DNA from: Pseudomonas rhizophila
Lineage (GTDB): Bacteria; Pseudomonadota; Gammaproteobacteria; Pseudomonadales; Pseudomonadaceae
DNA: 64,000 nucleotides
Direction: 5' to 3'
Assembly (NCBI RefSeq): GCF_003033885.1
Contig: NZ_CP024081.1
Location: forward strand, 15,914 to 79,913
Every line of letters begins with the position of its first letter. Position 1 is the stretch's first letter. Position numbers and translations under genes: made by a program. Positions 1-64,000 of this stretch are shown here, piece by piece. The notes below the pieces were generated by a model. It was not told the origin of the DNA. It saw nothing but the letters and a program-made list of their open reading frames with translations, and made no database searches.

Positions 1-32
1 GTGTCAGGGAAAGCGGGTTTTAAGGAGCGAGC

Positions 33-524
33 ATGAATTCAGTGGCGGCGGAGGGGTTGGTGGTACGGCCATCGCAGGTCAGCGATGGGCCGTTTCTGCA
101 GAGTCTTTACCAGACGGCGCGAGCGGATCTGCAATGGATCGACGGCGAGCACGAGCAAGTACAGCAGGTGATCGCACAGCAGTTCCAGGTGCAGGAGCAA
201 GGGCTTGGGGATAACTTCCCCAACGCCATGCATTACGTCGTGGAAAAGCTCGGCACCGCCATTGGCGCCTTGAGCACTGATTTTGGCCCCAATGAAATCC
301 GTGTGCTGTACCTGGCGTTCATCCCCCAGGCGCGCGGGCAAGGTTACGGTCGGGCCGTGCTGCAAGGGGTACAGAAAGCCGCACAACAGATCCGCTGCCC
401 GGTGGCGACCGTGGTCTGGAGCAGTAACCCGCACGCACGCCAGCATTACCTGGCATTGGGCTTTGAAGTGCAGGAGCGCAACCCGGCGGCGGAGCGGCTG
501 GTTTGGTATCCGAAGGGGAACTGA
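33..524 (+). CDS. GNAT-family N-acetyltransferase
   Basis: A 163-residue protein of GNAT size. The acetyl-CoA binding motif A is visible as a beta strand (VLYLAFIP) followed by ARGQGYGRAVL, and the C-terminal motif B region has the typical NPHARQHYLALGF (an aromatic residue just before a GF turn). It should transfer an acetyl group from acetyl-CoA to an amine, but the substrate cannot be read from sequence. The start ATG is well placed behind AAGGAG. An open frame from position 1 ends in TGA overlapping this ATG (ATGA), so an upstream gene may be translationally coupled, but too little of it is present to identify. It borders the accessory locus that follows; whether it belongs to that locus is unknown. 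Confidence 0.85.
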   Translation: MNSVAAEGLVVRPSQVSDGPFLQSLYQTARADLQWIDGEHEQVQQVIAQQFQVQEQGLGDNFPNAMHYVVEKLGTAIGALSTDFGPNEIRVLYLAFIPQARGQGYGRAVLQGVQKAAQQIRCPVATVVWSSNPHARQHYLALGFEVQERNPAAERLVWYPKGN

Positions 525-540
525 GCTGCTTCTGGCTCGT

Positions 541-628
541 GTGGGAGCGAGCCTGCTCGCGATAGCGGTGGTTCAGTTTGAAGTGATGTTGGCTATGCCA
601 CCGTCATCGCGAGCAGGCTCGCTCCCAC
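541..628. repeat. REPIN: two inverted REP sequences
   Basis: Two copies of the Pseudomonas REP sequence (GTGGGAGCGAGCCTGCTCGC plus GAT) face each other with a loop of about 35 bases. It lies between convergent genes, where the pair can fold into a cruciform or an RNA hairpin and may act as a transcription or mRNA-stability boundary. Confidence 0.9.
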
Positions 629-644
629 AAGGGATCATCAGTCT

Positions 645-956
645 TCAGTTAAACGCAATGTAGAAATACCCCAGCGCCGGATCCCGTCCCATGGGCGGTA
701 TCCGCGACACAAACACCCCTTCGAGTCTTCCCAGTTCTGGCACCTCCAGGCCACAGGGCCCGTCCACGAAGTCCGTGTTCTGCAGGCTGTTGAACTCCAC
801 GCTGAACGGCATGCGCTCAGCGTTCGGCATCTTCGCCCGAGGTGCTTGCTCGAGGGTTTCGAACCGCACGGGCAGGGTACTTCCATCGGGTAGGGTCAGG
901 TTGCTGACCTGGCCCAGCAGCGGCTGGAAATGACGGCTTTGGACTTGCAGCAGCAT
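645..956 (-). CDS. DUF6916-like small protein
   Basis: A 103-residue protein of unknown function. It resembles the small beta-rich proteins now named DUF6916, which in my recollection sit beside phage-tail-collar (microcystin-dependent, MdpB-like) proteins. Visible features are an N-terminal segment ending in FQPLLGQ, a central FSVEFNS strand, and the ending PMGRDPALGYFYIAFN. It has no signal peptide, membrane segment or cysteines. It follows the tail-collar gene on the same strand with a 46-base gap containing a terminator-like hairpin, so the two may be co-transcribed with attenuation between them. The family call is from recognition of the pattern and of the neighbour, not from a search. 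Confidence 0.6.
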   Translation of the reverse strand: MLLQVQSRHFQPLLGQVSNLTLPDGSTLPVRFETLEQAPRAKMPNAERMPFSVEFNSLQNTDFVDGPCGLEVPELGRLEGVFVSRIPPMGRDPALGYFYIAFN

Positions 957-968
957 CTCGGCGCTCCA

Positions 969-996
969 AAAGGCCGGAGGACCGCAGCCCTCCGGC
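969..996 (-). terminator. Terminator-like hairpin after tail-collar gene
   Basis: Read on the minus strand, GCCGGAGG pairs with CCTCCGGC around an 8-base loop and is followed by TTTT. It lies just past the stop of the tail-collar gene and before the DUF6916-like gene, so it may terminate or attenuate transcription between them. Confidence 0.45.
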
Positions 997-1002
997 GGGT
1001 GA

Positions 1003-1590
1003 TCAGTTACGGGAGGGGAAAAAGCCTTGCAGGGCGATGCTGAAGTTGATCGCCAGGAACGGGTTCATGATCGCCATCGGTGTACTGCTTCCCGCTGGGG
1101 ACACCGTGCCGCTGATGGTGGTGGTCACGCCTTGCAGCGCTACCGGTGAAGCGCCGAGCTGGTCGGAATAGATATTCGCTGCGCCCGGTCCGGTGCCCGA
1201 GGTGCCGATGAACGAGTTGGTGGCCGTTGGAGTATTCACCGGATTGCTGGCCGGGTTCGCCAGCTGCAAAGCGGTCGCGGCGGTAGCCCCTGTGAGGGCG
1301 TGAGTGTGCGCGGGCAGGTTGGCCTGCGTCGCGGTGACGTTTTCGGTGCCGGAGATTTCGCCGATGACACGCGGCGTCAGGCCCAAACCGTTGCCCATGC
1401 CCATGGGCAGGCGACCCTGCAGGTTGGGGAGCATGAAGGTGGTCTGGCCGTTGCCCCCGTACGTCACGCCGATCAGGGCGAATAAGGTTTGGTACTGGGA
1501 AAGGGCAAGCGTCTGCCCGTTGCACAGGGCCCAATCTCTGGGCGCGAAGTTAAAGGCGAACGACTGGATAGTGCCGATGAATACTTCCAT
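1003..1590 (-). CDS. Phage tail collar domain protein (MdpB-like)
   Basis: A 195-residue protein beginning MEVFIGTIQSFAFNFAPRDW. Its first 60 residues are a classic tail collar domain: the glycine-rich ALCNGQTLALSQYQTLFALI followed by YGGNGQTTFMLPNLQGRLPMG. The rest is Ala/Thr/Gly-rich and ends in PFLAINFSIALQGFFPSRN, matching stand-alone tail-collar proteins (the MdpB/microcystin-dependent type) rather than full tail fibres. The start at 1590 is chosen because GAGGATTCT precedes it; longer in-frame starts lack a good site. No other phage genes are nearby, so this is not part of a visible prophage. It is followed by the DUF6916-like gene and is divergent from a sulfotransferase and a giant surface protein, with which it may function. 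Confidence 0.85.
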   Translation of the reverse strand: MEVFIGTIQSFAFNFAPRDWALCNGQTLALSQYQTLFALIGVTYGGNGQTTFMLPNLQGRLPMGMGNGLGLTPRVIGEISGTENVTATQANLPAHTHALTGATAATALQLANPASNPVNTPTATNSFIGTSGTGPGAANIYSDQLGASPVALQGVTTTISGTVSPAGSSTPMAIMNPFLAINFSIALQGFFPSRN

Positions 1591-1688
1591 AGAATCCTCA
1601 TCCATCAGGTTATTGGTATGGCGACTCGTCACGCACGGCTGAGCGTAGACCGAGATATTTCATTCTGCTGGGCTGGAAGGGAGGAAAA

Positions 1689-1769
1689 ATGTTGTCCAGT
1701 GGCTTAATCGATTCAGGTTCGCATGGCGCCTATACCGTCCATCTTTTTTACAGATCTGGCTGGGTTTGA
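1689..1769 (+). CDS. Possible 26-residue leader peptide
   Basis: A short reading frame (MLSSGLIDSGSHGAYTVHLF then YRSGWV) begins 4 bases after a strong GGAGG site, better than the site of any downstream gene nearby. It ends 79 bases before the chosen sulfotransferase start, in a different frame. It could be a leader peptide or a chance frame. I recognise no homologue. Confidence 0.25.
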   Translation: MLSSGLIDSGSHGAYTVHLFYRSGWV

Positions 1770-1848
1770 TATCAAAGTAGTACTAGTCGCGGATTATTTC
1801 CTCAGCTACGCTTTGCGCTACAAATGGAATACAAACAAGGTGAAGGGA

Positions 1849-2685
1849 TTGCCGCAGTTTCACTTTATCTCCGGTTTACCGCGCTCGGGCTCGACCCTGC
1901 TTTCTGCCATTTTGCTGCAGAACCCGCGCTTTCATGCCGGCATGACCAGCCCCGTCGGTTCGCTGTTCAGCAGCGTCCTGCAGCAATGCAGCGCCGGCAG
2001 TGAGTTTGGCTCGGTGATCGACACCGACCTGCGCCGTCGCCTGTTGCGCGGGCTGTTCGACTCCTACTACGCCGACAAGGCCGACAAACCCGTCATCTTC
2101 GATACAAATCGCCAGTGGTGCGCCCGCTTGCCTGCGTTGCAGGACCTGTTCCCCCAGGCCAAGACCATCGCCTGCGTGCGCAACGTCGCCTGGGTGCTGG
2201 ACAGCCTGGAGCGGCTTTACCGCGCCAATCCGTTCGAGAACACCAAGCTGTTCAATGACGATGACGAGCGCAACACCGTCTACAGCCGCTGCGAAACCCT
2301 GGCCCAGCGCAACCGCCTGGTTGGCTTTGCCTGGACAGCGCTCAAAGAGGCGTATTACGGCGAAAACGCCGAGTCCATGTTGATCGTCGACTATGACCTG
2401 TTGAGCCAGGCCCCGGAGCGGGTGATGCGCCTGGTGTACGAGTTCATCGGTGAGCCCTGGTTCGAACACGACTTCAATCACTTGACCTATGACGCACCGG
2501 CCTTCGACCAGGCCTTGGGCGTTGCCGGCCTGCACAAGGTCAAGCCCAAGGTCGCGCCGCAAGCCCGGCGGACCTTGTTGCCGCCGGATCTGTTTGAAAA
2601 GTATGCCGAGTTGTCGTTCTGGCGCGATGGGTCCGCCAGCGCTGCCAATGTCATTCGTATGAAAACCGACGCCGCGGTCAACTGA
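1849..2685 (+). CDS. Sulfotransferase family protein
   Basis: A 278-residue P-loop sulfotransferase. From the chosen TTG start the protein begins PQFHFISGLPRSGSTLLSAI, where GLPRSGST (residues about 9-16) is the 5'-phosphosulfate binding loop for PAPS. The ACVRNVAWVLDSLERLYR segment supplies the Arg and Ser expected in the 3'-phosphate binding motif. It should move sulfate from PAPS to a hydroxyl or amine acceptor in the cytoplasm. An in-frame ATG at 1723 would add 42 residues that do not look like the family; TTG is preferred because AAGGTGA lies five bases upstream. The gene sits 52 bases before a giant secreted protein and is one of two sulfotransferases flanking it, so that protein is a plausible acceptor (inference). 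Confidence 0.8.
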   Translation: MPQFHFISGLPRSGSTLLSAILLQNPRFHAGMTSPVGSLFSSVLQQCSAGSEFGSVIDTDLRRRLLRGLFDSYYADKADKPVIFDTNRQWCARLPALQDLFPQAKTIACVRNVAWVLDSLERLYRANPFENTKLFNDDDERNTVYSRCETLAQRNRLVGFAWTALKEAYYGENAESMLIVDYDLLSQAPERVMRLVYEFIGEPWFEHDFNHLTYDAPAFDQALGVAGLHKVKPKVAPQARRTLLPPDLFEKYAELSFWRDGSASAANVIRMKTDAAVN

Positions 2686-2737
2686 TTCGCGGTTTTTTCA
2701 TTTGCGTGTTTAAAAAGTTCGAGTCCAGGTGAACGTC

Positions 2738-5700
2738 ATGTGGTGGAGCAAAGGCAAATCGCGGGTAACCGAGGGCGCACAGGCCCTGGCATCGCCAATG
2801 ATCATGTCCCTGGAGCCGCGAATGCTGTTCGACGGCGCGGTGGCGGCGACCGTGGCCGATGCCGCACAGGCGGACGCCCAACCCACTGCAGACGCGGCCA
2901 AGACGCCTGCGGCTGACCAGGCTTCAGACAGCCACGCGCCTCAAGGGCAGACCGATGCCACCCAGGCCGCTGTGCCCGGCAAGGCCGTGGTGTTTGTCGA
3001 TTCCCGGGTCAAAGACTCGGCCAGCCTGCTCGAAGGCGTCGCGCCCGGTACCCAGGTGGTGCAACTGGATGCCACCAAGGACGGCCTGCAACAGATCGCC
3101 GATTACCTGGACACCCACCAAGGCATCAGCTCGGTGCAGATCATCGCCCACGGCAACGCCGGCGATCTCTGGTTGGGCAGCAGCTACCTGTCGGCGGACA
3201 ACGTTGAGGCCCGCAGCGAGGTGCTGGCGCAGATCGGCCAGGACATGAACGCCGGTGGCGATATTCTGATCTATGGCTGCTACACCGCTGAAGGTGACCG
3301 TGGCCTGAGCCTGGTCAATTCACTGGCGCAGTTGACCGGCCGCGACGTGGCGGCGTCCATCGATCGCACGGGCCTTGGCGGCGACTGGGACCTGGAAATC
3401 GCCACCGGCAACATCGAAAGTGCCAACGTGCTCTCGGCCACTGCCATGAGCGAGTACCAATGGGGCCTGGCCACCTGGACCGCTACCAACAACCTCAATT
3501 CCGGTATTGGTTCTCTGCGCGCCGCTTTGGATTCTGCGCAGAATGGTGACATTGTTACGTTCAATGCCGGCATGACTGTCGCATTGACCCAGGTGCTGGT
3601 GGTCGACAGCAACGTCACCATCGATGGCGATCTCAACAATGACAACGTGGCCGACGTCACCCTCGACGGGCAGTACCGCACCCAGATTATCAACGTGACG
3701 GCCGGCACCACGGCGACCCTCGATGGCCTGGTGATTACTCGCGGTATGGTGGCGGGTAACGGCGGTAATGGCGGCGACGATGCGCTGGTGTCAAAGGGCG
3801 GCGGGATCTATAACGCCGGCACCCTGACCCTGAGGAACGTCACCGTCACCGCGAACGCCGCTTCGGGTGGCGGCGGCGGTGGTGGTGTCACGCCGCAATA
3901 CGCCGGCGGCGGTGGCGGCGGCGGTGGCGCGATCACTGGCGGTACCGGTGGCAAGGGCGGCGATACCCTCAACGCCACTGGCTCCAACGGCTCGGCCGGC
4001 CAGGGCGGCGCCGGGGGTGGCTTCTTCAACATGGGCGGGCGTGGTGGTTCCTCCACCGGCGGGGCTGGCGGTTCCGCGTATCCGGGCTACAGCACCGGCT
4101 CCGCAGGCGGTACGGCCGTCAGCGGTGGGCTATCCATCGGTGGCGGTGGCGGTGGCGACGGCTATAACGATATTGGCGGCGCCGGTGGCGGAGCGGTCGG
4201 TGGTATCTACAACGACACCGGCGCGACCCTGCGAATCATCGGCAACTCGGTCATTTCCAACAACGTCGGCGCGGGCGGCGGCGGTGGTGGCGGTGGCGCT
4301 GGCGGTGGTTACAACCACACGGGCGGTGCCGGCGGCGTCGGTGTCGGGGCCATCTGGAACAAAGGCTCGATCCTGATTACCGCCGCCAACTTCGCCGCCC
4401 TGGCCGGCAACGTCGGTGGCAGCGGCGTGGGTGGGACCAGTGCCGGCACCGCGGGTGTTTCGCCGGCGTCGGTGGCCAACGTCTACGGCGATGGCGGCAC
4501 CATCAACACCAACTATGTGCCGGACGAGACGCCGCCCACCGCGACCGTCGTGGTGGCCAATACCAACCTGAACTCCGGTGGCACGTCGCTGGTGACCATC
4601 ACCTTCTCCGAAGCTGTCACCGGCCTCACTGCGGCCGACCTGACGGTGCAGAACGGCACCATCGGCACCTTGACCAGCGGCGACGGTGGCATCACCTGGA
4701 CCGGCACTCTGACCGCGGCCAGCAACATCGCCGACACCACCAACATCATCACCCTGAACAACACCGGGGTTGCCGACCTGGCCGGCAATGCCGGCGTGGG
4801 CACCACCGACTCGAACAACTACGTGGTCAACGACACCGTGGCGCCCACGGCGTCCATCGTGGTCAGCGATACTGCCCTTCGGGTCGGTGAAACCTCGTTG
4901 GTGACCATCACTTTCTCCGAAGCGGTCAGTGGTTTTACCGCAGCGGACCTGACGGTGGCCAACGGCTCGATCAGCGGCCTGAGCTCCAGCGACGGTGGCA
5001 TCACCTGGACGGCCACCTTCACACCGGACGCTGCGATCACCGACACTTCCAATCTCATTGTCCTGAATAACACCGGCGTGGCGGACCTCAATGGCAACGC
5101 CGGCGTGGGGACGACCAACTCCAACAACTACGCTATCGACACCCTGCGTCCGACAGCGACCATCGTGGTCAGCGACACTGCCCTCAGGGTCGGTGAAACC
5201 TCGGTGGTGACCATCACCTTCAACGAGGCGGTGAGCGGTTTTACCACCGCTGACCTGACGGTTGCCAACGGTTCGGTTACCGGGTTGAGCAGCAGCGACG
5301 GCGGTATCACCTGGACCGGGACACTGACCCCGAGCGCCAGCATCAGCGACACCACCAACCTGATCACACTGAACAACACCGGCATTGCCGATCTGTCCGG
5401 GAACGTTGGCACCGGCACCACCGATTCGAACAACTATGCAATCGACACGCTGCGTCCCACCGCCACCATCGTGGTGGCCGATACTGCGCTAAATATCGGC
5501 GAAACATCGCTGGTGACGATCACTTTCAGCGAAGCTGTCACGGGCTTTACCCTGGCAGACCTGACTGTGGCCAATGGCTCCTTGAGCGGGCTGAGCAGCA
5601 GCGACGGCGGCATCACCTGGACCGCGACGCTCACCCCGAGCGCCAGCATCAGCGACGCCACCAATCTGATCATCCTGGCCAATACCGGTGTGGCGGACGC

Positions 5701-8700
5701 GGCCGGTAACACCGGCAGCGGCACCACCAGCTCCAACAACTATGCAGTCGACACCCAGCGACCCACCGCTAGCATCGTTGTGGCCGACACCGCGCTGAGC
5801 GTTGGCGAAACATCCCTGGTGACCATCACCTTCAACGAAGCGGTAACAGGCTTTACCGCCGCCGACCTGACGGTCGCCAACGGTACGATCACCGGCCTGA
5901 GCAGTGGCGACGGCGGCATCACCTGGACCGGCACGTTGACACCAAGCGCTAGCGTCAGCGACACCAGCAACCTCATCACCCTGGATAACACTGGTGTGGC
6001 GGATGCGGCGGGCAACGTCGGTACGGGCACCACTGATTCGAACAACTACGCCATCGACACCGCGCGTCCGACCGCGACCATCGTGGTCGCCGACTCGACC
6101 CTTGGCGTCGGCGAAACCTCGCTGGTGACAATTACCTTCAGCGAGGCGGTGACCGGTTTCACCCTGGCCGACCTTACCGTTGCCAACGGCAGCCTGAGCG
6201 GGCTGAGCACCAGCGATAACATCACCTACACCGCGACTTTCACGCCGAGCGCGGGCGTCAGCGATAGCACCAACCTGGTCACGCTCAATAACACGGGCGT
6301 GGTGGACGGCGCGGGCAACACCGGCAGCGGCACCACCGATTCGAACAACTACGCCGTCGACACCCTGCGTCCGACCGCCACCATCGTGGTCGCCGATACG
6401 GCGCTGAGCGTCGGCGAAACCTCGCTGGTGACCATTACCTTCAGCGAGGCGGTCAGCGGGTTCGACAATTCGGACCTGAGCGTCGCCAACGGTACGCTGA
6501 GTGCGGTCAGCAGCAGTGATGGCGGCCTTACCTGGACCGCCACCTTCACTCCGGCCCTCGGCGTCACCGACACCTCCAACGTCATCACCCTGAACAACAC
6601 CGGGGTCAGTGACGCGGCGGGTAACTCCGGCACCGGCACTACCAACTCCAACAATTACCAGGTCGACACCAACGTACCGACGGCGACCATCGTGATTGCC
6701 GATACCACCCTGAGCATCGGCGAGACGTCATTGGTCACCGTGACCTTCAACTCGGCGGTCAGCGGGTTCGACAATTCGGACCTGACCGTCAGCAACGGCA
6801 CGCTCAGCACCATGAGCAGCACCGACGGCGGCGTCACCTGGACGGCCACCTTCACGCCGAGCGCCAGTATTTCCGACACCAGCAACGTGATCACGTTGGA
6901 CAATACCGGCCTGATCAATGGCGCGGGCAACGCCGGTGTCGGTACTACCGACTCCAACAACTACACCGTCGACACGGTGCGCCCAACGGCGACTATCGTC
7001 GTGGCCGACACCGCCATTGCCGCCGGCGAGACCTCGCTGGTAACCATCACCTTCAGCGAGGCGGTGACCGCGTTCACCAGTGCCGACCTGACGGTTGCCA
7101 ACGGCGTGATTTCCGGCCTGAGCAGCAGCGACGGCGGCATCACCTGGACCGCGACCTTCACGCCGACCGCTGGCGTCACCGACACCAGCAACGTCATTTC
7201 GCTCAATAGCGGCGGTATCGTCGACCTGGCGGGCAACGTCAACGTCGGCACGACCGACTCCAATAACTACAGCATCGACAGCCAGCGTCCGACCGCGACC
7301 ATTGTGCTGAGCGACTCTGCGCTGAGACCGGGCGAAACCGCTCAAGTGACCATTACCTTCAGCGAGGCGGTGACCGGCTTCACCAACGCCGACCTGAGCG
7401 TGGCAAATGGCACATTGAGCGCGGTGAGCAGCAGCGACGGCGGCTTGACCTGGACCGCCACTTTCACGCCGGACCTGGGCGTGACCGACGCCACCAACCT
7501 GATCGTGCTGGACAATACCGGTGTGAGCGATGCGGCGGGCAATACCGGAACAGGCACCACCAACTCGGCCAATTATGCCGTGGAGACGCGGGTGCCAACG
7601 GCCACCGTCGTGGTGGCTGATAACGCCCTCAGCGTGGGGGAAACCTCGTTGGTGACCATCACCTTCTCGGAGGCCGTCAGCGGTTTTGACAATGCCGACC
7701 TGAGCGTGAGCAACGGCACACTGAGCAACGTCTCGTCCACCGACGGCGGCGTGACCTGGACAGCCACGTTCACCCCGACGAGCAATATCACCGATACCAG
7801 CAACCTGATCAGCCTGGACACCAGCGGTGTGGTCAACGTGTCGGGCAACAACGGTGTCGGCGTGGTGAACTCCAACAACTACGCCATCGACACGGTTCGC
7901 CCCGGCGCCACCATCACAGTGGGCGACACCAGCCTGGGCATCGGCCAGAGCACTACTGTGACCATCAGCTTCACCGAGGCAGTGTCCGGTTTTGACTTGT
8001 CGGATCTCAGCGTCGCCAATGGTGTGTTGTCCAACCTCACCAGCAGTGACGGCGGCCTGACCTGGACGGCGACCCTGACGCCTACCGCGGGCGTCAACGA
8101 TGCCACCAACCTGATCCTGCTCGACGCCAGCAATGTGCAGGACCTGGCCGGCAACGCCGGCGTGGGCATCGCGATTTCCAGCAACTACGCACTCGACGCC
8201 ACCCGGCCGACGGCCACCATCGTGGTCGCCGACCCGAACCTGACGGCGGGCGAGACGACTCTGGTGACGTTCACCTTCAGCGAACCGGTGACTGATTTCG
8301 ATCTGTCAGACCTCAGCGTCACCAACGGTGAACTGACCAACCTGACCACCAGCGACGGCGGTAGGACCTGGACGGCAACGTTCACGCCCACGGTGAACCT
8401 CACGGACCCGAGCAACTTCATCGCTCTGGACACCAGTAACGTCAGCGACCTGACAGGCAACGCCGGAGCAAGCGTGGCGGTGTCCAACAATTACGCCATC
8501 GACACCGTGGTGGCCAACGATGTGAAGCCACCGCCGGAGTTCCTGACGTCCGACCCTGTCACGGTCGTGCCGCCCTCCGAGGTGCCGTTGCAGCCGATTG
8601 TCTTTACGCCGCCAACCGGTGACCTCGGCTCGCCGCTGGGCTTTCCACCGCTGTTTGAACAACGCGACGTGGGCGGCGGCATTCGGCCGATCGGCGACAT

Positions 8701-9049
8701 TTTCATCAACCGTGGTGCACTGGCGCCGAGCTATATCGCCCAGGTATTCAGCTCCGACGCTGCGGGCGATGGCTCCGGCCAGGGCTTCCTGGGCTTCGGG
8801 GGTGGCGATGGCGGGGTGTTCGGCAGCAGCACGATCGCCGGTCTGTTCAGCCAGGATGCCGGTTCCGATGGTGAATCGCTGGACGCCTTCGACAGCCAGT
8901 CGATGCAGGGCGGTGATGGGTCTCAAGGGGTATTCGGCGCACCAACCCTGGGCCAGCAACTTCAACAACTCAAAGACACCGAGCAGCGTCAGGTCGACAG
9001 CCTGGCAATGGCATTGCAACAGGTCGGCATGAGCCAGGCGCAGGCCTGA
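2738..9049 (+). CDS. Giant LEPR-XLL/DUF4347 Ig-repeat surface protein
   Basis: About 2,100 residues. The N terminus carries LEPRMLFDGA, the LEPR-XLL motif of large exported proteins. Then come a DUF4347 domain (about residues 85-245, with VQIIAHGNAGDLWLG and GGDILIYGCYTAEGDRG), a beta-helix-like stretch (about 250-345), a glycine-rich block (about 345-590), 13 tandem Ig-like repeats of about 102 residues (about 592-1920), and a 180-residue C-terminal region rich in Pro, Gly, Ser and Gln. There is no classical Sec signal peptide, no LPXTG and no clear RTX nonapeptide repeats. The AGGTGA site favours ATG 2738 over GTG 2729. A TolC-type gene follows at once, suggesting type I-like export, but no ABC transporter or adaptor is in the window. 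Likely an adhesin or matrix protein; exact role unknown. Confidence 0.85.
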   Translation: MWWSKGKSRVTEGAQALASPMIMSLEPRMLFDGAVAATVADAAQADAQPTADAAKTPAADQASDSHAPQGQTDATQAAVPGKAVVFVDSRVKDSASLLEGVAPGTQVVQLDATKDGLQQIADYLDTHQGISSVQIIAHGNAGDLWLGSSYLSADNVEARSEVLAQIGQDMNAGGDILIYGCYTAEGDRGLSLVNSLAQLTGRDVAASIDRTGLGGDWDLEIATGNIESANVLSATAMSEYQWGLATWTATNNLNSGIGSLRAALDSAQNGDIVTFNAGMTVALTQVLVVDSNVTIDGDLNNDNVADVTLDGQYRTQIINVTAGTTATLDGLVITRGMVAGNGGNGGDDALVSKGGGIYNAGTLTLRNVTVTANAASGGGGGGGVTPQYAGGGGGGGGAITGGTGGKGGDTLNATGSNGSAGQGGAGGGFFNMGGRGGSSTGGAGGSAYPGYSTGSAGGTAVSGGLSIGGGGGGDGYNDIGGAGGGAVGGIYNDTGATLRIIGNSVISNNVGAGGGGGGGGAGGGYNHTGGAGGVGVGAIWNKGSILITAANFAALAGNVGGSGVGGTSAGTAGVSPASVANVYGDGGTINTNYVPDETPPTATVVVANTNLNSGGTSLVTITFSEAVTGLTAADLTVQNGTIGTLTSGDGGITWTGTLTAASNIADTTNIITLNNTGVADLAGNAGVGTTDSNNYVVNDTVAPTASIVVSDTALRVGETSLVTITFSEAVSGFTAADLTVANGSISGLSSSDGGITWTATFTPDAAITDTSNLIVLNNTGVADLNGNAGVGTTNSNNYAIDTLRPTATIVVSDTALRVGETSVVTITFNEAVSGFTTADLTVANGSVTGLSSSDGGITWTGTLTPSASISDTTNLITLNNTGIADLSGNVGTGTTDSNNYAIDTLRPTATIVVADTALNIGETSLVTITFSEAVTGFTLADLTVANGSLSGLSSSDGGITWTATLTPSASISDATNLIILANTGVADAAGNTGSGTTSSNNYAVDTQRPTASIVVADTALSVGETSLVTITFNEAVTGFTAADLTVANGTITGLSSGDGGITWTGTLTPSASVSDTSNLITLDNTGVADAAGNVGTGTTDSNNYAIDTARPTATIVVADSTLGVGETSLVTITFSEAVTGFTLADLTVANGSLSGLSTSDNITYTATFTPSAGVSDSTNLVTLNNTGVVDGAGNTGSGTTDSNNYAVDTLRPTATIVVADTALSVGETSLVTITFSEAVSGFDNSDLSVANGTLSAVSSSDGGLTWTATFTPALGVTDTSNVITLNNTGVSDAAGNSGTGTTNSNNYQVDTNVPTATIVIADTTLSIGETSLVTVTFNSAVSGFDNSDLTVSNGTLSTMSSTDGGVTWTATFTPSASISDTSNVITLDNTGLINGAGNAGVGTTDSNNYTVDTVRPTATIVVADTAIAAGETSLVTITFSEAVTAFTSADLTVANGVISGLSSSDGGITWTATFTPTAGVTDTSNVISLNSGGIVDLAGNVNVGTTDSNNYSIDSQRPTATIVLSDSALRPGETAQVTITFSEAVTGFTNADLSVANGTLSAVSSSDGGLTWTATFTPDLGVTDATNLIVLDNTGVSDAAGNTGTGTTNSANYAVETRVPTATVVVADNALSVGETSLVTITFSEAVSGFDNADLSVSNGTLSNVSSTDGGVTWTATFTPTSNITDTSNLISLDTSGVVNVSGNNGVGVVNSNNYAIDTVRPGATITVGDTSLGIGQSTTVTISFTEAVSGFDLSDLSVANGVLSNLTSSDGGLTWTATLTPTAGVNDATNLILLDASNVQDLAGNAGVGIAISSNYALDATRPTATIVVADPNLTAGETTLVTFTFSEPVTDFDLSDLSVTNGELTNLTTSDGGRTWTATFTPTVNLTDPSNFIALDTSNVSDLTGNAGASVAVSNNYAIDTVVANDVKPPPEFLTSDPVTVVPPSEVPLQPIVFTPPTGDLGSPLGFPPLFEQRDVGGGIRPIGDIFINRGALAPSYIAQVFSSDAAGDGSGQGFLGFGGGDGGVFGSSTIAGLFSQDAGSDGESLDAFDSQSMQGGDGSQGVFGAPTLGQQLQQLKDTEQRQVDSLAMALQQVGMSQAQA
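4513..8490 (+). repeat. 13 tandem 306-bp Ig-like coding repeats
   Basis: Thirteen in-frame repeats start at about 4513, 4819, 5128, 5434, 5740, 6046, 6349, 6655, 6961, 7267, 7573, 7879 and 8185. Most are exactly 306 bases; the copy at 4819 is 309 when counted this way, and the copy at 6046 is 303. Each encodes the pattern RPTATIVVADTAL / GETSLVTITFSEAV / DLTVANG / SSDGGITWTATFTP / NTGVADLAGN / SNNYAIDT. Copies differ at many synonymous sites, which argues against very recent duplication. Confidence 0.95.
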
Positions 9050-9089
9050 ACAACTAAAAAAATTGGGGCAGCAAGGGGCAATCCAGGGA

Positions 9090-10601
9090 ATGAATAGAAG
9101 TCAGAAGTTATTCGCAATGAGTGTGCTGGCGTTGACGGTCAGCGGATGTGCGGTCACCAGCGAGCCGATCGAGCGTAGCGTCAGCGAACAGCGCGCCCGG
9201 ACCGACCTGCAGAATATGTACAAGGATCAGGAGCCCCTCAGCGGCCCGCTGACCCTGCACCAGGCCATGGCCCGTGCGGTGAAGTACAACCTTGAAGGCC
9301 GTTTGAAGATCATGGAAGAAGCCCTGGCCAAGCGTCAGCTGGACCTGGCCAGTTTCGACATGCTGCCGCGCATGGCCCTGGACGCCGGCTACGTGGGCCG
9401 CAACAACGTCAGCGCTTCCAGCAGCCAGAGTGTGGAAACCGGTACCCAGTCTCTGGAACCGTCGACCTCCCAGGACCGCGATCGCGAAGTAGCCGACCTG
9501 ACCATGGTCTGGAACGTGCTCGATTTCGGCGTGAGTTACATCAGCGCCAAGCAGGCCGGGGACCAGCGGCTGATCGTGCAGGAGCGTCGGCGCAAAGTCA
9601 TCAACACCATCGTCCAGGATGTGCGTTCGGCTTACTGGCGAGCCATGGCCGCCGAGCGCCTGCTCAAGCAGATCGACAGCCTGATGGTCCGAGTCGATAC
9701 GGCCCGCGGCAACAGTCAGAGCATGAGCGAGCAACGCATTGGCGACCCAGTGCAGGCACTGGGTTACCAGCGTTCGCTGATCCAGGCCACCCGCCAGCTC
9801 GAAGAGCAGCGCCGGGCGTTGTCCCTGGCCAAGACGGAACTGGCGACGCTGATCAACCTGCCCCTGGGCACCGAGCTGACCTTGGCCACCCAGGATGAGT
9901 ACGTCATCCCGGAACTCAAGGTCGACCTCGCGCGCCTGGAACAGGAAGCCCTGACCAGTCGCCCGGAACTGCGCGAGCAGGACTACCAGACGCGCATTAC
10001 CGCCGCTGAAACCCGCAAGGCCATGCTGCGCCTGTTACCTGGGCTGGAGTTCTCCGCTGGGGGGCATTACGACAGCAACTCGTTCCTGGTGGAGCAGGGC
10101 TGGGCTGACTATGGCGTGAAGGTCACCTGGAATCTGTTCAACGTGATCTCCGCCCCGGCGGCCATCAACGTGGCCAAGGCCGGTGAAGAGGTCGCGGCGG
10201 CGCGGCGCCAGGCGATGTCGATCGCCGTGCTGGCGCAGCTGTACGTGGCCAATGCCAATTACCGCGAGGCGCTGCGCCAGTTCAAGACCAGCCAGCAGCT
10301 GTCGGAGATCGATGGGCAGATCGTGGGTCAACTGCGCAACCGCCATCAGGCCGCCGGCTTGGGTGAGCTGGACCTGATCCAGGGCGAACTCAATACGCTG
10401 CAGGCTGACTTGCGGCGGGATCTGGCCTATGCCGACCTGCGCAACGCCTATGGCCAGATCTTTGCCAGCGCTGGCCTCGACCCGTTGCCCGATGAAGTGC
10501 AATCGACCCAAGTGCAGTCCATTGCCACGGCGTTGGCCAACCGCGAAGCGGCGTGGGCCCAGGGCGATATCGCGGTGCCGACCGCGGCGGTGACCCAGTA
10601 A
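9090..10601 (+). CDS. TolC-family outer membrane lipoprotein
   Basis: A 503-residue outer-membrane efflux protein. From ATG 9090 it begins with a lipoprotein signal peptide ending LTVSGC, so the mature protein should be lipid-anchored at that Cys, as in many Pseudomonas outer-membrane channels. The body shows the two-fold TolC pattern of long helices: LTLHQAMARAVKYNLEGRLK near the start, and the segment NLFNVISAPAAINVAKAGEE in the second half. The earlier in-frame TTG at 9063 would bury the signal peptide. It is 40 bases downstream of the giant protein gene and probably co-transcribed, so it likely forms the outer-membrane exit for that protein. The matching inner-membrane ABC protein and adaptor are not in this window. 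Confidence 0.85.
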   Translation: MNRSQKLFAMSVLALTVSGCAVTSEPIERSVSEQRARTDLQNMYKDQEPLSGPLTLHQAMARAVKYNLEGRLKIMEEALAKRQLDLASFDMLPRMALDAGYVGRNNVSASSSQSVETGTQSLEPSTSQDRDREVADLTMVWNVLDFGVSYISAKQAGDQRLIVQERRRKVINTIVQDVRSAYWRAMAAERLLKQIDSLMVRVDTARGNSQSMSEQRIGDPVQALGYQRSLIQATRQLEEQRRALSLAKTELATLINLPLGTELTLATQDEYVIPELKVDLARLEQEALTSRPELREQDYQTRITAAETRKAMLRLLPGLEFSAGGHYDSNSFLVEQGWADYGVKVTWNLFNVISAPAAINVAKAGEEVAAARRQAMSIAVLAQLYVANANYREALRQFKTSQQLSEIDGQIVGQLRNRHQAAGLGELDLIQGELNTLQADLRRDLAYADLRNAYGQIFASAGLDPLPDEVQSTQVQSIATALANREAAWAQGDIAVPTAAVTQ

Positions 10602-10613
10602 CAGGCCGTACGC

Positions 10614-11399
10614 ATGGTGCGCCCGGCGTTTTCCCGGCTGCCGGTAACGGTGAACCTGCCTTTGCTGTTGCAGGCACTGGCAGCCGTTGAGGACGATCAT
10701 TGGCAAGGCCACTTCAACAGCGCGTACTACAGTGGTGACTGGAGTGGCGTGGCGCTGATTTCGGCGGTCGATGCCTTGACCCCGTTGTCTCCCGGGCGCG
10801 GTCAGCCCGTGCAGCGCGCGCTCTGGTCAGAGGATGACCGGTGGCACGAGGCGTTGCGCGACTGGCCGTTGGAGATCGTCTCGGCCCGCTTGCTGCGACT
10901 CGGTCCCGGCGGGTGTATCCACGAGCATCGCGATTATGACCTGGGTGGCGCGAACGCCGATCTGCGCCTGCATGTGCCGCTGCTCAGCCCGTCTGGCGTG
11001 GATTTCTGGCTGGATGGGCAACGCATTCCGATGACGGCGGGCGAATGCTGGTTTCTTGATCTGTCGCTGCCTCATCGCGTCGATAACCACAGCAGTCAGC
11101 CGCGGATTCATCTGGTGCTCGATTGCCGCCCCAGCCCATGGCTGCAACGGCAGGTCGCCGCCGGGCTGCTCAGCACACCGGCAATCGTGGCTGAGCGAAG
11201 TGATCTGGTGTGCTTTGAGCAGCTCGTTGAAACCGACCCTCACCTTGCCCGGACTTTGCAGAGCCTGCATGACGTAGACGCTTTCATTGAGTGCGCAATC
11301 GCGATGGCTGCCGCACGCGATTTACACGTTACCCGGGAGCAATTGCAGGCGACCATGCGCAACGGTCGCCGGCAGTGGAGTGATCAGTGGAAGGCCTGA
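10614..11399 (+). CDS. Aspartyl/asparaginyl beta-hydroxylase-like dioxygenase
   Basis: A 261-residue protein of the AspH family of Fe(II)/2-oxoglutarate enzymes. The core is clear: LLRLGPGGCIHEHRDYD (His105 as an iron ligand), RLHVPL, a GECWFLDLSLPHRVDN segment (His154), and PRIHLVLD (Arg164, likely 2-oxoglutarate carboxylate binding). This family hydroxylates the beta carbon of Asp or Asn in proteins, or acts on small molecules. The C-terminal 85 residues are family-specific and unassigned. There are no membrane segments, so it is cytoplasmic. The stop overlaps the start of the second sulfotransferase, so the two are translationally coupled. Its place after the giant protein and TolC genes suggests that it modifies that protein before export (inference). 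Confidence 0.8.
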   Translation: MVRPAFSRLPVTVNLPLLLQALAAVEDDHWQGHFNSAYYSGDWSGVALISAVDALTPLSPGRGQPVQRALWSEDDRWHEALRDWPLEIVSARLLRLGPGGCIHEHRDYDLGGANADLRLHVPLLSPSGVDFWLDGQRIPMTAGECWFLDLSLPHRVDNHSSQPRIHLVLDCRPSPWLQRQVAAGLLSTPAIVAERSDLVCFEQLVETDPHLARTLQSLHDVDAFIECAIAMAAARDLHVTREQLQATMRNGRRQWSDQWKA

Positions 11400-12343
11400 A
11401 CCTGGACGGCTGGCTGCCGATCCGCGTGTGGCAAGCGGCGGGGCAGTGGCGGGTTGACTGGTGCTGGTTCGGGGAGGAGCGATTGTCGCAACCGTTCTTC
11501 GGCGACGCGGTGGAACACGCCCTGCGGTTGCCCTTCAATCAGGCGTTCCGCCGCCAGACAGCCTTGAGCGCCCTGGACCAGTGGAGACAACAAAGCCCAG
11601 GCCTGCCCCCGAGTGCATTTATTTTCCATGCCTCCCGCTGTGGCTCGACATTGATCAGCCAGATGCTGGCGCAACTGGACGACCACATCGTCATTTCAGA
11701 ACCGCCGCCTCTGGATACTCTGCTGCGCAGCGATATGGTGCACGCTGACCGCTGCGTGGCACTCAGGGGGCTGATGTCGGCCTATGGGCAGCGCCGCCGA
11801 GGCGTGGAACAGCGGCTGGTGATCAAGCTTGACGCCTGGAACATCGGTGAACTGGCGCTGCTGCGCGAATGTTTTCCCGACACGCCTTGGTTGTTCGTGT
11901 ACCGCGACCCTTTGGAAATCGCCGTTTCCCATTGGCGTCGTCCCGGCATGCACATGGTGCCGGGGATGATCGGGACAAGCGTGTTGGACGACGGATTGCC
12001 CTTCGGCGGCCAGGAAGATTTCATCGCGCGCCGGCTGGGGCGGTTGTTGCAGGCGGGGTTGGAGCACTGCCATGAGTTTGCCGGGCTGGCGGTTAATTAC
12101 GCTGAGTTGCCTGATGCGATGGCAGGGCGGCTGGCGGTGTTTTTCGGGCTGAATGACGCCCAGCGCCGGCAAGTGTTTGCCATGACGGGGCAGCATGCCA
12201 AGCAGCCGGGGCAGGCGTTTGCCGGTGATAGCGAGGACAAGCGTCGGGAGGCTTCGTCACGGCTGCGCGATCAGGTGATGCATTGGGCGCAGGGGTCCTA
12301 TGAGGCGCTCGAAACCTGGCGCGTTGGCCGGCATCAATGTTGA
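11387..12343 (+). CDS. Sulfotransferase-like P-loop protein
   Basis: A 318-residue protein. The loop FIFHASRCGSTLIS (about residues 78-91) matches the PAPS-binding loop of sulfotransferases, and LFVYRDPLEIAVSHWRR carries the expected Arg and Ser of the second phosphate-binding motif. The first 75 residues (with WRVDWCWFGEERLSQPFF) are an extra N-terminal domain absent from the first sulfotransferase at 1849. The GTG start is supported by GGAG six bases upstream and overlaps the end of the hydroxylase gene by 13 bases in another frame, which implies coupling. It is the last gene of the accessory run. The acceptor is unknown; the giant protein encoded upstream is the obvious candidate. Confidence 0.75.
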   Translation: MEGLNLDGWLPIRVWQAAGQWRVDWCWFGEERLSQPFFGDAVEHALRLPFNQAFRRQTALSALDQWRQQSPGLPPSAFIFHASRCGSTLISQMLAQLDDHIVISEPPPLDTLLRSDMVHADRCVALRGLMSAYGQRRRGVEQRLVIKLDAWNIGELALLRECFPDTPWLFVYRDPLEIAVSHWRRPGMHMVPGMIGTSVLDDGLPFGGQEDFIARRLGRLLQAGLEHCHEFAGLAVNYAELPDAMAGRLAVFFGLNDAQRRQVFAMTGQHAKQPGQAFAGDSEDKRREASSRLRDQVMHWAQGSYEALETWRVGRHQC

Positions 12344-12356
12344 CTGACCCTGCGCA

Positions 12357-12379
12357 ATCGCGAGCAGGCTCGCTCCCAC
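12357..12379 (-). repeat. Single REP sequence
   Basis: One inverted-orientation REP (ATCGCGAGCAGGCTCGCTCC plus CAC) directly after the last gene of the accessory run. It may pair with the forward REP units that begin at 12427. Confidence 0.85.
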
Positions 12380-12426
12380 ATTTGTTTTGTGCTGGTTTGA
12401 GTATCCGCGACTACCCTCAATCCCCT

Positions 12427-12618
12427 GTGGGAGCAAAGCTTGCTCGCGAGGCGGCCTGACAGCCGGCCTGGCTCTCCCGGTTGTACGTCGATCAAACTGT
12501 GGGAGCGAGCTTGCTCGCGAAGGCGGCCTGACAGCCGACCTGGCTCTCTCGGTTGTACGTCGATCAAACTGTGGGAGCGAGCCTGCTCGCGATGGCGGCC
12601 TGATAGCCGGCCAGGATT
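12427..12618 (+). repeat. Tandem REP array, 72-bp period
   Basis: Three same-direction units start at 12427, 12499 and 12571, exactly 72 bases apart. Each has a REP core (GTGGGAGC...GCTCGCGA), then GGCGGCCTGA(C/T)AGCC, then, in the first two, a GTTGTACGTCGATCAAACT linker. The unit is longer than a plain REP and is repeated head to tail, unlike the inverted pairs elsewhere. Reading frames across it are by-products. Confidence 0.9.
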
Positions 12619-12639
12619 TGGTTGACTGGGTACATATCC

Positions 12640-12900
12640 GTTGCTGCGGTAGCGGCTGCTGGCGGTTCCGCCCTTACGGCGGGTCACTTTTGGCAAACGC
12701 CCCAAAAGTAACCAAAAGGTCTTGCCCCACCACTCGGTGCCTCGCCTAGGCTCGGCATGCCCGAACGCAGGCATTGCTCCGTGGGCCCGCCGCGAAGGGC
12801 CATCCATGGCCCAGCGCGGCTATCCCGGCATCCATGCCGGGATGCCCACTCCACAATACCTGCGTTCGGCCAGCGTGGTTAACGGGGCCCCTAGATCAAA
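12640..12900. repeat. Intergenic repeat-like element with hairpins
   Basis: A non-coding stretch between the two REP arrays. It begins near GGCGGTTCCGCCCTTACGGC, contains CACTTTTGGCAAACGCCCCA followed by AAAGTAACC, and includes strong palindromes: GGGCC/GGCCC at 12797-12812 and ATCCCGGCAT/ATGCCGGGAT at 12822-12843. I recall this type of sequence as a recurrent intergenic element in fluorescent Pseudomonas genomes. I see no credible gene in it. Confidence 0.5.
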
Positions 12901-12910
12901 AGCCGAAACG

Positions 12911-13072
12911 AGGCGGCCTGACAGCCGGCCTGGCTTTAGCGGGTGTACACCCATCAGACTTGTTTGAGCAGGACCTGTGGGAGCAAAGCTTGCTCGCGAG
13001 GCGGCCTTATAGCCGATCTGGCTCTTGCGGGTGTACTCCAATCCAATTGTGGGAGCGAGCCTGCTCGCGATG
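12911..13072 (+). repeat. Second tandem REP array, 72-bp period
   Basis: The same long unit recurs: a partial copy from about 12911 lacking its REP head, then full units starting at 12977 and 13049, again 72 bases apart. The linker differs slightly (GCGGGTGTACNCC). With the first array it brackets the intergenic element, suggesting that the element inserted into or between arrays. Confidence 0.85.
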
Positions 13073-13103
13073 GCGTCGGCACCGTTTGCATCAAAGCAAA
13101 GCT

Positions 13104-13341
13104 CTACCCCTTGGCCCCAGGCGCCGCCATTTCTTTTGTTTCCAGATGGTCCAACGCCCGTTCAACCAACAACTGAACCCCATCGGCCATGCGGCTGATC
13201 GCCAGGGCTACGCAGCGGCGTGAGTCATCGACATCGTCAGCCAGGTCGGCGGCGATGGTGCTGATGGACAGCAGGTCTTCGGAGGCATTGGCGAGCAGGG
13301 TTTCGGTGTCAATGTGGGGGATTCGGTGAAGGCTTGACCAT
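13104..13341 (-). pseudogene. DUF6124-family gene broken by internal deletion
   Basis: The minus strand begins ATG GTC AAG (MVKPSPNPP), the usual start of this small Pseudomonas protein family, then hits TGA two codons later. In a second frame the conserved C-terminal half follows at once: HIDTETLLANASEDLLSIST, then IAADLADDVDDSRRCVALAI and SRMADGVQLLVERALDHLE, ending at a stop at 13104-13106. About 45-50 middle residues typical of the family are missing and the frame is shifted. The simplest reading is an internal deletion joining two C-rich sites. No single frame codes for the whole product, so it is probably non-functional. The native function is unknown. Family assignment is from memory of related sequences. 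Confidence 0.7.
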
Positions 13342-13380
13342 ATTCATGTACCAGAGTTGGGGTTGGCATCCTTTCTCTTG

Positions 13381-13565
13381 CATTCGAAGAGGCGGCAACT
13401 GTGCGTAGGTGTGCAAGACCGGTCCGGTACCGCCGGCAGACCCGAAGGTCTCCCACGCACAATCGCCATAACGGACGCGAGCATAAAAAATGCTCGGTCA
13501 ATAGCTATAACCGATTGGGTACCAGTCCGGACTTGCACGTCCGTATCACCGTTTTTGCGATGACG
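13381..13565 (-). ncRNA. Candidate structured leader upstream of DUF6124 remnant
   Basis: This stretch upstream of the broken DUF6124 gene holds two clean hairpins: AGACC/GGTCT around a CGAA (UUCG on the minus strand) tetraloop at 13438-13451, and CGAGCAT/ATGCTCG at 13478-13496. There are also GGTACC/ACCGGTCC-type dyads around them. It may be a transcribed regulatory leader or part of a repeat. A 64-residue minus-strand frame across it looks like a chance frame. Bases 13566-13793 beyond it hold nothing I recognise. Confidence 0.3.
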
Positions 13566-13793
13566 GACAAAGGTTAGCGGCGCTCGGAAGCACTGCCTAG
13601 TTCATGAACAGCCCGGTGTTTTGAAGGAAATCTCCGAGGAACCTGAGAGGAAACGAAAAACGTGAAAAGTTGACTTGGCAGTCATCATGCGAGAAAACTC
13701 ATCCATCTCCCGTTAAAGCGATCCGATGATGGCGTTCCGCTGTGGAATCGCTAAACTGCTCCCGCCATTCATCTTTTTTACGAGGCCGTGCCC

Positions 13794-14174
13794 ATGAAGT
13801 TTCGCTTTCTGCTGTGGATGCTGGGGTTGTTGATGGGCAGGGCCAGCCGGACCAATCCGGCGTTCCAGCAGCAGTTGGGCGATAAGGAGTTGGTGTTTCA
13901 ACTGCAAACCCTGGACGGCAAGGTCGCCCGGCACTTCACGGTGAAAGACCAGCGCATCACCAGCCAGTCCGGCACTTACCCGACGCCTGCGTTCGCCATC
14001 GCCTTCAAGGACGCGGCTTATGGCTTTGCCACGATGCAGGCGAAGAACAAGCAGTTGGCGTTCATGACCGGGATTCAGGACAAGTCGATCCAGATCAAGG
14101 GCAACCCGGCGTTGGTGATCTGGTTTCAGGGGTTGATGCGGTATTTGAAGCCGAAGAAGGCCAAGAAGGTTTAG
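13794..14174 (+). CDS. Small SCP2-like lipid-binding domain protein
   Basis: A 126-residue protein beginning [19 protein letters not shown], with a short hydrophobic N terminus, then a mixed alpha/beta body: [32 protein letters not shown] and the segment [17 protein letters not shown]. This strand-turn-strand pattern, and the ending [20 protein letters not shown], resemble SCP2 sterol-transfer-like domains, but the assignment is tentative. The C terminus is Lys-rich (KPKKAKKV). The start at 13794 is chosen over a GTG two codons upstream because GAGG is better spaced. It stands alone before a long inverted repeat. Confidence 0.55.
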
Positions 14175-14210
14175 TCGAGAACCCTGTGGCGAATCAGCCA
14201 GGATACGCTC

Positions 14211-14323
14211 GATCGTTCCCACGCTCTGCGTGGGAACGTCGCCAGGGACGCTCCGCGTTCCGCTTCTGGGATGTGACGCAGAGCGTCACGGGATGCATTC
14301 CCACGCAGAGCGTGGGAACGATC
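14211..14323. repeat. 113-bp inverted repeat of second REP-like family
   Basis: Arms GATCGTTCCCACGCTCTGCG (then TGGGAA) at 14211-14236 and its reverse complement at 14298-14323 enclose a 61-base loop that has its own imperfect repeat of ACGCTCTGCGT. Each arm is itself a hairpin (TTCCCACG/CGTGGGAA). The family differs from the GTGGGAGC REP. It separates two convergent genes and may act as a bidirectional transcription end. Confidence 0.85.
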
Positions 14324-14348
14324 AAAGCTCAGCGGCCTGCGTCAGCGG

Positions 14349-15746
14349 TCAGTGGCTGAACTGCGAAGCCAGTTCGCGCAACAACACCTCAGCCTCCAGC
14401 ACTTTGCTGACCACTTCATTGGCTTTGTCGCGACTCAGGCCGACGCGTTCGAGCAGTGCGTCGGGAATCTCCTCGTCGGGACCCGAGCCAATGCCACGGG
14501 CGCGCAGCAGGCGTACGGCCAGGCACACCAGGTTCGGGTAGGCGGCGTATTCGCCGTCGTAATGTGGGTCGTGCTGGAAGCGCAGGGCGGTGGCCAGTTC
14601 GTCGGGCATGTCCCAGTAGCGCATCAGCCATGAACCGATCTGCTCGCGACTGATGCCCAAGAGGTGCTGCTCCACGTAGCTGTGGCACAGGTGCGGGTTG
14701 ACCTCCAGGTGCCGGCAGATCAACGAGAAGTGCGGCGGGAAGACGTGGGCCAGCAACAGATAGCCGAAGTTGTGCAGCAGGCCGGACAGGTAGGTCAGGC
14801 CGCCTTCTGGGCGCTGGGCGCGCGGCATGGCACGGGTCAGGCCCTCGATGACGGCGGCGGTGTAGATCGACTGATGCCAGTACGGCGTGGTGTGTTGCGG
14901 GTGGTCCTTAGGCAGGCTCAGGGTCTTGCCCAAGGCCAGGCCCAGTGCCAGGTTGATCACCAGATCGAAGCCCAGTACCCGGACGATGGCGTCTTCCACC
15001 GAACGGATCTTGCCGGGCGAGGCGTAATACGGCGAGGCAGCCCAGCTCACCACTTGCGCGGCCAGGGCCGGATCGGTTTCCACGACGCCGGTGATGTCAT
15101 CGATGGTGGCGTCCGGGTCGACCCGCAGCTTGATGATCTTCTGCGCCGTTTCGGCCAGTGGTGGAATTTCGATGGTTTCTTCCAGCCGTTGCTGGATACG
15201 TCGGGCGGTGAACGCCTGCACAGCCTGAGTGATTTCCGCGCGGTCGTCGTGCGGGCGATCAAGGTTGGGGGTGATGTTGCTCACGGCTTCGCCGAAGGTC
15301 GCGGCACTGGCCTTGGTGAGCATGCTCTTGAAGGCTTCGCTGGTCACTTCCAGCAGCAGCCCTGGTTCGCCTGAGTTGATCAGCAGCTTCGGCTCGCGCA
15401 GCAGGCTTTCTTCATACAGGCAAGGGGAGCTGGTCAGCGCCGGCAGGCCGGGCAGCAGGCTCAGGCTATGTTTGCCGAGCATGCGCTCCAGACGGTCAGT
15501 AGGTACCGCCGTGAGTTTGCGACCGGTGAGTTCGGCCAAGCGGTTGAGGTCCAGCAGTTGGCTTTGCGGAAACAGCACCATGAGGGCGCCAACGGCATCG
15601 TGCAACAAAACAGCCTGCACTTTACGGGCGGGATTCAGGCCTGGTCGTTCGATTACTTCGTCAAAGCCGATGCCCAGTTTCTCGAGCAACAGCCGAATAA
15701 CAGACGGAGCGTGCGGGGTTTCGGGGACGAGGGCAGCTTCTGTCAT
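14349..15746 (-). CDS. HDOD protein with YbaK-like N-terminal domain
   Basis: A 465-residue signalling protein. The N-terminal third (about residues 15-150) has LLLEKLGIGFDEVIE and KVQAVLLHDAVGALMVLFPQ, resembling the YbaK/aminoacyl-tRNA-editing fold. Residues about 190-410 form an HDOD domain: EIPPLAETAQKIIKLRVDPD, then DDITGVVETDPALAAQVV and SGLLHNFGYLLLAHVFP. HDOD domains bind partner proteins or nucleotides and lack the full HD metal site, so enzymatic activity is not expected. Related Pseudomonas proteins influence motility and stress responses. The gene follows recG on the same strand after 78 bases. Confidence 0.8.
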   Translation of the reverse strand: MTEAALVPETPHAPSVIRLLLEKLGIGFDEVIERPGLNPARKVQAVLLHDAVGALMVLFPQSQLLDLNRLAELTGRKLTAVPTDRLERMLGKHSLSLLPGLPALTSSPCLYEESLLREPKLLINSGEPGLLLEVTSEAFKSMLTKASAATFGEAVSNITPNLDRPHDDRAEITQAVQAFTARRIQQRLEETIEIPPLAETAQKIIKLRVDPDATIDDITGVVETDPALAAQVVSWAASPYYASPGKIRSVEDAIVRVLGFDLVINLALGLALGKTLSLPKDHPQHTTPYWHQSIYTAAVIEGLTRAMPRAQRPEGGLTYLSGLLHNFGYLLLAHVFPPHFSLICRHLEVNPHLCHSYVEQHLLGISREQIGSWLMRYWDMPDELATALRFQHDPHYDGEYAAYPNLVCLAVRLLRARGIGSGPDEEIPDALLERVGLSRDKANEVVSKVLEAEVLLRELASQFSH

Positions 15747-15824
15747 GGTCTGTATCCGTTTTCCTACAAGTTCAGCAGTATAACCAGCTTGCCGGGCAGG
15801 CGCGCCCAGAAACTGAGAGCGTGC

Positions 15825-17900
15825 TCACACTTGGCCGTATTGCTGCCCGTGACGCAACCAGCGATCCAGCAGCGGGCTGACATGCTCCGGCCAGCGCTCC
15901 AGCAGCGCCTGGGCGGCGTCGCGTACGGCGGGGAGCAGATCGGCGTCGCGCATCAGGTCGGCTACCTTGAATTGAAGCAGGCCGGTCTGGCGCGTGCCGA
16001 GCATTTCACCGGGTCCGCGCAATTCCAGGTCTTTTTCGGCGATGACAAAACCATCGTTGGTTTCGCGCATGATGCCCAGGCGCTGGCGACCAATCTGCGA
16101 CAGCGGCGGGTGATACAGCAAGACGCAATGGCTGGCGGCACTGCCCCGGCCGACGCGGCCGCGTAGCTGGTGCAACTGTGCCAGACCCAGGCGCTCGGGG
16201 TTCTCGATGATCATCAAGCTGGCATTGGGCACATCGACCCCGACTTCGATCACCGTGGTGGCGACCAGCAATTGCAGCGCCCCGGCCTTGAATTCGGCCA
16301 TGACGGCGGCTTTCTCGGCGGGTTTCATGCGCCCGTGGATCAGCCCGACTTTCAGTTCGCCGAGGGCGGCGGTGAGGTCTTCATAGGTGGTTTCGGCCGC
16401 CTGGCAGGTCAGCTCTTCCGATTCTTCAATCAGCGTGCACACCCAATAGGCCTGTCGCCCTTCGGCGCAGGCACCGCGCACGCGCTCGATCACTTCGACG
16501 CGCCGGGTGTCGGTGACCAGCACGGTATTGACTGGTGTGCGTCCGGGAGGCAGTTCGTCGAGGATCGAGGTGTCGAGGTCGGCATAGGCGCTCATGGCCA
16601 GGGTCCGCGGAATCGGCGTGGCGGTCATGATCAATTGGTGAGGGCACATCCGCCCGCCCACGCCTTTCTGCCGCAGCGCCAGGCGCTGCTGCACGCCGAA
16701 GCGGTGCTGTTCGTCGATGATCACCAGCGCCAGGTTCTTGAACTGCACTTCGTCCTGGAACAACGCATGGGTGCCGACCACCATCGGTGCGCCTTCGGCG
16801 ATCTGCGCCAGGGCGGCTGCGCGATTCTTTCCCTTGAGCTTGCCGGCCAGCCAGGCGACTTCGATCCCCAAGGGTTCGAGCCAGCGCTGGAAGGTGATGA
16901 AATGTTGTTCGGCGAGAATTTCGGTGGGCGCCATTAACGCCACTTGATAGCCGGCTTCCAGGGCCTGGAGCGCGGCGAGGGCGGCGACCACGGTCTTGCC
17001 GGCACCCACATCGCCCTGGATCAGCCGCAGCATCGGCTCGGGCTGGCTCAGGTCGTAGGCGATTTCGTTGCCGACCCGCTGCTGGGCCCCTGTGGGTTTA
17101 AAGCCGAGGTTAGCCAGGTAACGGGCGGGCAGATCCTTGGCCTTGGGCATGGCCGGGGCGCGCAGGGAACGCAGGCTTTCGCGCAGGCGTTGCTGGGACA
17201 GTTGATGGGTCAGCAGCTCTTCAAAGGCCAGCCGGTGCTGGGCCCAGTGATGCCCCAGGGCCAGTTCGTCGACATCGGCGTCGGCTGGCGGATGGTGCAG
17301 GTAGCGAATCGCATCAGCCAGCGGCGCCAGTTGATAATCCCGGGCCAGTTCGTTGGGCAGCCAGTCGGGCAGGCTGCTGGGGCCGAGCAGGGTCAGGGTT
17401 TGCTGGCAGAGCTGGCGCAGACGCTGTTGGGTCAGGCCTTCGGTGAGCGGGTAGACCGGGGTCAGGGTTTCATCCACCGGGGGCGGCTCGTCGCCGGTGA
17501 TGGCGCGGTATTCCGGGTGATAGATCTCCAGCCCGGATGCACCGGGCCGCGCTTCACCGTAGCAACGCACGCGGGTGCCACGCTTGAGGCCCTCCTTTTG
17601 CGCATTGCTGAAGTGATAGAAGCGCAGGCTCAGCCCGCCGGTGCCGTCCTGCAGGCGCACCACCAGGCTACGGCGCCGCCCCATGACCACATCGGCGCCG
17701 CTGACGGTGCCTTCGATCACGGCGTCCTGGCCCGGACGTAAATGCCCGATGGGCACGACGCGGGTGCGGTCCTGGTAACGCAGCGGCAGGTGGAACAGCA
17801 CGTCCTGAAGGTTTTCCAGGCCAACCTTGGCCAGCTTCTCGGCCATGGCTTCACCGACACCCTTGAGTGCCGTGACCGGCACTTTCGACAGCTCAGTCAT
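15825..17900 (-). CDS. recG: ATP-dependent DNA helicase RecG
   Basis: A 691-residue protein of RecG length. The N terminus has the helix-hairpin-helix-like start LKGVGEAMAEKLAKVGLENL and the wedge/OB-fold segment VIEGTVSGADVVMGRRRSL. The helicase core is complete: IQGDVGAGKTVVAALAAL (Walker A), LVIIDEQHRFGVQQR (motif II), MTATPIPRTLAMSAY (motif III), and ATTVIEVGVDVPNASLMII, then QLRGRVGRG (motifs V-VI). RecG reverses stalled forks and branch-migrates Holliday junctions. The start lies 9 bases after the oxyR stop on the same strand, so oxyR-recG is a probable operon, as in other pseudomonads. Confidence 0.97.
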   Translation of the reverse strand: MTELSKVPVTALKGVGEAMAEKLAKVGLENLQDVLFHLPLRYQDRTRVVPIGHLRPGQDAVIEGTVSGADVVMGRRRSLVVRLQDGTGGLSLRFYHFSNAQKEGLKRGTRVRCYGEARPGASGLEIYHPEYRAITGDEPPPVDETLTPVYPLTEGLTQQRLRQLCQQTLTLLGPSSLPDWLPNELARDYQLAPLADAIRYLHHPPADADVDELALGHHWAQHRLAFEELLTHQLSQQRLRESLRSLRAPAMPKAKDLPARYLANLGFKPTGAQQRVGNEIAYDLSQPEPMLRLIQGDVGAGKTVVAALAALQALEAGYQVALMAPTEILAEQHFITFQRWLEPLGIEVAWLAGKLKGKNRAAALAQIAEGAPMVVGTHALFQDEVQFKNLALVIIDEQHRFGVQQRLALRQKGVGGRMCPHQLIMTATPIPRTLAMSAYADLDTSILDELPPGRTPVNTVLVTDTRRVEVIERVRGACAEGRQAYWVCTLIEESEELTCQAAETTYEDLTAALGELKVGLIHGRMKPAEKAAVMAEFKAGALQLLVATTVIEVGVDVPNASLMIIENPERLGLAQLHQLRGRVGRGSAASHCVLLYHPPLSQIGRQRLGIMRETNDGFVIAEKDLELRGPGEMLGTRQTGLLQFKVADLMRDADLLPAVRDAAQALLERWPEHVSPLLDRWLRHGQQYGQV

Positions 17901-17909
17901 GGCCGGGGC

Positions 17910-18830
17910 TTACTTGGCAGTGGGCGGCTTGGCCACGGAACACAGGCGGATCGAGTCAGCGAGGATCTCGATGGCCTTGGGTCGCGGAAAGCTGGCGCGC
18001 CAGGCGATGGCAACGGTGCGGAACGGCACGGGCGGCGTCAGTGGGCGAACCTCGATCACGCCAGGGGCGTAATGATGGCTGTCCACCGCCGAGAGCGGCA
18101 AAATCGAAATGCCCAGGCCCGAGGCGACCATGTGGCGAATGGTTTCCAGGGAGCTGGATTCCACCGTGGTGTGCTTGGCGCCTTCGCTGCCTTTGGTCAG
18201 GGTCGGGCAGGCTTCCAGCACCTGGTCGCGGAAGCAGTGGCCTTCGCCGAGCAGCAGCAGGCTCTTGTCGTTGAGCAGGCCGGCGTCGATGGATTTTTTC
18301 TGGGTCCACGGATGCTGGGCCGGCATCAACACGTAGAACGGCTCGTCGTAGAGCGGCAGGGTCAGGACATCGGCTTCGTTGAACGGCAGGGCGATGATGA
18401 TCGCGTCCAGTTCGCCGTTGCGCAGTTTGTCGCGCAGCACATGGGTGAAGTTTTCTTCGATGTACAACGGCATCTGCGGGGCGACCCGGTGCAGTTGCGG
18501 AATCAGGTGCGGGAACAGGTACGGGCCGACGGTGTAGATGGCGCCGACTTTCAGTGGGGCGGTCAGCTGGTTTTTGCCGGCCTGGGCCAGTTCACGGATG
18601 CCCTGAGCCTGTTCCAGGACTTTCTGTGCCTGGGCAACGATGCCTTCGCCCACTGGGGTCAGGCGCACGGCGCTTTTGCTGCGCTCGAAAATCAGCACGC
18701 CGAGTTCGTCTTCAAGCTTTTTCACGCCCACCGAAAGCGTCGGCTGGCTGACATGGCAACGCTCGGCGGCGTGGCCGAAATGTTGCTCCTGGGCGAGGGT
18801 GACGATGTAGCGTAATTCTGTGAGGGTCAT
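17910..18830 (-). CDS. oxyR: Peroxide-sensing regulator OxyR
   Basis: A 306-residue LysR-type regulator. The N-terminal winged helix reads HFGHAAERCHVSQPTLSVGV. The sensing cysteines are intact in LGEGHCFRDQVLEAC, spaced nine residues apart (Cys199 and Cys208 in the usual numbering), which distinguishes OxyR from other LysR proteins. On oxidation by hydrogen peroxide these form a disulfide and OxyR activates catalase, alkyl hydroperoxide reductase and related genes. Co-directional with recG, with a 9-base gap, linking peroxide response with DNA repair. Confidence 0.96.
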   Translation of the reverse strand: MTLTELRYIVTLAQEQHFGHAAERCHVSQPTLSVGVKKLEDELGVLIFERSKSAVRLTPVGEGIVAQAQKVLEQAQGIRELAQAGKNQLTAPLKVGAIYTVGPYLFPHLIPQLHRVAPQMPLYIEENFTHVLRDKLRNGELDAIIIALPFNEADVLTLPLYDEPFYVLMPAQHPWTQKKSIDAGLLNDKSLLLLGEGHCFRDQVLEACPTLTKGSEGAKHTTVESSSLETIRHMVASGLGISILPLSAVDSHHYAPGVIEVRPLTPPVPFRTVAIAWRASFPRPKAIEILADSIRLCSVAKPPTAK

Positions 18831-18965
18831 GGCGAGCGTCCGTGAAGTTGCGAGCCAAGCATACCGGCTGCAATCGATAGACGCACGTTATCAGACTGGG
18901 GGCGCGGTGTGACACTGCCTAATGTGGGTATGGTGAGGGGATTTAACGACGCATATGGATTATTT

Positions 18966-19051
18966 GTGGGAGCAAGGCTTGCCCGCGATGAAGCTAACGC
19001 GGTCCTCTCCGGAACCGAGGTGCCTGTATCGCGAGCAAGTTTTGCTCCCAC
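18966..19051. repeat. REPIN, variant with GCAAGGCTTGCCCGC core
   Basis: An inverted pair of REP-like units, the left GTGGGAGCAAGGCTTGCCCG and the right ending AAGTTTTGCTCCCAC, around a loop of about 40 bases. The arms differ from each other more than in other pairs in the window. It lies upstream of oxyR and downstream of the tonB terminator. Confidence 0.85.
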
Positions 19052-19095
19052 AGGCCCCCTTGCTCTACAGATACATTCCCTTCACCAGAAACAAT

Positions 19096-19116
19096 AAGCC
19101 CCTGTAACAGGGGCTT
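19096..19116 (-). terminator. Intrinsic terminator after tonB
   Basis: A perfect 9-bp stem, AAGCCCCTG/CAGGGGCTT, with a 3-base loop, 9 bases past the tonB stop. On the minus strand it is followed by ATTGTTT. It should end the exbB-exbD-tonB transcript. Confidence 0.85.
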
Positions 19117-19125
19117 GCCAATGGG

Positions 19126-19881
19126 TTAACGCCGACGCTTGTCGATGGAGTACACGAACGGCGCGACGATTTCGATGGAGCCGTTAACCAGCATGTCGGC
19201 CGGAGGCTTGGGCAGCGGTTGGGCGCGGCGAATCATTTCCAGGGTCGCCCGGTCCAGGGCGGCGTTGCCGGACTTGCTCACCAGCTCGAAGGACAACACA
19301 TTGCCTTCGGCGTCCACCACGAACCGTAAACGGTTCAAGCCTTCCTTGCCGCGCGACTGGGCGCTGGCGGGGTATTTCTTGTACTTGCCCAAGTGCGCAA
19401 GCAAGGTGCCTTGCCAACTGGCCTTGGCCGCCATTTGCGCGGGGGATGGGCCAGGCGCCGGTTGCGCGGATTTCTCGGTCGGTGCCTTGGTCGGTTGAGT
19501 ATCGCTGGGCTTTTGCTCCGACGGTTCTTCCTTGGGCGGTTCCGGTTTTTTCTCCACGGGCTTGGGTTTGGGCTTGGGCGGTTTAGGCTTGGGCTTGACC
19601 GGCTTGGGCACCGAAATCTCCGGTTTCTCGGCTTCGGCGATTTTAGGCAGCGGCAGTTCTTCGACCGGCTCCGGAGGCTGCGGTGGCGTGACGACTTTAG
19701 GCGGTGCGGGCGGTGGTGGGGCCGGAACCGGCGCCAGCTCGACCATCATTGCCTGGGGCGGCAATTCAATGGGCGGGTTTGACGTCCAGTTCAGGGCCAG
19801 GGCAATGGCGAGCGCATGCACGCCCAGCACCACGGCCAGGCTACCGCTGTAACGCGTCAGCTTTTGGCGCGTCGTGATCAT
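19126..19881 (-). CDS. tonB: Energy transducer TonB
   Basis: A 251-residue TonB. An N-terminal uncleaved membrane anchor (about residues 12-32, YSGSLAVVLGVHALAIALAL) is followed by a long Pro/Lys/Glu-rich periplasmic spacer (about 45-140, repeated PKPKPPKPKPKP). The C-terminal TonB domain has YKKYPASAQSRGKEG, LRFVVDAEGNVLSFELV and LEMIRRAQPLPKPP. With ExbB and ExbD it transmits proton-motive force to outer-membrane siderophore, heme or B12 receptors. It overlaps the exbD stop by four bases (ATGA), showing a coupled exbB-exbD-tonB operon. Confidence 0.95.
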   Translation of the reverse strand: MITTRQKLTRYSGSLAVVLGVHALAIALALNWTSNPPIELPPQAMMVELAPVPAPPPPAPPKVVTPPQPPEPVEELPLPKIAEAEKPEISVPKPVKPKPKPPKPKPKPVEKKPEPPKEEPSEQKPSDTQPTKAPTEKSAQPAPGPSPAQMAAKASWQGTLLAHLGKYKKYPASAQSRGKEGLNRLRFVVDAEGNVLSFELVSKSGNAALDRATLEMIRRAQPLPKPPADMLVNGSIEIVAPFVYSIDKRRR

Positions 19882-20306
19882 TTCTTGGGCGCCGTCTCAA
19901 GTCCGACCAGGCCGACCTTCAGGTATCCGGCGGCGCGCAGGGCGTCCATCACGCTCATCAAGTCGCCGTAATCCACGCCTTTATCCGCCTGGAAGAAGAT
20001 CGTCGTGTCCTTTTTGCCTTGGGTCTTGGCGTCGAGGGTCGCGCCGAGGCTATCGGCCTTGACCTCGTCTTCGCCCAAGAACAGGCGTTGGTCAGCCTTG
20101 ACGCTGAGGAATACCGGTTTTTCCGGCCGCGGCGAAGGCTTGGCCGTCGAAGCCGGAAGGTCGACCTTGATGTCCACGGTGGCGAGCGGAGCGGCCACCA
20201 TGAAGATGATCAACAGCACCAGCATCACGTCGATGAACGGCGTGACGTTGATTTCGTGGTTCTCGGCCAGATCGTCGTCTGCGCCTTCTTTCAAATGCAG
20301 GCCCAT
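19878..20306 (-). CDS. exbD: Biopolymer transport protein ExbD
   Basis: A 142-residue protein with one N-terminal transmembrane helix (NVTPFIDVMLVLLIIFMVAA) carrying the conserved Asp that is needed for proton coupling. The periplasmic domain has PVFLSVKADQRLFLGEDEV and DKGVDYGDLMSVMDALRAAG. It forms the inner-membrane motor with ExbB. It begins 6 bases after exbB and overlaps tonB by four bases, so the three are one operon. Confidence 0.95.
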   Translation of the reverse strand: MGLHLKEGADDDLAENHEINVTPFIDVMLVLLIIFMVAAPLATVDIKVDLPASTAKPSPRPEKPVFLSVKADQRLFLGEDEVKADSLGATLDAKTQGKKDTTIFFQADKGVDYGDLMSVMDALRAAGYLKVGLVGLETAPKK

Positions 20307-20312
20307 GGCCGA

Positions 20313-21293
20313 TTACCCCACTTTCACCATGTGCGGTTGCGAGCCACGCTCGGGTGGCAGGTGGTCGAGGTCGCGGCTGACCAGCAACAGGACTTCGGCC
20401 GAAGCGTCCGAGACCTGGGCCTTGTAACCGGCAATGGAGCGGGCGAACACGTTGTAGATGACCACCGCCGGGATCGCTGCGACCAGACCCAGAGCCGTCG
20501 CGAGCAGGGCTTCGGCGATGCCAGGCGCCACGACAGCGAGGTTGGTGGTCTGGGTCTTGGCGATGCCGATGAAGCTGTTCATGATGCCCCACACGGTGCC
20601 GAACAGGCCGACGAACGGCGCGGTGGAACCGATGGTGGCGAGCACGCCGGTACCGCTGCTCATGTTGCGACCGCAGGCTGCGACCAGGCGCTCGAGGCGG
20701 AAACTCACGCGCTCCTTGATGCCTTCCTTCTCACGACTGTTGGCCGACAGGCGCATCTCTTCGAGGGCGTCGTGAACCAGCAGATTGGCCAGGGTGCCCT
20801 CTTTGGCCGCAGAGGCGCTGGCCTCTTTGAGGGTGGTGGCTTTTTTCAGGTTGGCGATTTCACCGCGCAAGCGGCGCTTGGCGCCCATCAGCTCGAAGCC
20901 CTTGGCGATCCAGATGGTCCAGGTGATGATCGAGGCGATGGCCAGGCCGATCATGACGATCTTCACGATAATGTCGGCGTTCTGGTACATGCCCCATGGC
21001 GACAGATCGTGGGCCATGCCCAAGGTATTGTCGGCTTCGAGCATTTGAGGTGCGTCTGCGGCGTCGGCTTCGACGGCCTGGGCCGGCTCGCTGGCCTGAG
21101 GAGCCGCTACAGGCTCGGCTGCATCGACCGGCGCCTGGCTGGCGGCGGGTGCGGTGGCCGGGGTCGTGGCTGGCGCTTGGGCATCGGCGAACGCGGCGGC
21201 GGGTGCTAGCAGCAGGCTGAGCAGCAGGGCTGCCATGGCACTCCAGGCGCGAGGTCGGTTGGTTGGCGAAGCGGAGGGGAGATAGCGTGTCAT
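20313..21293 (-). CDS. exbB: Proton channel protein ExbB (TonB system)
   Basis: A 326-residue ExbB. From the chosen ATG at 21293 the N terminus is a signal-peptide-like segment (SAMAALLLSLLLAPAAAFAD), followed by about 50 periplasmic Ala/Pro-rich residues, as seen in the longer Pseudomonas ExbB form. Three membrane helices follow, including IVKIVMIGLAIASIITWTIW and IGSTAPFVGLFGTVWGIMNS, the latter the conserved channel helix. An earlier in-frame start would add 21 residues before the signal and is not favoured. It forms a pentameric proton channel with ExbD. The 187 bases upstream to the divergent gene are AT-rich; Fur control is plausible but I could not find a convincing Fur box. Confidence 0.93.
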   Translation of the reverse strand: MTRYLPSASPTNRPRAWSAMAALLLSLLLAPAAAFADAQAPATTPATAPAASQAPVDAAEPVAAPQASEPAQAVEADAADAPQMLEADNTLGMAHDLSPWGMYQNADIIVKIVMIGLAIASIITWTIWIAKGFELMGAKRRLRGEIANLKKATTLKEASASAAKEGTLANLLVHDALEEMRLSANSREKEGIKERVSFRLERLVAACGRNMSSGTGVLATIGSTAPFVGLFGTVWGIMNSFIGIAKTQTTNLAVVAPGIAEALLATALGLVAAIPAVVIYNVFARSIAGYKAQVSDASAEVLLLVSRDLDHLPPERGSQPHMVKVG

Positions 21294-21480
21294 GCTGGCC
21301 GGACCTGAGAGAAAAAGAAGGTTGATGTTCTTCCAGGCCTCGTGGGCCGAGAACAATACTGGCTCGCATTATTGCAAGTAATTCTTGTTAACAAAAGTAA
21401 TACAGTATCTTTTTTTCCTGCATTGCTAGCCGCTCGTCCCCTCTGGCAGCTAGTCTGCGGCTTTACGAGAGGAGATTTTG

Positions 21481-22338
21481 ATGTCCGCGCCTTCTGTTTT
21501 GATCGCCGGCTGCGGTGATATCGGTGGCCGCCTGGCGAGTCAGTTGCGGGCCGAGCAGTGGCAGGTCTACGGCTTGCGCCGTACGGTTTCGCAGCTGCCG
21601 GCCGGGGTTGTCGGGGTAGCGGGGGACTTGTTCAACGAGCAATGTCCCGCTGATTGGCCCACCGGTCCACTGGATTACGTGGTGTACAGCGTCGCCGCCA
21701 CCGAGCATGACGAGGCGGGTTACCGCGCGGCTTATGTCCAAGGCTTACAGCATGTGTTGAGCTGGCTGAAGCAGCATGGACAGCAGCCAAAACGACTGCT
21801 TTTTGTCTCCAGCAGCAGCGTCTACGGACAGAAGGGTGGTGAGTGGGTCGATGAAAGCTCGCCCACCGTGGCCGGTGGCTATTCCGGTCGACTGATGCTC
21901 GAAGCCGAACAGGTGGCGCTCGACAGCAGCATCCCGGCCAGCCGCGTGCGTCTGACCGGTATCTATGGTCCGGGCCGTGAATGGTTGCTGAGCCAGGTGC
22001 GCCAGGGCTATAGCGTGGTGGAGGACCCGCCCCTCTACGCCAACCGCATCCATGCCGACGACGCGGCGGGCCTGCTGGCCTTCCTGCTGGAAGCCGACCG
22101 CCAGGGCAAGCCCCTGGAAGACTGCTACATCGGCGTCGACGACACTCCCGCCGCGCTGGCCGAGGTGGTGGGTTGGCTGCGTGATTACATGGGCGTCACC
22201 CAATGGGCCGAAAACGCCAGCGTCCGCCGCGCCGGCAGCAAGCGCTGCAGCAATGCACGGGCGAAGGCCCTGGGCTGGACACCGAGGTATCCGAGTTTTC
22301 GTGAGGGGTATGCGGCTATTCTGGAGGGGCGCTGCTGA
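21481..22338 (+). CDS. NAD(P)-binding epimerase-like protein (YeeZ-like)
   Basis: A 285-residue short-chain reductase/epimerase-fold protein. The Rossmann motif VLIAGCGDIGGRLASQL is at the N terminus, LLFVSSSSVYGQKGGEW gives the conserved Ser strand, and GGYSGRLMLEAEQVAL replaces the usual Tyr-X3-Lys, so classical dehydrogenase chemistry may be lost. The ending (ALGWTPRYPSFREGYAAI) is typical of nucleotide-sugar epimerase relatives such as YeeZ. The substrate is unknown. The start is fixed by GAGAGGAG, 6 bases upstream. It is divergent from exbB. Confidence 0.75.
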   Translation: MSAPSVLIAGCGDIGGRLASQLRAEQWQVYGLRRTVSQLPAGVVGVAGDLFNEQCPADWPTGPLDYVVYSVAATEHDEAGYRAAYVQGLQHVLSWLKQHGQQPKRLLFVSSSSVYGQKGGEWVDESSPTVAGGYSGRLMLEAEQVALDSSIPASRVRLTGIYGPGREWLLSQVRQGYSVVEDPPLYANRIHADDAAGLLAFLLEADRQGKPLEDCYIGVDDTPAALAEVVGWLRDYMGVTQWAENASVRRAGSKRCSNARAKALGWTPRYPSFREGYAAILEGRC

Positions 22339-22364
22339 TCTTTTAAGCACCCCAAAAACAAACG

Positions 22365-22454
22365 GTGGGAGCAAAGCTTGCTCGCGATAGCGGTTTTACA
22401 GCCAACAGAGGTGTTGTCTGTGACGACGTCATCGCGAGCAAGCTTTGCTCCCAC
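22365..22454. repeat. REPIN, GCAAAGCTTGC variant
   Basis: An inverted pair with arms GTGGGAGCAAAGCTTGCTCG. The loop (GTTTTACAGCCAACAGAGGT and following bases) is nearly the same as that of the REPIN at 36121-36210, so these two are copies of one whole element. Confidence 0.92.
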
Positions 22455-22480
22455 AGGCTCGATCCCACAGGGAGTCCGAG

Positions 22481-23221
22481 TTACTGCTTCTCCAACACCC
22501 ACTGCCGGTCACCCGGCGTGAACGAAGGCATTTCATCCGCCAGTGCCGCATTCACGGTCTGGAAAATTTCCAGCTTCTTGCCGTCGCGAGAGAAGATCCA
22601 GGTATTGCCCTGGCCGTTCTGTTGCAGCCAGATGTTGTCGTTGCCGCCGCTCATGGACGCGCAGTCGCCGGCCAGGCACAGGGCGTAGCGGTCGGCGCCT
22701 GGTAGTCCGCTGACCTGGCCGTCGAGTTGGAACTGCACGCTGGCGCCCTGGCCAGGGCCGTTGACGATGTTCCAGGTGCCGCCCAGATAAGCGGTATACA
22801 GCGCCCGTTCGAAACTGGCGCCCAGCGGCGCCCCCTCGGGCACCTGGACCTGGGCGCGCTCGAACACTTGCTGCGGCTCGTTCTCGGTGGCGGATTGGTT
22901 CAACTGGTCGCCGTCGCGTTGCAGTTCGCTGGCGGAGCTGCCGTAGAAATCGACTTTCCACGCACCGTCTTCTTCGCCCAGCAGCTTGCCTTCGACATTC
23001 TCGAAACCGTTGGTGTAACGCGCCTGGCCGGCCCGGGTGTTGACGTCCCATTCCAGGTTCGGGCCATAGGCCTGCAGCGCCTCGCGCAGCGGGCCGCCCT
23101 TGGCGGCGGCGTCGATTGCCGCCTGGTTGATCCAGGTGCCGCTGATATCACGGTCGGCAGGGTCGCTGGCGCAGCCGCCCAACAGCAGGGCAGCCAGCGA
23201 AAGAGCAAGCGCTTTGCGCAT
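22481..23221 (-). CDS. Conserved lipoprotein of unknown function
   Basis: A 246-residue protein with a lipoprotein signal peptide (MRKALALSLAALLLGGC), so it should be lipidated at Cys17. The +2 residue is Ala, which favours transfer to the outer membrane. The mature part shows two similar beta-rich halves: DISGTWINQAAIDAAAKGG near the N terminus, and LGGTWNIVNGPGQGASVQFQ further on, a pattern loosely like META or lipocalin-type folds. Two Cys in YALCLAGDCASM may form a disulfide. It follows ridA on the same strand but a terminator hairpin lies between them, so it is probably its own unit. Confidence 0.7.
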   Translation of the reverse strand: MRKALALSLAALLLGGCASDPADRDISGTWINQAAIDAAAKGGPLREALQAYGPNLEWDVNTRAGQARYTNGFENVEGKLLGEEDGAWKVDFYGSSASELQRDGDQLNQSATENEPQQVFERAQVQVPEGAPLGASFERALYTAYLGGTWNIVNGPGQGASVQFQLDGQVSGLPGADRYALCLAGDCASMSGGNDNIWLQQNGQGNTWIFSRDGKKLEIFQTVNAALADEMPSFTPGDRQWVLEKQ

Positions 23222-23233
23222 GGTGGAATCCTT

Positions 23234-23267
23234 AAACGAAAACGGCGCAGCCGGGGGAGGCTGCGCC
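23234..23267 (-). terminator. Intrinsic terminator after ridA
   Basis: On the minus strand GGCGCAGCC pairs with GGCTGCGCC around a C-rich 6-base loop and is followed by GTTTTCGTTT. It lies between the ridA stop and the lipoprotein start and should end the spoT-ridA transcript. Confidence 0.8.
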
Positions 23268-23274
23268 GGGCGTG

Positions 23275-23655
23275 TTACTCGATGACCAGGATGGCGTCCA
23301 TCTCAACCTGCGAACCCTTCGGCAGGGCTGCTACGCCGATGGCGGCGCGGGCAGGGTAAGGCTGGTCGAAGTACTTGCCCATGATCTCGTTGACCTTGGC
23401 GAAGTGGCTCAGGTCGGTGAGGAAGATGTTGAGCTTGACGATGTCCTTGAACGAACCGCCGGCAGCCTCGGCCACGGCCTTGAGGTTCTCGAACACCTGC
23501 ACGGTCTGGGCTTCGAAGCCTTCTACCAGTTCCATGGTTTTCGGGTCCAGCGGGATCTGGCCCGACATGTACACGGTGTTGCCCGCCTTGATTGCCTGGG
23601 AATACGTACCGATGGCGGCCGGGGCTTTGTCGCTGGTGATAACGGTCTTGGTCAT
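23275..23655 (-). CDS. ridA: 2-iminobutanoate/2-iminopropanoate deaminase RidA
   Basis: A 126-residue RidA-family protein. It has the family pattern [20 protein letters not shown], then SGQIPLDP, the conserved catalytic Arg in [16 protein letters not shown], and the ending [10 protein letters not shown]. RidA hydrolyses reactive enamines and imines released by PLP enzymes, protecting them from damage. It sits 27 bases after spoT on the same strand, the usual Pseudomonas arrangement. A second, shorter RidA homologue lies next to dadA at 49662. Confidence 0.95.
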
Positions 23656-23682
23656 TTATGACTCCTTGTAATGGATGGGGAG

Positions 23683-25788
23683 CTATGCACGCATACGAGT
23701 GATACGGATGACGCCAGTCAGGGCGCGCAGCTTCTTGATCACGCGGGCCAGGTGCACGCGGTCGTGCACGCTGACCACCAGTTGGACGACGCTGATGCGG
23801 CCATCGCGCTCGTCCATGCTGATTTTTTCGATATTGCCGTCGGCGGCGTTGACGCTGCTGGCCAGCAAGGCGATCAGGCCACGCTGGTGCTCCAGTTCGA
23901 CCCGCAGCTCGACATTGAATTCGCCGGTGACATCCTTGGCCCAGGAGAGCTGGATGCATTTTTCCGGGTTGTGGCGGATTTCGCTGATGTTGCGGCAGTT
24001 ATCCAGGTGCACCACCATCCCTTTGCCTGCGGACAGATGGCCGACAATCGGATCGCCAGGAATCGGCGTGCAGCACTTGGCATAGCTGAGCACCAGGCCT
24101 TCGGTACCACGAATGGCCAGGGGACCTTCGGGGCTAGGCAGCTGTTCGCCTTCGCCGAGCAGGCGGCGGGCGACGACGTAGGCCATGCGATTGCCCAGGC
24201 CGATGTCTTCCAGCAGGTCTTCGATCAGTTCCAGGCGGTACTCGCTGAGCATGATCTGCACGCGTTCAGCCGGGATCTTGTCCAGGGAGCTGTCGAAACC
24301 GTTGAGGACTTTGTTGAGCAAGCGTTCGCCCAGGCTGATGGATTCAGAGCGGCGTTGTAGCTTCAAGGCATGGCGGATGTGTGTGCGGGCTTTGCCGGTG
24401 ACCACGAAATTGAGCCATGCCGGATTTGGCCGCGCGCCGGCGGCGCTGACGATTTCCACCGTGGAGCCGCTTTGCAGCGGTTCGGACAACGGTGCCAGGC
24501 GGCGGTTGATCCGGCACGCGATGCAGCTGTTGCCGACGTCGGTGTGTACTGCATAGGCAAAGTCCACCGCCGTGGAGCCTTTGGGCAGCTCCATGATCCG
24601 GCCTTTGGGCGTGAAAACGTAGACCTCGTCCGGAAACAGGTCGATCTTCACGCTTTCGATGAATTCCAGGGAGTTGCCGGCCCGCTGCTGCATTTCCAGC
24701 ACGCCTTTGACCCACTGGCGGGCCCGGGCGTGGGTGCTCTTGGGTTGTTCGTCGCCGCTGGACTTGTACAGCCAGTGCGCAGCGATGCCATTGTTGGCCA
24801 TCTCTTCCATTTCGCGGGTGCGGATCTGGATTTCGATCGGTACGCCGTGCATGCCGAAGAGCGTGGTGTGCAGCGACTGGTAGCCGTTGGCCTTGGGAAT
24901 CGCGATGTAGTCCTTGAAGCGCCCAGGCAATGGTTTGTACAAATTATGTACAGCGCCCAGTACGCGGTAGCAGGTATCGACCTTGTCGACGATGATCCGG
25001 AACGCGTAGACGTCCATGATCTCGTTGAAGGCCCGACGCTTGCCGCGCATCTTCTTGTAGATGCCGTAGAGGTGTTTCTGTCGGCCGCTGACCTCGCCTT
25101 CGATGCCGTCGATGGTCAGGCAGTGGCTCAAGGATTCTTCGATCTTGTTGACGATTTCCTTGCGGTTGCCCCGGGCGCGCTTGACGGCCTGGTTGATCCG
25201 CGCCGAACGCATCGGGTGCATGGCCTTGAAACCGAGGTCTTCGAACTCGATGCGGATCGCGTGCATGCCCAGGCGATTGGCGATGGGCGCATAGATTTCC
25301 AGGGTTTCCTTGGCGATTCGCCGGCGTTTTTCACCGGACAACACTTCCAGTGTTCGCATGTTGTGCAGGCGGTCGGCGAGCTTGACCAGGATCACGCGAA
25401 TGTCGCGCGCCATGGCCATGGCCATTTTCTGGAAGTTTTCGGCCTGGGCCTCGGCCTTGGTCTCGAAGTTCATCTGGGTCAGTTTGCTGACCCCGTCGAC
25501 CAGTTCGGCCACGGTTTCGCCGAACTGCGCCTGCAGCGCTTCCTTGGCGATGCCGGTGTCTTCGATCACGTCATGCAGCATCGCCGCCATCAGGCTCTGA
25601 TGGTCCATGTGCATGTCGGCAAGAATGTTCGCCACCGCAAGCGGGTGCGTGACGTACGCCTCGCCGCTGCGGCGGCGCTGGCCGTCGTGGGCTTGTTCGG
25701 CGTAGAAATAGGCTCGGCGGACCAGGTTGACCTGGTCCGTGCCGAGGTAGGCCGATAAGCGATCGGCGAGGGCGTCTATGCTCGGCAT
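23683..25788 (-). CDS. spoT: Bifunctional (p)ppGpp synthase/hydrolase SpoT
   Basis: A 701-residue RelA/SpoT enzyme. The N-terminal HD hydrolase domain is intact, with HPLAVANILADMHMDHQSLM and HDVIEDTG, plus DRLHNMRTLEVL. The synthetase domain shows SGRQKHLYGIYKKMRGK and DVYAFRIIVDKVDTCYRVLG. A TGS domain (DEVYVFTPKGRIMELPKGST) and a C-terminal ACT domain follow. An intact hydrolase site makes this SpoT rather than RelA. It adjusts ppGpp during starvation and fatty-acid or carbon stress. It lies 60 bases after rpoZ (omega subunit), a conserved pairing. Confidence 0.97.
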   Translation of the reverse strand: MPSIDALADRLSAYLGTDQVNLVRRAYFYAEQAHDGQRRRSGEAYVTHPLAVANILADMHMDHQSLMAAMLHDVIEDTGIAKEALQAQFGETVAELVDGVSKLTQMNFETKAEAQAENFQKMAMAMARDIRVILVKLADRLHNMRTLEVLSGEKRRRIAKETLEIYAPIANRLGMHAIRIEFEDLGFKAMHPMRSARINQAVKRARGNRKEIVNKIEESLSHCLTIDGIEGEVSGRQKHLYGIYKKMRGKRRAFNEIMDVYAFRIIVDKVDTCYRVLGAVHNLYKPLPGRFKDYIAIPKANGYQSLHTTLFGMHGVPIEIQIRTREMEEMANNGIAAHWLYKSSGDEQPKSTHARARQWVKGVLEMQQRAGNSLEFIESVKIDLFPDEVYVFTPKGRIMELPKGSTAVDFAYAVHTDVGNSCIACRINRRLAPLSEPLQSGSTVEIVSAAGARPNPAWLNFVVTGKARTHIRHALKLQRRSESISLGERLLNKVLNGFDSSLDKIPAERVQIMLSEYRLELIEDLLEDIGLGNRMAYVVARRLLGEGEQLPSPEGPLAIRGTEGLVLSYAKCCTPIPGDPIVGHLSAGKGMVVHLDNCRNISEIRHNPEKCIQLSWAKDVTGEFNVELRVELEHQRGLIALLASSVNAADGNIEKISMDERDGRISVVQLVVSVHDRVHLARVIKKLRALTGVIRITRMRA

Positions 25789-25848
25789 GATAATGACTCC
25801 TGCCGTTTGCTGTGACCCCGCGCCGTGCTACGTCGACCAGGCATAGGC

Positions 25849-26112
25849 TTAGACCGCCTCGTTGGACTCGTCCTCGAACGCTGCGAACAGCGGTTCGTCT
25901 TCAACGATTTCAGCGTTGGCGATGAACTCGTAGCTCATCAGGCCTTCGGCGATTTCACGCAGCGCTACCACGGTAGGCTTGTCGTTTTCCCACTGGACCA
26001 ACGGCTCTTTGCCACCGGTGGCCAGTTGACGGGCACGCTTGGTAGAGAGCATGACCAGCTCAAAGCGGTTTTCCACGTGTTCTAGGCAGTCTTCAACGGT
26101 TACGCGGGCCAT
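25849..26112 (-). CDS. rpoZ: RNA polymerase omega subunit
   Basis: An 87-residue protein starting [20 protein letters not shown], then [17 protein letters not shown], the omega-subunit signature. Omega aids RNA polymerase assembly and forms part of a ppGpp-binding site. The start at 26112 is preferred over an upstream codon because GAGG is correctly spaced and the family begins there. Upstream of spoT and likely co-transcribed. Confidence 0.97.
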
Positions 26113-26278
26113 GGTATTCCTCGGAGCGAATGCAATATGCGCGCTGCCCGGTTGGGCGAGCGGACTCAACAGTTTAAAAAAACGCCAGCGTTTAGGGAAG
26201 CGCTGATTTTTTGACCAGCCCCTCGACCCGCTACAAGCTCCAATGTAAAGCCGTCGCAGCGGTTTTGGGAAGGGCTGT

Positions 26279-26905
<627 letters not shown>

Positions 26906-26911
26906 TTAGCC

Positions 26912-27775
26912 TTACTCAATGTTCTGCACTTGTTCGCGCATTTGCTCGATCAACACCTTGAGGTTGACCGCAGCCTGGGTGCTGCGCGGGTCGAAGGCTT
27001 TGGAGCCCAGTGTGTTGGCTTCGCGGTTGAGTTCCTGCATCAGGAAGTCCAGGCGGCGACCGGCCGCCCCACCGGATTTGAGTACCCGGCGAACTTCAAT
27101 GATGTGGGTGCTCAGGCGATCCAGTTCTTCGGCCACGTCGCTTTTTTGCGCGAGCATGACCATTTCCTGTTCCAGGCGCTGCGGGTCCAGCTCGGCCTTC
27201 ATGTCGACGAAGCGGTCGAGCACTTTCTGACGTTGGGTGGCGAGCATTTGCGGGACCAGTTCGCGCAGGGTGACGACGTCTTCCTCTATGGAAGTCAGGC
27301 GCTCGTCGATCAACCGGGCCAGTTCCGCGCCTTCGCGCTCGCGGCCGGCCTTGAGTTCTTTCAGGCCTTGATTGAACAACGCCAGCGCTTCGGCATTCAG
27401 GGCCTGCGGGTCGCTCGCATCACCAACCAGCACGCCGGGCCAGGCCAGGACTTCCAGCGGGTTCAGAGGCGCGGGGTGCTTGATCAGGCTGGCGACGGTT
27501 TCGGCGGCAGCCACCAGTTGCGCGGCGCGCTCGCGGTCCACCTGCAAGGCCTTGCCGGTGCTTTCTTCGGTGAAGCGCAGGGTGCATTCCAGCTTGCCCC
27601 GGGACAGGCCCTGGCGCAGGGCTTCACGCACGCTGCCTTCAAGGTCGCGAAAGGATTCGGGCAGGCGCAGGTGCGGCTCCAGGTAGCGGCTGTTGACCGA
27701 GCGCAGTTCCCAGCTCAGCGTGCCTTGGATGCCGGCTTTCTCGACGCGGGCGAAGGCGGTCATGCTGTGCACCAT
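26912..27775 (-). CDS. yicC: YicC-family endoribonuclease/stress protein
   Basis: A 287-residue protein beginning MVHSMTAFARVEKAGIQGTL and ending with the conserved SGGAAGRRLDFLMQELNREA, then NTLGSKA, typical of YicC. YicC relatives are described as endoribonucleases or RNase partners involved in stationary-phase RNA turnover. The start at 27775 is chosen because GAGGAATCTCC precedes it. It forms a yicC-gmk unit and is divergent from rph. Confidence 0.93.
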   Translation of the reverse strand: MVHSMTAFARVEKAGIQGTLSWELRSVNSRYLEPHLRLPESFRDLEGSVREALRQGLSRGKLECTLRFTEESTGKALQVDRERAAQLVAAAETVASLIKHPAPLNPLEVLAWPGVLVGDASDPQALNAEALALFNQGLKELKAGREREGAELARLIDERLTSIEEDVVTLRELVPQMLATQRQKVLDRFVDMKAELDPQRLEQEMVMLAQKSDVAEELDRLSTHIIEVRRVLKSGGAAGRRLDFLMQELNREANTLGSKAFDPRSTQAAVNLKVLIEQMREQVQNIE

Positions 27776-28055
27776 GGAGATTCCTCGCAATGCAGGCGGA
27801 CGCAACGGTTAGTCGTAGCGCCTGGTATCTGTGGATAAAAGCCGAAGGGCAGCAAAGGCGCAGGATTGTAGCGCAGTGAGGTGCATGCCCCCAAACCGTG
27901 CATGTGACAAAGCGCTGCGGCTCGTCGGTCAGAGGTCAAAGGGGCTTGGCTCGTTGCAGCGGTTTTTTGGAACCGCGCGACGTTTAAACTGCCCTATGGC
28001 GGCCCACGGCTCTATAATGCTCGGCAGTTTTCCGTCCTCTGTACAGGTGTTCCCT

Positions 28056-28778
28056 ATGAAACGTCCAAGTGGTCGCGCTGCCGATCAGCTTCGCTCGATC
28101 CGCATTACCCGCAACTACACCAAACACGCCGAGGGATCTGTACTGGTCGAATTCGGTGATACCAAAGTCATCTGCACCGTCAGCGTCGAAAACGGTGTGC
28201 CACGGTTCCTCAAGGGCCAGGGTCAAGGCTGGCTGACCGCCGAATACGGCATGCTGCCGCGCTCCACCGGTGAGCGCAACCAGCGCGAGGCCAGCCGCGG
28301 CAAGCAGGGCGGACGTACCCTGGAAATCCAGCGTCTGATCGGCCGTTCGCTGCGCGCCGCGCTGGACATGTCCAAGCTCGGTGACGTGACGTTGTATGTC
28401 GATTGCGACGTGATCCAGGCTGACGGCGGCACTCGCACCGCGTCCATCACCGGCGCCATGGTCGCACTGGCCGATGCCTTGAAAGTGATCAAGAAGCGTG
28501 GCGGCCTCAAGGGCGGCGATCCGCTCAAGCAGATGATCGCTGCGGTCTCCGTGGGCATGTACCAGGGCGAGCCGGTGCTGGACCTGGACTACCTGGAAGA
28601 CTCCGCCGCCGAGACCGACCTGAACGTGGTCATGACCAGCGCTGGCGGCTTCATCGAAATCCAGGGCACCGCCGAAGGCGCGCCGTTCCAGCCGGAAGAA
28701 TTGAGCGCTATGCTGGAATTGGCAAAGAAAGGCATGAACGAGATTTTCGAACTGCAAAAAGCCGCACTGGCTGACTGA
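28056..28778 (+). CDS. rph: Ribonuclease PH
   Basis: A 240-residue phosphorolytic 3'-5' exoribonuclease that trims tRNA 3' ends. The start [20 protein letters not shown] is the family N terminus; an open frame reaches further upstream but has no good site and is not family-like. Signature segments are [38 protein letters not shown] and [20 protein letters not shown]. Length fits exactly. It precedes a DUF4870 gene. Confidence 0.97.
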
Positions 28779-28808
28779 TCGTTTCGCGCTTCAGACAAGG
28801 AGAACGTC

Positions 28809-29177
28809 ATGAGTGATGAGCAAACCCTACTGCCCCAGCCCAGCAAGGAGGCGCGCCAATGGGCGATGTTCTGTCACTTGTCCGCCTTGTTGGGCATCTG
28901 GATTCCGTTCGGTACGTTGATCGGCCCGCTGGTGCTCTGGCAGCTCAAGCGCGAGACTGACCCGTTCATCGATGCACAAGGCAAGGAAGCGCTGAACTTC
29001 CAGATCACTGTGGCAATTGCCTCAGCGATCAGTCTGCTTCTGATGATCGTGGTGATCGGCTTCTTCCTGTTCGGGTTGGTGGCTATCGGTGCGCTGGTGC
29101 TGACCATCATCGGTGGGGTGAAGGCCAATGAAGGGCAGCCGTATCGGTATCCGTTTACCTGGCGGCTGGTCAAATAA
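28809..29177 (+). CDS. DUF4870 (Tic20-like) membrane protein
   Basis: A 122-residue membrane protein. It has the DUF4870 pattern ARQWAMFCHLSALLGIWIPF, then LIGPLVLWQLKRETDPFID, then GKEALNFQITVAIA and a further hydrophobic stretch, giving about three or four membrane helices. Function unknown; Tic20/HTTM-like folds are suggested for the family. It is 30 bases after rph and followed by a REPIN and a shared terminator. Confidence 0.88.
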   Translation: MSDEQTLLPQPSKEARQWAMFCHLSALLGIWIPFGTLIGPLVLWQLKRETDPFIDAQGKEALNFQITVAIASAISLLLMIVVIGFFLFGLVAIGALVLTIIGGVKANEGQPYRYPFTWRLVK

Positions 29178-29197
29178 CGATCAACGAGTAACCACTT

Positions 29198-29285
29198 GTG
29201 GGAGCGAGCCTGCTCGCGATAGCGGTTCATCATTCAACACAAATGTTGGCTGACCCACCGCCATCGCGAGCAGGCTCGCTCCCAC
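29198..29285. repeat. REPIN
   Basis: Inverted REP pair (GTGGGAGCGAGCCTGCTCGC core) with a loop of about 35 bases, downstream of the DUF4870 gene and before the shared terminator. Confidence 0.92.
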
Positions 29286-29304
29286 AGTAGAAAGGGTTGC
29301 TCAC

Positions 29305-29334
29305 AAAAAAACCGACATGGCTGTCGGTTTTTTT
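29305..29334. terminator. Bidirectional terminator between DUF4870 gene and crc
   Basis: ACCGACA (29311-29317) pairs with TGTCGGT (29322-29328) around TGGC, flanked by a run of A on the left and T on the right. It can end transcription from both convergent genes. Confidence 0.9.
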
Positions 29335-29352
29335 GTGGCTGCGAAACGACAC

Positions 29353-30132
29353 TCAGATCGTCAGCGTCCAGTCGTAATCCACGATCAGTGGCGCATGCTG
29401 CGAGAAGCGTGGCTGGCGCGGCAGGCGAGCGCTGCGCACGAAGCGGCGCAGACCAGGCGTCAGCAACTGGTAGTCGAAACGCCAGCCGAGGTTGAGCATC
29501 TCGGCCTGTTCGTTGTCTGGCCACCAGCTGTATTGGTCGCCTTCACGGCTGACTTCCCGCAGGGCGTCAACATAGCCCATGTTGCCGACAATCTCGTCCA
29601 TCCAGGCCCGTTCCGGCGCCAGGAAACCCGGGGATTGCTGGCTGTCGCGCCAGTTCTTGATATCCAGCTTCTGTTGCGCCACGTACAGCGAGCCACAATA
29701 GATGTACTCGCGACGTTTGCGCCGCTGTTTATCCAGATAACGGGCGAAGTCGTCCATCAACTTGAATTTCTGATTCAAATCTTCATCGCCGTTCTGCCCC
29801 GAAGGGAGCAGTAAGGTCGCGATGCTGACCTTGTCGAAATCGGCCTGCAGGTAGCGCCCGTAGCGGTCCGCCGTCTCGAAACCGAGACCGTTGATGACAG
29901 CCTTCGGTTGCAGCCGCGAGTACAAAGCCACGCCACCCTGGGCGGGGACTTCGGCATCGCAGGCATAAAGGAAGTAACCATCCAGTTGGAAGGCTGCATC
30001 GTCCAGTTCAAAGGCGGAGGCGCGGGTGTCCTGCAGGCAGATGACGTCGGCATTCTGTGCTTGCAGCCAACTGAGCAACCCTCGCTCCACTGCAGCCTGA
30101 ATACCATTGACGTTCACACTGATGATCCGCAT
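29353..30132 (-). CDS. crc: Catabolite repression control protein Crc
   Basis: A 259-residue protein of the exonuclease III/AP endonuclease fold that closely matches Pseudomonas Crc: MRIISVNVNGIQAAVERGLL, LYSRLQPKAVINGLGFETAD, then DRYGRYLQADFDKVS. Crc acts with Hfq to block translation of catabolic mRNAs when preferred carbon is present. Catalytic positions of real nucleases are changed: LQDTR instead of LQETK, YCGSLYVA in place of a GDFN-type motif, and SQHAP instead of SDHAP, consistent with loss of nuclease function. The start at 30132 begins the family N terminus. Divergent from pyrE. Confidence 0.96.
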   Translation of the reverse strand: MRIISVNVNGIQAAVERGLLSWLQAQNADVICLQDTRASAFELDDAAFQLDGYFLYACDAEVPAQGGVALYSRLQPKAVINGLGFETADRYGRYLQADFDKVSIATLLLPSGQNGDEDLNQKFKLMDDFARYLDKQRRKRREYIYCGSLYVAQQKLDIKNWRDSQQSPGFLAPERAWMDEIVGNMGYVDALREVSREGDQYSWWPDNEQAEMLNLGWRFDYQLLTPGLRRFVRSARLPRQPRFSQHAPLIVDYDWTLTI

Positions 30133-30155
30133 AAATGGCCCCAAAAATCACGTGC

Positions 30156-30168
30156 GTGTATGATACAC
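30156..30168. promoter_or_regulatory. Palindrome between crc and pyrE
   Basis: A 13-base dyad GTGTATGATACAC lies in the 82-base gap between the divergent crc and pyrE starts. It overlaps a TATGAT that could be a -10 box. It could be an operator for either gene; no regulator is known to me for it. Confidence 0.35.
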
Positions 30169-30214
30169 GGCGTGTACCTATTTAGCTAAATCCGTGGTAT
30201 TTGGGGCTTTTTTC

Positions 30215-30859
30215 ATGCAGGCGTATCAGCGCGATTTCATTCGTTTTGCCATCGATCGCGGCGTTTTGCGCTTCGGTGAGTTCACCCTCAAGTCCGGCCG
30301 CACGAGCCCGTACTTCTTCAATGCCGGCCTGTTCAACACCGGTGCCGCCCTGGCGCAACTGGGCCGTTTCTATGCGGCGGCCATTGTCGAGAGCGGCATT
30401 CCGTTCGACGTGCTGTTCGGCCCGGCCTACAAAGGCATTCCTCTGGCCGCCACCACTGCGGTCGCCCTGGCCGAACACCACGGCCGCGACCTGCCCTGGT
30501 GCTTCAACCGCAAGGAAGCCAAGGCTCATGGTGAAGGGGGCAGCCTGGTGGGCGCGCCGCTGACCGGTGAAGTGCTGATCATCGACGACGTGATCACCGC
30601 CGGCACCGCCATTCGTGAAGTGATGCAGATCATCGGTTCCCAGGAAGGCGCCAAGGCCGCCGGTGTGCTGATCGCCCTGAATCGCCAAGAGCGCGGCAAC
30701 GGTGAGTTGTCGGCGATCCAGGAAGTGGAGCGTGACTTCAACATTCCGGTGGTCAGCATCGTGTCGCTGACCCAGGTGCTGGAGTTTTTGGCCGACGACC
30801 CGCAGCTCAAGCAGCATTTGCCGGCGGTTGAGGCTTATCGGGCGCAGTTCGGCGTTTAA
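30215..30859 (+). CDS. pyrE: Orotate phosphoribosyltransferase
   Basis: A 214-residue enzyme of the UMP pathway that joins orotate with PRPP. It begins [20 protein letters not shown] and has the PRPP-binding motif [33 protein letters not shown] is characteristic of bacterial PyrE. The start is the internal ATG at 30215, preceded by TTGGGG. Divergent from crc, the conserved Pseudomonas arrangement. Confidence 0.97.
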
Positions 30860-30877
30860 AGATTTGCACATTCCCTG

Positions 30878-30958
30878 GTGGGAGCGAGCCTGCTCGCGAT
30901 AGCCATTCAACATTCATGTTGGCTGAATCACCGCTATCGCGAGCAAGCTCGCTCCTAC
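30878..30958. repeat. REPIN
   Basis: Inverted REP pair, left GTGGGAGCGAGCCTGCTCGC and right ending GCTCGCTCCTAC (one base different from the usual CCCAC), with a short loop of about 30 bases. It lies after pyrE. Confidence 0.9.
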
Positions 30959-30970
30959 AGTGCGTAAAAA

Positions 30971-31006
30971 AAGACCCCGCTCAGTCTGGCTGAGCGGGGT
31001 CTTTTT
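30971..31006. terminator. Strong bidirectional terminator, pyrE/argB
   Basis: A 14-bp stem, AAGACCCCGCTCAG/CTGAGCGGGGTCTT, with a TCTGG loop, flanked by A-run and T-run. It serves both convergent genes. Confidence 0.95.
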
Positions 31007-31017
31007 ATGGGTGTCGC

Positions 31018-31923
<906 letters not shown>

Positions 31924-31949
31924 TCAGGGCTCCGGTGGTGCTTCAAAAA

Positions 31950-33347
31950 TCAGAACGGTAGTTGAAGATCAGGTGCAACACGTTTGAGTTGGGTGTGGAA
32001 CACATCCTTGATGCGCTGCAGTTCGGCTTCGTTGTCGGCTTCGAAACGCAGCACCAGCACCGGCGTGGTGTTGGATGCGCGAACCAGGCCCCAGCCTTGG
32101 GGATAGTCGACCCGCACACCATCGATGGTGGTCAGTTCGGCCCCTTCGCCCCATTGAGCGTCGTGCAGTGCATCAATGATGCTGAATTTGCTCTCTTCGG
32201 TCACATGGATATTGATTTCCGGCGTAGAAATATCGTTCGGGAAGGTCGCGAAGAGCTCTTCGGCCGTGGATTTCTCTTTGCTGAGGATCTCCAGCAGGCG
32301 TGCGGCGCTGTAGATGCCGTCGTCGAAACCGAACCAGCGCTCCTTGAAGAAGATGTGGCCGCTCATTTCGCCGGCCAGCAGGGCGCCACTCTCTTTCATT
32401 TTCTTCTTGATCAACGAGTGGCCGGTTTTCCACATCAGTGGGCGACCGCCGTATTCCTTGATCAGCGGCACCAGGCGGCGGGTGCATTTAACGTCGAAAA
32501 TGATTTCGGCGTTCGGATTGCGCGCCACCACGTCACGGGCGAACAGCATCAGCAAGCGGTCCGGGAACACGACGCTGCCGGTGTTGGTGACCACGCCCAC
32601 GCGGTCGCCGTCGCCGTCGAAGGCCAGGCCCAGGTCGGCGTTGGTTTCCTCGACCTTGGCGATCAGGTCTTGCAGGTTTTCCAGCTTGCCCGGGTCCGGG
32701 TGATGGTTGGGGAAGTTGCCGTCCACTTCGCAGAACAGCGGGATGACTTCGCAGTTCAGGGCTTTAATCAGTTGTGGGGCGATCACGCCGGCCGCGCCGT
32801 TGCCGCAATCGACCACCACTTTCAGGCGGCGGGAGAGCTTCACATCCTTGACGATTTCATCGTTGTAGCGCTCCAGGATGTCCACCTTGGTGACGCTGCC
32901 CTGGCCGCTGCTCAGGTCATTGGTCTTGAGGCGGGTGTGCAAGGCCTGGATCTGCTCGTTGGCGAGGGTGTCGCCGGCGATGACGATCTTGAAGCCGTTG
33001 TAGTTCGACGGGTTGTGGCTGCCAGTGAGCATCACGCCGGATTTACCGGCCAGCACGTTGGCGGCGTAGTACAGCGCTGGCGTCGGCACCAGGCCCACGT
33101 CGCTGACATGGCAACCACTGTCGGCAACCCCTTTGATCAATTGTTCAACCAGCTCGGGGCCGGACAAGCGACCATCGCGACCGACACACACGTTCGGTTC
33201 ACCCTGGGCCAGGCTCTGGGAGCCGATGGCGCGGCCGATCCAATAGGCGGTTTCGGCGGTGAGGGTCTCCGGTACCACGCCACGGATGTCGTAGGCGCGG
33301 AAGATGCTGTCAGGAAAAATTGGGGCGATTGCGGCTGGGGTGTTCAT
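31950..33347 (-). CDS. algC: Phosphomannomutase/phosphoglucomutase AlgC
   Basis: A 465-residue alpha-D-phosphohexomutase. The catalytic Ser is in MLTGSHNPSNYNGFKIVIAG, the metal loop is LAFDGDGDRVGVVTNTGS, and the sugar-binding loop is GEMSGHIFFKERWFGFDDGI. It interconverts mannose-6-P/mannose-1-P and glucose-6-P/glucose-1-P, feeding alginate, LPS, rhamnolipid and other polysaccharides. The order coaBC-dut-algC-argB is the usual Pseudomonas one. Confidence 0.97.
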   Translation of the reverse strand: MNTPAAIAPIFPDSIFRAYDIRGVVPETLTAETAYWIGRAIGSQSLAQGEPNVCVGRDGRLSGPELVEQLIKGVADSGCHVSDVGLVPTPALYYAANVLAGKSGVMLTGSHNPSNYNGFKIVIAGDTLANEQIQALHTRLKTNDLSSGQGSVTKVDILERYNDEIVKDVKLSRRLKVVVDCGNGAAGVIAPQLIKALNCEVIPLFCEVDGNFPNHHPDPGKLENLQDLIAKVEETNADLGLAFDGDGDRVGVVTNTGSVVFPDRLLMLFARDVVARNPNAEIIFDVKCTRRLVPLIKEYGGRPLMWKTGHSLIKKKMKESGALLAGEMSGHIFFKERWFGFDDGIYSAARLLEILSKEKSTAEELFATFPNDISTPEINIHVTEESKFSIIDALHDAQWGEGAELTTIDGVRVDYPQGWGLVRASNTTPVLVLRFEADNEAELQRIKDVFHTQLKRVAPDLQLPF

Positions 33348-33566
33348 GGGCGGGGCGCTCTATCAGGAAGATGACTGGACAGGCCGACGGTTCGCGTCGG
33401 CAGGCTCAAACTGAAGGGTATGACGGCGTTTTTGGCAGAGAGTTCGTGGTGGGAAAGTGCCATGAGACAGCGTTACCTCGCCTCTATCGCCTAATACATT
33501 GATTCCAAGTGGGAAACCTTGTAGCCAGCCTGTGGGCATTTTTCGTCCTGAAACAGAAGCTTAATA

Positions 33567-33591
33567 AAGGGGCCGGGCAAGGCGCCCGGCC
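33567..33591 (-). terminator. Possible terminator after dut
   Basis: GGCCGGGC/GCCCGGCC hairpin with 5-base loop 14 bases past the dut stop. On the minus strand it is followed by CCTTTATTAAG, a weak T-tract. It may separate coaBC-dut from algC-argB transcription. Confidence 0.5.
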
Positions 33592-33604
33592 TGAAACAGC
33601 TGGA

Positions 33605-34060
33605 TCAGTGACTGCCGGAATGCCCGAAGCCACCAGCGCCGCGCTGGCTCTCGTCGAATTCTTCCACCAGTTCGAAGCGCGCCTGGACCACCGGTACCAG
33701 CACCAGTTGGGCGATGCGCTCGCCCACGGCGATGTTGAATGCCGTTTGACCACGGTTCCAGCACGACACCATCAGTTCGCCTTGGTAATCGGAGTCGATC
33801 AGGCCCACCAGGTTGCCCAGTACGATGCCATGCTTATGGCCCAGGCCCGAGCGCGGCAGGATCAACGCAGCCAGGCCTGGGTCGCCGATGTACACCGACA
33901 GGCCGGTTGGGATCAGCAGGGTCTGGCCGGGCTCCAGGACGGTGTCCTGCTTGAGCATGGCCCGCAGGTCGAGGCCGGCGGAACCCGGTGTGGCGTAATG
34001 CGGCAGCGGGAATTCGGTGCCGATGCGAGGGTCGAGGATCTTGGCTTGTAGAGCGTGCAT
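33605..34060 (-). CDS. dut: dUTP diphosphatase
   Basis: A 151-residue trimeric dUTPase with all five motifs: [45 protein letters not shown], and the C-terminal [10 protein letters not shown] arm. It hydrolyses dUTP to dUMP, keeping uracil out of DNA. It starts 5 bases after the coaBC stop, so the two are coupled. Confidence 0.97.
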
Positions 34061-34065
34061 GTCAA

Positions 34066-35274
34066 TTAAACCTGGTTCAGCCGTTCGGCGATAAAAGTGA
34101 TCAGCTGGCGGGCAATCTTGCTCTTGCTGGTCTGGGCGAAAAGGGTGGCGTGCAACTGGCGGTCGATCACGCTGCAGGCGTTTTCCTCGCTGTTGAAGCC
34201 AATGCTCGGGTTGGCGACGTCGTTGGCGACGATCAAGTCCAGGTTCTTGTCCTTGAGCTTGCGCGCGGCGTAGTCGAGCAGGTGCTCGGTTTCGGCGGCG
34301 AAGCCGACACTGAATGGACGGTCCGGGCGGGTGGCGATGGTCGCGAGGATGTCCGGGTTGCGCACCATTTGTAGTAGCAGGCCGTCGCCGCTCGTAGGGT
34401 CTTTCTTAAGTTTTTGCGGGGCGACTACTTCGGGGCGGTAGTCCGCCACCGCCGCCGAGGCGATGAACAGGTCGCACGGGATAGCCGCTTCGCAGGCCGC
34501 CAGCATGTCCCGGGCGCTGACCACGTCGATGCGGGTCACCCGATCAGGGGTCGGCAAATGCACGGGGCCGGTGATCAGCGTGACCCGGGCGCCGGCTTCC
34601 ACGGCGGCTTCGGCCAGGGCGAAGCCCATTTTCCCGGAGCTGTGGTTGGTGATGTAGCGCACCGGGTCGATGTTTTCCTGGGTCGGTCCGGCGGTGATCA
34701 GCACATGCTTGCCGGTCAGTGCCTGGCGCTGGAAGCAGTCGGCGGCGCACTGGGCCAGGTCGTTGGCTTCGAGCATGCGTCCCATGCCGACATCGCCGCA
34801 GGCCTGGCTGCCGGAAGCCGGGCCAAAGACTTTCAGGTCGCGGCTTTGGAGCAATTGCAGATTGGCCTGGGTGGCCGGATCGCGCCACATGGCCTGGTTC
34901 ATGGCTGGCGCGAGGGCAACCACGGCGTCGGTGGCGAGCACCAGGGTGGTCAGCAAATCATCGGCGATGCCTTGGGCCAGGCGGGCGATCAGGTCGGCCG
35001 TGGCTGGGGCGATCAGCACCAGGTCGGCCCACTTGGCCAGTTCGATATGACCCATGGCGGCTTCGGCCGCCGGGTCGAGCAGATCCAGGTGGACCGGGTG
35101 CCCGGACAGGGCCTGCATGGTCAGCGGGGTGATGAATTCACTGCCGCCGCGAGTCATGACGACCCGTACTTCCGCGCCCTGGTCGATAAGCCTGCGGACC
35201 AGCTCGGCGCTCTTGTAGGCGGCAATGCCGCCGCCGACGCCCAGAACGATGCGTTTCCGATACAGCCGCTGCAT
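34066..35274 (-). CDS. coaBC: Phosphopantothenoylcysteine decarboxylase/synthetase
   Basis: A 402-residue fusion for coenzyme A synthesis. The N-terminal FMN decarboxylase domain (CoaC) shows [20 protein letters not shown] and [20 protein letters not shown]; the C-terminal synthetase (CoaB) has [20 protein letters not shown], then [14 protein letters not shown], and [15 protein letters not shown]. The start at 35274 is preferred over a codon seven residues earlier. It is divergent from radC, and upstream of dut. Confidence 0.97.
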
Positions 35275-35419
35275 AGGCCTGCCTTTCGATTTCAATGGTC
35301 AGTGCAGGACGAACCCCACGGCAGCAGCCTGCCTGGGTGCAAATCGCCTGCAAAAAAGATGGGCTACGATATCACAGCGACCGCTACGGAACAGCGGCGC
35401 CCACAATCAGGGAGATGCT

Positions 35420-36094
35420 ATGAGTATTCGCGACTGGCCGGTGGCCGAGCGGCCACGGGAGAGGTTACTGGAGTTGGGATCGGCGAGTCTTTCGGACGCC
35501 GAGCTTTTGGCGATTTTCTTGCGCACGGGTGTGTCGGGTAAAAGCGCCGTGGACCTGGCGCGACATCTGCTGCATCAATTTGGTGGCCTGCGGGTTTTGC
35601 TCGAGGCTGATCTGCGTACCTTCAACGCACATCTGGGGCTGGGCCCGGCGAAATTCGCGCAGTTGCAGGCCGTGCTGGAGATGGGGCGTCGGCATCTGGC
35701 CGAAAATTTGCGGCGGGAATCGGTGCTGGAGAGCCCGCTGGCCGTGCGGGACTACCTCAAGGCCATGTTGCGTCACGAGCCTCATGAAGTGTTTGGATGT
35801 CTGTTCCTCGATTCCCGGCATCGGGTGCTGGCGTATGAGGCGTTGTTTCGCGGTTCCATCGACAGCGCGAGTGTCTATCCCCGGCAGGTGGTCAAGCGCG
35901 CCCTGGCCCATAACGCCGCAGCGTTGATCCTGTGCCACAACCACCCCTCCGGCAACACCGAACCCAGCCAGGCCGACCGGATACTCACTGAGCGGCTTCA
36001 GGAAGCACTGGAGTTGATCGATGTGCGGGTGCTCGACCACTTCATCGTCGGCGATGGTGAGCCGCTGTCCATGGCGGAGTATGGGTGGATGTAA
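35420..36094 (+). CDS. radC: RadC-family JAB domain protein
   Basis: A 224-residue protein of the RadC (MPN+/JAB) family. It has the N-terminal UPF0758 domain ([20 protein letters not shown], then [15 protein letters not shown]) and the metal-binding motif [18 protein letters not shown]. Although named for DNA repair, the biochemical role is unclear; the motif suggests a zinc hydrolase. The start has GGGAG upstream. Conserved neighbour of coaBC. Confidence 0.94.
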
Positions 36095-36120
36095 GCACGG
36101 TCAGGCGTGAATAATCCCTT

Positions 36121-36210
36121 GTGGGAGCAAAGCTTGCTCGCGATAGCAGTTTTACAGCCAACAGAAGTGTTGTATGTAACGACGTCATCGCGAGCAAGCT
36201 TTGCTCCCAC
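36121..36210. repeat. REPIN, copy of the one at 22365
   Basis: Arms GTGGGAGCAAAGCTTGCTCG and a loop almost the same as in the element at 22365-22454 (AGTTTTACAGCCAACAGAAG vs GGTTTTACAGCCAACAGAGG). It separates radC and the binding-protein gene, which converge here. Confidence 0.92.
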
Positions 36211-36228
36211 AGGGGGGGCTGGCAGTGG

Positions 36229-37815
36229 TTACTTGATACTGACCTTGGAGTAATCCTGCCGCCCAAACGGGCTGACCGAGTAACCCTGCACATCCTTGCG
36301 GGTCAGGGCGAACGCGGTCGGGTGCGCCAGGGGCAGCCACAGGGCCTGTTGCTGGATCTGCGCCTGGGCCTGCTCATAGAGTTTGGTGCGCACGCCCTGC
36401 TCGCTGGTGGTTTTGCCGGCACTGATCACTTTATCCAGGTCCGGGTTGCAATAACGGGCGAAGTTGGTGCCGGACTTGAGTGCCGCGCAGGAAAACTGCG
36501 GCGTGAGGAAGTTGTCCGGGTCACCGTTGTCACCGGCCCAGCCCATGAACAGCAAGTCATGTTCGCCGGCCTTGGCGCGACGGATCAGTTCGCCCCATTC
36601 GATCACGCGGATCTCGGCCTGAATGCCGATCTGCGCCAGGTCGGCCTGCAGCAACTGCGCGCCCAGGCTGGGGTTGGGGTTCAGCAGGCTGCCGGAAGGG
36701 CGGGTCCATATGGTGGTCTGAAAGCCGTCCTTCAAACCGGCCCTGGCCAGAAGATCACGGGCCTTGGCCGGGTCATGGGCGTAGCCGGGCAAGTTTTTGG
36801 CGTAGCTCCAGGTGTTCGGTGGGTAGGGGCCCTTGGCCGCTTCGGCGGTGCCCTCGAAAACGGCCTTGAGGTAGCTGGCCTTGTCGAAGGCCAGGTTGAC
36901 GGCTTGTCGAACCTCGGGCTTGTCGAAGGGCGGGTGCTGGCTGTTGATCGCCACGAACGCGGTCATGAAGGCGTCGGTCTGCGCCACTTTCAACGTCGGC
37001 TCCTGCCTGGCGGCCTGGACGTCCTGCGGCTTGGGTGACAGGGCGATCTGGCATTCGTTGCGCCGCAGTTTTTGCAGGCGCACATTCGCGTCCGGCGTGA
37101 TGGCGAAGATCAGCGGATCCACCTGGGGCTTGCCAGCGAAATAGTCGTGGTTGGCCTTGTAGCGAATCGAAGCGTCTTTCTGGAACCGGTTGAAAATGAA
37201 CGGGCCTGTGCCGATGGGCTGATTGTTGAGTGCTTCTGGCGTGCCGGCTTTCATCAGCTGATCGGCGTATTCGGCCGAATAGATGGAGGCAAAGCCCATG
37301 CTCAAGGTGGCCAGGAAGGTCGAATCCGCATGATCGAGGATGAAGCGCACGGTCAGCGGGTCCAGCGCGTCGATTTTCTTGATCAGGCTCGGTAGCTGCA
37401 TGGACTGGGCGTGGGGGAAACCGCTCTGGGCGATTTTGTGCCAAGGGTTTGCCGGGTCAAGCATGCGTTCGAAGCTGAACTTGACGTCCTCGGCGGTCAG
37501 ATCGCGGCGCGGCGTGAAGTATTCGGTCCGGTGGAATTTGACCTGGGGGCGCAGCTTGAACACGTAGGTCAGTCCATCGGACGAGACTTCCCAGCTCTCG
37601 GCGAGGCTGGGGATGACCTTGCCGCTGGCGGTGTCGAAATCCACCAGGCGATTCATCAGCACGTCGGCGGATGCGTTGGTGGTGGTCAGCGAATTGTACT
37701 GAACGACATCGAATCCTTCCGGGCTGGCCTCGGTGCAAACGCTCAGGGCGGCGGCCTGGGCCAGCGGGCTGATCAGCAGAGGGGCGAGCAACAGTGGGAG
37801 GGCAGCGAGGCGCAT
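36229..37815 (-). CDS. Peptide-type ABC substrate-binding protein (DppA-like)
   Basis: A 528-residue periplasmic binding protein of family 5. The signal peptide MRLAALPLLLAPLLISPLAQ ends at AAAL, and the mature N terminus LSVCTEASPEGFDVVQYNSL resembles DppA. Further family segments are PQVKFHRTEYFTPRRDLTAE, then DVKFSFERMLDP, and the ending GYSVSPFGRQDYSKVSIK. It likely binds dipeptides or a related small ligand. No permease or ATPase genes are adjacent, so it is an orphan that must use a transporter encoded elsewhere. The start at 37815 follows an AGGA site. Confidence 0.88.
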   Translation of the reverse strand: MRLAALPLLLAPLLISPLAQAAALSVCTEASPEGFDVVQYNSLTTTNASADVLMNRLVDFDTASGKVIPSLAESWEVSSDGLTYVFKLRPQVKFHRTEYFTPRRDLTAEDVKFSFERMLDPANPWHKIAQSGFPHAQSMQLPSLIKKIDALDPLTVRFILDHADSTFLATLSMGFASIYSAEYADQLMKAGTPEALNNQPIGTGPFIFNRFQKDASIRYKANHDYFAGKPQVDPLIFAITPDANVRLQKLRRNECQIALSPKPQDVQAARQEPTLKVAQTDAFMTAFVAINSQHPPFDKPEVRQAVNLAFDKASYLKAVFEGTAEAAKGPYPPNTWSYAKNLPGYAHDPAKARDLLARAGLKDGFQTTIWTRPSGSLLNPNPSLGAQLLQADLAQIGIQAEIRVIEWGELIRRAKAGEHDLLFMGWAGDNGDPDNFLTPQFSCAALKSGTNFARYCNPDLDKVISAGKTTSEQGVRTKLYEQAQAQIQQQALWLPLAHPTAFALTRKDVQGYSVSPFGRQDYSKVSIK

Positions 37816-38074
37816 GGTCGGTTTCCTGTGCAAGTCGAAGGCCCATCTGCATGTGCAGTCTGGAAAAGACCTACCCTAGTGGCCTCGTTGGAAAATGACT
37901 ATCCCCTTTTTGCATTTTCCGGCACCCTGCGACGCTGTATTAACGGCTCAAGCTCGGCATCGGTTAAAAAAACCGGCCTGCAGCGACGAGCGGTCAAAGG
38001 CGGCGCCAGCCTGTGCCCCAGCCGTTCGGGGGCGTTACGCGTCGCTTTCCAACGAAGACAAATCACACCGGCAG

Positions 38075-38103
38075 TTGTTGCACTGTGGTCTTTCTGGTAT
38101 AAA
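38075..38103 (+). promoter_or_regulatory. Sigma-70 promoter of rpmB-rpmG
   Basis: TTGTTG (38075-38080) and TATAAA (38098-38103) are separated by 17 bases, a near-consensus housekeeping promoter. The leader of about 145 bases before rpmB contains a CCAACCC/GGGTTGG hairpin at 38208-38226. Bases 37816-38074 upstream hold no gene I recognise. Confidence 0.8.
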
Positions 38104-38251
38104 GCAGCGCTCTTTTCTAGGGGCCCGGTTCCTTCACTGTAGGTGTAGCCGGTAAGACCCTTAAAGAAACGCGGCGCCTGGCGCCAAATGACTGAGAGAT
38201 TAAGCGGCCAACCCATGCCGGGTTGGGCATGTGGTTTTAGAGGGCTGAGGC

Positions 38252-38485
38252 ATGTCGAGAGTCTGTCAAGTTACCGGTAAGGGTCCGGTGACTGGGAATA
38301 ACATTTCCCACGCAAACAACAAAACCCGTCGTCGTTTCCTGCCGAACCTGCAGCATCACCGCTTCTGGGTTGAAGAAGAGAAACGTTTTGTGCGTCTGCG
38401 CGTATCTGCCAAAGGCATGCGTATCATCGACAAGCGTGGCATCAGTGTCGTGCTCGCCGAACTTCGCCGCGATGGCAAGATTTAA
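38252..38485 (+). CDS. rpmB: Ribosomal protein L28
   Basis: A 77-residue protein beginning [20 protein letters not shown] and containing [20 protein letters not shown], the L28 signature. It is a 50S subunit protein. It is 11 bases upstream of rpmG, forming the standard rpmB-rpmG pair behind a strong promoter. Confidence 0.97.
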
Positions 38486-38496
38486 GGGAGCTAATC

Positions 38497-38652
38497 ATGC
38501 GTGAATTGATTCGTTTGATCTCGAGCGCCGGTACTGGTCACTTCTACACTACCGACAAGAACAAGCGTACTACCCCGGACAAAATCGAGATCAAGAAATA
38601 TGATCCGGTTGTTCGCAAGCACGTGATCTACAAGGAAGGCAAAATCAAGTAA
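38497..38652 (+). CDS. rpmG: Ribosomal protein L33
   Basis: A 51-residue protein, [20 protein letters not shown], then [20 protein letters not shown] and [11 protein letters not shown]. It is L33 by sequence and by position after rpmB. It lacks the paired cysteines of the zinc-binding form, so it is the zinc-independent type. GGGAG precedes the start, and a strong terminator follows 24 bases after the stop. Confidence 0.96.
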
Positions 38653-38675
38653 TTGATTTTTCCCTTCTTACGAAA

Positions 38676-38709
38676 AAGGCCCGTATCGCAAGATACGGGC
38701 CTTTTTTGT
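38676..38709 (+). terminator. Intrinsic terminator after rpmG
   Basis: A 12-bp stem, AAGGCCCGTATC/GATACGGGCCTT, with a GCAA tetraloop and a following T-run. It ends the rpmB-rpmG transcript. Confidence 0.96.
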
Positions 38710-38738
38710 TGCCGGATTTTTGTTGCCTGTCGGGGCCT

Positions 38739-38831
38739 CATCGCGAGCAGGCTCGCTCCCACAGGGCATTGTGCTTGCCTGAAACTCAGGCATTACACAG
38801 CGCCAATGTGGGAGCGAGCCTGCTCGCGATG
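38739..38831. repeat. REP pair in outward orientation
   Basis: Two REP sequences, first CATCGCGAGCAGGCTCGCTC, then GTGGGAGCGAGCCTGCTCGC, so the pair is in the reverse order compared with most REPINs here. The spacer holds its own TGCCTGAAACTCAGGCA dyad. It lies between the rpmG terminator and the cupin gene. Confidence 0.9.
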
Positions 38832-38856
38832 AGGCCAGGCCTAACGATGTAAATCC

Positions 38857-39219
38857 TCAAGCCTTCTGTTCAAACACCACATAAATCTTGCGGCACGCCT
38901 CCAACACTTCCCAAGTGCCGGTGAACCCCGCCGGGATCACGAAGCGGTCGCCGGCCCGCAGGGTCTTGGCATTGCCATCATTGTCCCGCAGCACGGAAAC
39001 GCCCTGGACGATCTCGCAGTATTCATGTTCGGTGTAGTTGACCGTCCACTGGCCGACCGCGCCTTCCCACACGCCTGCATTCATTTGCCCGCAAGGGCTG
39101 CTGTAGTGGTTGAACACCGTTTGTTCGGGATCACCCTTGAGTACCTTGGCTGCGTCCGGGCGATAGCGTTCGGCGGTGGTACTGGCCTGACTGAAATCGA
39201 CGATGTCCTGGATGCTCAT
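38857..39219 (-). CDS. Small cupin-domain protein (EutQ/DUF861 type)
   Basis: A 120-residue single-domain cupin. It has the double-strand pattern YTEHEYCEIVQGVSVLRDND, then TLRAGDRFVIPAGFTGTWEV. Metal-binding His/Glu positions of the first cupin motif are partly present (EHEYCE). Relatives are often described as ethanolamine- or (S)-ureidoglycine-linked cupins; the substrate is unknown here. It is divergent from the aldehyde dehydrogenase, so it may be linked to polyamine metabolism. Confidence 0.8.
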   Translation of the reverse strand: MSIQDIVDFSQASTTAERYRPDAAKVLKGDPEQTVFNHYSSPCGQMNAGVWEGAVGQWTVNYTEHEYCEIVQGVSVLRDNDGNAKTLRAGDRFVIPAGFTGTWEVLEACRKIYVVFEQKA

Positions 39220-39451
39220 GCGGCAATTCTCCGGTAATGACGGCGCGAATGGCTGGAAGAGCCAAAGTCTATGTTTATTAAAACGAACATCGCAAGGCCG
39301 TTTGCCAGTGTTGTGTCAAATATATTGAAACATTACCAGCCGCTGGTTTAGGGTGGCGGGTGCCCCGCGCCGAAAACAGGCCGGCTGGGCAGAATTCGTG
39401 GAGCGCTGCGCATCGCGTGGCGTTCGTACTCAATAAGAGGAGGACACTCGC

Positions 39452-40945
39452 ATGACCACCCTGACTCGTGCCGACTGGGAACAACGCGCCCGCGACCTGA
39501 CCATCGAAGGCCGTGCCTTCATCAACGGCGAATACACCGATGCGGTGTCCGGCGAAACCTTTGACTGCCTCAGCCCGGTGGATGGCCGTGTGCTGGGCAA
39601 GATCGCCAGTTGCGACGTCGCCGACGCCCAACGTGCCGTCGAAAACGCCCGCGCCACCTTCAACTCCGGTGTCTGGTCGCGCCTGGCGCCGAGCAAGCGT
39701 AAAGCGACCATGATCCGCTTTGCCGGCCTGCTCAAGCAGAACGCCGAAGAACTGGCGCTGCTCGAAACCCTGGACATGGGCAAGCCGATCAGCGACTCCT
39801 TGAATATCGATGTTCCCGGTGCAGCTCAAGCGTTGAGCTGGAGCGGTGAAGCCATCGACAAGATTTACGATGAAGTGGCCGCGACCCCCCACGATCAGTT
39901 GGGCCTGGTGACCCGTGAACCGGTGGGCGTCGTAGGCGCTATCGTGCCGTGGAATTTCCCACTGATGATGGCCTGCTGGAAGCTCGGCCCGGCGCTGTCC
40001 ACCGGTAACTCGGTGGTGCTCAAGCCGTCGGAAAAATCCCCGCTCACCGCTATCCGCATTGCCGCATTGGCAGTGGAGGCCGGTATTCCCAAGGGCGTGC
40101 TCAACGTGCTGCCGGGCTACGGCCACACGGTTGGCAAGGCCCTTGCCCTGCACATGGACGTCGATACCCTGGTGTTCACCGGTTCCACCAAAATCGCCAA
40201 GCAACTGATGGTTTACTCGGGCGAGTCCAACATGAAGCGTGTCTGGCTGGAAGCCGGCGGCAAGAGCCCGAACATCGTGTTCGCCGATGCCCCGGACCTG
40301 CAAGCCGCCGCCGAGTCCGCCGCCAGCGCCATTGCCTTCAACCAGGGCGAAGTCTGCACCGCGGGCTCGCGACTGTTGGTGGAGCGTTCCATCAAGGACA
40401 CCTTCCTGCCGCTGGTGATTGAAGCGCTCAAGGGCTGGAAACCTGGCAACCCCCTGGACCCGGCCACCAATGTCGGCGCCCTGGTGGATACCCAGCAGAT
40501 GAACACCGTGCTGTCCTACATCGAGGCCGGTCACAGCGACGGCGCCAAGCTGGTGGCCGGCGGCAAGCGGATCCTCGAAGAAACCGGCGGTACCTATGTC
40601 GAGCCGACGATTTTCGACGGGGTGAGCAACGCCATGAAAATCGCCCAGGAAGAGATTTTCGGTCCGGTGTTGTCGGTCATCGCTTTCGATACCGCCGAGG
40701 AGGCCATCCAGATTGCCAACGACACGCCGTACGGCCTGGCCGCGGCGGTATGGACCAAGGACATTTCCAAGGCTCACCTGACCGCCAAGGCGCTGCGTGC
40801 TGGCAGCGTTTGGGTCAACCAGTATGACGGCGGCGACATGACCGCACCGTTCGGCGGCTTCAAGCAGTCGGGTAACGGCCGCGACAAGTCGCTGCATGCG
40901 TTCGACAAGTACACCGAGCTGAAGGCGACCTGGATCAAGCTCTGA
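39452..40945 (+). CDS. pauC: Aldehyde dehydrogenase PauC/KauB
   Basis: A 497-residue NAD(P)-dependent aldehyde dehydrogenase. Catalytic Glu lies in WLEAGGKSPNIVFADAPD and Cys in NQGEVCTAGSRLL; the cofactor loop is DTLVFTGSTKIAKQLM. Its start (MTTLTRADWEQRARDLTIEG) matches Pseudomonas KauB/PauC, which oxidises gamma-glutamyl-aminobutyraldehyde and ketoarginine-derived aldehydes in polyamine and arginine breakdown. GAGGAGG precedes the ATG. The nearby pauB-like oxidase and pauR support the role. Confidence 0.9.
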   Translation: MTTLTRADWEQRARDLTIEGRAFINGEYTDAVSGETFDCLSPVDGRVLGKIASCDVADAQRAVENARATFNSGVWSRLAPSKRKATMIRFAGLLKQNAEELALLETLDMGKPISDSLNIDVPGAAQALSWSGEAIDKIYDEVAATPHDQLGLVTREPVGVVGAIVPWNFPLMMACWKLGPALSTGNSVVLKPSEKSPLTAIRIAALAVEAGIPKGVLNVLPGYGHTVGKALALHMDVDTLVFTGSTKIAKQLMVYSGESNMKRVWLEAGGKSPNIVFADAPDLQAAAESAASAIAFNQGEVCTAGSRLLVERSIKDTFLPLVIEALKGWKPGNPLDPATNVGALVDTQQMNTVLSYIEAGHSDGAKLVAGGKRILEETGGTYVEPTIFDGVSNAMKIAQEEIFGPVLSVIAFDTAEEAIQIANDTPYGLAAAVWTKDISKAHLTAKALRAGSVWVNQYDGGDMTAPFGGFKQSGNGRDKSLHAFDKYTELKATWIKL

Positions 40946-40995
40946 CAGGGGCGGCCCCGGATCCTGTTCGGGGCTGCATGCAGTGCTGGTCCCCT

Positions 40996-41083
40996 GTGGG
41001 AGCGAGCCTGCTCGCGATAGCGGTGTGACAGTCGACGACTCTGTTGAATGTTGCGCCGCTATCGCGAGCAGGCTCGCTCCCAC
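40996..41083. repeat. REPIN
   Basis: Inverted REP pair with near-perfect arms extended by GATAGCGG/CCGCTATC, between the aldehyde dehydrogenase and the MFS gene. Confidence 0.92.
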
Positions 41084-41132
41084 AGTGTTTTGTGGGGCCT
41101 GAAAATCGATAACTATCCACAGGAGCGTGGAA

Positions 41133-42275
41133 ATGCGTTGGGCGACCTATTTCGCCGTGTTGGCATCTGTCCTGAGTGTCGGCTTGGCGCTGGGCGTGAG
41201 CATGCCGCTGGTGTCGCTGCGTCTGGAAGGCTGGGGTTATGGTTCGTTTGCCATCGGGGTGATGGCCGCCATGCCGGCCGTTGGGGTGCTGGTCGGGGCC
41301 AAGGTGTCGAGTCGGCTTGCGGCGCGGTTCGGCACGGCGGCGTTGATGCGCTTGTGCTTGTGGGGTGGGGCGGTGTCCATCGGGTTGCTGGCGCTGTTGC
41401 CCAGCTATCCGGTCTGGTTGGTGCTGCGGCTGATGATCGGCGTCGTCCTGACCCTGGTGTTCATTCTGGGTGAAAGCTGGATCAACCAACTGGTGATCGA
41501 ACAATGGCGCGGACGGTTGGTGGCGTTGTACGGCAGCAGCTACGCCCTGAGTCAGTTGTCTGGTCCGTTGCTGCTGGGCGCGCTGGGGACTGATCACGAT
41601 TATGGCTTTTGGGTGGGTGTCGGTCTTTTGCTGGTTTCGCCGTTGCTGTTGCTGGGGCGCAGCGGCGCGCCCAGCAGTGAAGCCTGCAGCGTCACTTTCA
41701 AGGATCTCTGGGCGTTTTGTCGTGGGTTGCCGGCAATCGCCTGGGCGGTATCGTTGTTCGCGGCGTTCGAGGCAATGATCCTGACCTTGTTGCCGGTTTA
41801 CTGTTTGCGTCAGGGCTTCAGCGCCGACATTGCGCTGGCGATGGTCAGCACGGTAGTGGTCGGTGATGCCTTGTTGCAGTTGCCCATTGGCGCCCTTGCG
41901 GACCGCCTGTCGCGCCGGTCGTTGTTCACTGGCTGTGCGGTGGCGCTGATGCTGTCGAGCCTGGCGGTTCCACTGCTGATCGATACCTTGCTGATCTGGC
42001 CACTGTGGGTGCTGTTTGGCGCCAGCGCAGGCGGGTTGTTCACCTTGTCACTGATCCTGATCGGCGAGCGTTATCGCGACGATGCACTGGTGCGGGCCAA
42101 CGCCCATATTGCCCAGTTGTGGGGGATCGGTTGTCTGATTGGCCCGCTGGCGGCGGGGGCGGGCAGTCAATGGATCAGTGGGCATGCGCTGCCCTTGTTC
42201 ATGGCCGCGGGAGCGTTCGGCTTGGTGGTTCTGTTGTTGCGCCAAGGGGCGTTTGGCGCCACGCAACCTGCCTGA
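41133..42275 (+). CDS. MFS transporter (small-molecule permease)
   Basis: A 380-residue, very hydrophobic protein with about 12 membrane helices. The loop between helices 2 and 3 reads GAKVSSRLAARFGTAALMRL, a degenerate form of the MFS motif, and the matching loop in the second half is GALADRLSRRSLFTG. ATG 41133 is chosen because AGGAG lies seven bases upstream. The substrate is unknown. The gene is downstream of pauC in the same direction but a REPIN lies between. Confidence 0.85.
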   Translation: MRWATYFAVLASVLSVGLALGVSMPLVSLRLEGWGYGSFAIGVMAAMPAVGVLVGAKVSSRLAARFGTAALMRLCLWGGAVSIGLLALLPSYPVWLVLRLMIGVVLTLVFILGESWINQLVIEQWRGRLVALYGSSYALSQLSGPLLLGALGTDHDYGFWVGVGLLLVSPLLLLGRSGAPSSEACSVTFKDLWAFCRGLPAIAWAVSLFAAFEAMILTLLPVYCLRQGFSADIALAMVSTVVVGDALLQLPIGALADRLSRRSLFTGCAVALMLSSLAVPLLIDTLLIWPLWVLFGASAGGLFTLSLILIGERYRDDALVRANAHIAQLWGIGCLIGPLAAGAGSQWISGHALPLFMAAGAFGLVVLLLRQGAFGATQPA

Positions 42276-42315
42276 ACAAAGTGAAGCCTTGGGAAACGTG
42301 CTGAACCCGGGGCTT

Positions 42316-43881
42316 CTACAGCATTCGCTCCAGCCCAACGGTGGTGGCGAACCAGGCGTTGAAGCGGCGCCACCAACTGCCGGGTTCGCGGTCCAGGTCA
42401 TGCAGTTGGCCGTTGTCTTCGGTGGTCCATATCAGCTTCCCGTCCTTCAGGCGGGCCTGGTAACTCAAGGCCGGTGCCATGCCCTGCAAGGCCAGTTCGC
42501 GCACTTGGCCGGCGAGTTCGGGACTGTCGACCAAGACCCCCACTTCGGTGTTCCACAGCACTGAACGCGGATCGAAATTGAACGAGCCGATGAAGGATTT
42601 CTTCCGGTCGAAGATGATCGCCTTGCTATGCAGGCTGGAGTCCGATTCGCCGTAGGACTTGCTGTAGAACAAATGGGGGCTGCCACCCGTGTCCCCGGGC
42701 TGGCGACGCAATTCGTACAGCCGCACCCCATGTTGCAGCAAAGCCCTGCGATACGGCGCGTAACCGCCGTGCACCGCCGGTACGTCGGTGGCCTCCAGGG
42801 AGTTGGTCAAAAGACTCACCGCCACTCCGGCATCGGCGCGGCTGGTCAGGTAGACCAACCCTGGCTGGCCGGGTACAAAGTAGGCCGAAATCATGATCAG
42901 TTCTTCACTGACCCCCGTCAGCTCCGGGCCCAATTGCGTGGTCAGCAACAACTGCGGGTCAGGCTCATCCCTGGCCAGTACTTTGCTGGGTGCATCCCAC
43001 AGCGCCTGGTTCCAGGCCCAGATCAATTGCCTGCGCCAGATGTCCAGGCGCGGTTGGGTCCGGTAGGAGGTCAACTGCTGGTAAAGCGCGTGATTTTCCT
43101 TGTGCGTCTGCTCCAGTGACTCTTGCAGGCGTAGGCGGCTGTTGGCCAGATCCTTGGGGGTTGGCCGACGGGACAGGAATTGTTCGATGGGTTTGCTCAG
43201 GGCGCTGTTCCAGTATTGGTCGAAGCTGTGCCCCAATTGTTCGGCCACCGGCCCAACGCCAAGCAGGTCGATGTCGGTGAAGTTCAGGTTGGGTTCGGCG
43301 TCGAAATATTCATCCCCCAGATTGCGACCGCCGACGATGGCCATGCTGTTGTCCGCCAGCCAAAGTTTGTTGTGCATGCGCCGGTGTTGCAGTGAGAGGT
43401 TGAGCAGCCGCCCGAGGCTGCGGGTTACCCCGGTGGCGCGCCCCAGATGAAGTGGGTTGAACAGGCGTATCTGGATCCGCGGATGAGCGGCGAGGGTCGC
43501 GATGATCTGATCCTGGCCATCGCTGGTGGTGTCATCCAGCAGGATGCGCACGCGTACGCCGCGGTCGGCGGCTTTGAGCAATTCATCCACCAGCATTCGC
43601 GTGCTGATGCCGTCATGAACGATGTAGTACTGCAAATCCAGGCTGCTTTGGGCGTTGCGGATCAACTCGGCCCGGGCGGAGAAGGCGTCGGTACTGTCAG
43701 ATAGCAGGCGGAAACCCGAGCGTCCCTCGTGTGGAGCGGCCTGGGCCTGTACCGAGCGTCCGAACGAAGATTCGGTTGCCGGGAGCGCCTGGGAAGGTTC
43801 GCGGGTGATGTCAAAACTGGCACAGCCGCCCAGCAGCGAGGCGACTAGCAGGAGCACAGGCAGGATGGGTCTGGGTCTCAC
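42316..43881 (-). CDS. Phospholipase D-like lipoprotein
   Basis: A 521-residue protein of the PLD/cardiolipin-synthase superfamily. It has a lipoprotein signal (PVLLLVASLLGGC), then two HKD motifs: MHNKLWLADNSMAIVGGRNL (about residues 168-187) and LHSKAIIFDRKKSFIGSFNF (about 416-435). These two His residues form the catalytic pair, so the enzyme should transfer or hydrolyse phosphatidyl groups in the periplasm. Start codon is GTG. It converges with the MFS gene, and follows the mocR-like gene on the same strand. Confidence 0.88.
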   Translation of the reverse strand: MRPRPILPVLLLVASLLGGCASFDITREPSQALPATESSFGRSVQAQAAPHEGRSGFRLLSDSTDAFSARAELIRNAQSSLDLQYYIVHDGISTRMLVDELLKAADRGVRVRILLDDTTSDGQDQIIATLAAHPRIQIRLFNPLHLGRATGVTRSLGRLLNLSLQHRRMHNKLWLADNSMAIVGGRNLGDEYFDAEPNLNFTDIDLLGVGPVAEQLGHSFDQYWNSALSKPIEQFLSRRPTPKDLANSRLRLQESLEQTHKENHALYQQLTSYRTQPRLDIWRRQLIWAWNQALWDAPSKVLARDEPDPQLLLTTQLGPELTGVSEELIMISAYFVPGQPGLVYLTSRADAGVAVSLLTNSLEATDVPAVHGGYAPYRRALLQHGVRLYELRRQPGDTGGSPHLFYSKSYGESDSSLHSKAIIFDRKKSFIGSFNFDPRSVLWNTEVGVLVDSPELAGQVRELALQGMAPALSYQARLKDGKLIWTTEDNGQLHDLDREPGSWWRRFNAWFATTVGLERML

Positions 43882-43942
43882 GTAGGCTCGTTCCGCTTGT
43901 TTGCGTTGATCGGCTTGTGGGTGCTGCTTCCCTGAGTAAAGC

Positions 43943-45376
43943 TCAGACGGCGTCGAGTCGGGTTTCGTTCAACAACGCAATGGCCGCGGCGCCGACCTTG
44001 CGGACGGCGTCCTCGATCTGTGCCGTTGGTTTGGCAGCGTAGTTCATGCGCAGGCAATTGCGGTACTTGCCCGAGGCGGAAAATATGCTGCCGACCGCCA
44101 CCTGCACGCCCTGGTCATGCAGGACCCGATTAAGCTTGAGTGTATCGAAGCCTTCGGGGAGTTCGACCCAGAGCATAAAGCTGCCGCGCGGGCGGCTGGC
44201 GCGAGTACCCGCTGGAAAATAGCGGCTGACCCAGTCGATCATGACGTCGCGATTGCGTTGGTATTGGCTGCGCATCCGCCGCAAATGCGGTTCGAAGTGC
44301 CCGCCCTTGAGAAACTCCGCAATGGCTATCTGCGGTTGCGGTGCGGTGGAGCCGGTGCTGATGTATTTCATGTGCAGCACCCGTTCCAGATAGCGGCCGG
44401 GTGCGACCCAGCCCACTCGCAAACCCGGTGCCAGTGTCTTGGAAAAAGAACTGCAGAGTAGGACGCGGCCATCGTCGTCGAAGGATTTGATCGTGCGGGG
44501 GCGCGGGTAGGTGTAGGCCAGTTCCCCATACACATCGTCCTCGATAATCGCCACGTCGAAGCGCTGCGCCAAGGTCAGCAACGCGCGTTTGTTGGCCTCG
44601 GGCATGATGTAGCCTAGCGGGTTGTTACAACTGGGCGTCAACTGTATGGCCTTGATGGGCCACTGTTCCAGCGCCAGCTCCAGGGCCTCCAGGCTGATGC
44701 CGGTCAGTGGATCGGTGGGGATTTCCAGGGCCTTCATGCCCAGGCCCTTGAGGGTTTGCATGGCGCCGTGAAAGCTGGGGGAGTCCACCGCGACGATATC
44801 GCCTTGTTCACAGGTGGCGCGGATGCTGACCGACAGCGCTTCGTGACAGCCCGTGGTGACGATCAGGTCGCCGGCTCCCAGTTTGCAACCCGAGTCCAGC
44901 GACAGGCGAGCGATCTGTTCGCGCAGCGCGAGGTTGCCGTAGATGTTGTCGTAATACAGGCCCGGCATGTCTTGCCGGCGGCTGATCTGCGCAAGGCTGC
45001 GCAACAGCGGTTTCATGGTCGGCGAGTTGATATCCGGCATGCCTCGGCCCAGTTGCACCACGTCTTTGCGTGGTACCGAGCGTATCAGCTCCAGCACCTG
45101 GTCCCATTGGGAGATGTCCACCGGTCGTTGGGCTGGGCGACCCACTACCGGCAGGTCCGGCAGTTCACGGCTGGCCGGTACGAAATACCCTGATTTGGGT
45201 TTTGGCATCGCCAGCCCGCTGTCCTCCAACACGCGATAGGCCTGCTGCACCGTACTCAGGCTGACACCGTGCTCCATGCTCAGCGCGCGCACTGACGGCA
45301 GCCGGTCGCCGGGACGGTAGAAGCCCTGTTCGATGCGGGTGCCGAGCAATTCGGCGAGGTTCACATAAAGGGTCAT
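43943..45376 (-). CDS. MocR/PdxR-type GntR-aminotransferase regulator
   Basis: A 477-residue regulator. The N-terminal winged helix (LAELLGTRIEQGFYRPGDRL, then VSLSTVQQAYRVLEDSGL) is joined to an aspartate aminotransferase-like domain. The PLP lysine is in LLCSSFSKTLAPGLRVGW. Such proteins use PLP-bound substrates to control transcription. Its target may be the divergent DUF1127 gene or the nearby catabolic genes; the substrate is unknown. Confidence 0.92.
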   Translation of the reverse strand: MTLYVNLAELLGTRIEQGFYRPGDRLPSVRALSMEHGVSLSTVQQAYRVLEDSGLAMPKPKSGYFVPASRELPDLPVVGRPAQRPVDISQWDQVLELIRSVPRKDVVQLGRGMPDINSPTMKPLLRSLAQISRRQDMPGLYYDNIYGNLALREQIARLSLDSGCKLGAGDLIVTTGCHEALSVSIRATCEQGDIVAVDSPSFHGAMQTLKGLGMKALEIPTDPLTGISLEALELALEQWPIKAIQLTPSCNNPLGYIMPEANKRALLTLAQRFDVAIIEDDVYGELAYTYPRPRTIKSFDDDGRVLLCSSFSKTLAPGLRVGWVAPGRYLERVLHMKYISTGSTAPQPQIAIAEFLKGGHFEPHLRRMRSQYQRNRDVMIDWVSRYFPAGTRASRPRGSFMLWVELPEGFDTLKLNRVLHDQGVQVAVGSIFSASGKYRNCLRMNYAAKPTAQIEDAVRKVGAAAIALLNETRLDAV

Positions 45377-45555
45377 GGCGCGCTCTCGATGAAGTGGACA
45401 ACGGTAACCAATACAGTTGCGGCGGAAAAAGACAATTCAGTGTCGAAAAGCCGCAATCTGTATGCATGGAAAACACATTGTTTGAATCTGTATTGATTAT
45501 GGCAGTCCGCGCATCATGAAAGCTCTGGCTACCCAAGTAAACAGGAGCGATCAAA

Positions 45556-45801
45556 ATGAACGGCTTGAGCGATGTGCGGCTGACGTTACACAGCCAGGAA
45601 CTGGCGGCGGGGCAGGAAAAGGAGCTACGCAATGCGATGTTGCACAGTGCCCCGTCCAGCCTGAGCCGCTGGGCCCTGTTCTGGCGTCGTCTGCATACAC
45701 GCAAGGCCTTGTTGGAGCTCACACCGGAACAGTTGCGTGATATCGGGCTGAGCCGAGAGCAGGCGCGGGAGGAGGGCTTGAAGCCGTTCTGGCGGCTTTG
45801 A
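45556..45801 (+). CDS. DUF1127 small basic protein
   Basis: An 81-residue protein ending with the DUF1127 motif: RKALLELTPEQLRDIGLSRE. DUF1127 proteins are small Arg-rich proteins; several have been linked to RNA metabolism, phosphate or polyamine-related phenotypes. The divergent MocR-type gene is the likely regulator (inference). It starts 179 bases upstream of that gene's start. Confidence 0.85.
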   Translation: MNGLSDVRLTLHSQELAAGQEKELRNAMLHSAPSSLSRWALFWRRLHTRKALLELTPEQLRDIGLSREQAREEGLKPFWRL

Positions 45802-45822
45802 AGCGGTACCGGGCCTGAAACT

Positions 45823-45892
45823 GCTATCGCGGGCACGCCTTGCTCTTACAGCCCTCTTTCAATCTGTGCGAGCAAGGCGTGCCCGCGATAGC
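45823..45892. repeat. Inverted repeat, GCGGGCACGCC REP variant
   Basis: Arms GCTATCGCGGGCACGCCTTG and the reverse complement CAAGGCGTGCCCGCGATAGC, with a short loop. It resembles the REP ends (CTATCGCG/CGCGATAG) but has a different core, so it is a diverged REP subfamily. It lies between the convergent DUF1127 and FAD oxidoreductase genes. Confidence 0.85.
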
Positions 45893-45914
45893 GTCACCAG
45901 TAGCGCTGGGCGCT

Positions 45915-47228
45915 TTAAACCAACTCTTTCAACCGATGCCACAGCATCCCCAGTGCCAACAGTGGCGAGCGCAGATGCTTTCCGCCCGGGAAGGTCATGT
46001 GCGGCACCTGGGCGAACAGATCGAAACCACCACTCTGTTGCCCACTGATGGCTTCGGCCAACAGCTTGCCGGCCAGGTGCGTGGCATTCACTCCGTGGCC
46101 GGAGTAGGCCTGGGCGTAGTACACGTTGGGCTGATCCTTGAGTCGACCGATCTGCGGCAAGCGGTTGGCGCCGATGCCGATCATCCCGCCCCATTGAAAG
46201 TCGATTTTCACCTGCGCCAGTTGCGGGAACACCTTGAGCATTTTCGGACGCATGTACGCGCCAATGTCTTGCGGGTCACGACCCGAGTAATGGCAGGCTC
46301 CGCCGAACAGTAAGCGTCGATCCGCGGAAAGCCGGTAGTAATCCAGCGCCACCCGTTGATCACAGACCGCCATGTTCTGCGGCAACAACGCCTGGGCCTG
46401 AGCCTCGCTCAAAGGTTCAGTGGCGATGATGTAGCTGCCGGCGGGCAGCACTTTGCCGCTGAGTTCCGGGTTGAGCCCATTGAGGTAGGCGTTGCAGCCC
46501 AGCACCAGGGTCTTGGCCCGGACCGCGCCCTGTTGGGTATGCACCTTCACTTCCGGGCCGTAATCAATGCGCGTGACCGCCGATTGCTCGAACAGCCGGA
46601 CCCCCAGTTGCTGCGCGGCGCAGGCTTCGCCCAAGGCCAGGTTCAGCGGATGCAAATGGCCCGAGCCCATGTCGATCAGGCCGCCGACGTAGCGATCCGA
46701 ACCCACCACACTGTGCATTTCGTGGGCTTGCAGCAGCCGGGTCTGATGGTGATACCCCAGGCTGCGCAGCTCTTCAGCGTCCTCAGCGAAACCTTCCAGA
46801 TCGCTTGGCTTGTTGGCGAGGTCGCAATAACCCCAGGTGAGGTCGCAGTGGATCTGAAAGCGCTCGACCCGTTGACGGACGATTTCCACCGCCTCAAGGC
46901 CCATGAGCTTCATCTGGCGTACGCCGTCGGCACCGATGACCGGGGCGAACTGATCGAGGCCATGACCGACGCCGCGAATCAGTTGACCGCCGTTGCGCCC
47001 GCTGGCCCCCCAGCCGATCTTGTGCGCTTCCAGCAGCACTACGCTCATGCCGCGCTCGGCCAGTTCGATCGCTGTGTTCAACCCCGAGAACCCACCGCCT
47101 ACCACGCAGACATCCGCCACCAGCTCGCCCTGCAGCAGCGGATGATCCGGTTGCGGCAAGCTGCTGGCGGCGTAGTAAGAGGCGGCGTGCGAATGGCTCG
47201 GGACAGGTTGCTGAACACGGGCGTTCAT
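45915..47228 (-). CDS. pauB: FAD-dependent gamma-glutamylpolyamine oxidase (PauB/PuuB type)
   Basis: A 437-residue DAO-fold flavoprotein. The FAD-binding motif is VADVCVVGGGFSGLNTAIEL, followed by LLEAHKIGWGASGRNGGQLI. This is typical of PuuB/PauB, which oxidise gamma-glutamylputrescine or related amines to aldehydes. The PauC aldehyde dehydrogenase and PauR regulator are in the same region, fitting a polyamine pathway. Several PauB paralogues exist in Pseudomonas, so which one this is cannot be decided here; by position it is the one next to dadR. Confidence 0.85.
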   Translation of the reverse strand: MNARVQQPVPSHSHAASYYAASSLPQPDHPLLQGELVADVCVVGGGFSGLNTAIELAERGMSVVLLEAHKIGWGASGRNGGQLIRGVGHGLDQFAPVIGADGVRQMKLMGLEAVEIVRQRVERFQIHCDLTWGYCDLANKPSDLEGFAEDAEELRSLGYHHQTRLLQAHEMHSVVGSDRYVGGLIDMGSGHLHPLNLALGEACAAQQLGVRLFEQSAVTRIDYGPEVKVHTQQGAVRAKTLVLGCNAYLNGLNPELSGKVLPAGSYIIATEPLSEAQAQALLPQNMAVCDQRVALDYYRLSADRRLLFGGACHYSGRDPQDIGAYMRPKMLKVFPQLAQVKIDFQWGGMIGIGANRLPQIGRLKDQPNVYYAQAYSGHGVNATHLAGKLLAEAISGQQSGGFDLFAQVPHMTFPGGKHLRSPLLALGMLWHRLKELV

Positions 47229-47374
47229 GTGCGTAATCCTGATTATTGTGTTTGAGAAATTTTACGGAGCATAAGCCGGGGATTCGTCCATGGGCAACAC
47301 CGGTCGGTTGGCGCTGTCTGGGACAGGGCTTTTCGTGCAAAATCCTGCCTTGTCCCGTCTCGGTAGCCGCTTCG

Positions 47375-47728
47375 ATGAGCTGCAACAGTCAAAAAATCCG
47401 CACGCTGCGCCAACAGATTCCCTCGTTCGAGTGCGTACCGGGCTGCCATGACTGCTGCGGGCCAGTGACCACCTCGCCCGAGGAAATGGCCCGCTTGCCA
47501 CGCAAGACTCGCGCCGAACAGGACGCGGCCATGGAAGCGCTCGACTGCGTGCACTTGGGACCCAATGGCTGCACGGTCTATGACGAGCGGCCGCTGATCT
47601 GCCGGTTGTTCGGCACCACGGCGACCTTGCCGTGTCCCAATGGCCGGCGGCCGGTGGAACTGATTCATCCGCGGGTCGAGAAGCAGATTCACGAATATAT
47701 GGCCAGCACCCGGCAGGTATTGGTGTAG
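47375..47728 (+). CDS. YkgJ-family zinc/iron-chelating protein
   Basis: A 117-residue Cys-rich protein. The conserved cluster is IPSFECVPGCHDCCGPV, then CVHLGPNGCTVYDERPLICR, the YkgJ (CxxxCxxCC) metal-binding pattern. Function unknown; metal binding is presumed. The start at ATG 47375 (MSCNSQKIRTLRQQIPSF) is based on family appearance; upstream in-frame codons overlap the divergent gene's leader. It ends 14 bases before the convergent dadR stop. Confidence 0.85.
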   Translation: MSCNSQKIRTLRQQIPSFECVPGCHDCCGPVTTSPEEMARLPRKTRAEQDAAMEALDCVHLGPNGCTVYDERPLICRLFGTTATLPCPNGRRPVELIHPRVEKQIHEYMASTRQVLV

Positions 47729-47741
47729 CCAAGAACGCCCC

Positions 47742-48230
47742 TCAATCCGGAATCGGCAGGTTCAAGCTCTCCTTCACTTCTTCCATCACGATGTAGCTCT
47801 TGGATTCGCGCACGTGGGGCAGCTTGAGCAGGATGTCGCCCAGCAGCTTGCGGTACGAAGCCATCTCGGAAATCCGCGCTTTCACCAGATAGTCAAAGTC
47901 GCCTGACACCAGATGGCATTCGAGCACGTGAGGCAATTTCAGCACCGCGCGCCGGAATTCTTCAAAGGTGTCGCCGGATTTGTAGTCGAGGCTGATTTCG
48001 ACGAACACCAGCAGACTGCCCTTCAGATGCTGCGGATTGAGCCGGGCGTTGTAGCCCATGATGATTCCCTCGCGCTCCAGGCGACGAACCCGCTCGGTGC
48101 AGGGGGTGGTGGAGAGGCCGACCTTTTCCCCAAGCTCCGTAAAGGAAATCCGTCCATCCGCCTGGAGGATGCGCAGGATGTTGCGGTCGATCTTGTCCAG
48201 CTCACGTTTGGTCTGAGTGTTGGTCCGCAC
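47742..48230 (-). CDS. dadR: Lrp-family regulator DadR
   Basis: A 162-residue leucine-responsive-type regulator. The helix-turn-helix is GRISFTELGEKVGLSTTPCT, then ERVRRLEREG, and the RAM domain shows VLECHLVSGDFDYLVKARIS. In Pseudomonas this gene, divergent from dadA, responds to L-alanine and activates the dadAX operon. The GTG start (VRTNTQTKRELDKIDRNIL) is chosen because the family starts there and GGAGG is well placed. Confidence 0.94.
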   Translation of the reverse strand: MRTNTQTKRELDKIDRNILRILQADGRISFTELGEKVGLSTTPCTERVRRLEREGIIMGYNARLNPQHLKGSLLVFVEISLDYKSGDTFEEFRRAVLKLPHVLECHLVSGDFDYLVKARISEMASYRKLLGDILLKLPHVRESKSYIVMEEVKESLNLPIPD

Positions 48231-48385
48231 AGGTGATGCTCCTCCATGAAAAGGGTTTTTGCCGAGAATTCTCGCCAAATATAGGCATTTATATAGTGAA
48301 AAGCACTGCCTGATCTTTTCTAAACTGCGCACATTACGGTCTGTACAACAAAACGTCAGCGGTTATCCGCGATGAGGGCTTCAAC

Positions 48386-49690
48386 ATGCGCGTTCTGGTT
48401 TTAGGTAGCGGCGTCATCGGTACCGTCAGTGCTTACTACCTGGCCCGTGCCGGGTTTGAAGTCGTGGTGGTTGATCGTCAGCCGGCGCCAGCCATGGAAA
48501 CCAGTTTTGCCAATGCCGGCCAGGTGTCGCCGGGTTATGCCTCGCCGTGGGCCGCACCAGGTGTGCCACTCAAGGCCATCAAGTGGCTGTTGCAGCGCCA
48601 CGCACCGCTGGCGATCAAAGCCACCGCTGACATCGACCAGTACCTGTGGATGGCGCAGATGCTGCGCAACTGCACTGCCAATCGTTATGCCGTGAACAAG
48701 GAGCGCATGGTGCGTCTGTCCGAGTACAGCCGCGACTGCCTCGACGAACTGCGCGCCGAAACCGGGATTGCCTACGAAGGCCGCAGTCTGGGGACCACTC
48801 AATTGTTCCGTACCCAGGCTCAGGTTGATGGTGCGGCCAAAGACATCGCCGTGCTGAAAGAGTCCGGTGTGCCCTTCGAAGTGCTGGACCGTGAAGGCAT
48901 TGCCCGCGTCGAGCCGGCATTGGCCAATGTCACCGACATCCTGGCGGGTGCCTTGCGTCTGCCCAATGACCAGACTGGCGACTGTCAGATGTTTACCACG
49001 CGTCTGGCGCAAATGGCCGTAAAACTGGGTGTGGAATTCCGCTTTGGCCAGGACATCCAGCGCCTGGACTACGCCGGTGATCGCATCAACGGCGTCTGGA
49101 TCGACGGCAAGCTGGAAACCGCTGACCGCTACGTCCTGGCCCTGGGCAGTTATTCACCGCAATTGCTCAAACCGCTGGGCATTCGTGCGCCGGTGTATCC
49201 GCTCAAGGGTTATTCCCTGACGGTGCCGATCACCAATCCGGCGATGGCTCCGACCTCGACCATTCTCGACGAAACCTACAAGGTCGCGATTACCCGGTTC
49301 GATAACCGCATCCGTGTGGGCGGCATGGCGGAAATCGCCGGTTTTGACCTGTCTCTCAACCCGCGTCGGCGTGAAACCCTGGAGATGATCGTCAACGACC
49401 TTTATCCTCAGGGCGGCGATCTGGCCCAGGCCAGTTTCTGGACCGGTCTGCGTCCGACCACTCCGGATGGCACACCGATCGTGGGCGCCACCCCGTTCAA
49501 GAACCTGTTCCTGAACACCGGCCATGGCACCCTCGGTTGGACCATGGCCTGTGGTTCCGGGCGCTTGCTAGCGGACCTGATGGCGAAGAAAAAACCACAG
49601 ATCAGCGCCGAAGGCCTCGATATTTCCCGTTATGGCAGTAAACACCAGGAGTCTGCAAAACATGTCAATCCAGCGCCAGCTCACCAATGA
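48386..49690 (+). CDS. dadA: D-amino acid dehydrogenase small subunit DadA
   Basis: A 434-residue membrane-associated FAD enzyme that oxidises D-alanine and other D-amino acids to 2-oxo acids and ammonia, passing electrons to the quinone pool. It begins [20 protein letters not shown], the FAD-binding fold, and ends with [18 protein letters not shown], then [17 protein letters not shown]. Last 29 bases overlap the start of the RidA-like gene, so they are coupled. Divergent from dadR. Confidence 0.97.
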
Positions 49691-50015
49691 CCGCATGAGT
49701 CAGGTCGTCCTGCACAACGGCACTGTTTACCTGGCCGGGCAGGTTGGCGACGACATGAGTGCCGGTATCGAACAGCAGACCCGTGAAACCCTGGCCAATA
49801 TCGAGCGTTTGCTGGACCTGGCCGGGACCGACAAAAATCATCTGTTGTCGGTGACGATTTACCTGAAAGACATCGACGCCCATTTCGAAGGCATGAACGC
49901 GATCTGGGACAAATGGCTGCCCAAGGGCGTCGCGCCGGCCCGGGCCACTGTGCAAGCCAAACTGTGCGAACCGGAAATCCTGGTGGAGCTGTCCGTCGTG
50001 GCAGCGCTGCCCTAA
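49662..50015 (+). CDS. RidA-family protein adjacent to dadA
   Basis: A 117-residue RidA paralogue starting [20 protein letters not shown]. Conserved features are [10 protein letters not shown], the Arg in [14 protein letters not shown], and the ending [12 protein letters not shown]. It likely hydrolyses 2-iminopropanoate or related imines made by DadA or DadX. The start, behind AGGAG, lies inside dadA in another frame. It is distinct from the canonical ridA at 23275. Confidence 0.92.
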
Positions 50016-50109
50016 ACCCGGAAAACGATCCCTCTTGCGGTGCTGTTGGTGGTTCATGCCGTCAGCCAGCGCCGTTTTTTTTACCTAGTCCGCCTAGAAG
50101 CCTGCCGCC

Positions 50110-51183
50110 ATGCGTCCTGCCCGTGCTCTGATCGACCTTCAAGCCTTACGTCACAACTACCAATTGGCCCGCGAAGTGACGGGGGCCAAAGCTCTTGCGG
50201 TGATCAAGGCCGATGCCTATGGGCACGGCGCAGTGCGCTGCGCCGAGGCTTTGCAGGACACGGCCGATGGGTTTGCCGTGGCTTGCATCGAAGAAGCGCT
50301 GGAACTGCGGGCCGGCGGGATTCGTGGGCCGGTCTTGCTGCTGGAAGGATTCTTCGAGGCCGATGAACTGTCGCTGATCGTCGAACACGATTTCTGGTGT
50401 GTGGTGCATTCGTTGTGGCAGCTCGAAGCGATTGAAAACGCGACCCTGAGCAAGCCGATTACGGTCTGGCTCAAGCTCGACTCGGGGATGCATCGGGTGG
50501 GGCTGCATCCGGCGGATTATCAGGCGGCCTATCGTCGACTGCTGGCCAGCGGCAAGGTGGCGAAGATCGTGTTGATGAGCCATTTCGCCCGCGCCGATGA
50601 ACTGCACGATCCCAGCAGCACCGAGCAACTGGCCGTGTTCGAGGCGGCCCGCCAGGGGCTGGCGGCGCAGATCAGTTTGCGCAACTCCCCGGCAGTGCTG
50701 GGTTGGCCGCAGATACCAAGCGACTGGGTGCGGCCAGGCATCATGCTGTACGGTGCGACCCCCTTCGAGGAAGCCAACGCCGTCGCTGCGCGGCTGCAGC
50801 CGGTCATGACTCTGGAGTCCAAGATCATCAGCGTGCGTGAATTGCCCGCCGGCGAGCCGGTGGGGTATGGCGCCCGTTTTGTCACCGCGCAACCGACGCG
50901 GGTCGGCGTGGTTGCCATGGGATACGCCGACGGTTACCCGCGCCAGGCGCCGAACGGTACGCCGGTGCTGGTGCACGGGCAGCCTAGTCAACTGGTCGGT
51001 CGGGTCTCCATGGACATGCTGTGTGTCGACTTGACGAATATCCCCAACGCCGGGCTCGGTTCGACCGTGGAGCTGTGGGGCAAGACTATCCTGGCCAGTG
51101 ATGTCGCGAAGGCGGCCGGCACGATTCCTTATCAGATTTTCTGCAACCTGCGCCGGGTTCCACGGCTCTATTCCGGGGGCTGA
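50110..51183 (+). CDS. dadX: Catabolic alanine racemase DadX
   Basis: A 357-residue PLP racemase. The PLP Lys is in [20 protein letters not shown] (about residue 33), and the second catalytic Tyr is in [19 protein letters not shown]. It converts L-alanine to D-alanine for DadA. It is downstream of the RidA-like gene in the dad operon. Confidence 0.96.
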
Positions 51184-51311
51184 CGCAAAGCGCAATCTAC
51201 CGAAAGTCGCTTCACCGCACGGGATTGAGGTCAAAGTGTTGTAAATACTGAACGCTGTCGCCATGATAACGCTCACTTTCCACACAACCTGATTCCCTGG
51301 AGGCTCCAGCA

Positions 51312-51860
51312 TTGGACGTCGGTGAACGACTGCAATCCATTCGTAAACTCAAAGGCCTTTCCCAGCGTGAACTCGCCAAGCGCGCGGGCGTCACCAACAG
51401 CACCATTTCGATGATCGAGAAAAACAGCGTCAGCCCCTCGATCAGCTCGCTGCGTAAGGTCCTTGGCGGGATTCCCATGTCCATGGTCGAGTTTTTCTCC
51501 GAAGAAATTCTGCAGGAGAAACCGACTCAGATCGTCTACAAAGCCAATGAACTGATCGACATTTCCGACGGTGCCGTCACCATGAAACTGGTGGGCCGGG
51601 CGCACCCCAGCCGGGCGATTGCCTTTCTCAACGAGATCTACCCGCCTGGCGCCGATACCGGTGACGAGATGCTTACCCATGAGGGCGAAGAGACCGGGAT
51701 TCTGGTGGAAGGGCGGCTGGAGTTGGTGGTCGGCGCCGAAACCTTCGTACTCGAAGCGGGCGATAGCTACTATTTCGAGAGCACCAAGCCACACCGTTTC
51801 CGTAATCCGTTCGATGCGCCGGCGCGACTGATCAGCGCAGCCACACCGGCCAATTTCTAG
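51312..51860 (+). CDS. pauR: Polyamine-responsive repressor PauR (XRE-cupin)
   Basis: A 182-residue regulator with an N-terminal helix-turn-helix (GLSQRELAKRAGVTNSTISM) and a C-terminal cupin (EGEETGILVEGRLELVVGAE, then KPHRFRNPFDAPARL). It matches PauR, which represses the pau genes until polyamines are present. A TTG start is used, after GGAGG at 51297-51301. The pathway enzymes pauC and a pauB-like gene are in this window. Confidence 0.9.
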   Translation: MDVGERLQSIRKLKGLSQRELAKRAGVTNSTISMIEKNSVSPSISSLRKVLGGIPMSMVEFFSEEILQEKPTQIVYKANELIDISDGAVTMKLVGRAHPSRAIAFLNEIYPPGADTGDEMLTHEGEETGILVEGRLELVVGAETFVLEAGDSYYFESTKPHRFRNPFDAPARLISAATPANF

Positions 51861-52031
51861 GAAAAGAGGCGCCGTGCCCGGACGGCAAAGGCGCCCGAAG
51901 GATGAGCTGTCATGACAAACAAGACCCTTGCGACTTTGGGGTTGTTTCAGTGTGACGGCCTTCCCGCTATACTTGCGCCCGCCTGCAAACCGTGGCCGCA
52001 GGCGTGACTAGCCACCATTGAGGGTGTACGC

Positions 52032-52454
52032 GTGAATCTAATTATGAAAATGCTGGCTGCACCAGCAACCGTATTGGCCCTATGGGCAGCCAGTGTCCAA
52101 GCAGCGCCCAACGACGAAATCGCCAAGCGCCTTGAACCGGTCGGCCAGGTCTGCGTTCAGGGGCAGGAATGCAAGGGCATGGAGGTCGTGGCTTCGGCTG
52201 GCGGCGGTGGAGCCAAGACGCCGAAGGATGTTATTGCAAAACACTGCAATGCTTGCCACGGCACCGGCCTGCTGGGCGCTCCGAAAATCGGCGACACGGC
52301 TGCCTGGAAAGAGCGCGCCGATCATCAGGGCGGCCTCGACGGCATCCTGGCCAAGGCGATCACTGGCATCAACGCCATGCCGCCTAAAGGCACCTGCGCC
52401 GATTGCTCGGATGAAGAGCTCATGGGCGCGATCAAAGAGATGTCGGGTCTGTAA
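52032..52454 (+). CDS. cycB: Cytochrome c5
   Basis: A 140-residue periplasmic cytochrome c. The signal peptide ends ASVQAAP, heme attaches at CNACHG, the Met ligand is probably in INAMPPKGTC, and CADC can form a disulfide. It is a short electron carrier of the c5 type. The GTG start follows GAGGG. A terminator follows 22 bases after the stop. Confidence 0.93.
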   Translation: MNLIMKMLAAPATVLALWAASVQAAPNDEIAKRLEPVGQVCVQGQECKGMEVVASAGGGGAKTPKDVIAKHCNACHGTGLLGAPKIGDTAAWKERADHQGGLDGILAKAITGINAMPPKGTCADCSDEELMGAIKEMSGL

Positions 52455-52475
52455 TAGCCAGCATCTTCCGCAAGA

Positions 52476-52499
52476 AAGCCGCTTACGAGCGGCTTTTTT
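52476..52499 (+). terminator. Intrinsic terminator after cytochrome c5
   Basis: Stem AAGCCGCT/AGCGGCTT with a TACG loop, followed by a T-run. It ends the cycB transcript. Confidence 0.93.
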
Positions 52500-52590
52500 G
52501 TGCCCGGTGGTTTTACAAAGGCTGTTCATCGCAACCAAGACCCGGCAAGCTCGGTCCAACCCACATTCATGGAATGTCCCGGAGGGTCGG

Positions 52591-54513
52591 ATGGTGCAGT
52601 TGTGTTCAATCGAACAGGCGGTGGATGACGTACTCGCGCGCCTGCCAGCGCACATTCATCTGGGCATGCCCCTGGGGTTGGGCAAACCCAATCTGTTCGC
52701 CAACGCCCTGTACCGGCGTATCGCGCAACTGCCTGAGCGACAACTGACCATCTACACCGCTCTGAGCCTGGGCCGACCCAATCTGGGCGATGGTTTGCAG
52801 AAGCGCTTTCTCGAGCCCTTTATCGAACGGGTCTTTGGCGATTATCCGGAACTGGATTACCTGGCCGATCTGCACCGTGACAGCCTGCCGGCCAACATCC
52901 ACGTTCAGCAATTCTTCCTGCAACCGGGCAGCCTGTTGCACAGCGAGTCGGCCCAGCAGGATTACGTCAGCAGCAACTACAGCCACGCCGCGCGGGACAT
53001 CAATGCCGCTGGCTTGAACCTGATCGCGCAACTGGTGGCCAGTGATGCGCAGCATCCTGACCGCCTGAGCCTGAGTTGCAACCCGGACATCACCCTCGAC
53101 CTGTTGCCGATGGTCGCCAAGCGGCGTGCAGCGGGGGAGACCATCCTCATGGTGGGCCAGGTTCACAGTGATCTGCCCTACATGCCCGGTGATGCGGAAG
53201 TCGGCATCGACACGTTCGACCTGTTGATCGACGAAAAGGACAGCCACACGCTGTTTTCCACGCCGAACATGCCGGTGGGGTTTCAGGATCATATGATCGG
53301 CCTGCACGCCAGTGCCCTGGTGCGTGACGGCGGTACGTTGCAGATCGGCATCGGCTCCATGGGCGATGCGTTGACGGCGGCGCTGCTGGCGCGTCAAGCC
53401 GACAATGCCGCTTACCAGGCGTTGCTGGCGGAGCTGAATCTCAGCCAGTGGGCGCAGTTGATCGAGCGTGAGGGCGGGGTCGAACCCTTTGCCAAAGGGT
53501 TGTACGGTTGCAGCGAAATGTTCGTCAACGGCTTGCTGGTGCTGGCAGAGGCCGGAATTATCCGGCGCAGGGTCTATCCCGACGAGCCGACCCAGGAACG
53601 AGCCAACGCCGGCACCCTCGACGAGGCGGCGCAACCCGATGGCATCTGCATCCATGGCGGATTCTTCCTCGGCCCTCGCAGTTTTTACGAACGCTTGCGC
53701 GAGTTGCCCCAGAGTCGGCGCCTCGAATTCAACATGACCCGCATCAGTTACATCAACGAGCTGTACGGCCAGGAAAGACTCAAGCGCCTGCAGCGACTCG
53801 ATGCACGTTTTATCAACACGGTTTTCACCATGACCTTGCTGGGCGCCGGGGTGGCGGACCAACTGGAAGATGGTCGCGTACTCAGCGGCGTCGGCGGGCA
53901 GTACAACTTCGTTGCCCAGGGCCATGCGCTGGAGGGCGGGCGCTCCATTCTGCTTCTGCGCAGTTGGCGCGAGGCGGGGGGCGAGATCAGTTCGAACATC
54001 GTCTGGGAATACGGCCATTGCACCATTCCCCGACACTTGCGAGACATCGTGGTGACTGAATACGGTATCGCTGACCTGCGGGGCAAGACTGATGCCGCGG
54101 TGATCGAGGCGCTGCTGAACATCAGCGACTCACGCTTCCAGCCGGAGTTGATCGAGCAGGCGCAAAATGCCGGCAAGTTGCCGAAGGATTTTCGCCTCGA
54201 TCCGCGCTTCGCCGAGAACACCTCGGAACGCTTGCAGGCCATCCAGGCACGGCATCCGAATTTGTTCCCGGAGTATCCGCTGGGCAGCGATTTCGACGGG
54301 GTGGAGCGGGACCTGTTGCGGGCGCTGAACTGGCTCAAGAGCAAGTTCAAACTCACCGAAATGCTGGAGCTGGGCAAGGCTGCACTGGATGCGCCGCCGC
54401 CGTCGGAGTTTCCCGAGCATTTGGAGCGGATGCAGTTGGCGAGCCCCGAAGGGCTGAAAGAAGAGCTGGGTCAGCGCTTGTTGCTCGCTGGTCTCAAGAT
54501 CACCGCGCCTTAA
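52591..54513 (+). CDS. Acetyl-CoA hydrolase/transferase family protein
   Basis: A 640-residue protein of the acetyl-CoA hydrolase/CoA-transferase superfamily. Family segments are LPAHIHLGMPLGLGKPNLFA near the start and IVVTEYGIADLRGKTDAAVI near residue 490, the latter characteristic of the C-terminal domain. It is longer than typical 4-hydroxybutyrate or acetyl-CoA transferases (about 430-510 residues). Open frame extends upstream inside cycB, but the ATG at 52591 with GGAGG six bases earlier is the real start. The acyl substrate is unknown. Confidence 0.85.
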   Translation: MVQLCSIEQAVDDVLARLPAHIHLGMPLGLGKPNLFANALYRRIAQLPERQLTIYTALSLGRPNLGDGLQKRFLEPFIERVFGDYPELDYLADLHRDSLPANIHVQQFFLQPGSLLHSESAQQDYVSSNYSHAARDINAAGLNLIAQLVASDAQHPDRLSLSCNPDITLDLLPMVAKRRAAGETILMVGQVHSDLPYMPGDAEVGIDTFDLLIDEKDSHTLFSTPNMPVGFQDHMIGLHASALVRDGGTLQIGIGSMGDALTAALLARQADNAAYQALLAELNLSQWAQLIEREGGVEPFAKGLYGCSEMFVNGLLVLAEAGIIRRRVYPDEPTQERANAGTLDEAAQPDGICIHGGFFLGPRSFYERLRELPQSRRLEFNMTRISYINELYGQERLKRLQRLDARFINTVFTMTLLGAGVADQLEDGRVLSGVGGQYNFVAQGHALEGGRSILLLRSWREAGGEISSNIVWEYGHCTIPRHLRDIVVTEYGIADLRGKTDAAVIEALLNISDSRFQPELIEQAQNAGKLPKDFRLDPRFAENTSERLQAIQARHPNLFPEYPLGSDFDGVERDLLRALNWLKSKFKLTEMLELGKAALDAPPPSEFPEHLERMQLASPEGLKEELGQRLLLAGLKITAP

Positions 54514-54532
54514 CGGCCACTTCAAAGCCCCT

Positions 54533-54620
54533 GTGGGAGCGAGCCTGCTCGCGATAGCGGACTGTCAGTCAACATTGGTGTTGGATGTGCCGGCCTCATC
54601 GCGAGCAGGCTCGCTCCCAC
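54533..54620. repeat. REPIN
   Basis: Inverted REP pair with GTGGGAGCGAGCCTGCTCGC arms between the CoA-transferase-like gene and convergent xpt. Confidence 0.92.
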
Positions 54621-54635
54621 AGGGACGCAGGGCGA

Positions 54636-55277
<642 letters not shown>

Positions 55278-57287
55278 CTAGCGCTTGAGCATCGCTCGTA
55301 TATCGGCCAGGGCGCTATTGCCGCGAACGGCCTTGACCTCGGTCGGTGTGTCGTCATTGCCTTCCCAGGCCAAGTCGTCTGGCGGCAGCTCATCGAGGAA
55401 GCGGCTCGGGGCGCAGTCGATCACCTCGCCGTATTGCTTGCGCTTGGCGGCGAAGGTAAAGGCCAGCGTCTGACGTGCGCGGGTAATACCGACGTAGGCC
55501 AGGCGCCGTTCTTCTTCGATGGTGTCGGCTTCGATGCTGGAGCGGTGGGGCAGGATTTCTTCTTCCATGCCCATGATGAACACGTAGGGGAATTCCAGGC
55601 CCTTGGAGGCGTGAAGGGTCATCATCTGCACGCCTTCGGCGCCGTCTTCCTCTTCCTGCTGGCGTTCGAGCATGTCTCGCAGCACGAGTTTGCCGATGGC
55701 GTCCTCGACGGTCATGTCGCCGTCTTCGTCCTTTTCCAGAGTGTTTTTCAACGCCTCGATCAAGAACCAGACGTTGCCCATGCGGTAGTCCGCGGCCTTG
55801 TCACTGGAGCTGTTGGTACGCAGCCAGTTCTCGTAGTCGATGTCCATGACCATGCTGCGCAGCGCCGAGATCGGGTCTTCGCCGGCGCACTGTTCGCGCA
55901 CCTTGTCCATGAAGCGCTTGAAGCGCGCCAGACGGTCGGTGAAGCGGCTGTCCAGATGCTCGCCCAGGCCGATTTCGTCGGTGGCGGCGTACATCGAGAT
56001 TTTGCGCTCGGTGGCGTAGTTGCCGAGTTTTTCCAGGGTGGTCGAGCCGATTTCCCGGCGTGGGACGTTGATCACTCGCAAGAAGGCGTTGTCGTCGTCC
56101 GGGTTCACGATCAGGCGGAAATAAGCCATCAGGTCCTTTACTTCCTGACGGCCGAAGAAGCTGTTGCCCCCCGACAGGCGATAGGGGATCTGGTGATGCT
56201 GCAATTTCAGCTCGATCAGCTTGGCCTGGTAGTTACCGCGATACAGGATGGCAAAATCGCTGTACGGCCGGTCCGTGCGCAGGTGCAGGCTGAGGATTTC
56301 CATGGCCACGCGCTCGGCTTCGGCGTCTTCGTTGCGGCAGCGAATCACGCGGATCTCGTCGCCGTGGCCCATCTCGCTCCACAGTTGCTTTTCGAACTCG
56401 TGGGGGTTGTTGGAGATCAGCACGTTGGCGCAGCGCAGGATGCGGCTGGTGGAGCGGTAGTTCTGCTCCAGCATCACCACTTTGAGCGACGGATAGTCTT
56501 CCTTGAGCAACATCAGGTTTTCCGGCCGCGCACCACGCCAGGCGTAGATCGACTGGTCGTCGTCGCCCACCACGGTGAACTGGTTGCGGATGCCGATCAG
56601 CAGCTTCACCAGCAGATACTGGCTGGCATTGGTGTCCTGGTATTCATCCACCAGCAGGTAGCGGACCTTGTTCTGCCATTTCTCGAGGATGTCGGCGTGG
56701 TCCTGGAACAGCTTGACCGGCAGCAGGATCAGGTCGTCGAAGTCCACCGCGTTGAACGCCTTGAGCGTGCGCTGGTAATGGGCGTACACGATGGCGGCGG
56801 TCTGTTCCTTGGGATTGCGGGCGTTTTCCAAGGCTTGGGGCGGCAGGATCAGGTCGTTTTTCCAGGCGCCGATCATGTTCTTGATCTCGTCCACGCCGTC
56901 GTCGCCCGAATATTCCTTTTGCATGATGTCGGTCATCAGCGCCTTGACATCGGTCTCGTCGAAAATCGAGAAACCCGGCTTGTAGCCCAGCCGTGCATGT
57001 TCCTTGCGGATGATGTTCAGGCCCAGGTTGTGGAAAGTGCAGACTGTCAGGCCGCGGCCTTCACCAGGGCGCAGCAGGCCGCCAACCCGCTCTTTCATTT
57101 CCCGGGCAGCTTTGTTGGTGAAGGTCATGGCGACGATGTACTGGGCGCGGATACCGCAGTTCTGGATCAGGTGCGCGATCTTGCGGGTGATCACACTGGT
57201 CTTGCCGGAGCCTGCACCGGCGAGCACCAAAAGAGGGCCGCCGACATAGTTCACGGCTTCTTGCTGCCGGGGATTGAGTCGGGACAT
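55278..57287 (-). CDS. rep: ATP-dependent DNA helicase Rep
   Basis: A 669-residue UvrD/Rep superfamily 1 helicase. Motifs are LAGAGSGKTSVITRKIAHL (Walker A), VDEYQDTNASQYLLVKLL (motif II), VVGDDDQSIYAWRGARPENL, and MTLHASKGLEFPYVFIMGME. It begins MSRLNPRQQEAVNYVGGPLL as in Rep. It clears protein roadblocks at replication forks. Same strand as xpt. Confidence 0.97.
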   Translation of the reverse strand: MSRLNPRQQEAVNYVGGPLLVLAGAGSGKTSVITRKIAHLIQNCGIRAQYIVAMTFTNKAAREMKERVGGLLRPGEGRGLTVCTFHNLGLNIIRKEHARLGYKPGFSIFDETDVKALMTDIMQKEYSGDDGVDEIKNMIGAWKNDLILPPQALENARNPKEQTAAIVYAHYQRTLKAFNAVDFDDLILLPVKLFQDHADILEKWQNKVRYLLVDEYQDTNASQYLLVKLLIGIRNQFTVVGDDDQSIYAWRGARPENLMLLKEDYPSLKVVMLEQNYRSTSRILRCANVLISNNPHEFEKQLWSEMGHGDEIRVIRCRNEDAEAERVAMEILSLHLRTDRPYSDFAILYRGNYQAKLIELKLQHHQIPYRLSGGNSFFGRQEVKDLMAYFRLIVNPDDDNAFLRVINVPRREIGSTTLEKLGNYATERKISMYAATDEIGLGEHLDSRFTDRLARFKRFMDKVREQCAGEDPISALRSMVMDIDYENWLRTNSSSDKAADYRMGNVWFLIEALKNTLEKDEDGDMTVEDAIGKLVLRDMLERQQEEEDGAEGVQMMTLHASKGLEFPYVFIMGMEEEILPHRSSIEADTIEEERRLAYVGITRARQTLAFTFAAKRKQYGEVIDCAPSRFLDELPPDDLAWEGNDDTPTEVKAVRGNSALADIRAMLKR

Positions 57288-57563
57288 GACAGGGTCAGGG
57301 AGTCGTTTGCAAAATGGGCCGGCATTTTAACAGGCTCACAGAATTGTGCTGCTCTGTCCGACTTGTGACGCAACACTGCATTGTCATTTGCCGCTTTTGT
57401 TACTTTCACGCAGGATGTGGGGCGAATGGGCGTCCAGCGTTCGGCTTCGAGGGTAAGAAAAGCCGTCTGAAGCAAGTGTTTGAGAACCATTGGCATTGGT
57501 CATTAGCGGTCAGCAGGTCATAATGCCCTGCGCCTATTACCTTGCAGAGTCTAGGGAGTCAGC

Positions 57564-59234
57564 TTGTCAACGTCTGTCGAACCCTTGCGTTTGCTGCTAT
57601 TGGCCGAAGAGCCGGTATGGTCAGCGATTTTGCGCGAGTGCCTGGCCCCCATGGGGCCGTCGGTCGTGTTGATCAGTGCTCCGAGCTGGGAGTCGGTCAG
57701 CAGCCTGTTCGAAGACAACCACAACGCGGTGCTGTTGACCGTCGCGGCGTTGCAGCCGGCACCCGGTCGTTGCCGTTTGCCGACGGTCCTGTTGCTCGAG
57801 CACGAGCCCACCACTGCACCTGATGGTGTCAGCGATTGGCTGGTACGTGATGTGCTCGATGGCGCCACTCTGCGCCGTTGCCTGCGCCATGTGCGCGAGC
57901 GCGGAGTGCTGGAAAACACGCTGCAGCGGCTTGCCGAACAGGATCCGCTGACCGGCATCGCCAATCGCCAGGGCTTCCAGACCCTGCTGGCGGCGCGCCT
58001 GGCGGAAAACGAAGGCCGTGGCCTGGCGCTCGGGCATCTGGATCTGGATAACTTCCGTCATGCCAACGATGCCCTCGGCCACCAGGCCGGTGACCGTTTG
58101 ATCCTGCAAGTAGTATCGAGGCTCAAAGGTTCGCTTGAAGCCGGCGATCAACTGGCGCGCTTGGGCAGCGACGAATTTGCGCTGCTGATCGACACCCGCC
58201 GGGCGCCTCAGCGGGCTGAGTGGATGGCCGAGCGCATCACCGAAGCCATGGCCGAACCTTATTGGGTCGATGGTGAAAGCCTGCTGATCGGTTGCAGCCT
58301 GGGGATCGCCCACGCTCGCGCCCAGGCCGGCGCGGACCCGCTGATGTGGCACGCCCATATCGCCATGCAGCAGGCCAAGAGCACCCAGGGCTGCACCTTT
58401 CATATCTTCAACGAACGCATCAATCGTAACGCCCGCAGCCTCGCCGACCTGGAGAGCGAGTTGCGTCGGGCGCTGCGGCGCGACGAGCTGGAGTTGCATT
58501 ACCAACCCCGGCTGAGCCTCGATGGCGGCACCATCGTCGGCCTCGAAGCCCTGGTGCGCTGGCGTCATAACGAACGCGGGCTATTGCCTCCCAGTGAGTT
58601 CGTGCCACTGGCCGAACAGAGCGGGCTGATCGTACCGCTGGGCTACTGGGTGATTTCCCGGGCATTGCGGGACATGCAGGCGCTGCGTGAAAGGGGATTG
58701 GCGCCCCTGCACATGGCGGTCAACCTGTCGTTCCGGCAGTTCCAGGACAGCCAGTTGCTGCCGACCCTGAGCCGCCTGATCGCCGAACGCGGTGTCGAGG
58801 CGCAGTGGTTGGAATTCGAACTCACCGAAACCGCCGTCATGCGCCGCAGCGAACTGGTCAAGCAGACCATGGACGCCCTGGGTCGCCTGGGGGTGCGCTT
58901 TTCCCTGGACGATTTCGGCACCGGCTTCTCCTCGTTCGTGCACCTCAACAGCCTGCCCATCGCCTTGCTCAAGATCGACAAGAGCTTCGTGGGTGGCATG
59001 GAGCAGCGCGAGGAAAATCGCAAATTGGTCCATGCGATGATCAACCTGGCCCACAACCTCAACCTGGAAGTGGTGGCCGAGGGCGTGGAAACCCGGGAGC
59101 AACTGGATTTGCTGCGCGGTTACGGCTGCGACCAGGTGCAGGGCTTTTTGATCAGCAAGCCGTTGCCCCTGGCGGAACTGGTGGAATACCTGACGTTTGA
59201 CGGCAGCCAGCAGTCGGTGCTGGAAATCGGCTGA
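57564..59234 (+). CDS. GGDEF/EAL c-di-GMP phosphodiesterase (ProE-like)
   Basis: A 556-residue protein. Residues about 1-120 are a degenerate response-regulator-like input domain. The GGDEF-type domain reads LARLGSDEFALLIDTR, so the second Gly is Ser and cyclase activity is doubtful. The EAL domain is intact: IVGLEALVRWRHNERGLLPP, AVNLSFRQF, FELTETAV, RFSLDDFGTGFSSFVHLNSL, LLKIDKSFVGGMEQREENRK, and VAEGVETREQLDLLRGYG. It should hydrolyse c-di-GMP. It resembles Pseudomonas ProE by position next to rep and by GSDEF. A TTG start follows AGGGAG. Confidence 0.85.
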   Translation: MSTSVEPLRLLLLAEEPVWSAILRECLAPMGPSVVLISAPSWESVSSLFEDNHNAVLLTVAALQPAPGRCRLPTVLLLEHEPTTAPDGVSDWLVRDVLDGATLRRCLRHVRERGVLENTLQRLAEQDPLTGIANRQGFQTLLAARLAENEGRGLALGHLDLDNFRHANDALGHQAGDRLILQVVSRLKGSLEAGDQLARLGSDEFALLIDTRRAPQRAEWMAERITEAMAEPYWVDGESLLIGCSLGIAHARAQAGADPLMWHAHIAMQQAKSTQGCTFHIFNERINRNARSLADLESELRRALRRDELELHYQPRLSLDGGTIVGLEALVRWRHNERGLLPPSEFVPLAEQSGLIVPLGYWVISRALRDMQALRERGLAPLHMAVNLSFRQFQDSQLLPTLSRLIAERGVEAQWLEFELTETAVMRRSELVKQTMDALGRLGVRFSLDDFGTGFSSFVHLNSLPIALLKIDKSFVGGMEQREENRKLVHAMINLAHNLNLEVVAEGVETREQLDLLRGYGCDQVQGFLISKPLPLAELVEYLTFDGSQQSVLEIG

Positions 59235-59245
59235 CACCAAGCCTT

Positions 59246-59269
59246 GTGGGAGCGAGCCTGCTCCCGCAT
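59246..59269 (+). repeat. Single, diverged REP
   Basis: GTGGGAGCGAGCCTGCTCCC plus GCAT: a lone REP with a changed second arm, directly before the convergent MATE gene end. Confidence 0.75.
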
Positions 59270-59275
59270 GGGATT

Positions 59276-60679
59276 TCAGTCGGCCTGGACAGTTTCAAAG
59301 CCCTGGTGCCGCAGAGGCTCACTGCGGATCATTCGCTTCATCTTCCACTCAAATGCCAGGGTCAGGCTCACCGCCGCGCAGGCCAGACCAAGGGCCAGGC
59401 CCCACCAGACGCCGGTCGGGCCCCAGTGCAGATGGAAGGCCATCCACCATGCCGCCGGTGCGCCAATCAGCCAATAACAGCCCAGGCCCACCAGGAAGGT
59501 GGTCTTGGCGTCCTTGAGCCCACGGATACAGCCCATGGCAATGGTTTGCGCACCGTCGAACAGCTCGAACCACGCCGCTACCGCCAACAGGCTCACCGCC
59601 AGCTCGATTACTCCGCGAAACGCCGGATCGTCGTGGTCCAGGAACAAGCCGACCAATGGGTTTGGCAGCAACCAGAACACCATCGCGAACGCCAGCATGA
59701 CCGCTGCGCCGAAGCCAATTCCGACCCGACCGGCCAGCCGTGCCATCAGCAGTTGCCCGGCGCCATAGTGCTGGCCGATGCGCATGGTGATCGCATATGA
59801 CATTCCCGCCGGGACCATGAATGCCACCGAGACAATCTGCAGAGCGATCTGGTGCGCTGCCAATGGCGTGCTGCCCATGGTGCCGATGCACAGCGCGGCG
59901 AACGCGAACAGCCCGACTTCCACTGCGTAAGTGCCGCCAATGGGCAGACCCAGGCGCCACAGTTCCTTGAGGTACTGGCGATTGGGCCGCGACAGACCAT
60001 TGAGCAACGGATAAGCGCGGTAGGCTTGATGCCGGTGAATATGCCAGGCCAGGGCCAGAGCCATGCAGTTGGCGACGATGGCCGTGACCAGGCCGATTCC
60101 CATCAGGCCCAGTTTTGGCAGGCCGAACATGCCGGTGATCAGTGCGTAATTGAGCAGGAAGTTGGCCACCGTGCCGCCGAGACTGATCACCATCACTGGG
60201 GTAGCCCGGCCAATGGCGCTGGTAAAGCCGCGCAGGGCCATGAAACTCAGATAGCCGGGCAGGGCGAATGGCAGCACCAGCAGGAACTGGCCGGCGGCCA
60301 GGACATTGGTTTCGGTCTGGCCGAACAGCAACAGTACCGGCTTGAGGTTCCACAACAGGAGCCCGGCCACCAACCCCATCAACCAGGCCAGCCACAACCC
60401 GGCCTGAGTCAGTCGGGTGGCGCCTTCGACATCACCGGCACCCTGCCGAATCGCCACCAACGTGCCCACCGCGGCGATCACACCGATGCAGAAAATCGAC
60501 ACGAATGAATAGGTCGCCGCTCCGAGCCCGCCGCCTGCCAGGGCCTCGGGACTCAGGCGCGCCATCATCAGGGTGTCGGTCAGGACCATCAGCATGTGCG
60601 CCAACTGCGAGGCAATCAACGGCCCTGCCAGCCGCAGGATAGCCCACAGTTCGATTCGCACCGGATGCCGCATGATCAT
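59276..60679 (-). CDS. MATE-family multidrug exporter
   Basis: A 467-residue membrane protein with about 12 helices and MATE-type segments: LAGPLIASQLAHMLMVLTDT, then TLMMARLSPEALAGGGLG; PLAAHQIALQIVSVAFMVPA; and AQTIAMGCIRGLKDAKTTFL. It likely exports cationic drugs or metabolites by Na+ or H+ antiport (NorM/PmpM type). The start is ambiguous between 60679 and 60673; GGAG is upstream. It is divergent from a LysR gene. Confidence 0.9.
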   Translation of the reverse strand: MIMRHPVRIELWAILRLAGPLIASQLAHMLMVLTDTLMMARLSPEALAGGGLGAATYSFVSIFCIGVIAAVGTLVAIRQGAGDVEGATRLTQAGLWLAWLMGLVAGLLLWNLKPVLLLFGQTETNVLAAGQFLLVLPFALPGYLSFMALRGFTSAIGRATPVMVISLGGTVANFLLNYALITGMFGLPKLGLMGIGLVTAIVANCMALALAWHIHRHQAYRAYPLLNGLSRPNRQYLKELWRLGLPIGGTYAVEVGLFAFAALCIGTMGSTPLAAHQIALQIVSVAFMVPAGMSYAITMRIGQHYGAGQLLMARLAGRVGIGFGAAVMLAFAMVFWLLPNPLVGLFLDHDDPAFRGVIELAVSLLAVAAWFELFDGAQTIAMGCIRGLKDAKTTFLVGLGCYWLIGAPAAWWMAFHLHWGPTGVWWGLALGLACAAVSLTLAFEWKMKRMIRSEPLRHQGFETVQAD

Positions 60680-60832
60680 CACACTCCATGTTCAAACAAG
60701 GCTGTAAAACGGCGATTCTCGGCGCTCTCAGCGGTTTGCACAAAAGGAAAAAAGCGATCACTGGCATGATTAAAACTCATGCTGATAACTTTCTGATAGG
60801 GTGCGTAAATATCGCCATAGGAGCTTTTCCCG

Positions 60833-61753
60833 ATGTCTCGTCGTCTCCCTCCTCTTTATGCGTTACGGGCATTCGAAGCGGCGGCGCGATACAGCTCGTT
60901 CACCCGGGCGGCCGAGGAACTATCGATTACTCAAAGTGCCGTCAGCCGGCATATTCGTACACTCGAAGAGCACTTTGCCTGTCGGCTGTTCCAGCGCAGT
61001 GGTCGCAACCTGCAGTTGACCGAAGCGGCGCGGTTGCTGCTACCGGGCGTGCGTGAGGGTTTCATGGCGCTGGAACGGGCCTGTCATACCTTGCACGGCG
61101 AAGATGGCATCCTGCGCATGAAGGCGCCGTCCACGCTGACCATGCGTTGGCTGTTGGCGCGCCTGAGCCGCTTCCGGCATCTTCAGCCCGGCAATGAAGT
61201 GCAACTGACCAGCGCCTGGATGGACGTCGATTCAGTGGACTTCAACACCGAGCCTTTCGATTGCGCGGTATTACTGGGCAACGGGCATTTTCCTAGCGAC
61301 TGGGAGGCAAGCTTGCTGTTTCCCGAGGAGCTGATTCCGGTAGGCGCACCGAACCTGTTGAACGACCAGCCCTGGGATGTGGCGCGGTTGGCCAGCGCAG
61401 AATTGCTGCATCCCACGCCGGACCGTCGTGATTGGCGCAACTGGCTTTCGCGCATGGGCCTGTCCGATCAGGTCTCGCTCAAGGGTGGGCAGGTGTTCGA
61501 TACGCTGGAACTGGGCATGATCGCCGCGGCGCGCGGCTACGGCGTGTCCATGGGTGATCTGTTGATGGTGGCCGAGGACGTGGCCCAAGGGCGCTTGAGT
61601 CTGCCATGGCCTACCGCCGTCGCCAGCGGCGAGCACTATTACCTCGTCTGGCCGAAAACCCGTCCAGGAGGTGAACGTTTGCGCCGTCTGAGCGATTTTC
61701 TCCAGGGCGAAGTGAAGGCCATGCAATTACCCGACGTAAAGCGTCTGGGCTGA
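60833..61753 (+). CDS. LysR-type regulator (GcvA group)
   Basis: A 306-residue regulator beginning RRLPPLYALRAFEAAARYSS and having the winged helix AAEELSITQSAVSRHIRTLE, both typical of the GcvA/AmpR group. The effector domain is intact but its ligand is unknown. AGGAG lies nine bases before the ATG. It is divergent from the MATE exporter, which it may control. Confidence 0.88.
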   Translation: MSRRLPPLYALRAFEAAARYSSFTRAAEELSITQSAVSRHIRTLEEHFACRLFQRSGRNLQLTEAARLLLPGVREGFMALERACHTLHGEDGILRMKAPSTLTMRWLLARLSRFRHLQPGNEVQLTSAWMDVDSVDFNTEPFDCAVLLGNGHFPSDWEASLLFPEELIPVGAPNLLNDQPWDVARLASAELLHPTPDRRDWRNWLSRMGLSDQVSLKGGQVFDTLELGMIAAARGYGVSMGDLLMVAEDVAQGRLSLPWPTAVASGEHYYLVWPKTRPGGERLRRLSDFLQGEVKAMQLPDVKRLG

Positions 61754-61941
61754 ATCGATGAAGCTCCCGTGCTAGCCACTTGGCATTATTCCTTCCAAAG
61801 CGCTCAAGTATTCGGTTTCGCCGCCGAATGTGTGGAAGTAGTACTTTCGTATTAGAAAGGGACTGCCTACATATCACCCGAATAAAATTGCCGAGTGTGC
61901 GACGTGATCAGGATGATCCGGTCACTTGGCTAGGAGCCGTC

Positions 61942-63918
61942 ATGTCTCAACCTCGTGCCCGAATCGCCTCACAGCTGGGCCTCGCCCTTGCCGTGATACT
62001 GGCGATCGTGATCTCCGGCAGCACCGTCTTTGCTCTGCGCTCGCTGGACTCCGCCAACCTCGCGACCCGTGAAGAACACCTGGCCAGCGAAGCGCGCCTG
62101 ATGGCCGACCAGCTCAATACGTTCCATGGCACCCTGCGTGAAAGCACGCAGCGATTGAGCGGGCTGTTCGATAAACGTTTCAGCGCAGGCCTGAGCGTTC
62201 ACCCGGATGAGCCGGTCGCGGTGGCAGGCGTGCAGGCTCCAACCCTGAGACTGGGCAGCGAAGTGCTGAACAACAACTTCAAGGAAGTTGATGAGTTCAG
62301 GCAGACGACCGCCGGAGTGGCGACAGTGTTCGTGCGTAGCGGCGACGATTTCATCCGCGTGAGCACTTCCTTGACCAAGCAGGACGGTTCGCGGGCGATC
62401 GGCACCTTGCTCGACCGTGCCGGCCCGGCTTATGCCCCGGTCATGAGTGGGCAGAGCTACATTGGTCGGGCCCTGCTTTTCGGGCGCTTCTACATGTCGC
62501 AGTACACCCCCGTACGCGATAGCAGCGGTAAGATCATTGCCGTGTTGTATGTGGGATTCGATTACACCGACGCACAGAACGCCCAGTTCGAGAACCTCAA
62601 GCGCTTCCGTATCGGTCAGACCGGTTCGCTGGCGGTACTGGATGAGCAAAACAAATGGTTGGTTCCGCCAGCGGGTGTGCAGGCGCTGGAGCAGGCGACC
62701 GGGACCATCAAGGAGTTGGTCAAGAAGCCAGGCAAAGGTGTGTTCTGGAGCGATACCGCTGAAGATTTCTACAGCGTTGCCGTGCCGTTCGAGGACGGTC
62801 CGTGGGCGGTGGTGGCGAGCATGCCGAAAGCCGAGATTCGCGCCGTGACCTGGAGTGTTGGTACGCAACTGGCTATCGGCAGCTTGCTGGCCATGTTGCT
62901 GGCCGTGGGCTCGGCGGTGTGGCTGCTGCGCAGCAAACTGGCCCCGCTGGGCGATCTGGTGCGCCAGGCCGAGGCGCTGGGCGCCGGCGACCTGAGCGTG
63001 CGTCTGAATGTGTCGAGCCACGACGAAATCGGTCAGTTGGCCCGTGCGTTCAACCAGATGAGCCAGGCCCTGTCGACCATGGTCGAACATATCCGCAAGG
63101 CCTCGCAAGAGGTCAACAGCCGCGCCCAGGCCCTGTCCGGGTTGTCCAGCGGGGCCTATGAGGGCATGGAGCAGCAGTCCGGCGAAATCACCAGCATGGC
63201 TGGCGCAGTGGAAGAGTTCAGCGCGACCTCGTTGAACATCGCCGATAACATGGGCAATACCGAACGCCTGGCCCAGGATAACGCCCAGCAAACCCGCATC
63301 GGTCGTACGTCGATGGATGAAGCATCCTCGTCGCTGGAGCAAATTGCTGGCGCACTGAACAGCACTGCCACGGTCATCAACACCTTGGGCCAGCGCTCCC
63401 AGGAAATCGGCGGCATCGTCGGGGTGATCACCTCGATCGCCGAGCAGACCAACCTGCTGGCGCTCAACGCGGCCATCGAAGCCGCCCGTGCGGGTGAGCA
63501 GGGTCGGGGCTTTGCCGTAGTGGCTGACGAAGTTCGTAGCCTGGCGTCCCGTACCCGTCAGGCCACTGACGAAATTTCCGGCATGATCAATAGCATCCAG
63601 CAGGAAACCGGTAACGCCATCAGTACGATGGAGAAAGGCAACTTGTTGATGCAAGAAGGCTTGTCGCGCAATGCCAATGTGGCCTCGGCCCTGGCGCGCA
63701 TCGACGAGCAAAGCCGTTCGGCAGGCCAGCAATTCGCGGCGATCACCACCGCCACTCAGGAGCAAAGCAGCACCGCGACCCTGCTCAGCAGCAACCTGCA
63801 AAGCATCGCCATGGCCAACAGCGAACAGCGCGAAGTGGTCTCGAACCTGGCGATCACCGCCAAGGAACTGGAAAAACTGGCGCAGGACCTGCGCAAAGAG
63901 GTTGACCGGTTCCGCTGA
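61942..63918 (+). CDS. Methyl-accepting chemotaxis protein, Cache sensor
   Basis: A 658-residue chemoreceptor. TM1 is at about residues 8-30; a periplasmic Cache sensor (about 35-295; [20 protein letters not shown]) follows; TM2 at about 305-330; HAMP at about 335-385; and the MCP signalling domain with hairpin tip [20 protein letters not shown], then [15 protein letters not shown]. The Cache fold resembles a Cache 3/Cache 2 fusion for small organic acids or similar ligands. No C-terminal pentapeptide for CheR binding. The start at 61942 is preceded by AGGAG. Confidence 0.92.
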
Positions 63919-63933
63919 GGCGTCCTGCAGACT

Positions 63934-63984
63934 CATCGCGAGCAAGTTCACCCCAGATCCCTCTGGGAGCGAGCTTGCTCGCGA
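63934..63984. repeat. Degenerate REP pair at window end
   Basis: CATCGCGAGCAAGTTCACCCC, a decayed left unit, then CTGGGAGCGAGCTTGCTCGC, in outward arrangement, downstream of the chemoreceptor gene. Confidence 0.75.
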
Positions 63985-64000
63985 CAACAGTGGCATAGCC

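Follow-up and report, generated by a model that had tools for sequence, protein, structure and literature searches.

A probable maturation-and-export unit for a giant LEPR-XLL protein in Pseudomonas rhizophila

We analysed a stretch of 64,000 nucleotides of Pseudomonas rhizophila (contig NZ_CP024081.1, positions 15,914 to 79,913), hereafter the window. The locus at its left end is probably a dedicated unit for the maturation and export of a giant LEPR-XLL protein, in which the tailoring enzymes are optional. The observations behind this reading are gene linkage, domain identities, the RRE fold of a predicted model, intact catalytic motifs, terminal motifs shared by the giants, and a unit in which no ABC ATPase was found.

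Organization and conservation of the locus

The seven genes named in the original prediction were all recovered, by open reading frames and domain matches, with the same positions and strands (Table 1). The short gaps or overlaps it described are also real, the hydroxylase and second sulfotransferase (ST2) frames sharing 13 bases. It had overlooked a conserved exporter left of the window, where the locus runs on with two HlyD-type proteins, an adaptor and a longer one, and with a fusion of an M50 site-2 protease to HlyD (M50-HlyD); the GNAT gene comes next. When the 5.95-Mb genome of origin was searched with the Sulfotransfer_1 profile, a single match was obtained, corresponding to the first sulfotransferase (ST1). 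None of the eight proteins tried reached any NCBIfam family cut-off.

Table 1. Features of the locus. Positions are those of the window, except those marked G000:C1, which refer to the genome of origin.
Feature	Position	Strand	Evidence or remark
Two HlyD-type adaptor genes	G000:C1:11743-12522 and 12519-13838		upstream of M50-HlyD
RRE-M50-HlyD gene	G000:C1:13840-15936		preceded by the two adaptor genes
RRE-M50-HlyD gene, last 23 bases	1..23	+	stop codon 21-23; remainder left of window
GNAT acetyltransferase	33..524	+	PF00583 36.8 bits; between exporter and giant
DUF6916 protein	645..956	-	PF21880 33.8 bits
Phage-tail-collar-domain protein	1003..1632	-	PF07484 92.1 bits
ST1	1723..2685 (ORF)	+	PF13469 56 bits; likely start near 1840, 281 aa
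Giant LEPR-XLL/DUF4347/Big_12 protein	2729..9049	+	2,106 aa; probable substrate
LEPRMLFDGA motif	2810..2839	+	residues 28-37; proposed leader-like recognition motif
DUF4347 domain	2987..3463	+	175.8 bits; residues 87-245; only Cys of giant is residue 184
Gly-rich region, DUF4347 to Big_12	3746..4513 (approximate)	+	read from translation
13 Big_12 repeats	4523..8500	+	about 102 aa each, all ending S-(N/A/S)-N-Y
C-terminal 60 residues with LGQQL	8867..9046	+	export signal proposed from sequence
TolC-type outer-membrane lipoprotein (OEP)	9063..10601 (start probably 9090)	+	PF02321 131.7 bits; lipobox LTVSGC
2-oxoglutarate/Fe hydroxylase, Asp_Arg_Hydrox fold	10614..11399	+	PF05118 61.5 bits
Nif11-like C-terminal part of hydroxylase	11202..11369	+	family profile matches Nif11-domain protein 9zn4, E 0.0011
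ST2	11387..12343	+	PF13469 26.3 bits, just below cut-off 27; frame overlaps hydroxylase

The association of the enzymes with the giant was assayed in 199 Pseudomonas genomes. DUF4347 lay less than 2 kb from ST1 at all 51 places with a strong ST1 match (left aside were five paralogues with 46-48% identity and eight rows that were short or weak). The hydroxylase shared its genome with a DUF4347 gene in 49/50 cases, and ST2 adjoined the hydroxylase in 49 of 50 genomes; 2 of 100 DUF4347 rows and the second G079 copies of hydroxylase and ST2 were left out of these counts. A strong DUF4347 match was present in 83 genomes, excluding G086 and G185 with their partial or weak domains; 60 of the 83 carry ST1 or the hydroxylase and 23 carry neither.

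Among the best 80 of 579 ST1 relatives, 25 of them outside Pseudomonas, DUF4347 was found near ST1 in 77 loci, across many genera and Proteobacteria classes. The loci without it are L237 (SAR324), L262 and L249, the last being cut by a contig end. Within 6 kb, DUF4347 was the most constant neighbour in these 80 loci, compared with the collar gene (59), DUF6916 (48), GNAT (47) and a PMT_2 glycosyltransferase (37). In 48 fetched stretches, the collar gene was detected in 34, GNAT in 31, an additional APS kinase gene in 12 and PMT_2 in 10; genes in these stretches were called with our own scripts, which overlooked some of the hydroxylase genes detected by the genome search.

The co-existence of these genes might be due to chance or to clustering in genomic islands, in which case the two sulfotransferases and the hydroxylase would be hitch-hikers acting on unrelated substrates. 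Indeed, the hydroxylase-ST2 pair changes position between loci and is unlinked to the giant in two genomes (G130 and G076). However, the unlinked pair still occurs in genomes with giant and exporter, and the ST1-DUF4347 linkage extends over Proteobacteria classes, with the near-complete co-occurrence given above. We therefore consider hitch-hiking very improbable.

A putative exporter with an M50 protease where an ABC ATPase would be expected

M50-HlyD matches Pfam M50 (33.8 bits), HlyD_3 and Biotin_lipoyl_2. Its N-terminal domain was modelled as a winged-helix RRE fold of three strands and three helices, and the fold matches of this predicted model were TbiB1, lasso B1, PqqD and MccB. The catalytic motifs of the protease are intact: H195, E196, H199 and RFDG (D297) were invariant in 14/14 sequences. 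Many homologues bear the source name 'putative peptide zinc metalloprotease protein', a name linked to YydH. Among the matches listed, with at least 250 bits required, the M50 exporter was found in all 83 genomes with strong DUF4347. It also adjoins LEPR giants that lack DUF4347.

The original prediction noted that TolC forms type I exits. The HlyD-type adaptors and TolC-type channel fit a type I system, but the arrangement, HlyD, HlyD, RRE-M50-HlyD and TolC, is not that of a classical type I system. Scanning the called ORFs of the 48 stretches for Walker A and signature motifs revealed no ABC ATPase between HlyD and TolC; the five ABC-ATPase-like ORFs detected all lie outside the unit. An ABC gene located elsewhere might nevertheless serve it. 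LapA/LapEBC-type type I secretion handles giant adhesins with repeats and a conserved C-terminal segment, by means of HlyD-type adaptors and a TolC-type channel. The locus shares each of these features, whereas the compared units have RRE-M50-HlyD where the ABC ATPase would be expected, and the giant has a LEPR N-terminus.

Alternatively, the giant could leave by a conventional ABC type I system, with M50-HlyD acting otherwise, for instance in regulated proteolysis. In the genome of origin, OEP (cut by the stretch edge), ABC and HlyD genes are located directly upstream; G183 has the same three genes in its upstream region, and G160 has ABC and HlyD there. Moreover, TolC adjoins the giant. In contrast, the stretches fetched for G197, G139, G190 and G060 showed no such OEP-ABC-HlyD set upstream, and this explanation has to accommodate a unit in which no ABC ATPase was found as well as the constant presence of M50, including beside LEPR giants without DUF4347. 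Export by the neighbouring ABC system thus seems unlikely. A search of the open-access literature on M50/HlyD combinations returned no title on this system.

The giant protein and its candidate tailoring enzymes

An N-terminal LEPR motif and a C-terminal LxxQL motif are common to the giants. The LEPR-type motif was present in 44/47 loci scanned, the exceptions being L142, L146 and L058, which has no giant gene. The pattern [LFVI]xxQ[LVM] was found at the C-terminus of 44 of the 46 complete giants, versus a mean of 9.0 (maximum 18) in 500 shuffles. In DUF4347, His-Gly and Tyr-Gly-Cys were invariant in 13/13 aligned sequences. The resemblance of this domain to a protease lies only in the invariant His and Cys: a PDB profile search yielded designed TIM barrels, the DUF4347 entry 9qpe and other enzymes, and no peptidase, so that a known protease fold was rejected. 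With a model of two Big_12 repeats, Foldseek gave the adhesin FdeC as top match, followed mostly by antibody-type Ig folds.

ST1 presence accompanies a particular Gly-rich region of the giant. A GGG-rich stretch follows DUF4347 in 62 of 74 ST1-linked giants but in only 1 of 30 unlinked ones; outside Pseudomonas, 10/22 giants are Gly-rich. Two other candidate features were rejected. The tyrosine of the SNNY repeats was not accepted as a proven sulfation site, as L, W or F takes its place in those distant Big_12-like domains that were read (the reading of L173 is ambiguous). The SNNY count omitted L059 (split), L060 and L074 (cut), L088, L089, L093 and L096, and entered L094 as enzyme-free, although its source genome, G130, has the unlinked hydroxylase-ST2 pair. 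Nor was a single DUF4347 tyrosine found that separates linked from unlinked giants: a motif filter kept 50/80 of the former and 32/37 of the latter.

ST1 probably starts near position 1840, because its relatives begin around residue 40 and, in several of them, in-frame stops precede that point. Among solved structures, the closest are protein-tyrosine sulfotransferases (E 2.8e-5; family profile E 7.6e-5), although the relationship is weak. ST1 aligns with TPST1/TPST2 over its P-loop PRSGSTL region as well as over the second PAPS region; the PAPS motifs are present. Unlike in these enzymes, no Glu occupies the aligned position in ST1; close by, the His of an FHA motif is conserved in the rows covering that site.

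In the hydroxylase, H105, D107, H154 and R164 were invariant in 12/12 sequences. Going by superfamily roles, the first three presumably form the HxD...H metal site and R164 would be the 2-oxoglutarate arginine. The nearest solved enzyme to its family profile is L-proline cis-4-hydroxylase (4p7w, E 1e-12), which has the same catalytic core (HRD...H...R). The known enzyme uses free proline, whereas the locus hydroxylase has a Nif11-like tail and a sulfotransferase partner. By Pfam, Nif11 is weak on the hydroxylase of the locus (E 0.13), and PF07862 is precomputed on many listed homologues; similarly, PF13469 is present on many listed homologues of ST2.

Alternatively, the giant might merely be co-regulated with these enzymes, whose actual target would be a glycan, a lipid or a different secreted protein encoded in the locus, for instance the collar protein. 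The PMT_2 and collar genes recurring in the loci counted above fit this possibility, as do the free-proline relative of the hydroxylase and its weak match to LpxO (E 0.0015, far below cut-off). However, none of the other neighbours counted is as constant beside ST1 as DUF4347, and ST1 presence tracks the Gly-rich region of the giant. A target other than the giant therefore appears rather unlikely, though less so than export by the ABC system. The co-occurrence by which the original prediction was to be judged is strong (51/51, 49/50, and 77/80 in the best 80 of 579) and supports in part its proposal that the enzymes modify the giant before export. The giant is a putative target: 23 of the 83 genomes with strong DUF4347 have neither ST1 nor hydroxylase, and the repeat tyrosine is replaced in the distant Big_12-like domains examined.

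The original prediction knew of no adhesin modified by both chemistries. Sulfation of an exported peptide does have a precedent, RaxX/RaxST of Xanthomonas (PMC6637879). According to that paper, the RaxX precursor has 60 residues and a double-glycine leader, and the type I complex RaxAB both processes and exports it; raxST homologues elsewhere occur in diverse contexts, presumably with other substrates (PMC6637879). In both gene contexts, a PAPS sulfotransferase is encoded next to an exported product, and a HlyD-type adaptor and TolC are present; they differ in that the locus has a product of more than 2,000 aa, a hydroxylase, a second sulfotransferase and a unit in which no ABC transporter was found. 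In the window, no small RaxX-like precursor gene adjoins ST1, the 43 bases between ST1 and the giant being too short for a small ORF.

Proposed pathway and its significance

The giant would be made in the cytoplasm, where its LEPR N-terminus, its C-terminal LxxQL motif or both may be bound by the RRE domain of M50-HlyD. Before or during export, ST1 would sulfate the giant with PAPS, probably toward its N-terminal part; in some loci PAPS might be supplied via the locus-encoded APS kinase. The hydroxylase, perhaps docking by its Nif11-like tail, would add a hydroxyl for subsequent sulfation by ST2; such tandem action would account for the two enzymes travelling as one pair. M50 may trim the giant, and the HlyD adaptors and TolC would carry it across the outer membrane. 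The order of reactions, the tandem hydroxylation-sulfation, the cleavage, the M50-dependent export and the role of the giant as substrate are all inferred.

This scheme resembles RiPP systems with RRE and M50 in its RRE fold, site-2 protease, Nif11-like domain and tailoring enzymes, but the putative substrate gene encodes a giant repeat protein, whereas a RiPP substrate is a short peptide. More tentatively, one can envisage a RiPP-like pathway for giants, in which RRE reads LEPR-XLL, TolC is fed without ABC, and the hydroxylase-sulfotransferase tandem and the TPST-like enzyme, acting at a further site, yield a poly-sulfated, hydroxylated surface protein. In the open-access literature, nothing was found joining DUF4347 with Pseudomonas and adhesin, or linking sulfotransferase, hydroxylase, RiPP and Nif11.

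Altogether, many soil bacteria possess, within one gene block, a giant protein of surface type, enzymes that add sulfate and hydroxyl groups, and an unusual exporter in which no pump supplying energy is obvious. This suggests that very large proteins may be decorated and secreted in a manner not yet described. If true, TolC export of proteins thousands of residues long could proceed without an ABC ATPase, the RRE/Nif11 logic would apply to giants as well as to short peptides, and bacteria would have a widespread system for sulfating proteins in addition to RaxX. In Pseudomonas the locus is common (83/199 genomes with a strong DUF4347 match), and loci combining ST1 with a giant are found in many further Proteobacteria; it may therefore bear on surface attachment and host perception.

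Gene content and layout of the locus

All seven genes named in the original prediction are present in the window, and inspection of the sequence to its left showed that the locus runs on leftward beyond the edge. ST1, the sulfotransferase encoded directly before the giant LEPR-XLL/DUF4347 protein, is the only Sulfotransfer_1 match in the whole 5.95-Mb genome. ST2, the sulfotransferase paired with the hydroxylase, is 98% identical to a Pseudomonas rhizophila protein, which makes a similar soil pseudomonad the probable host; alone it scores slightly below the Sulfotransfer_3 cut-off, and many of its listed homologues carry this precomputed domain.

Coordinates of the locus and associated features
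Feature	Position	Remark
Window on genome map	G000:C1:15914-79913	Part of 5.95-Mb single contig
OEP, ABC and HlyD export genes	G000:C1:6001-10425 (L090:2-4426)	OEP cut by stretch edge; directly upstream of adaptor genes
HlyD-type adaptor	Left of window
Second HlyD protein	Left of window	Long N-terminal part
M50 peptidase/biotinyl-lipoyl/HlyD protein, 698 aa	Ends at window base 23	GNAT next
Collar and DUF6916 genes	Window 645-1632	Kept in 59/80 and 48/80 ST1 loci (best 80 of 579 relatives)
Sole Cys of the giant (Cys 184)	Window 3278-3280	In Y-G-C of DUF4347
Tandem 72-base repeat, GTGGGAGCGAGCTTGCTCGC core	Window 12425-12609	Directly after ST2
PMT_2-type glycosyltransferase	L052:2720-4315	Upstream of ST1

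In 48 stretches fetched from 44 genomes, the recurring gene order is HlyD, HlyD, M50-HlyD, GNAT, DUF6916/collar, optional PMT_2, optional ST1, giant, TolC, optional APS kinase and optional hydroxylase-ST2; in other loci the hydroxylase-ST2 pair lies between M50 and GNAT. The 72-base repeat is REP-like and a likely right boundary of the locus. In one stretch (L059, genome G060) the giant gene is broken into two ORFs close to an ambiguous base, perhaps through an assembly or sequencing flaw.

Scanning called ORFs for Walker A and ABC signature motifs gave five hits in the 48 stretches, none inside the unit. The upstream OEP, ABC and HlyD trio also occurs in G183, and ABC and HlyD in G160; no such genes were seen in the fetched stretches of G197, G139, G190 and G060.

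Linkage within and beyond Pseudomonas

Gene linkage and domain content were observed. Of 199 Pseudomonas genomes (G000, our own, included), 85 had a match to DUF4347, 50 to the hydroxylase and 50 to ST2, while strong matches to ST1 and M50 were present in 51 and 88. DUF4347 lay within 2 kb of strong ST1 in 51/51. Hydroxylase and ST2 were at most 2 kb apart in 49/50, the exceptions being a weak hydroxylase match without partners (G167) and a weak ST2 fragment (G115). DUF4347 was found on the same contig within 15 kb of the hydroxylase in 44/50; the remaining six comprise three on another draft contig (G035, G083, G079), two with the pair elsewhere in the genome (G130, G076) and the weak G167 match. 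Once two weak DUF4347 genomes were dropped (85 to 83), M50 was present in 83/83, and 87 of 98 DUF4347 places had it on their own contig no more than 30 kb away. ST1 or hydroxylase was present in 60 of the 83 (51 + 49 - 40) and neither in 23. Tailoring is therefore optional, and export is the core.

In 274 genomes of the class, no close hydroxylase match turned up except in our own genome; the others scored at most 88.9 bits and lay in open frames of 92-701 aa. Strong ST1 matches numbered two, G416 and G363, each directly before DUF4347; G416 also holds a 121-bit paralogue. M50 and HlyD matches adjoin DUF4347 giants in three families (L140, L142, L146).

From a named-genome scan the best 80 of 579 ST1 relatives were kept, 25 of them not labelled Pseudomonas. 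DUF4347 was found in 77 of these 80 loci, including 24 of the 25. Within 6 kb of ST1, 5 loci showed hydroxylase, 4 ST2, 9 APS kinase, 37 PMT_2, 59 collar and 45 M50; these counts are lower bounds because flanks were short and queries came from Pseudomonas. Hydroxylase and ST2 occur together in Undibacterium (L204), Pseudomonas sp. BN102 (L210), Methylobacter (L217; 1.6 kb apart, collar gene in between) and Stutzerimonas (L231); the fifth hydroxylase is a 71-bit match (L257). M50 was seen within these short flanks in at least one of the 25 non-Pseudomonas loci, L231.

In other gammaproteobacteria (L129, L130, L131), hydroxylase-like and sulfotransferase-like matches fall in neighbouring 587-694-aa proteins, suspected TPR fusions. 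This is a separate, independent pairing of the two chemistries.

Enzyme families and sulfate supply

The nearest solved relatives of ST1 are protein-tyrosine sulfotransferases (TPST), with weak similarity; the aligned TPST Glu is missing in ST1, and a His is conserved nearby. ST2 had no significant relative among solved structures. The hydroxylase, which resembles L-proline cis-4-hydroxylase, retains its metal and 2-oxoglutarate residues in 12/12. A match to a Nif11-domain protein was found for its tail (E 0.0011).

APS kinase (PF01583, E 2.2e-50 for one member scanned) is encoded in 12/48 fetched stretches, its frame overlapping tolC by 17 bases in 8; our own genome has two good matches, both elsewhere. 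Since a PAPS-making gene sits in the unit, this argues that its sulfotransferases do use PAPS. The PMT_2-type gene, seen in L052 and in 37 of the L195-L274 loci, is a possible third modification.

The giant protein as candidate substrate

The original prediction held that these enzymes modify the giant before export. Three correlations, namely constant ST1 adjacency, SNNY repeats and a GGG-rich region, point to the giant as target without proving it. At least three SNNY repeats were found in 14/14 giants with hydroxylase-ST2 in the locus and 6/7 with ST1 only, against 0/3 of L066/L067/L075 type and 0/12 without enzymes in the locus, a count that leaves out L059 (split), L060 and L074 (cut), L088, L089, L093 and L096 and scores L094 as enzyme-less, its genome G130 having an unlinked hydroxylase-ST2 pair. 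The GGG-rich region after DUF4347 was present in 62/74 ST1-linked giants versus 1/30 unlinked (outside Pseudomonas, 10/22 versus 1/30); within Pseudomonas, the SNNY and GGG correlations are both confounded by ancestry. The repeat-Tyr position is L, W or F in the distant Big_12-like domains read, which counts against this Tyr as target.

Exactly one Cys occurs in 39 of 42 listed giants. The Y-G-C and His-Gly of DUF4347 are invariant in 13 aligned domains, and this conservation suggests that His and Cys may form a cysteine-peptidase-like dyad. A DUF4347 domain is reported in the putative P. aeruginosa T6SS toxin PA0256 (excerpt of PMC8262886).

No published description of the unit was found in the open-access literature searched. 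The closest precedent for a sulfated exported product is RaxX/RaxST, which differs in product size and in that RaxX leaves by a type I complex (excerpts of PMC6637879). Best supported is a model in which RiPP-like logic acts on a giant protein; we infer the chemistry on the giant, the order of steps, the cleavage and the energy source. The exporter RRE would recognise a leader-like part of the giant, ST1 would sulfate it as an optional step, and the hydroxylase-ST2 pair would hydroxylate and sulfate in tandem; M50 may then trim the giant, which would exit via HlyD/TolC.
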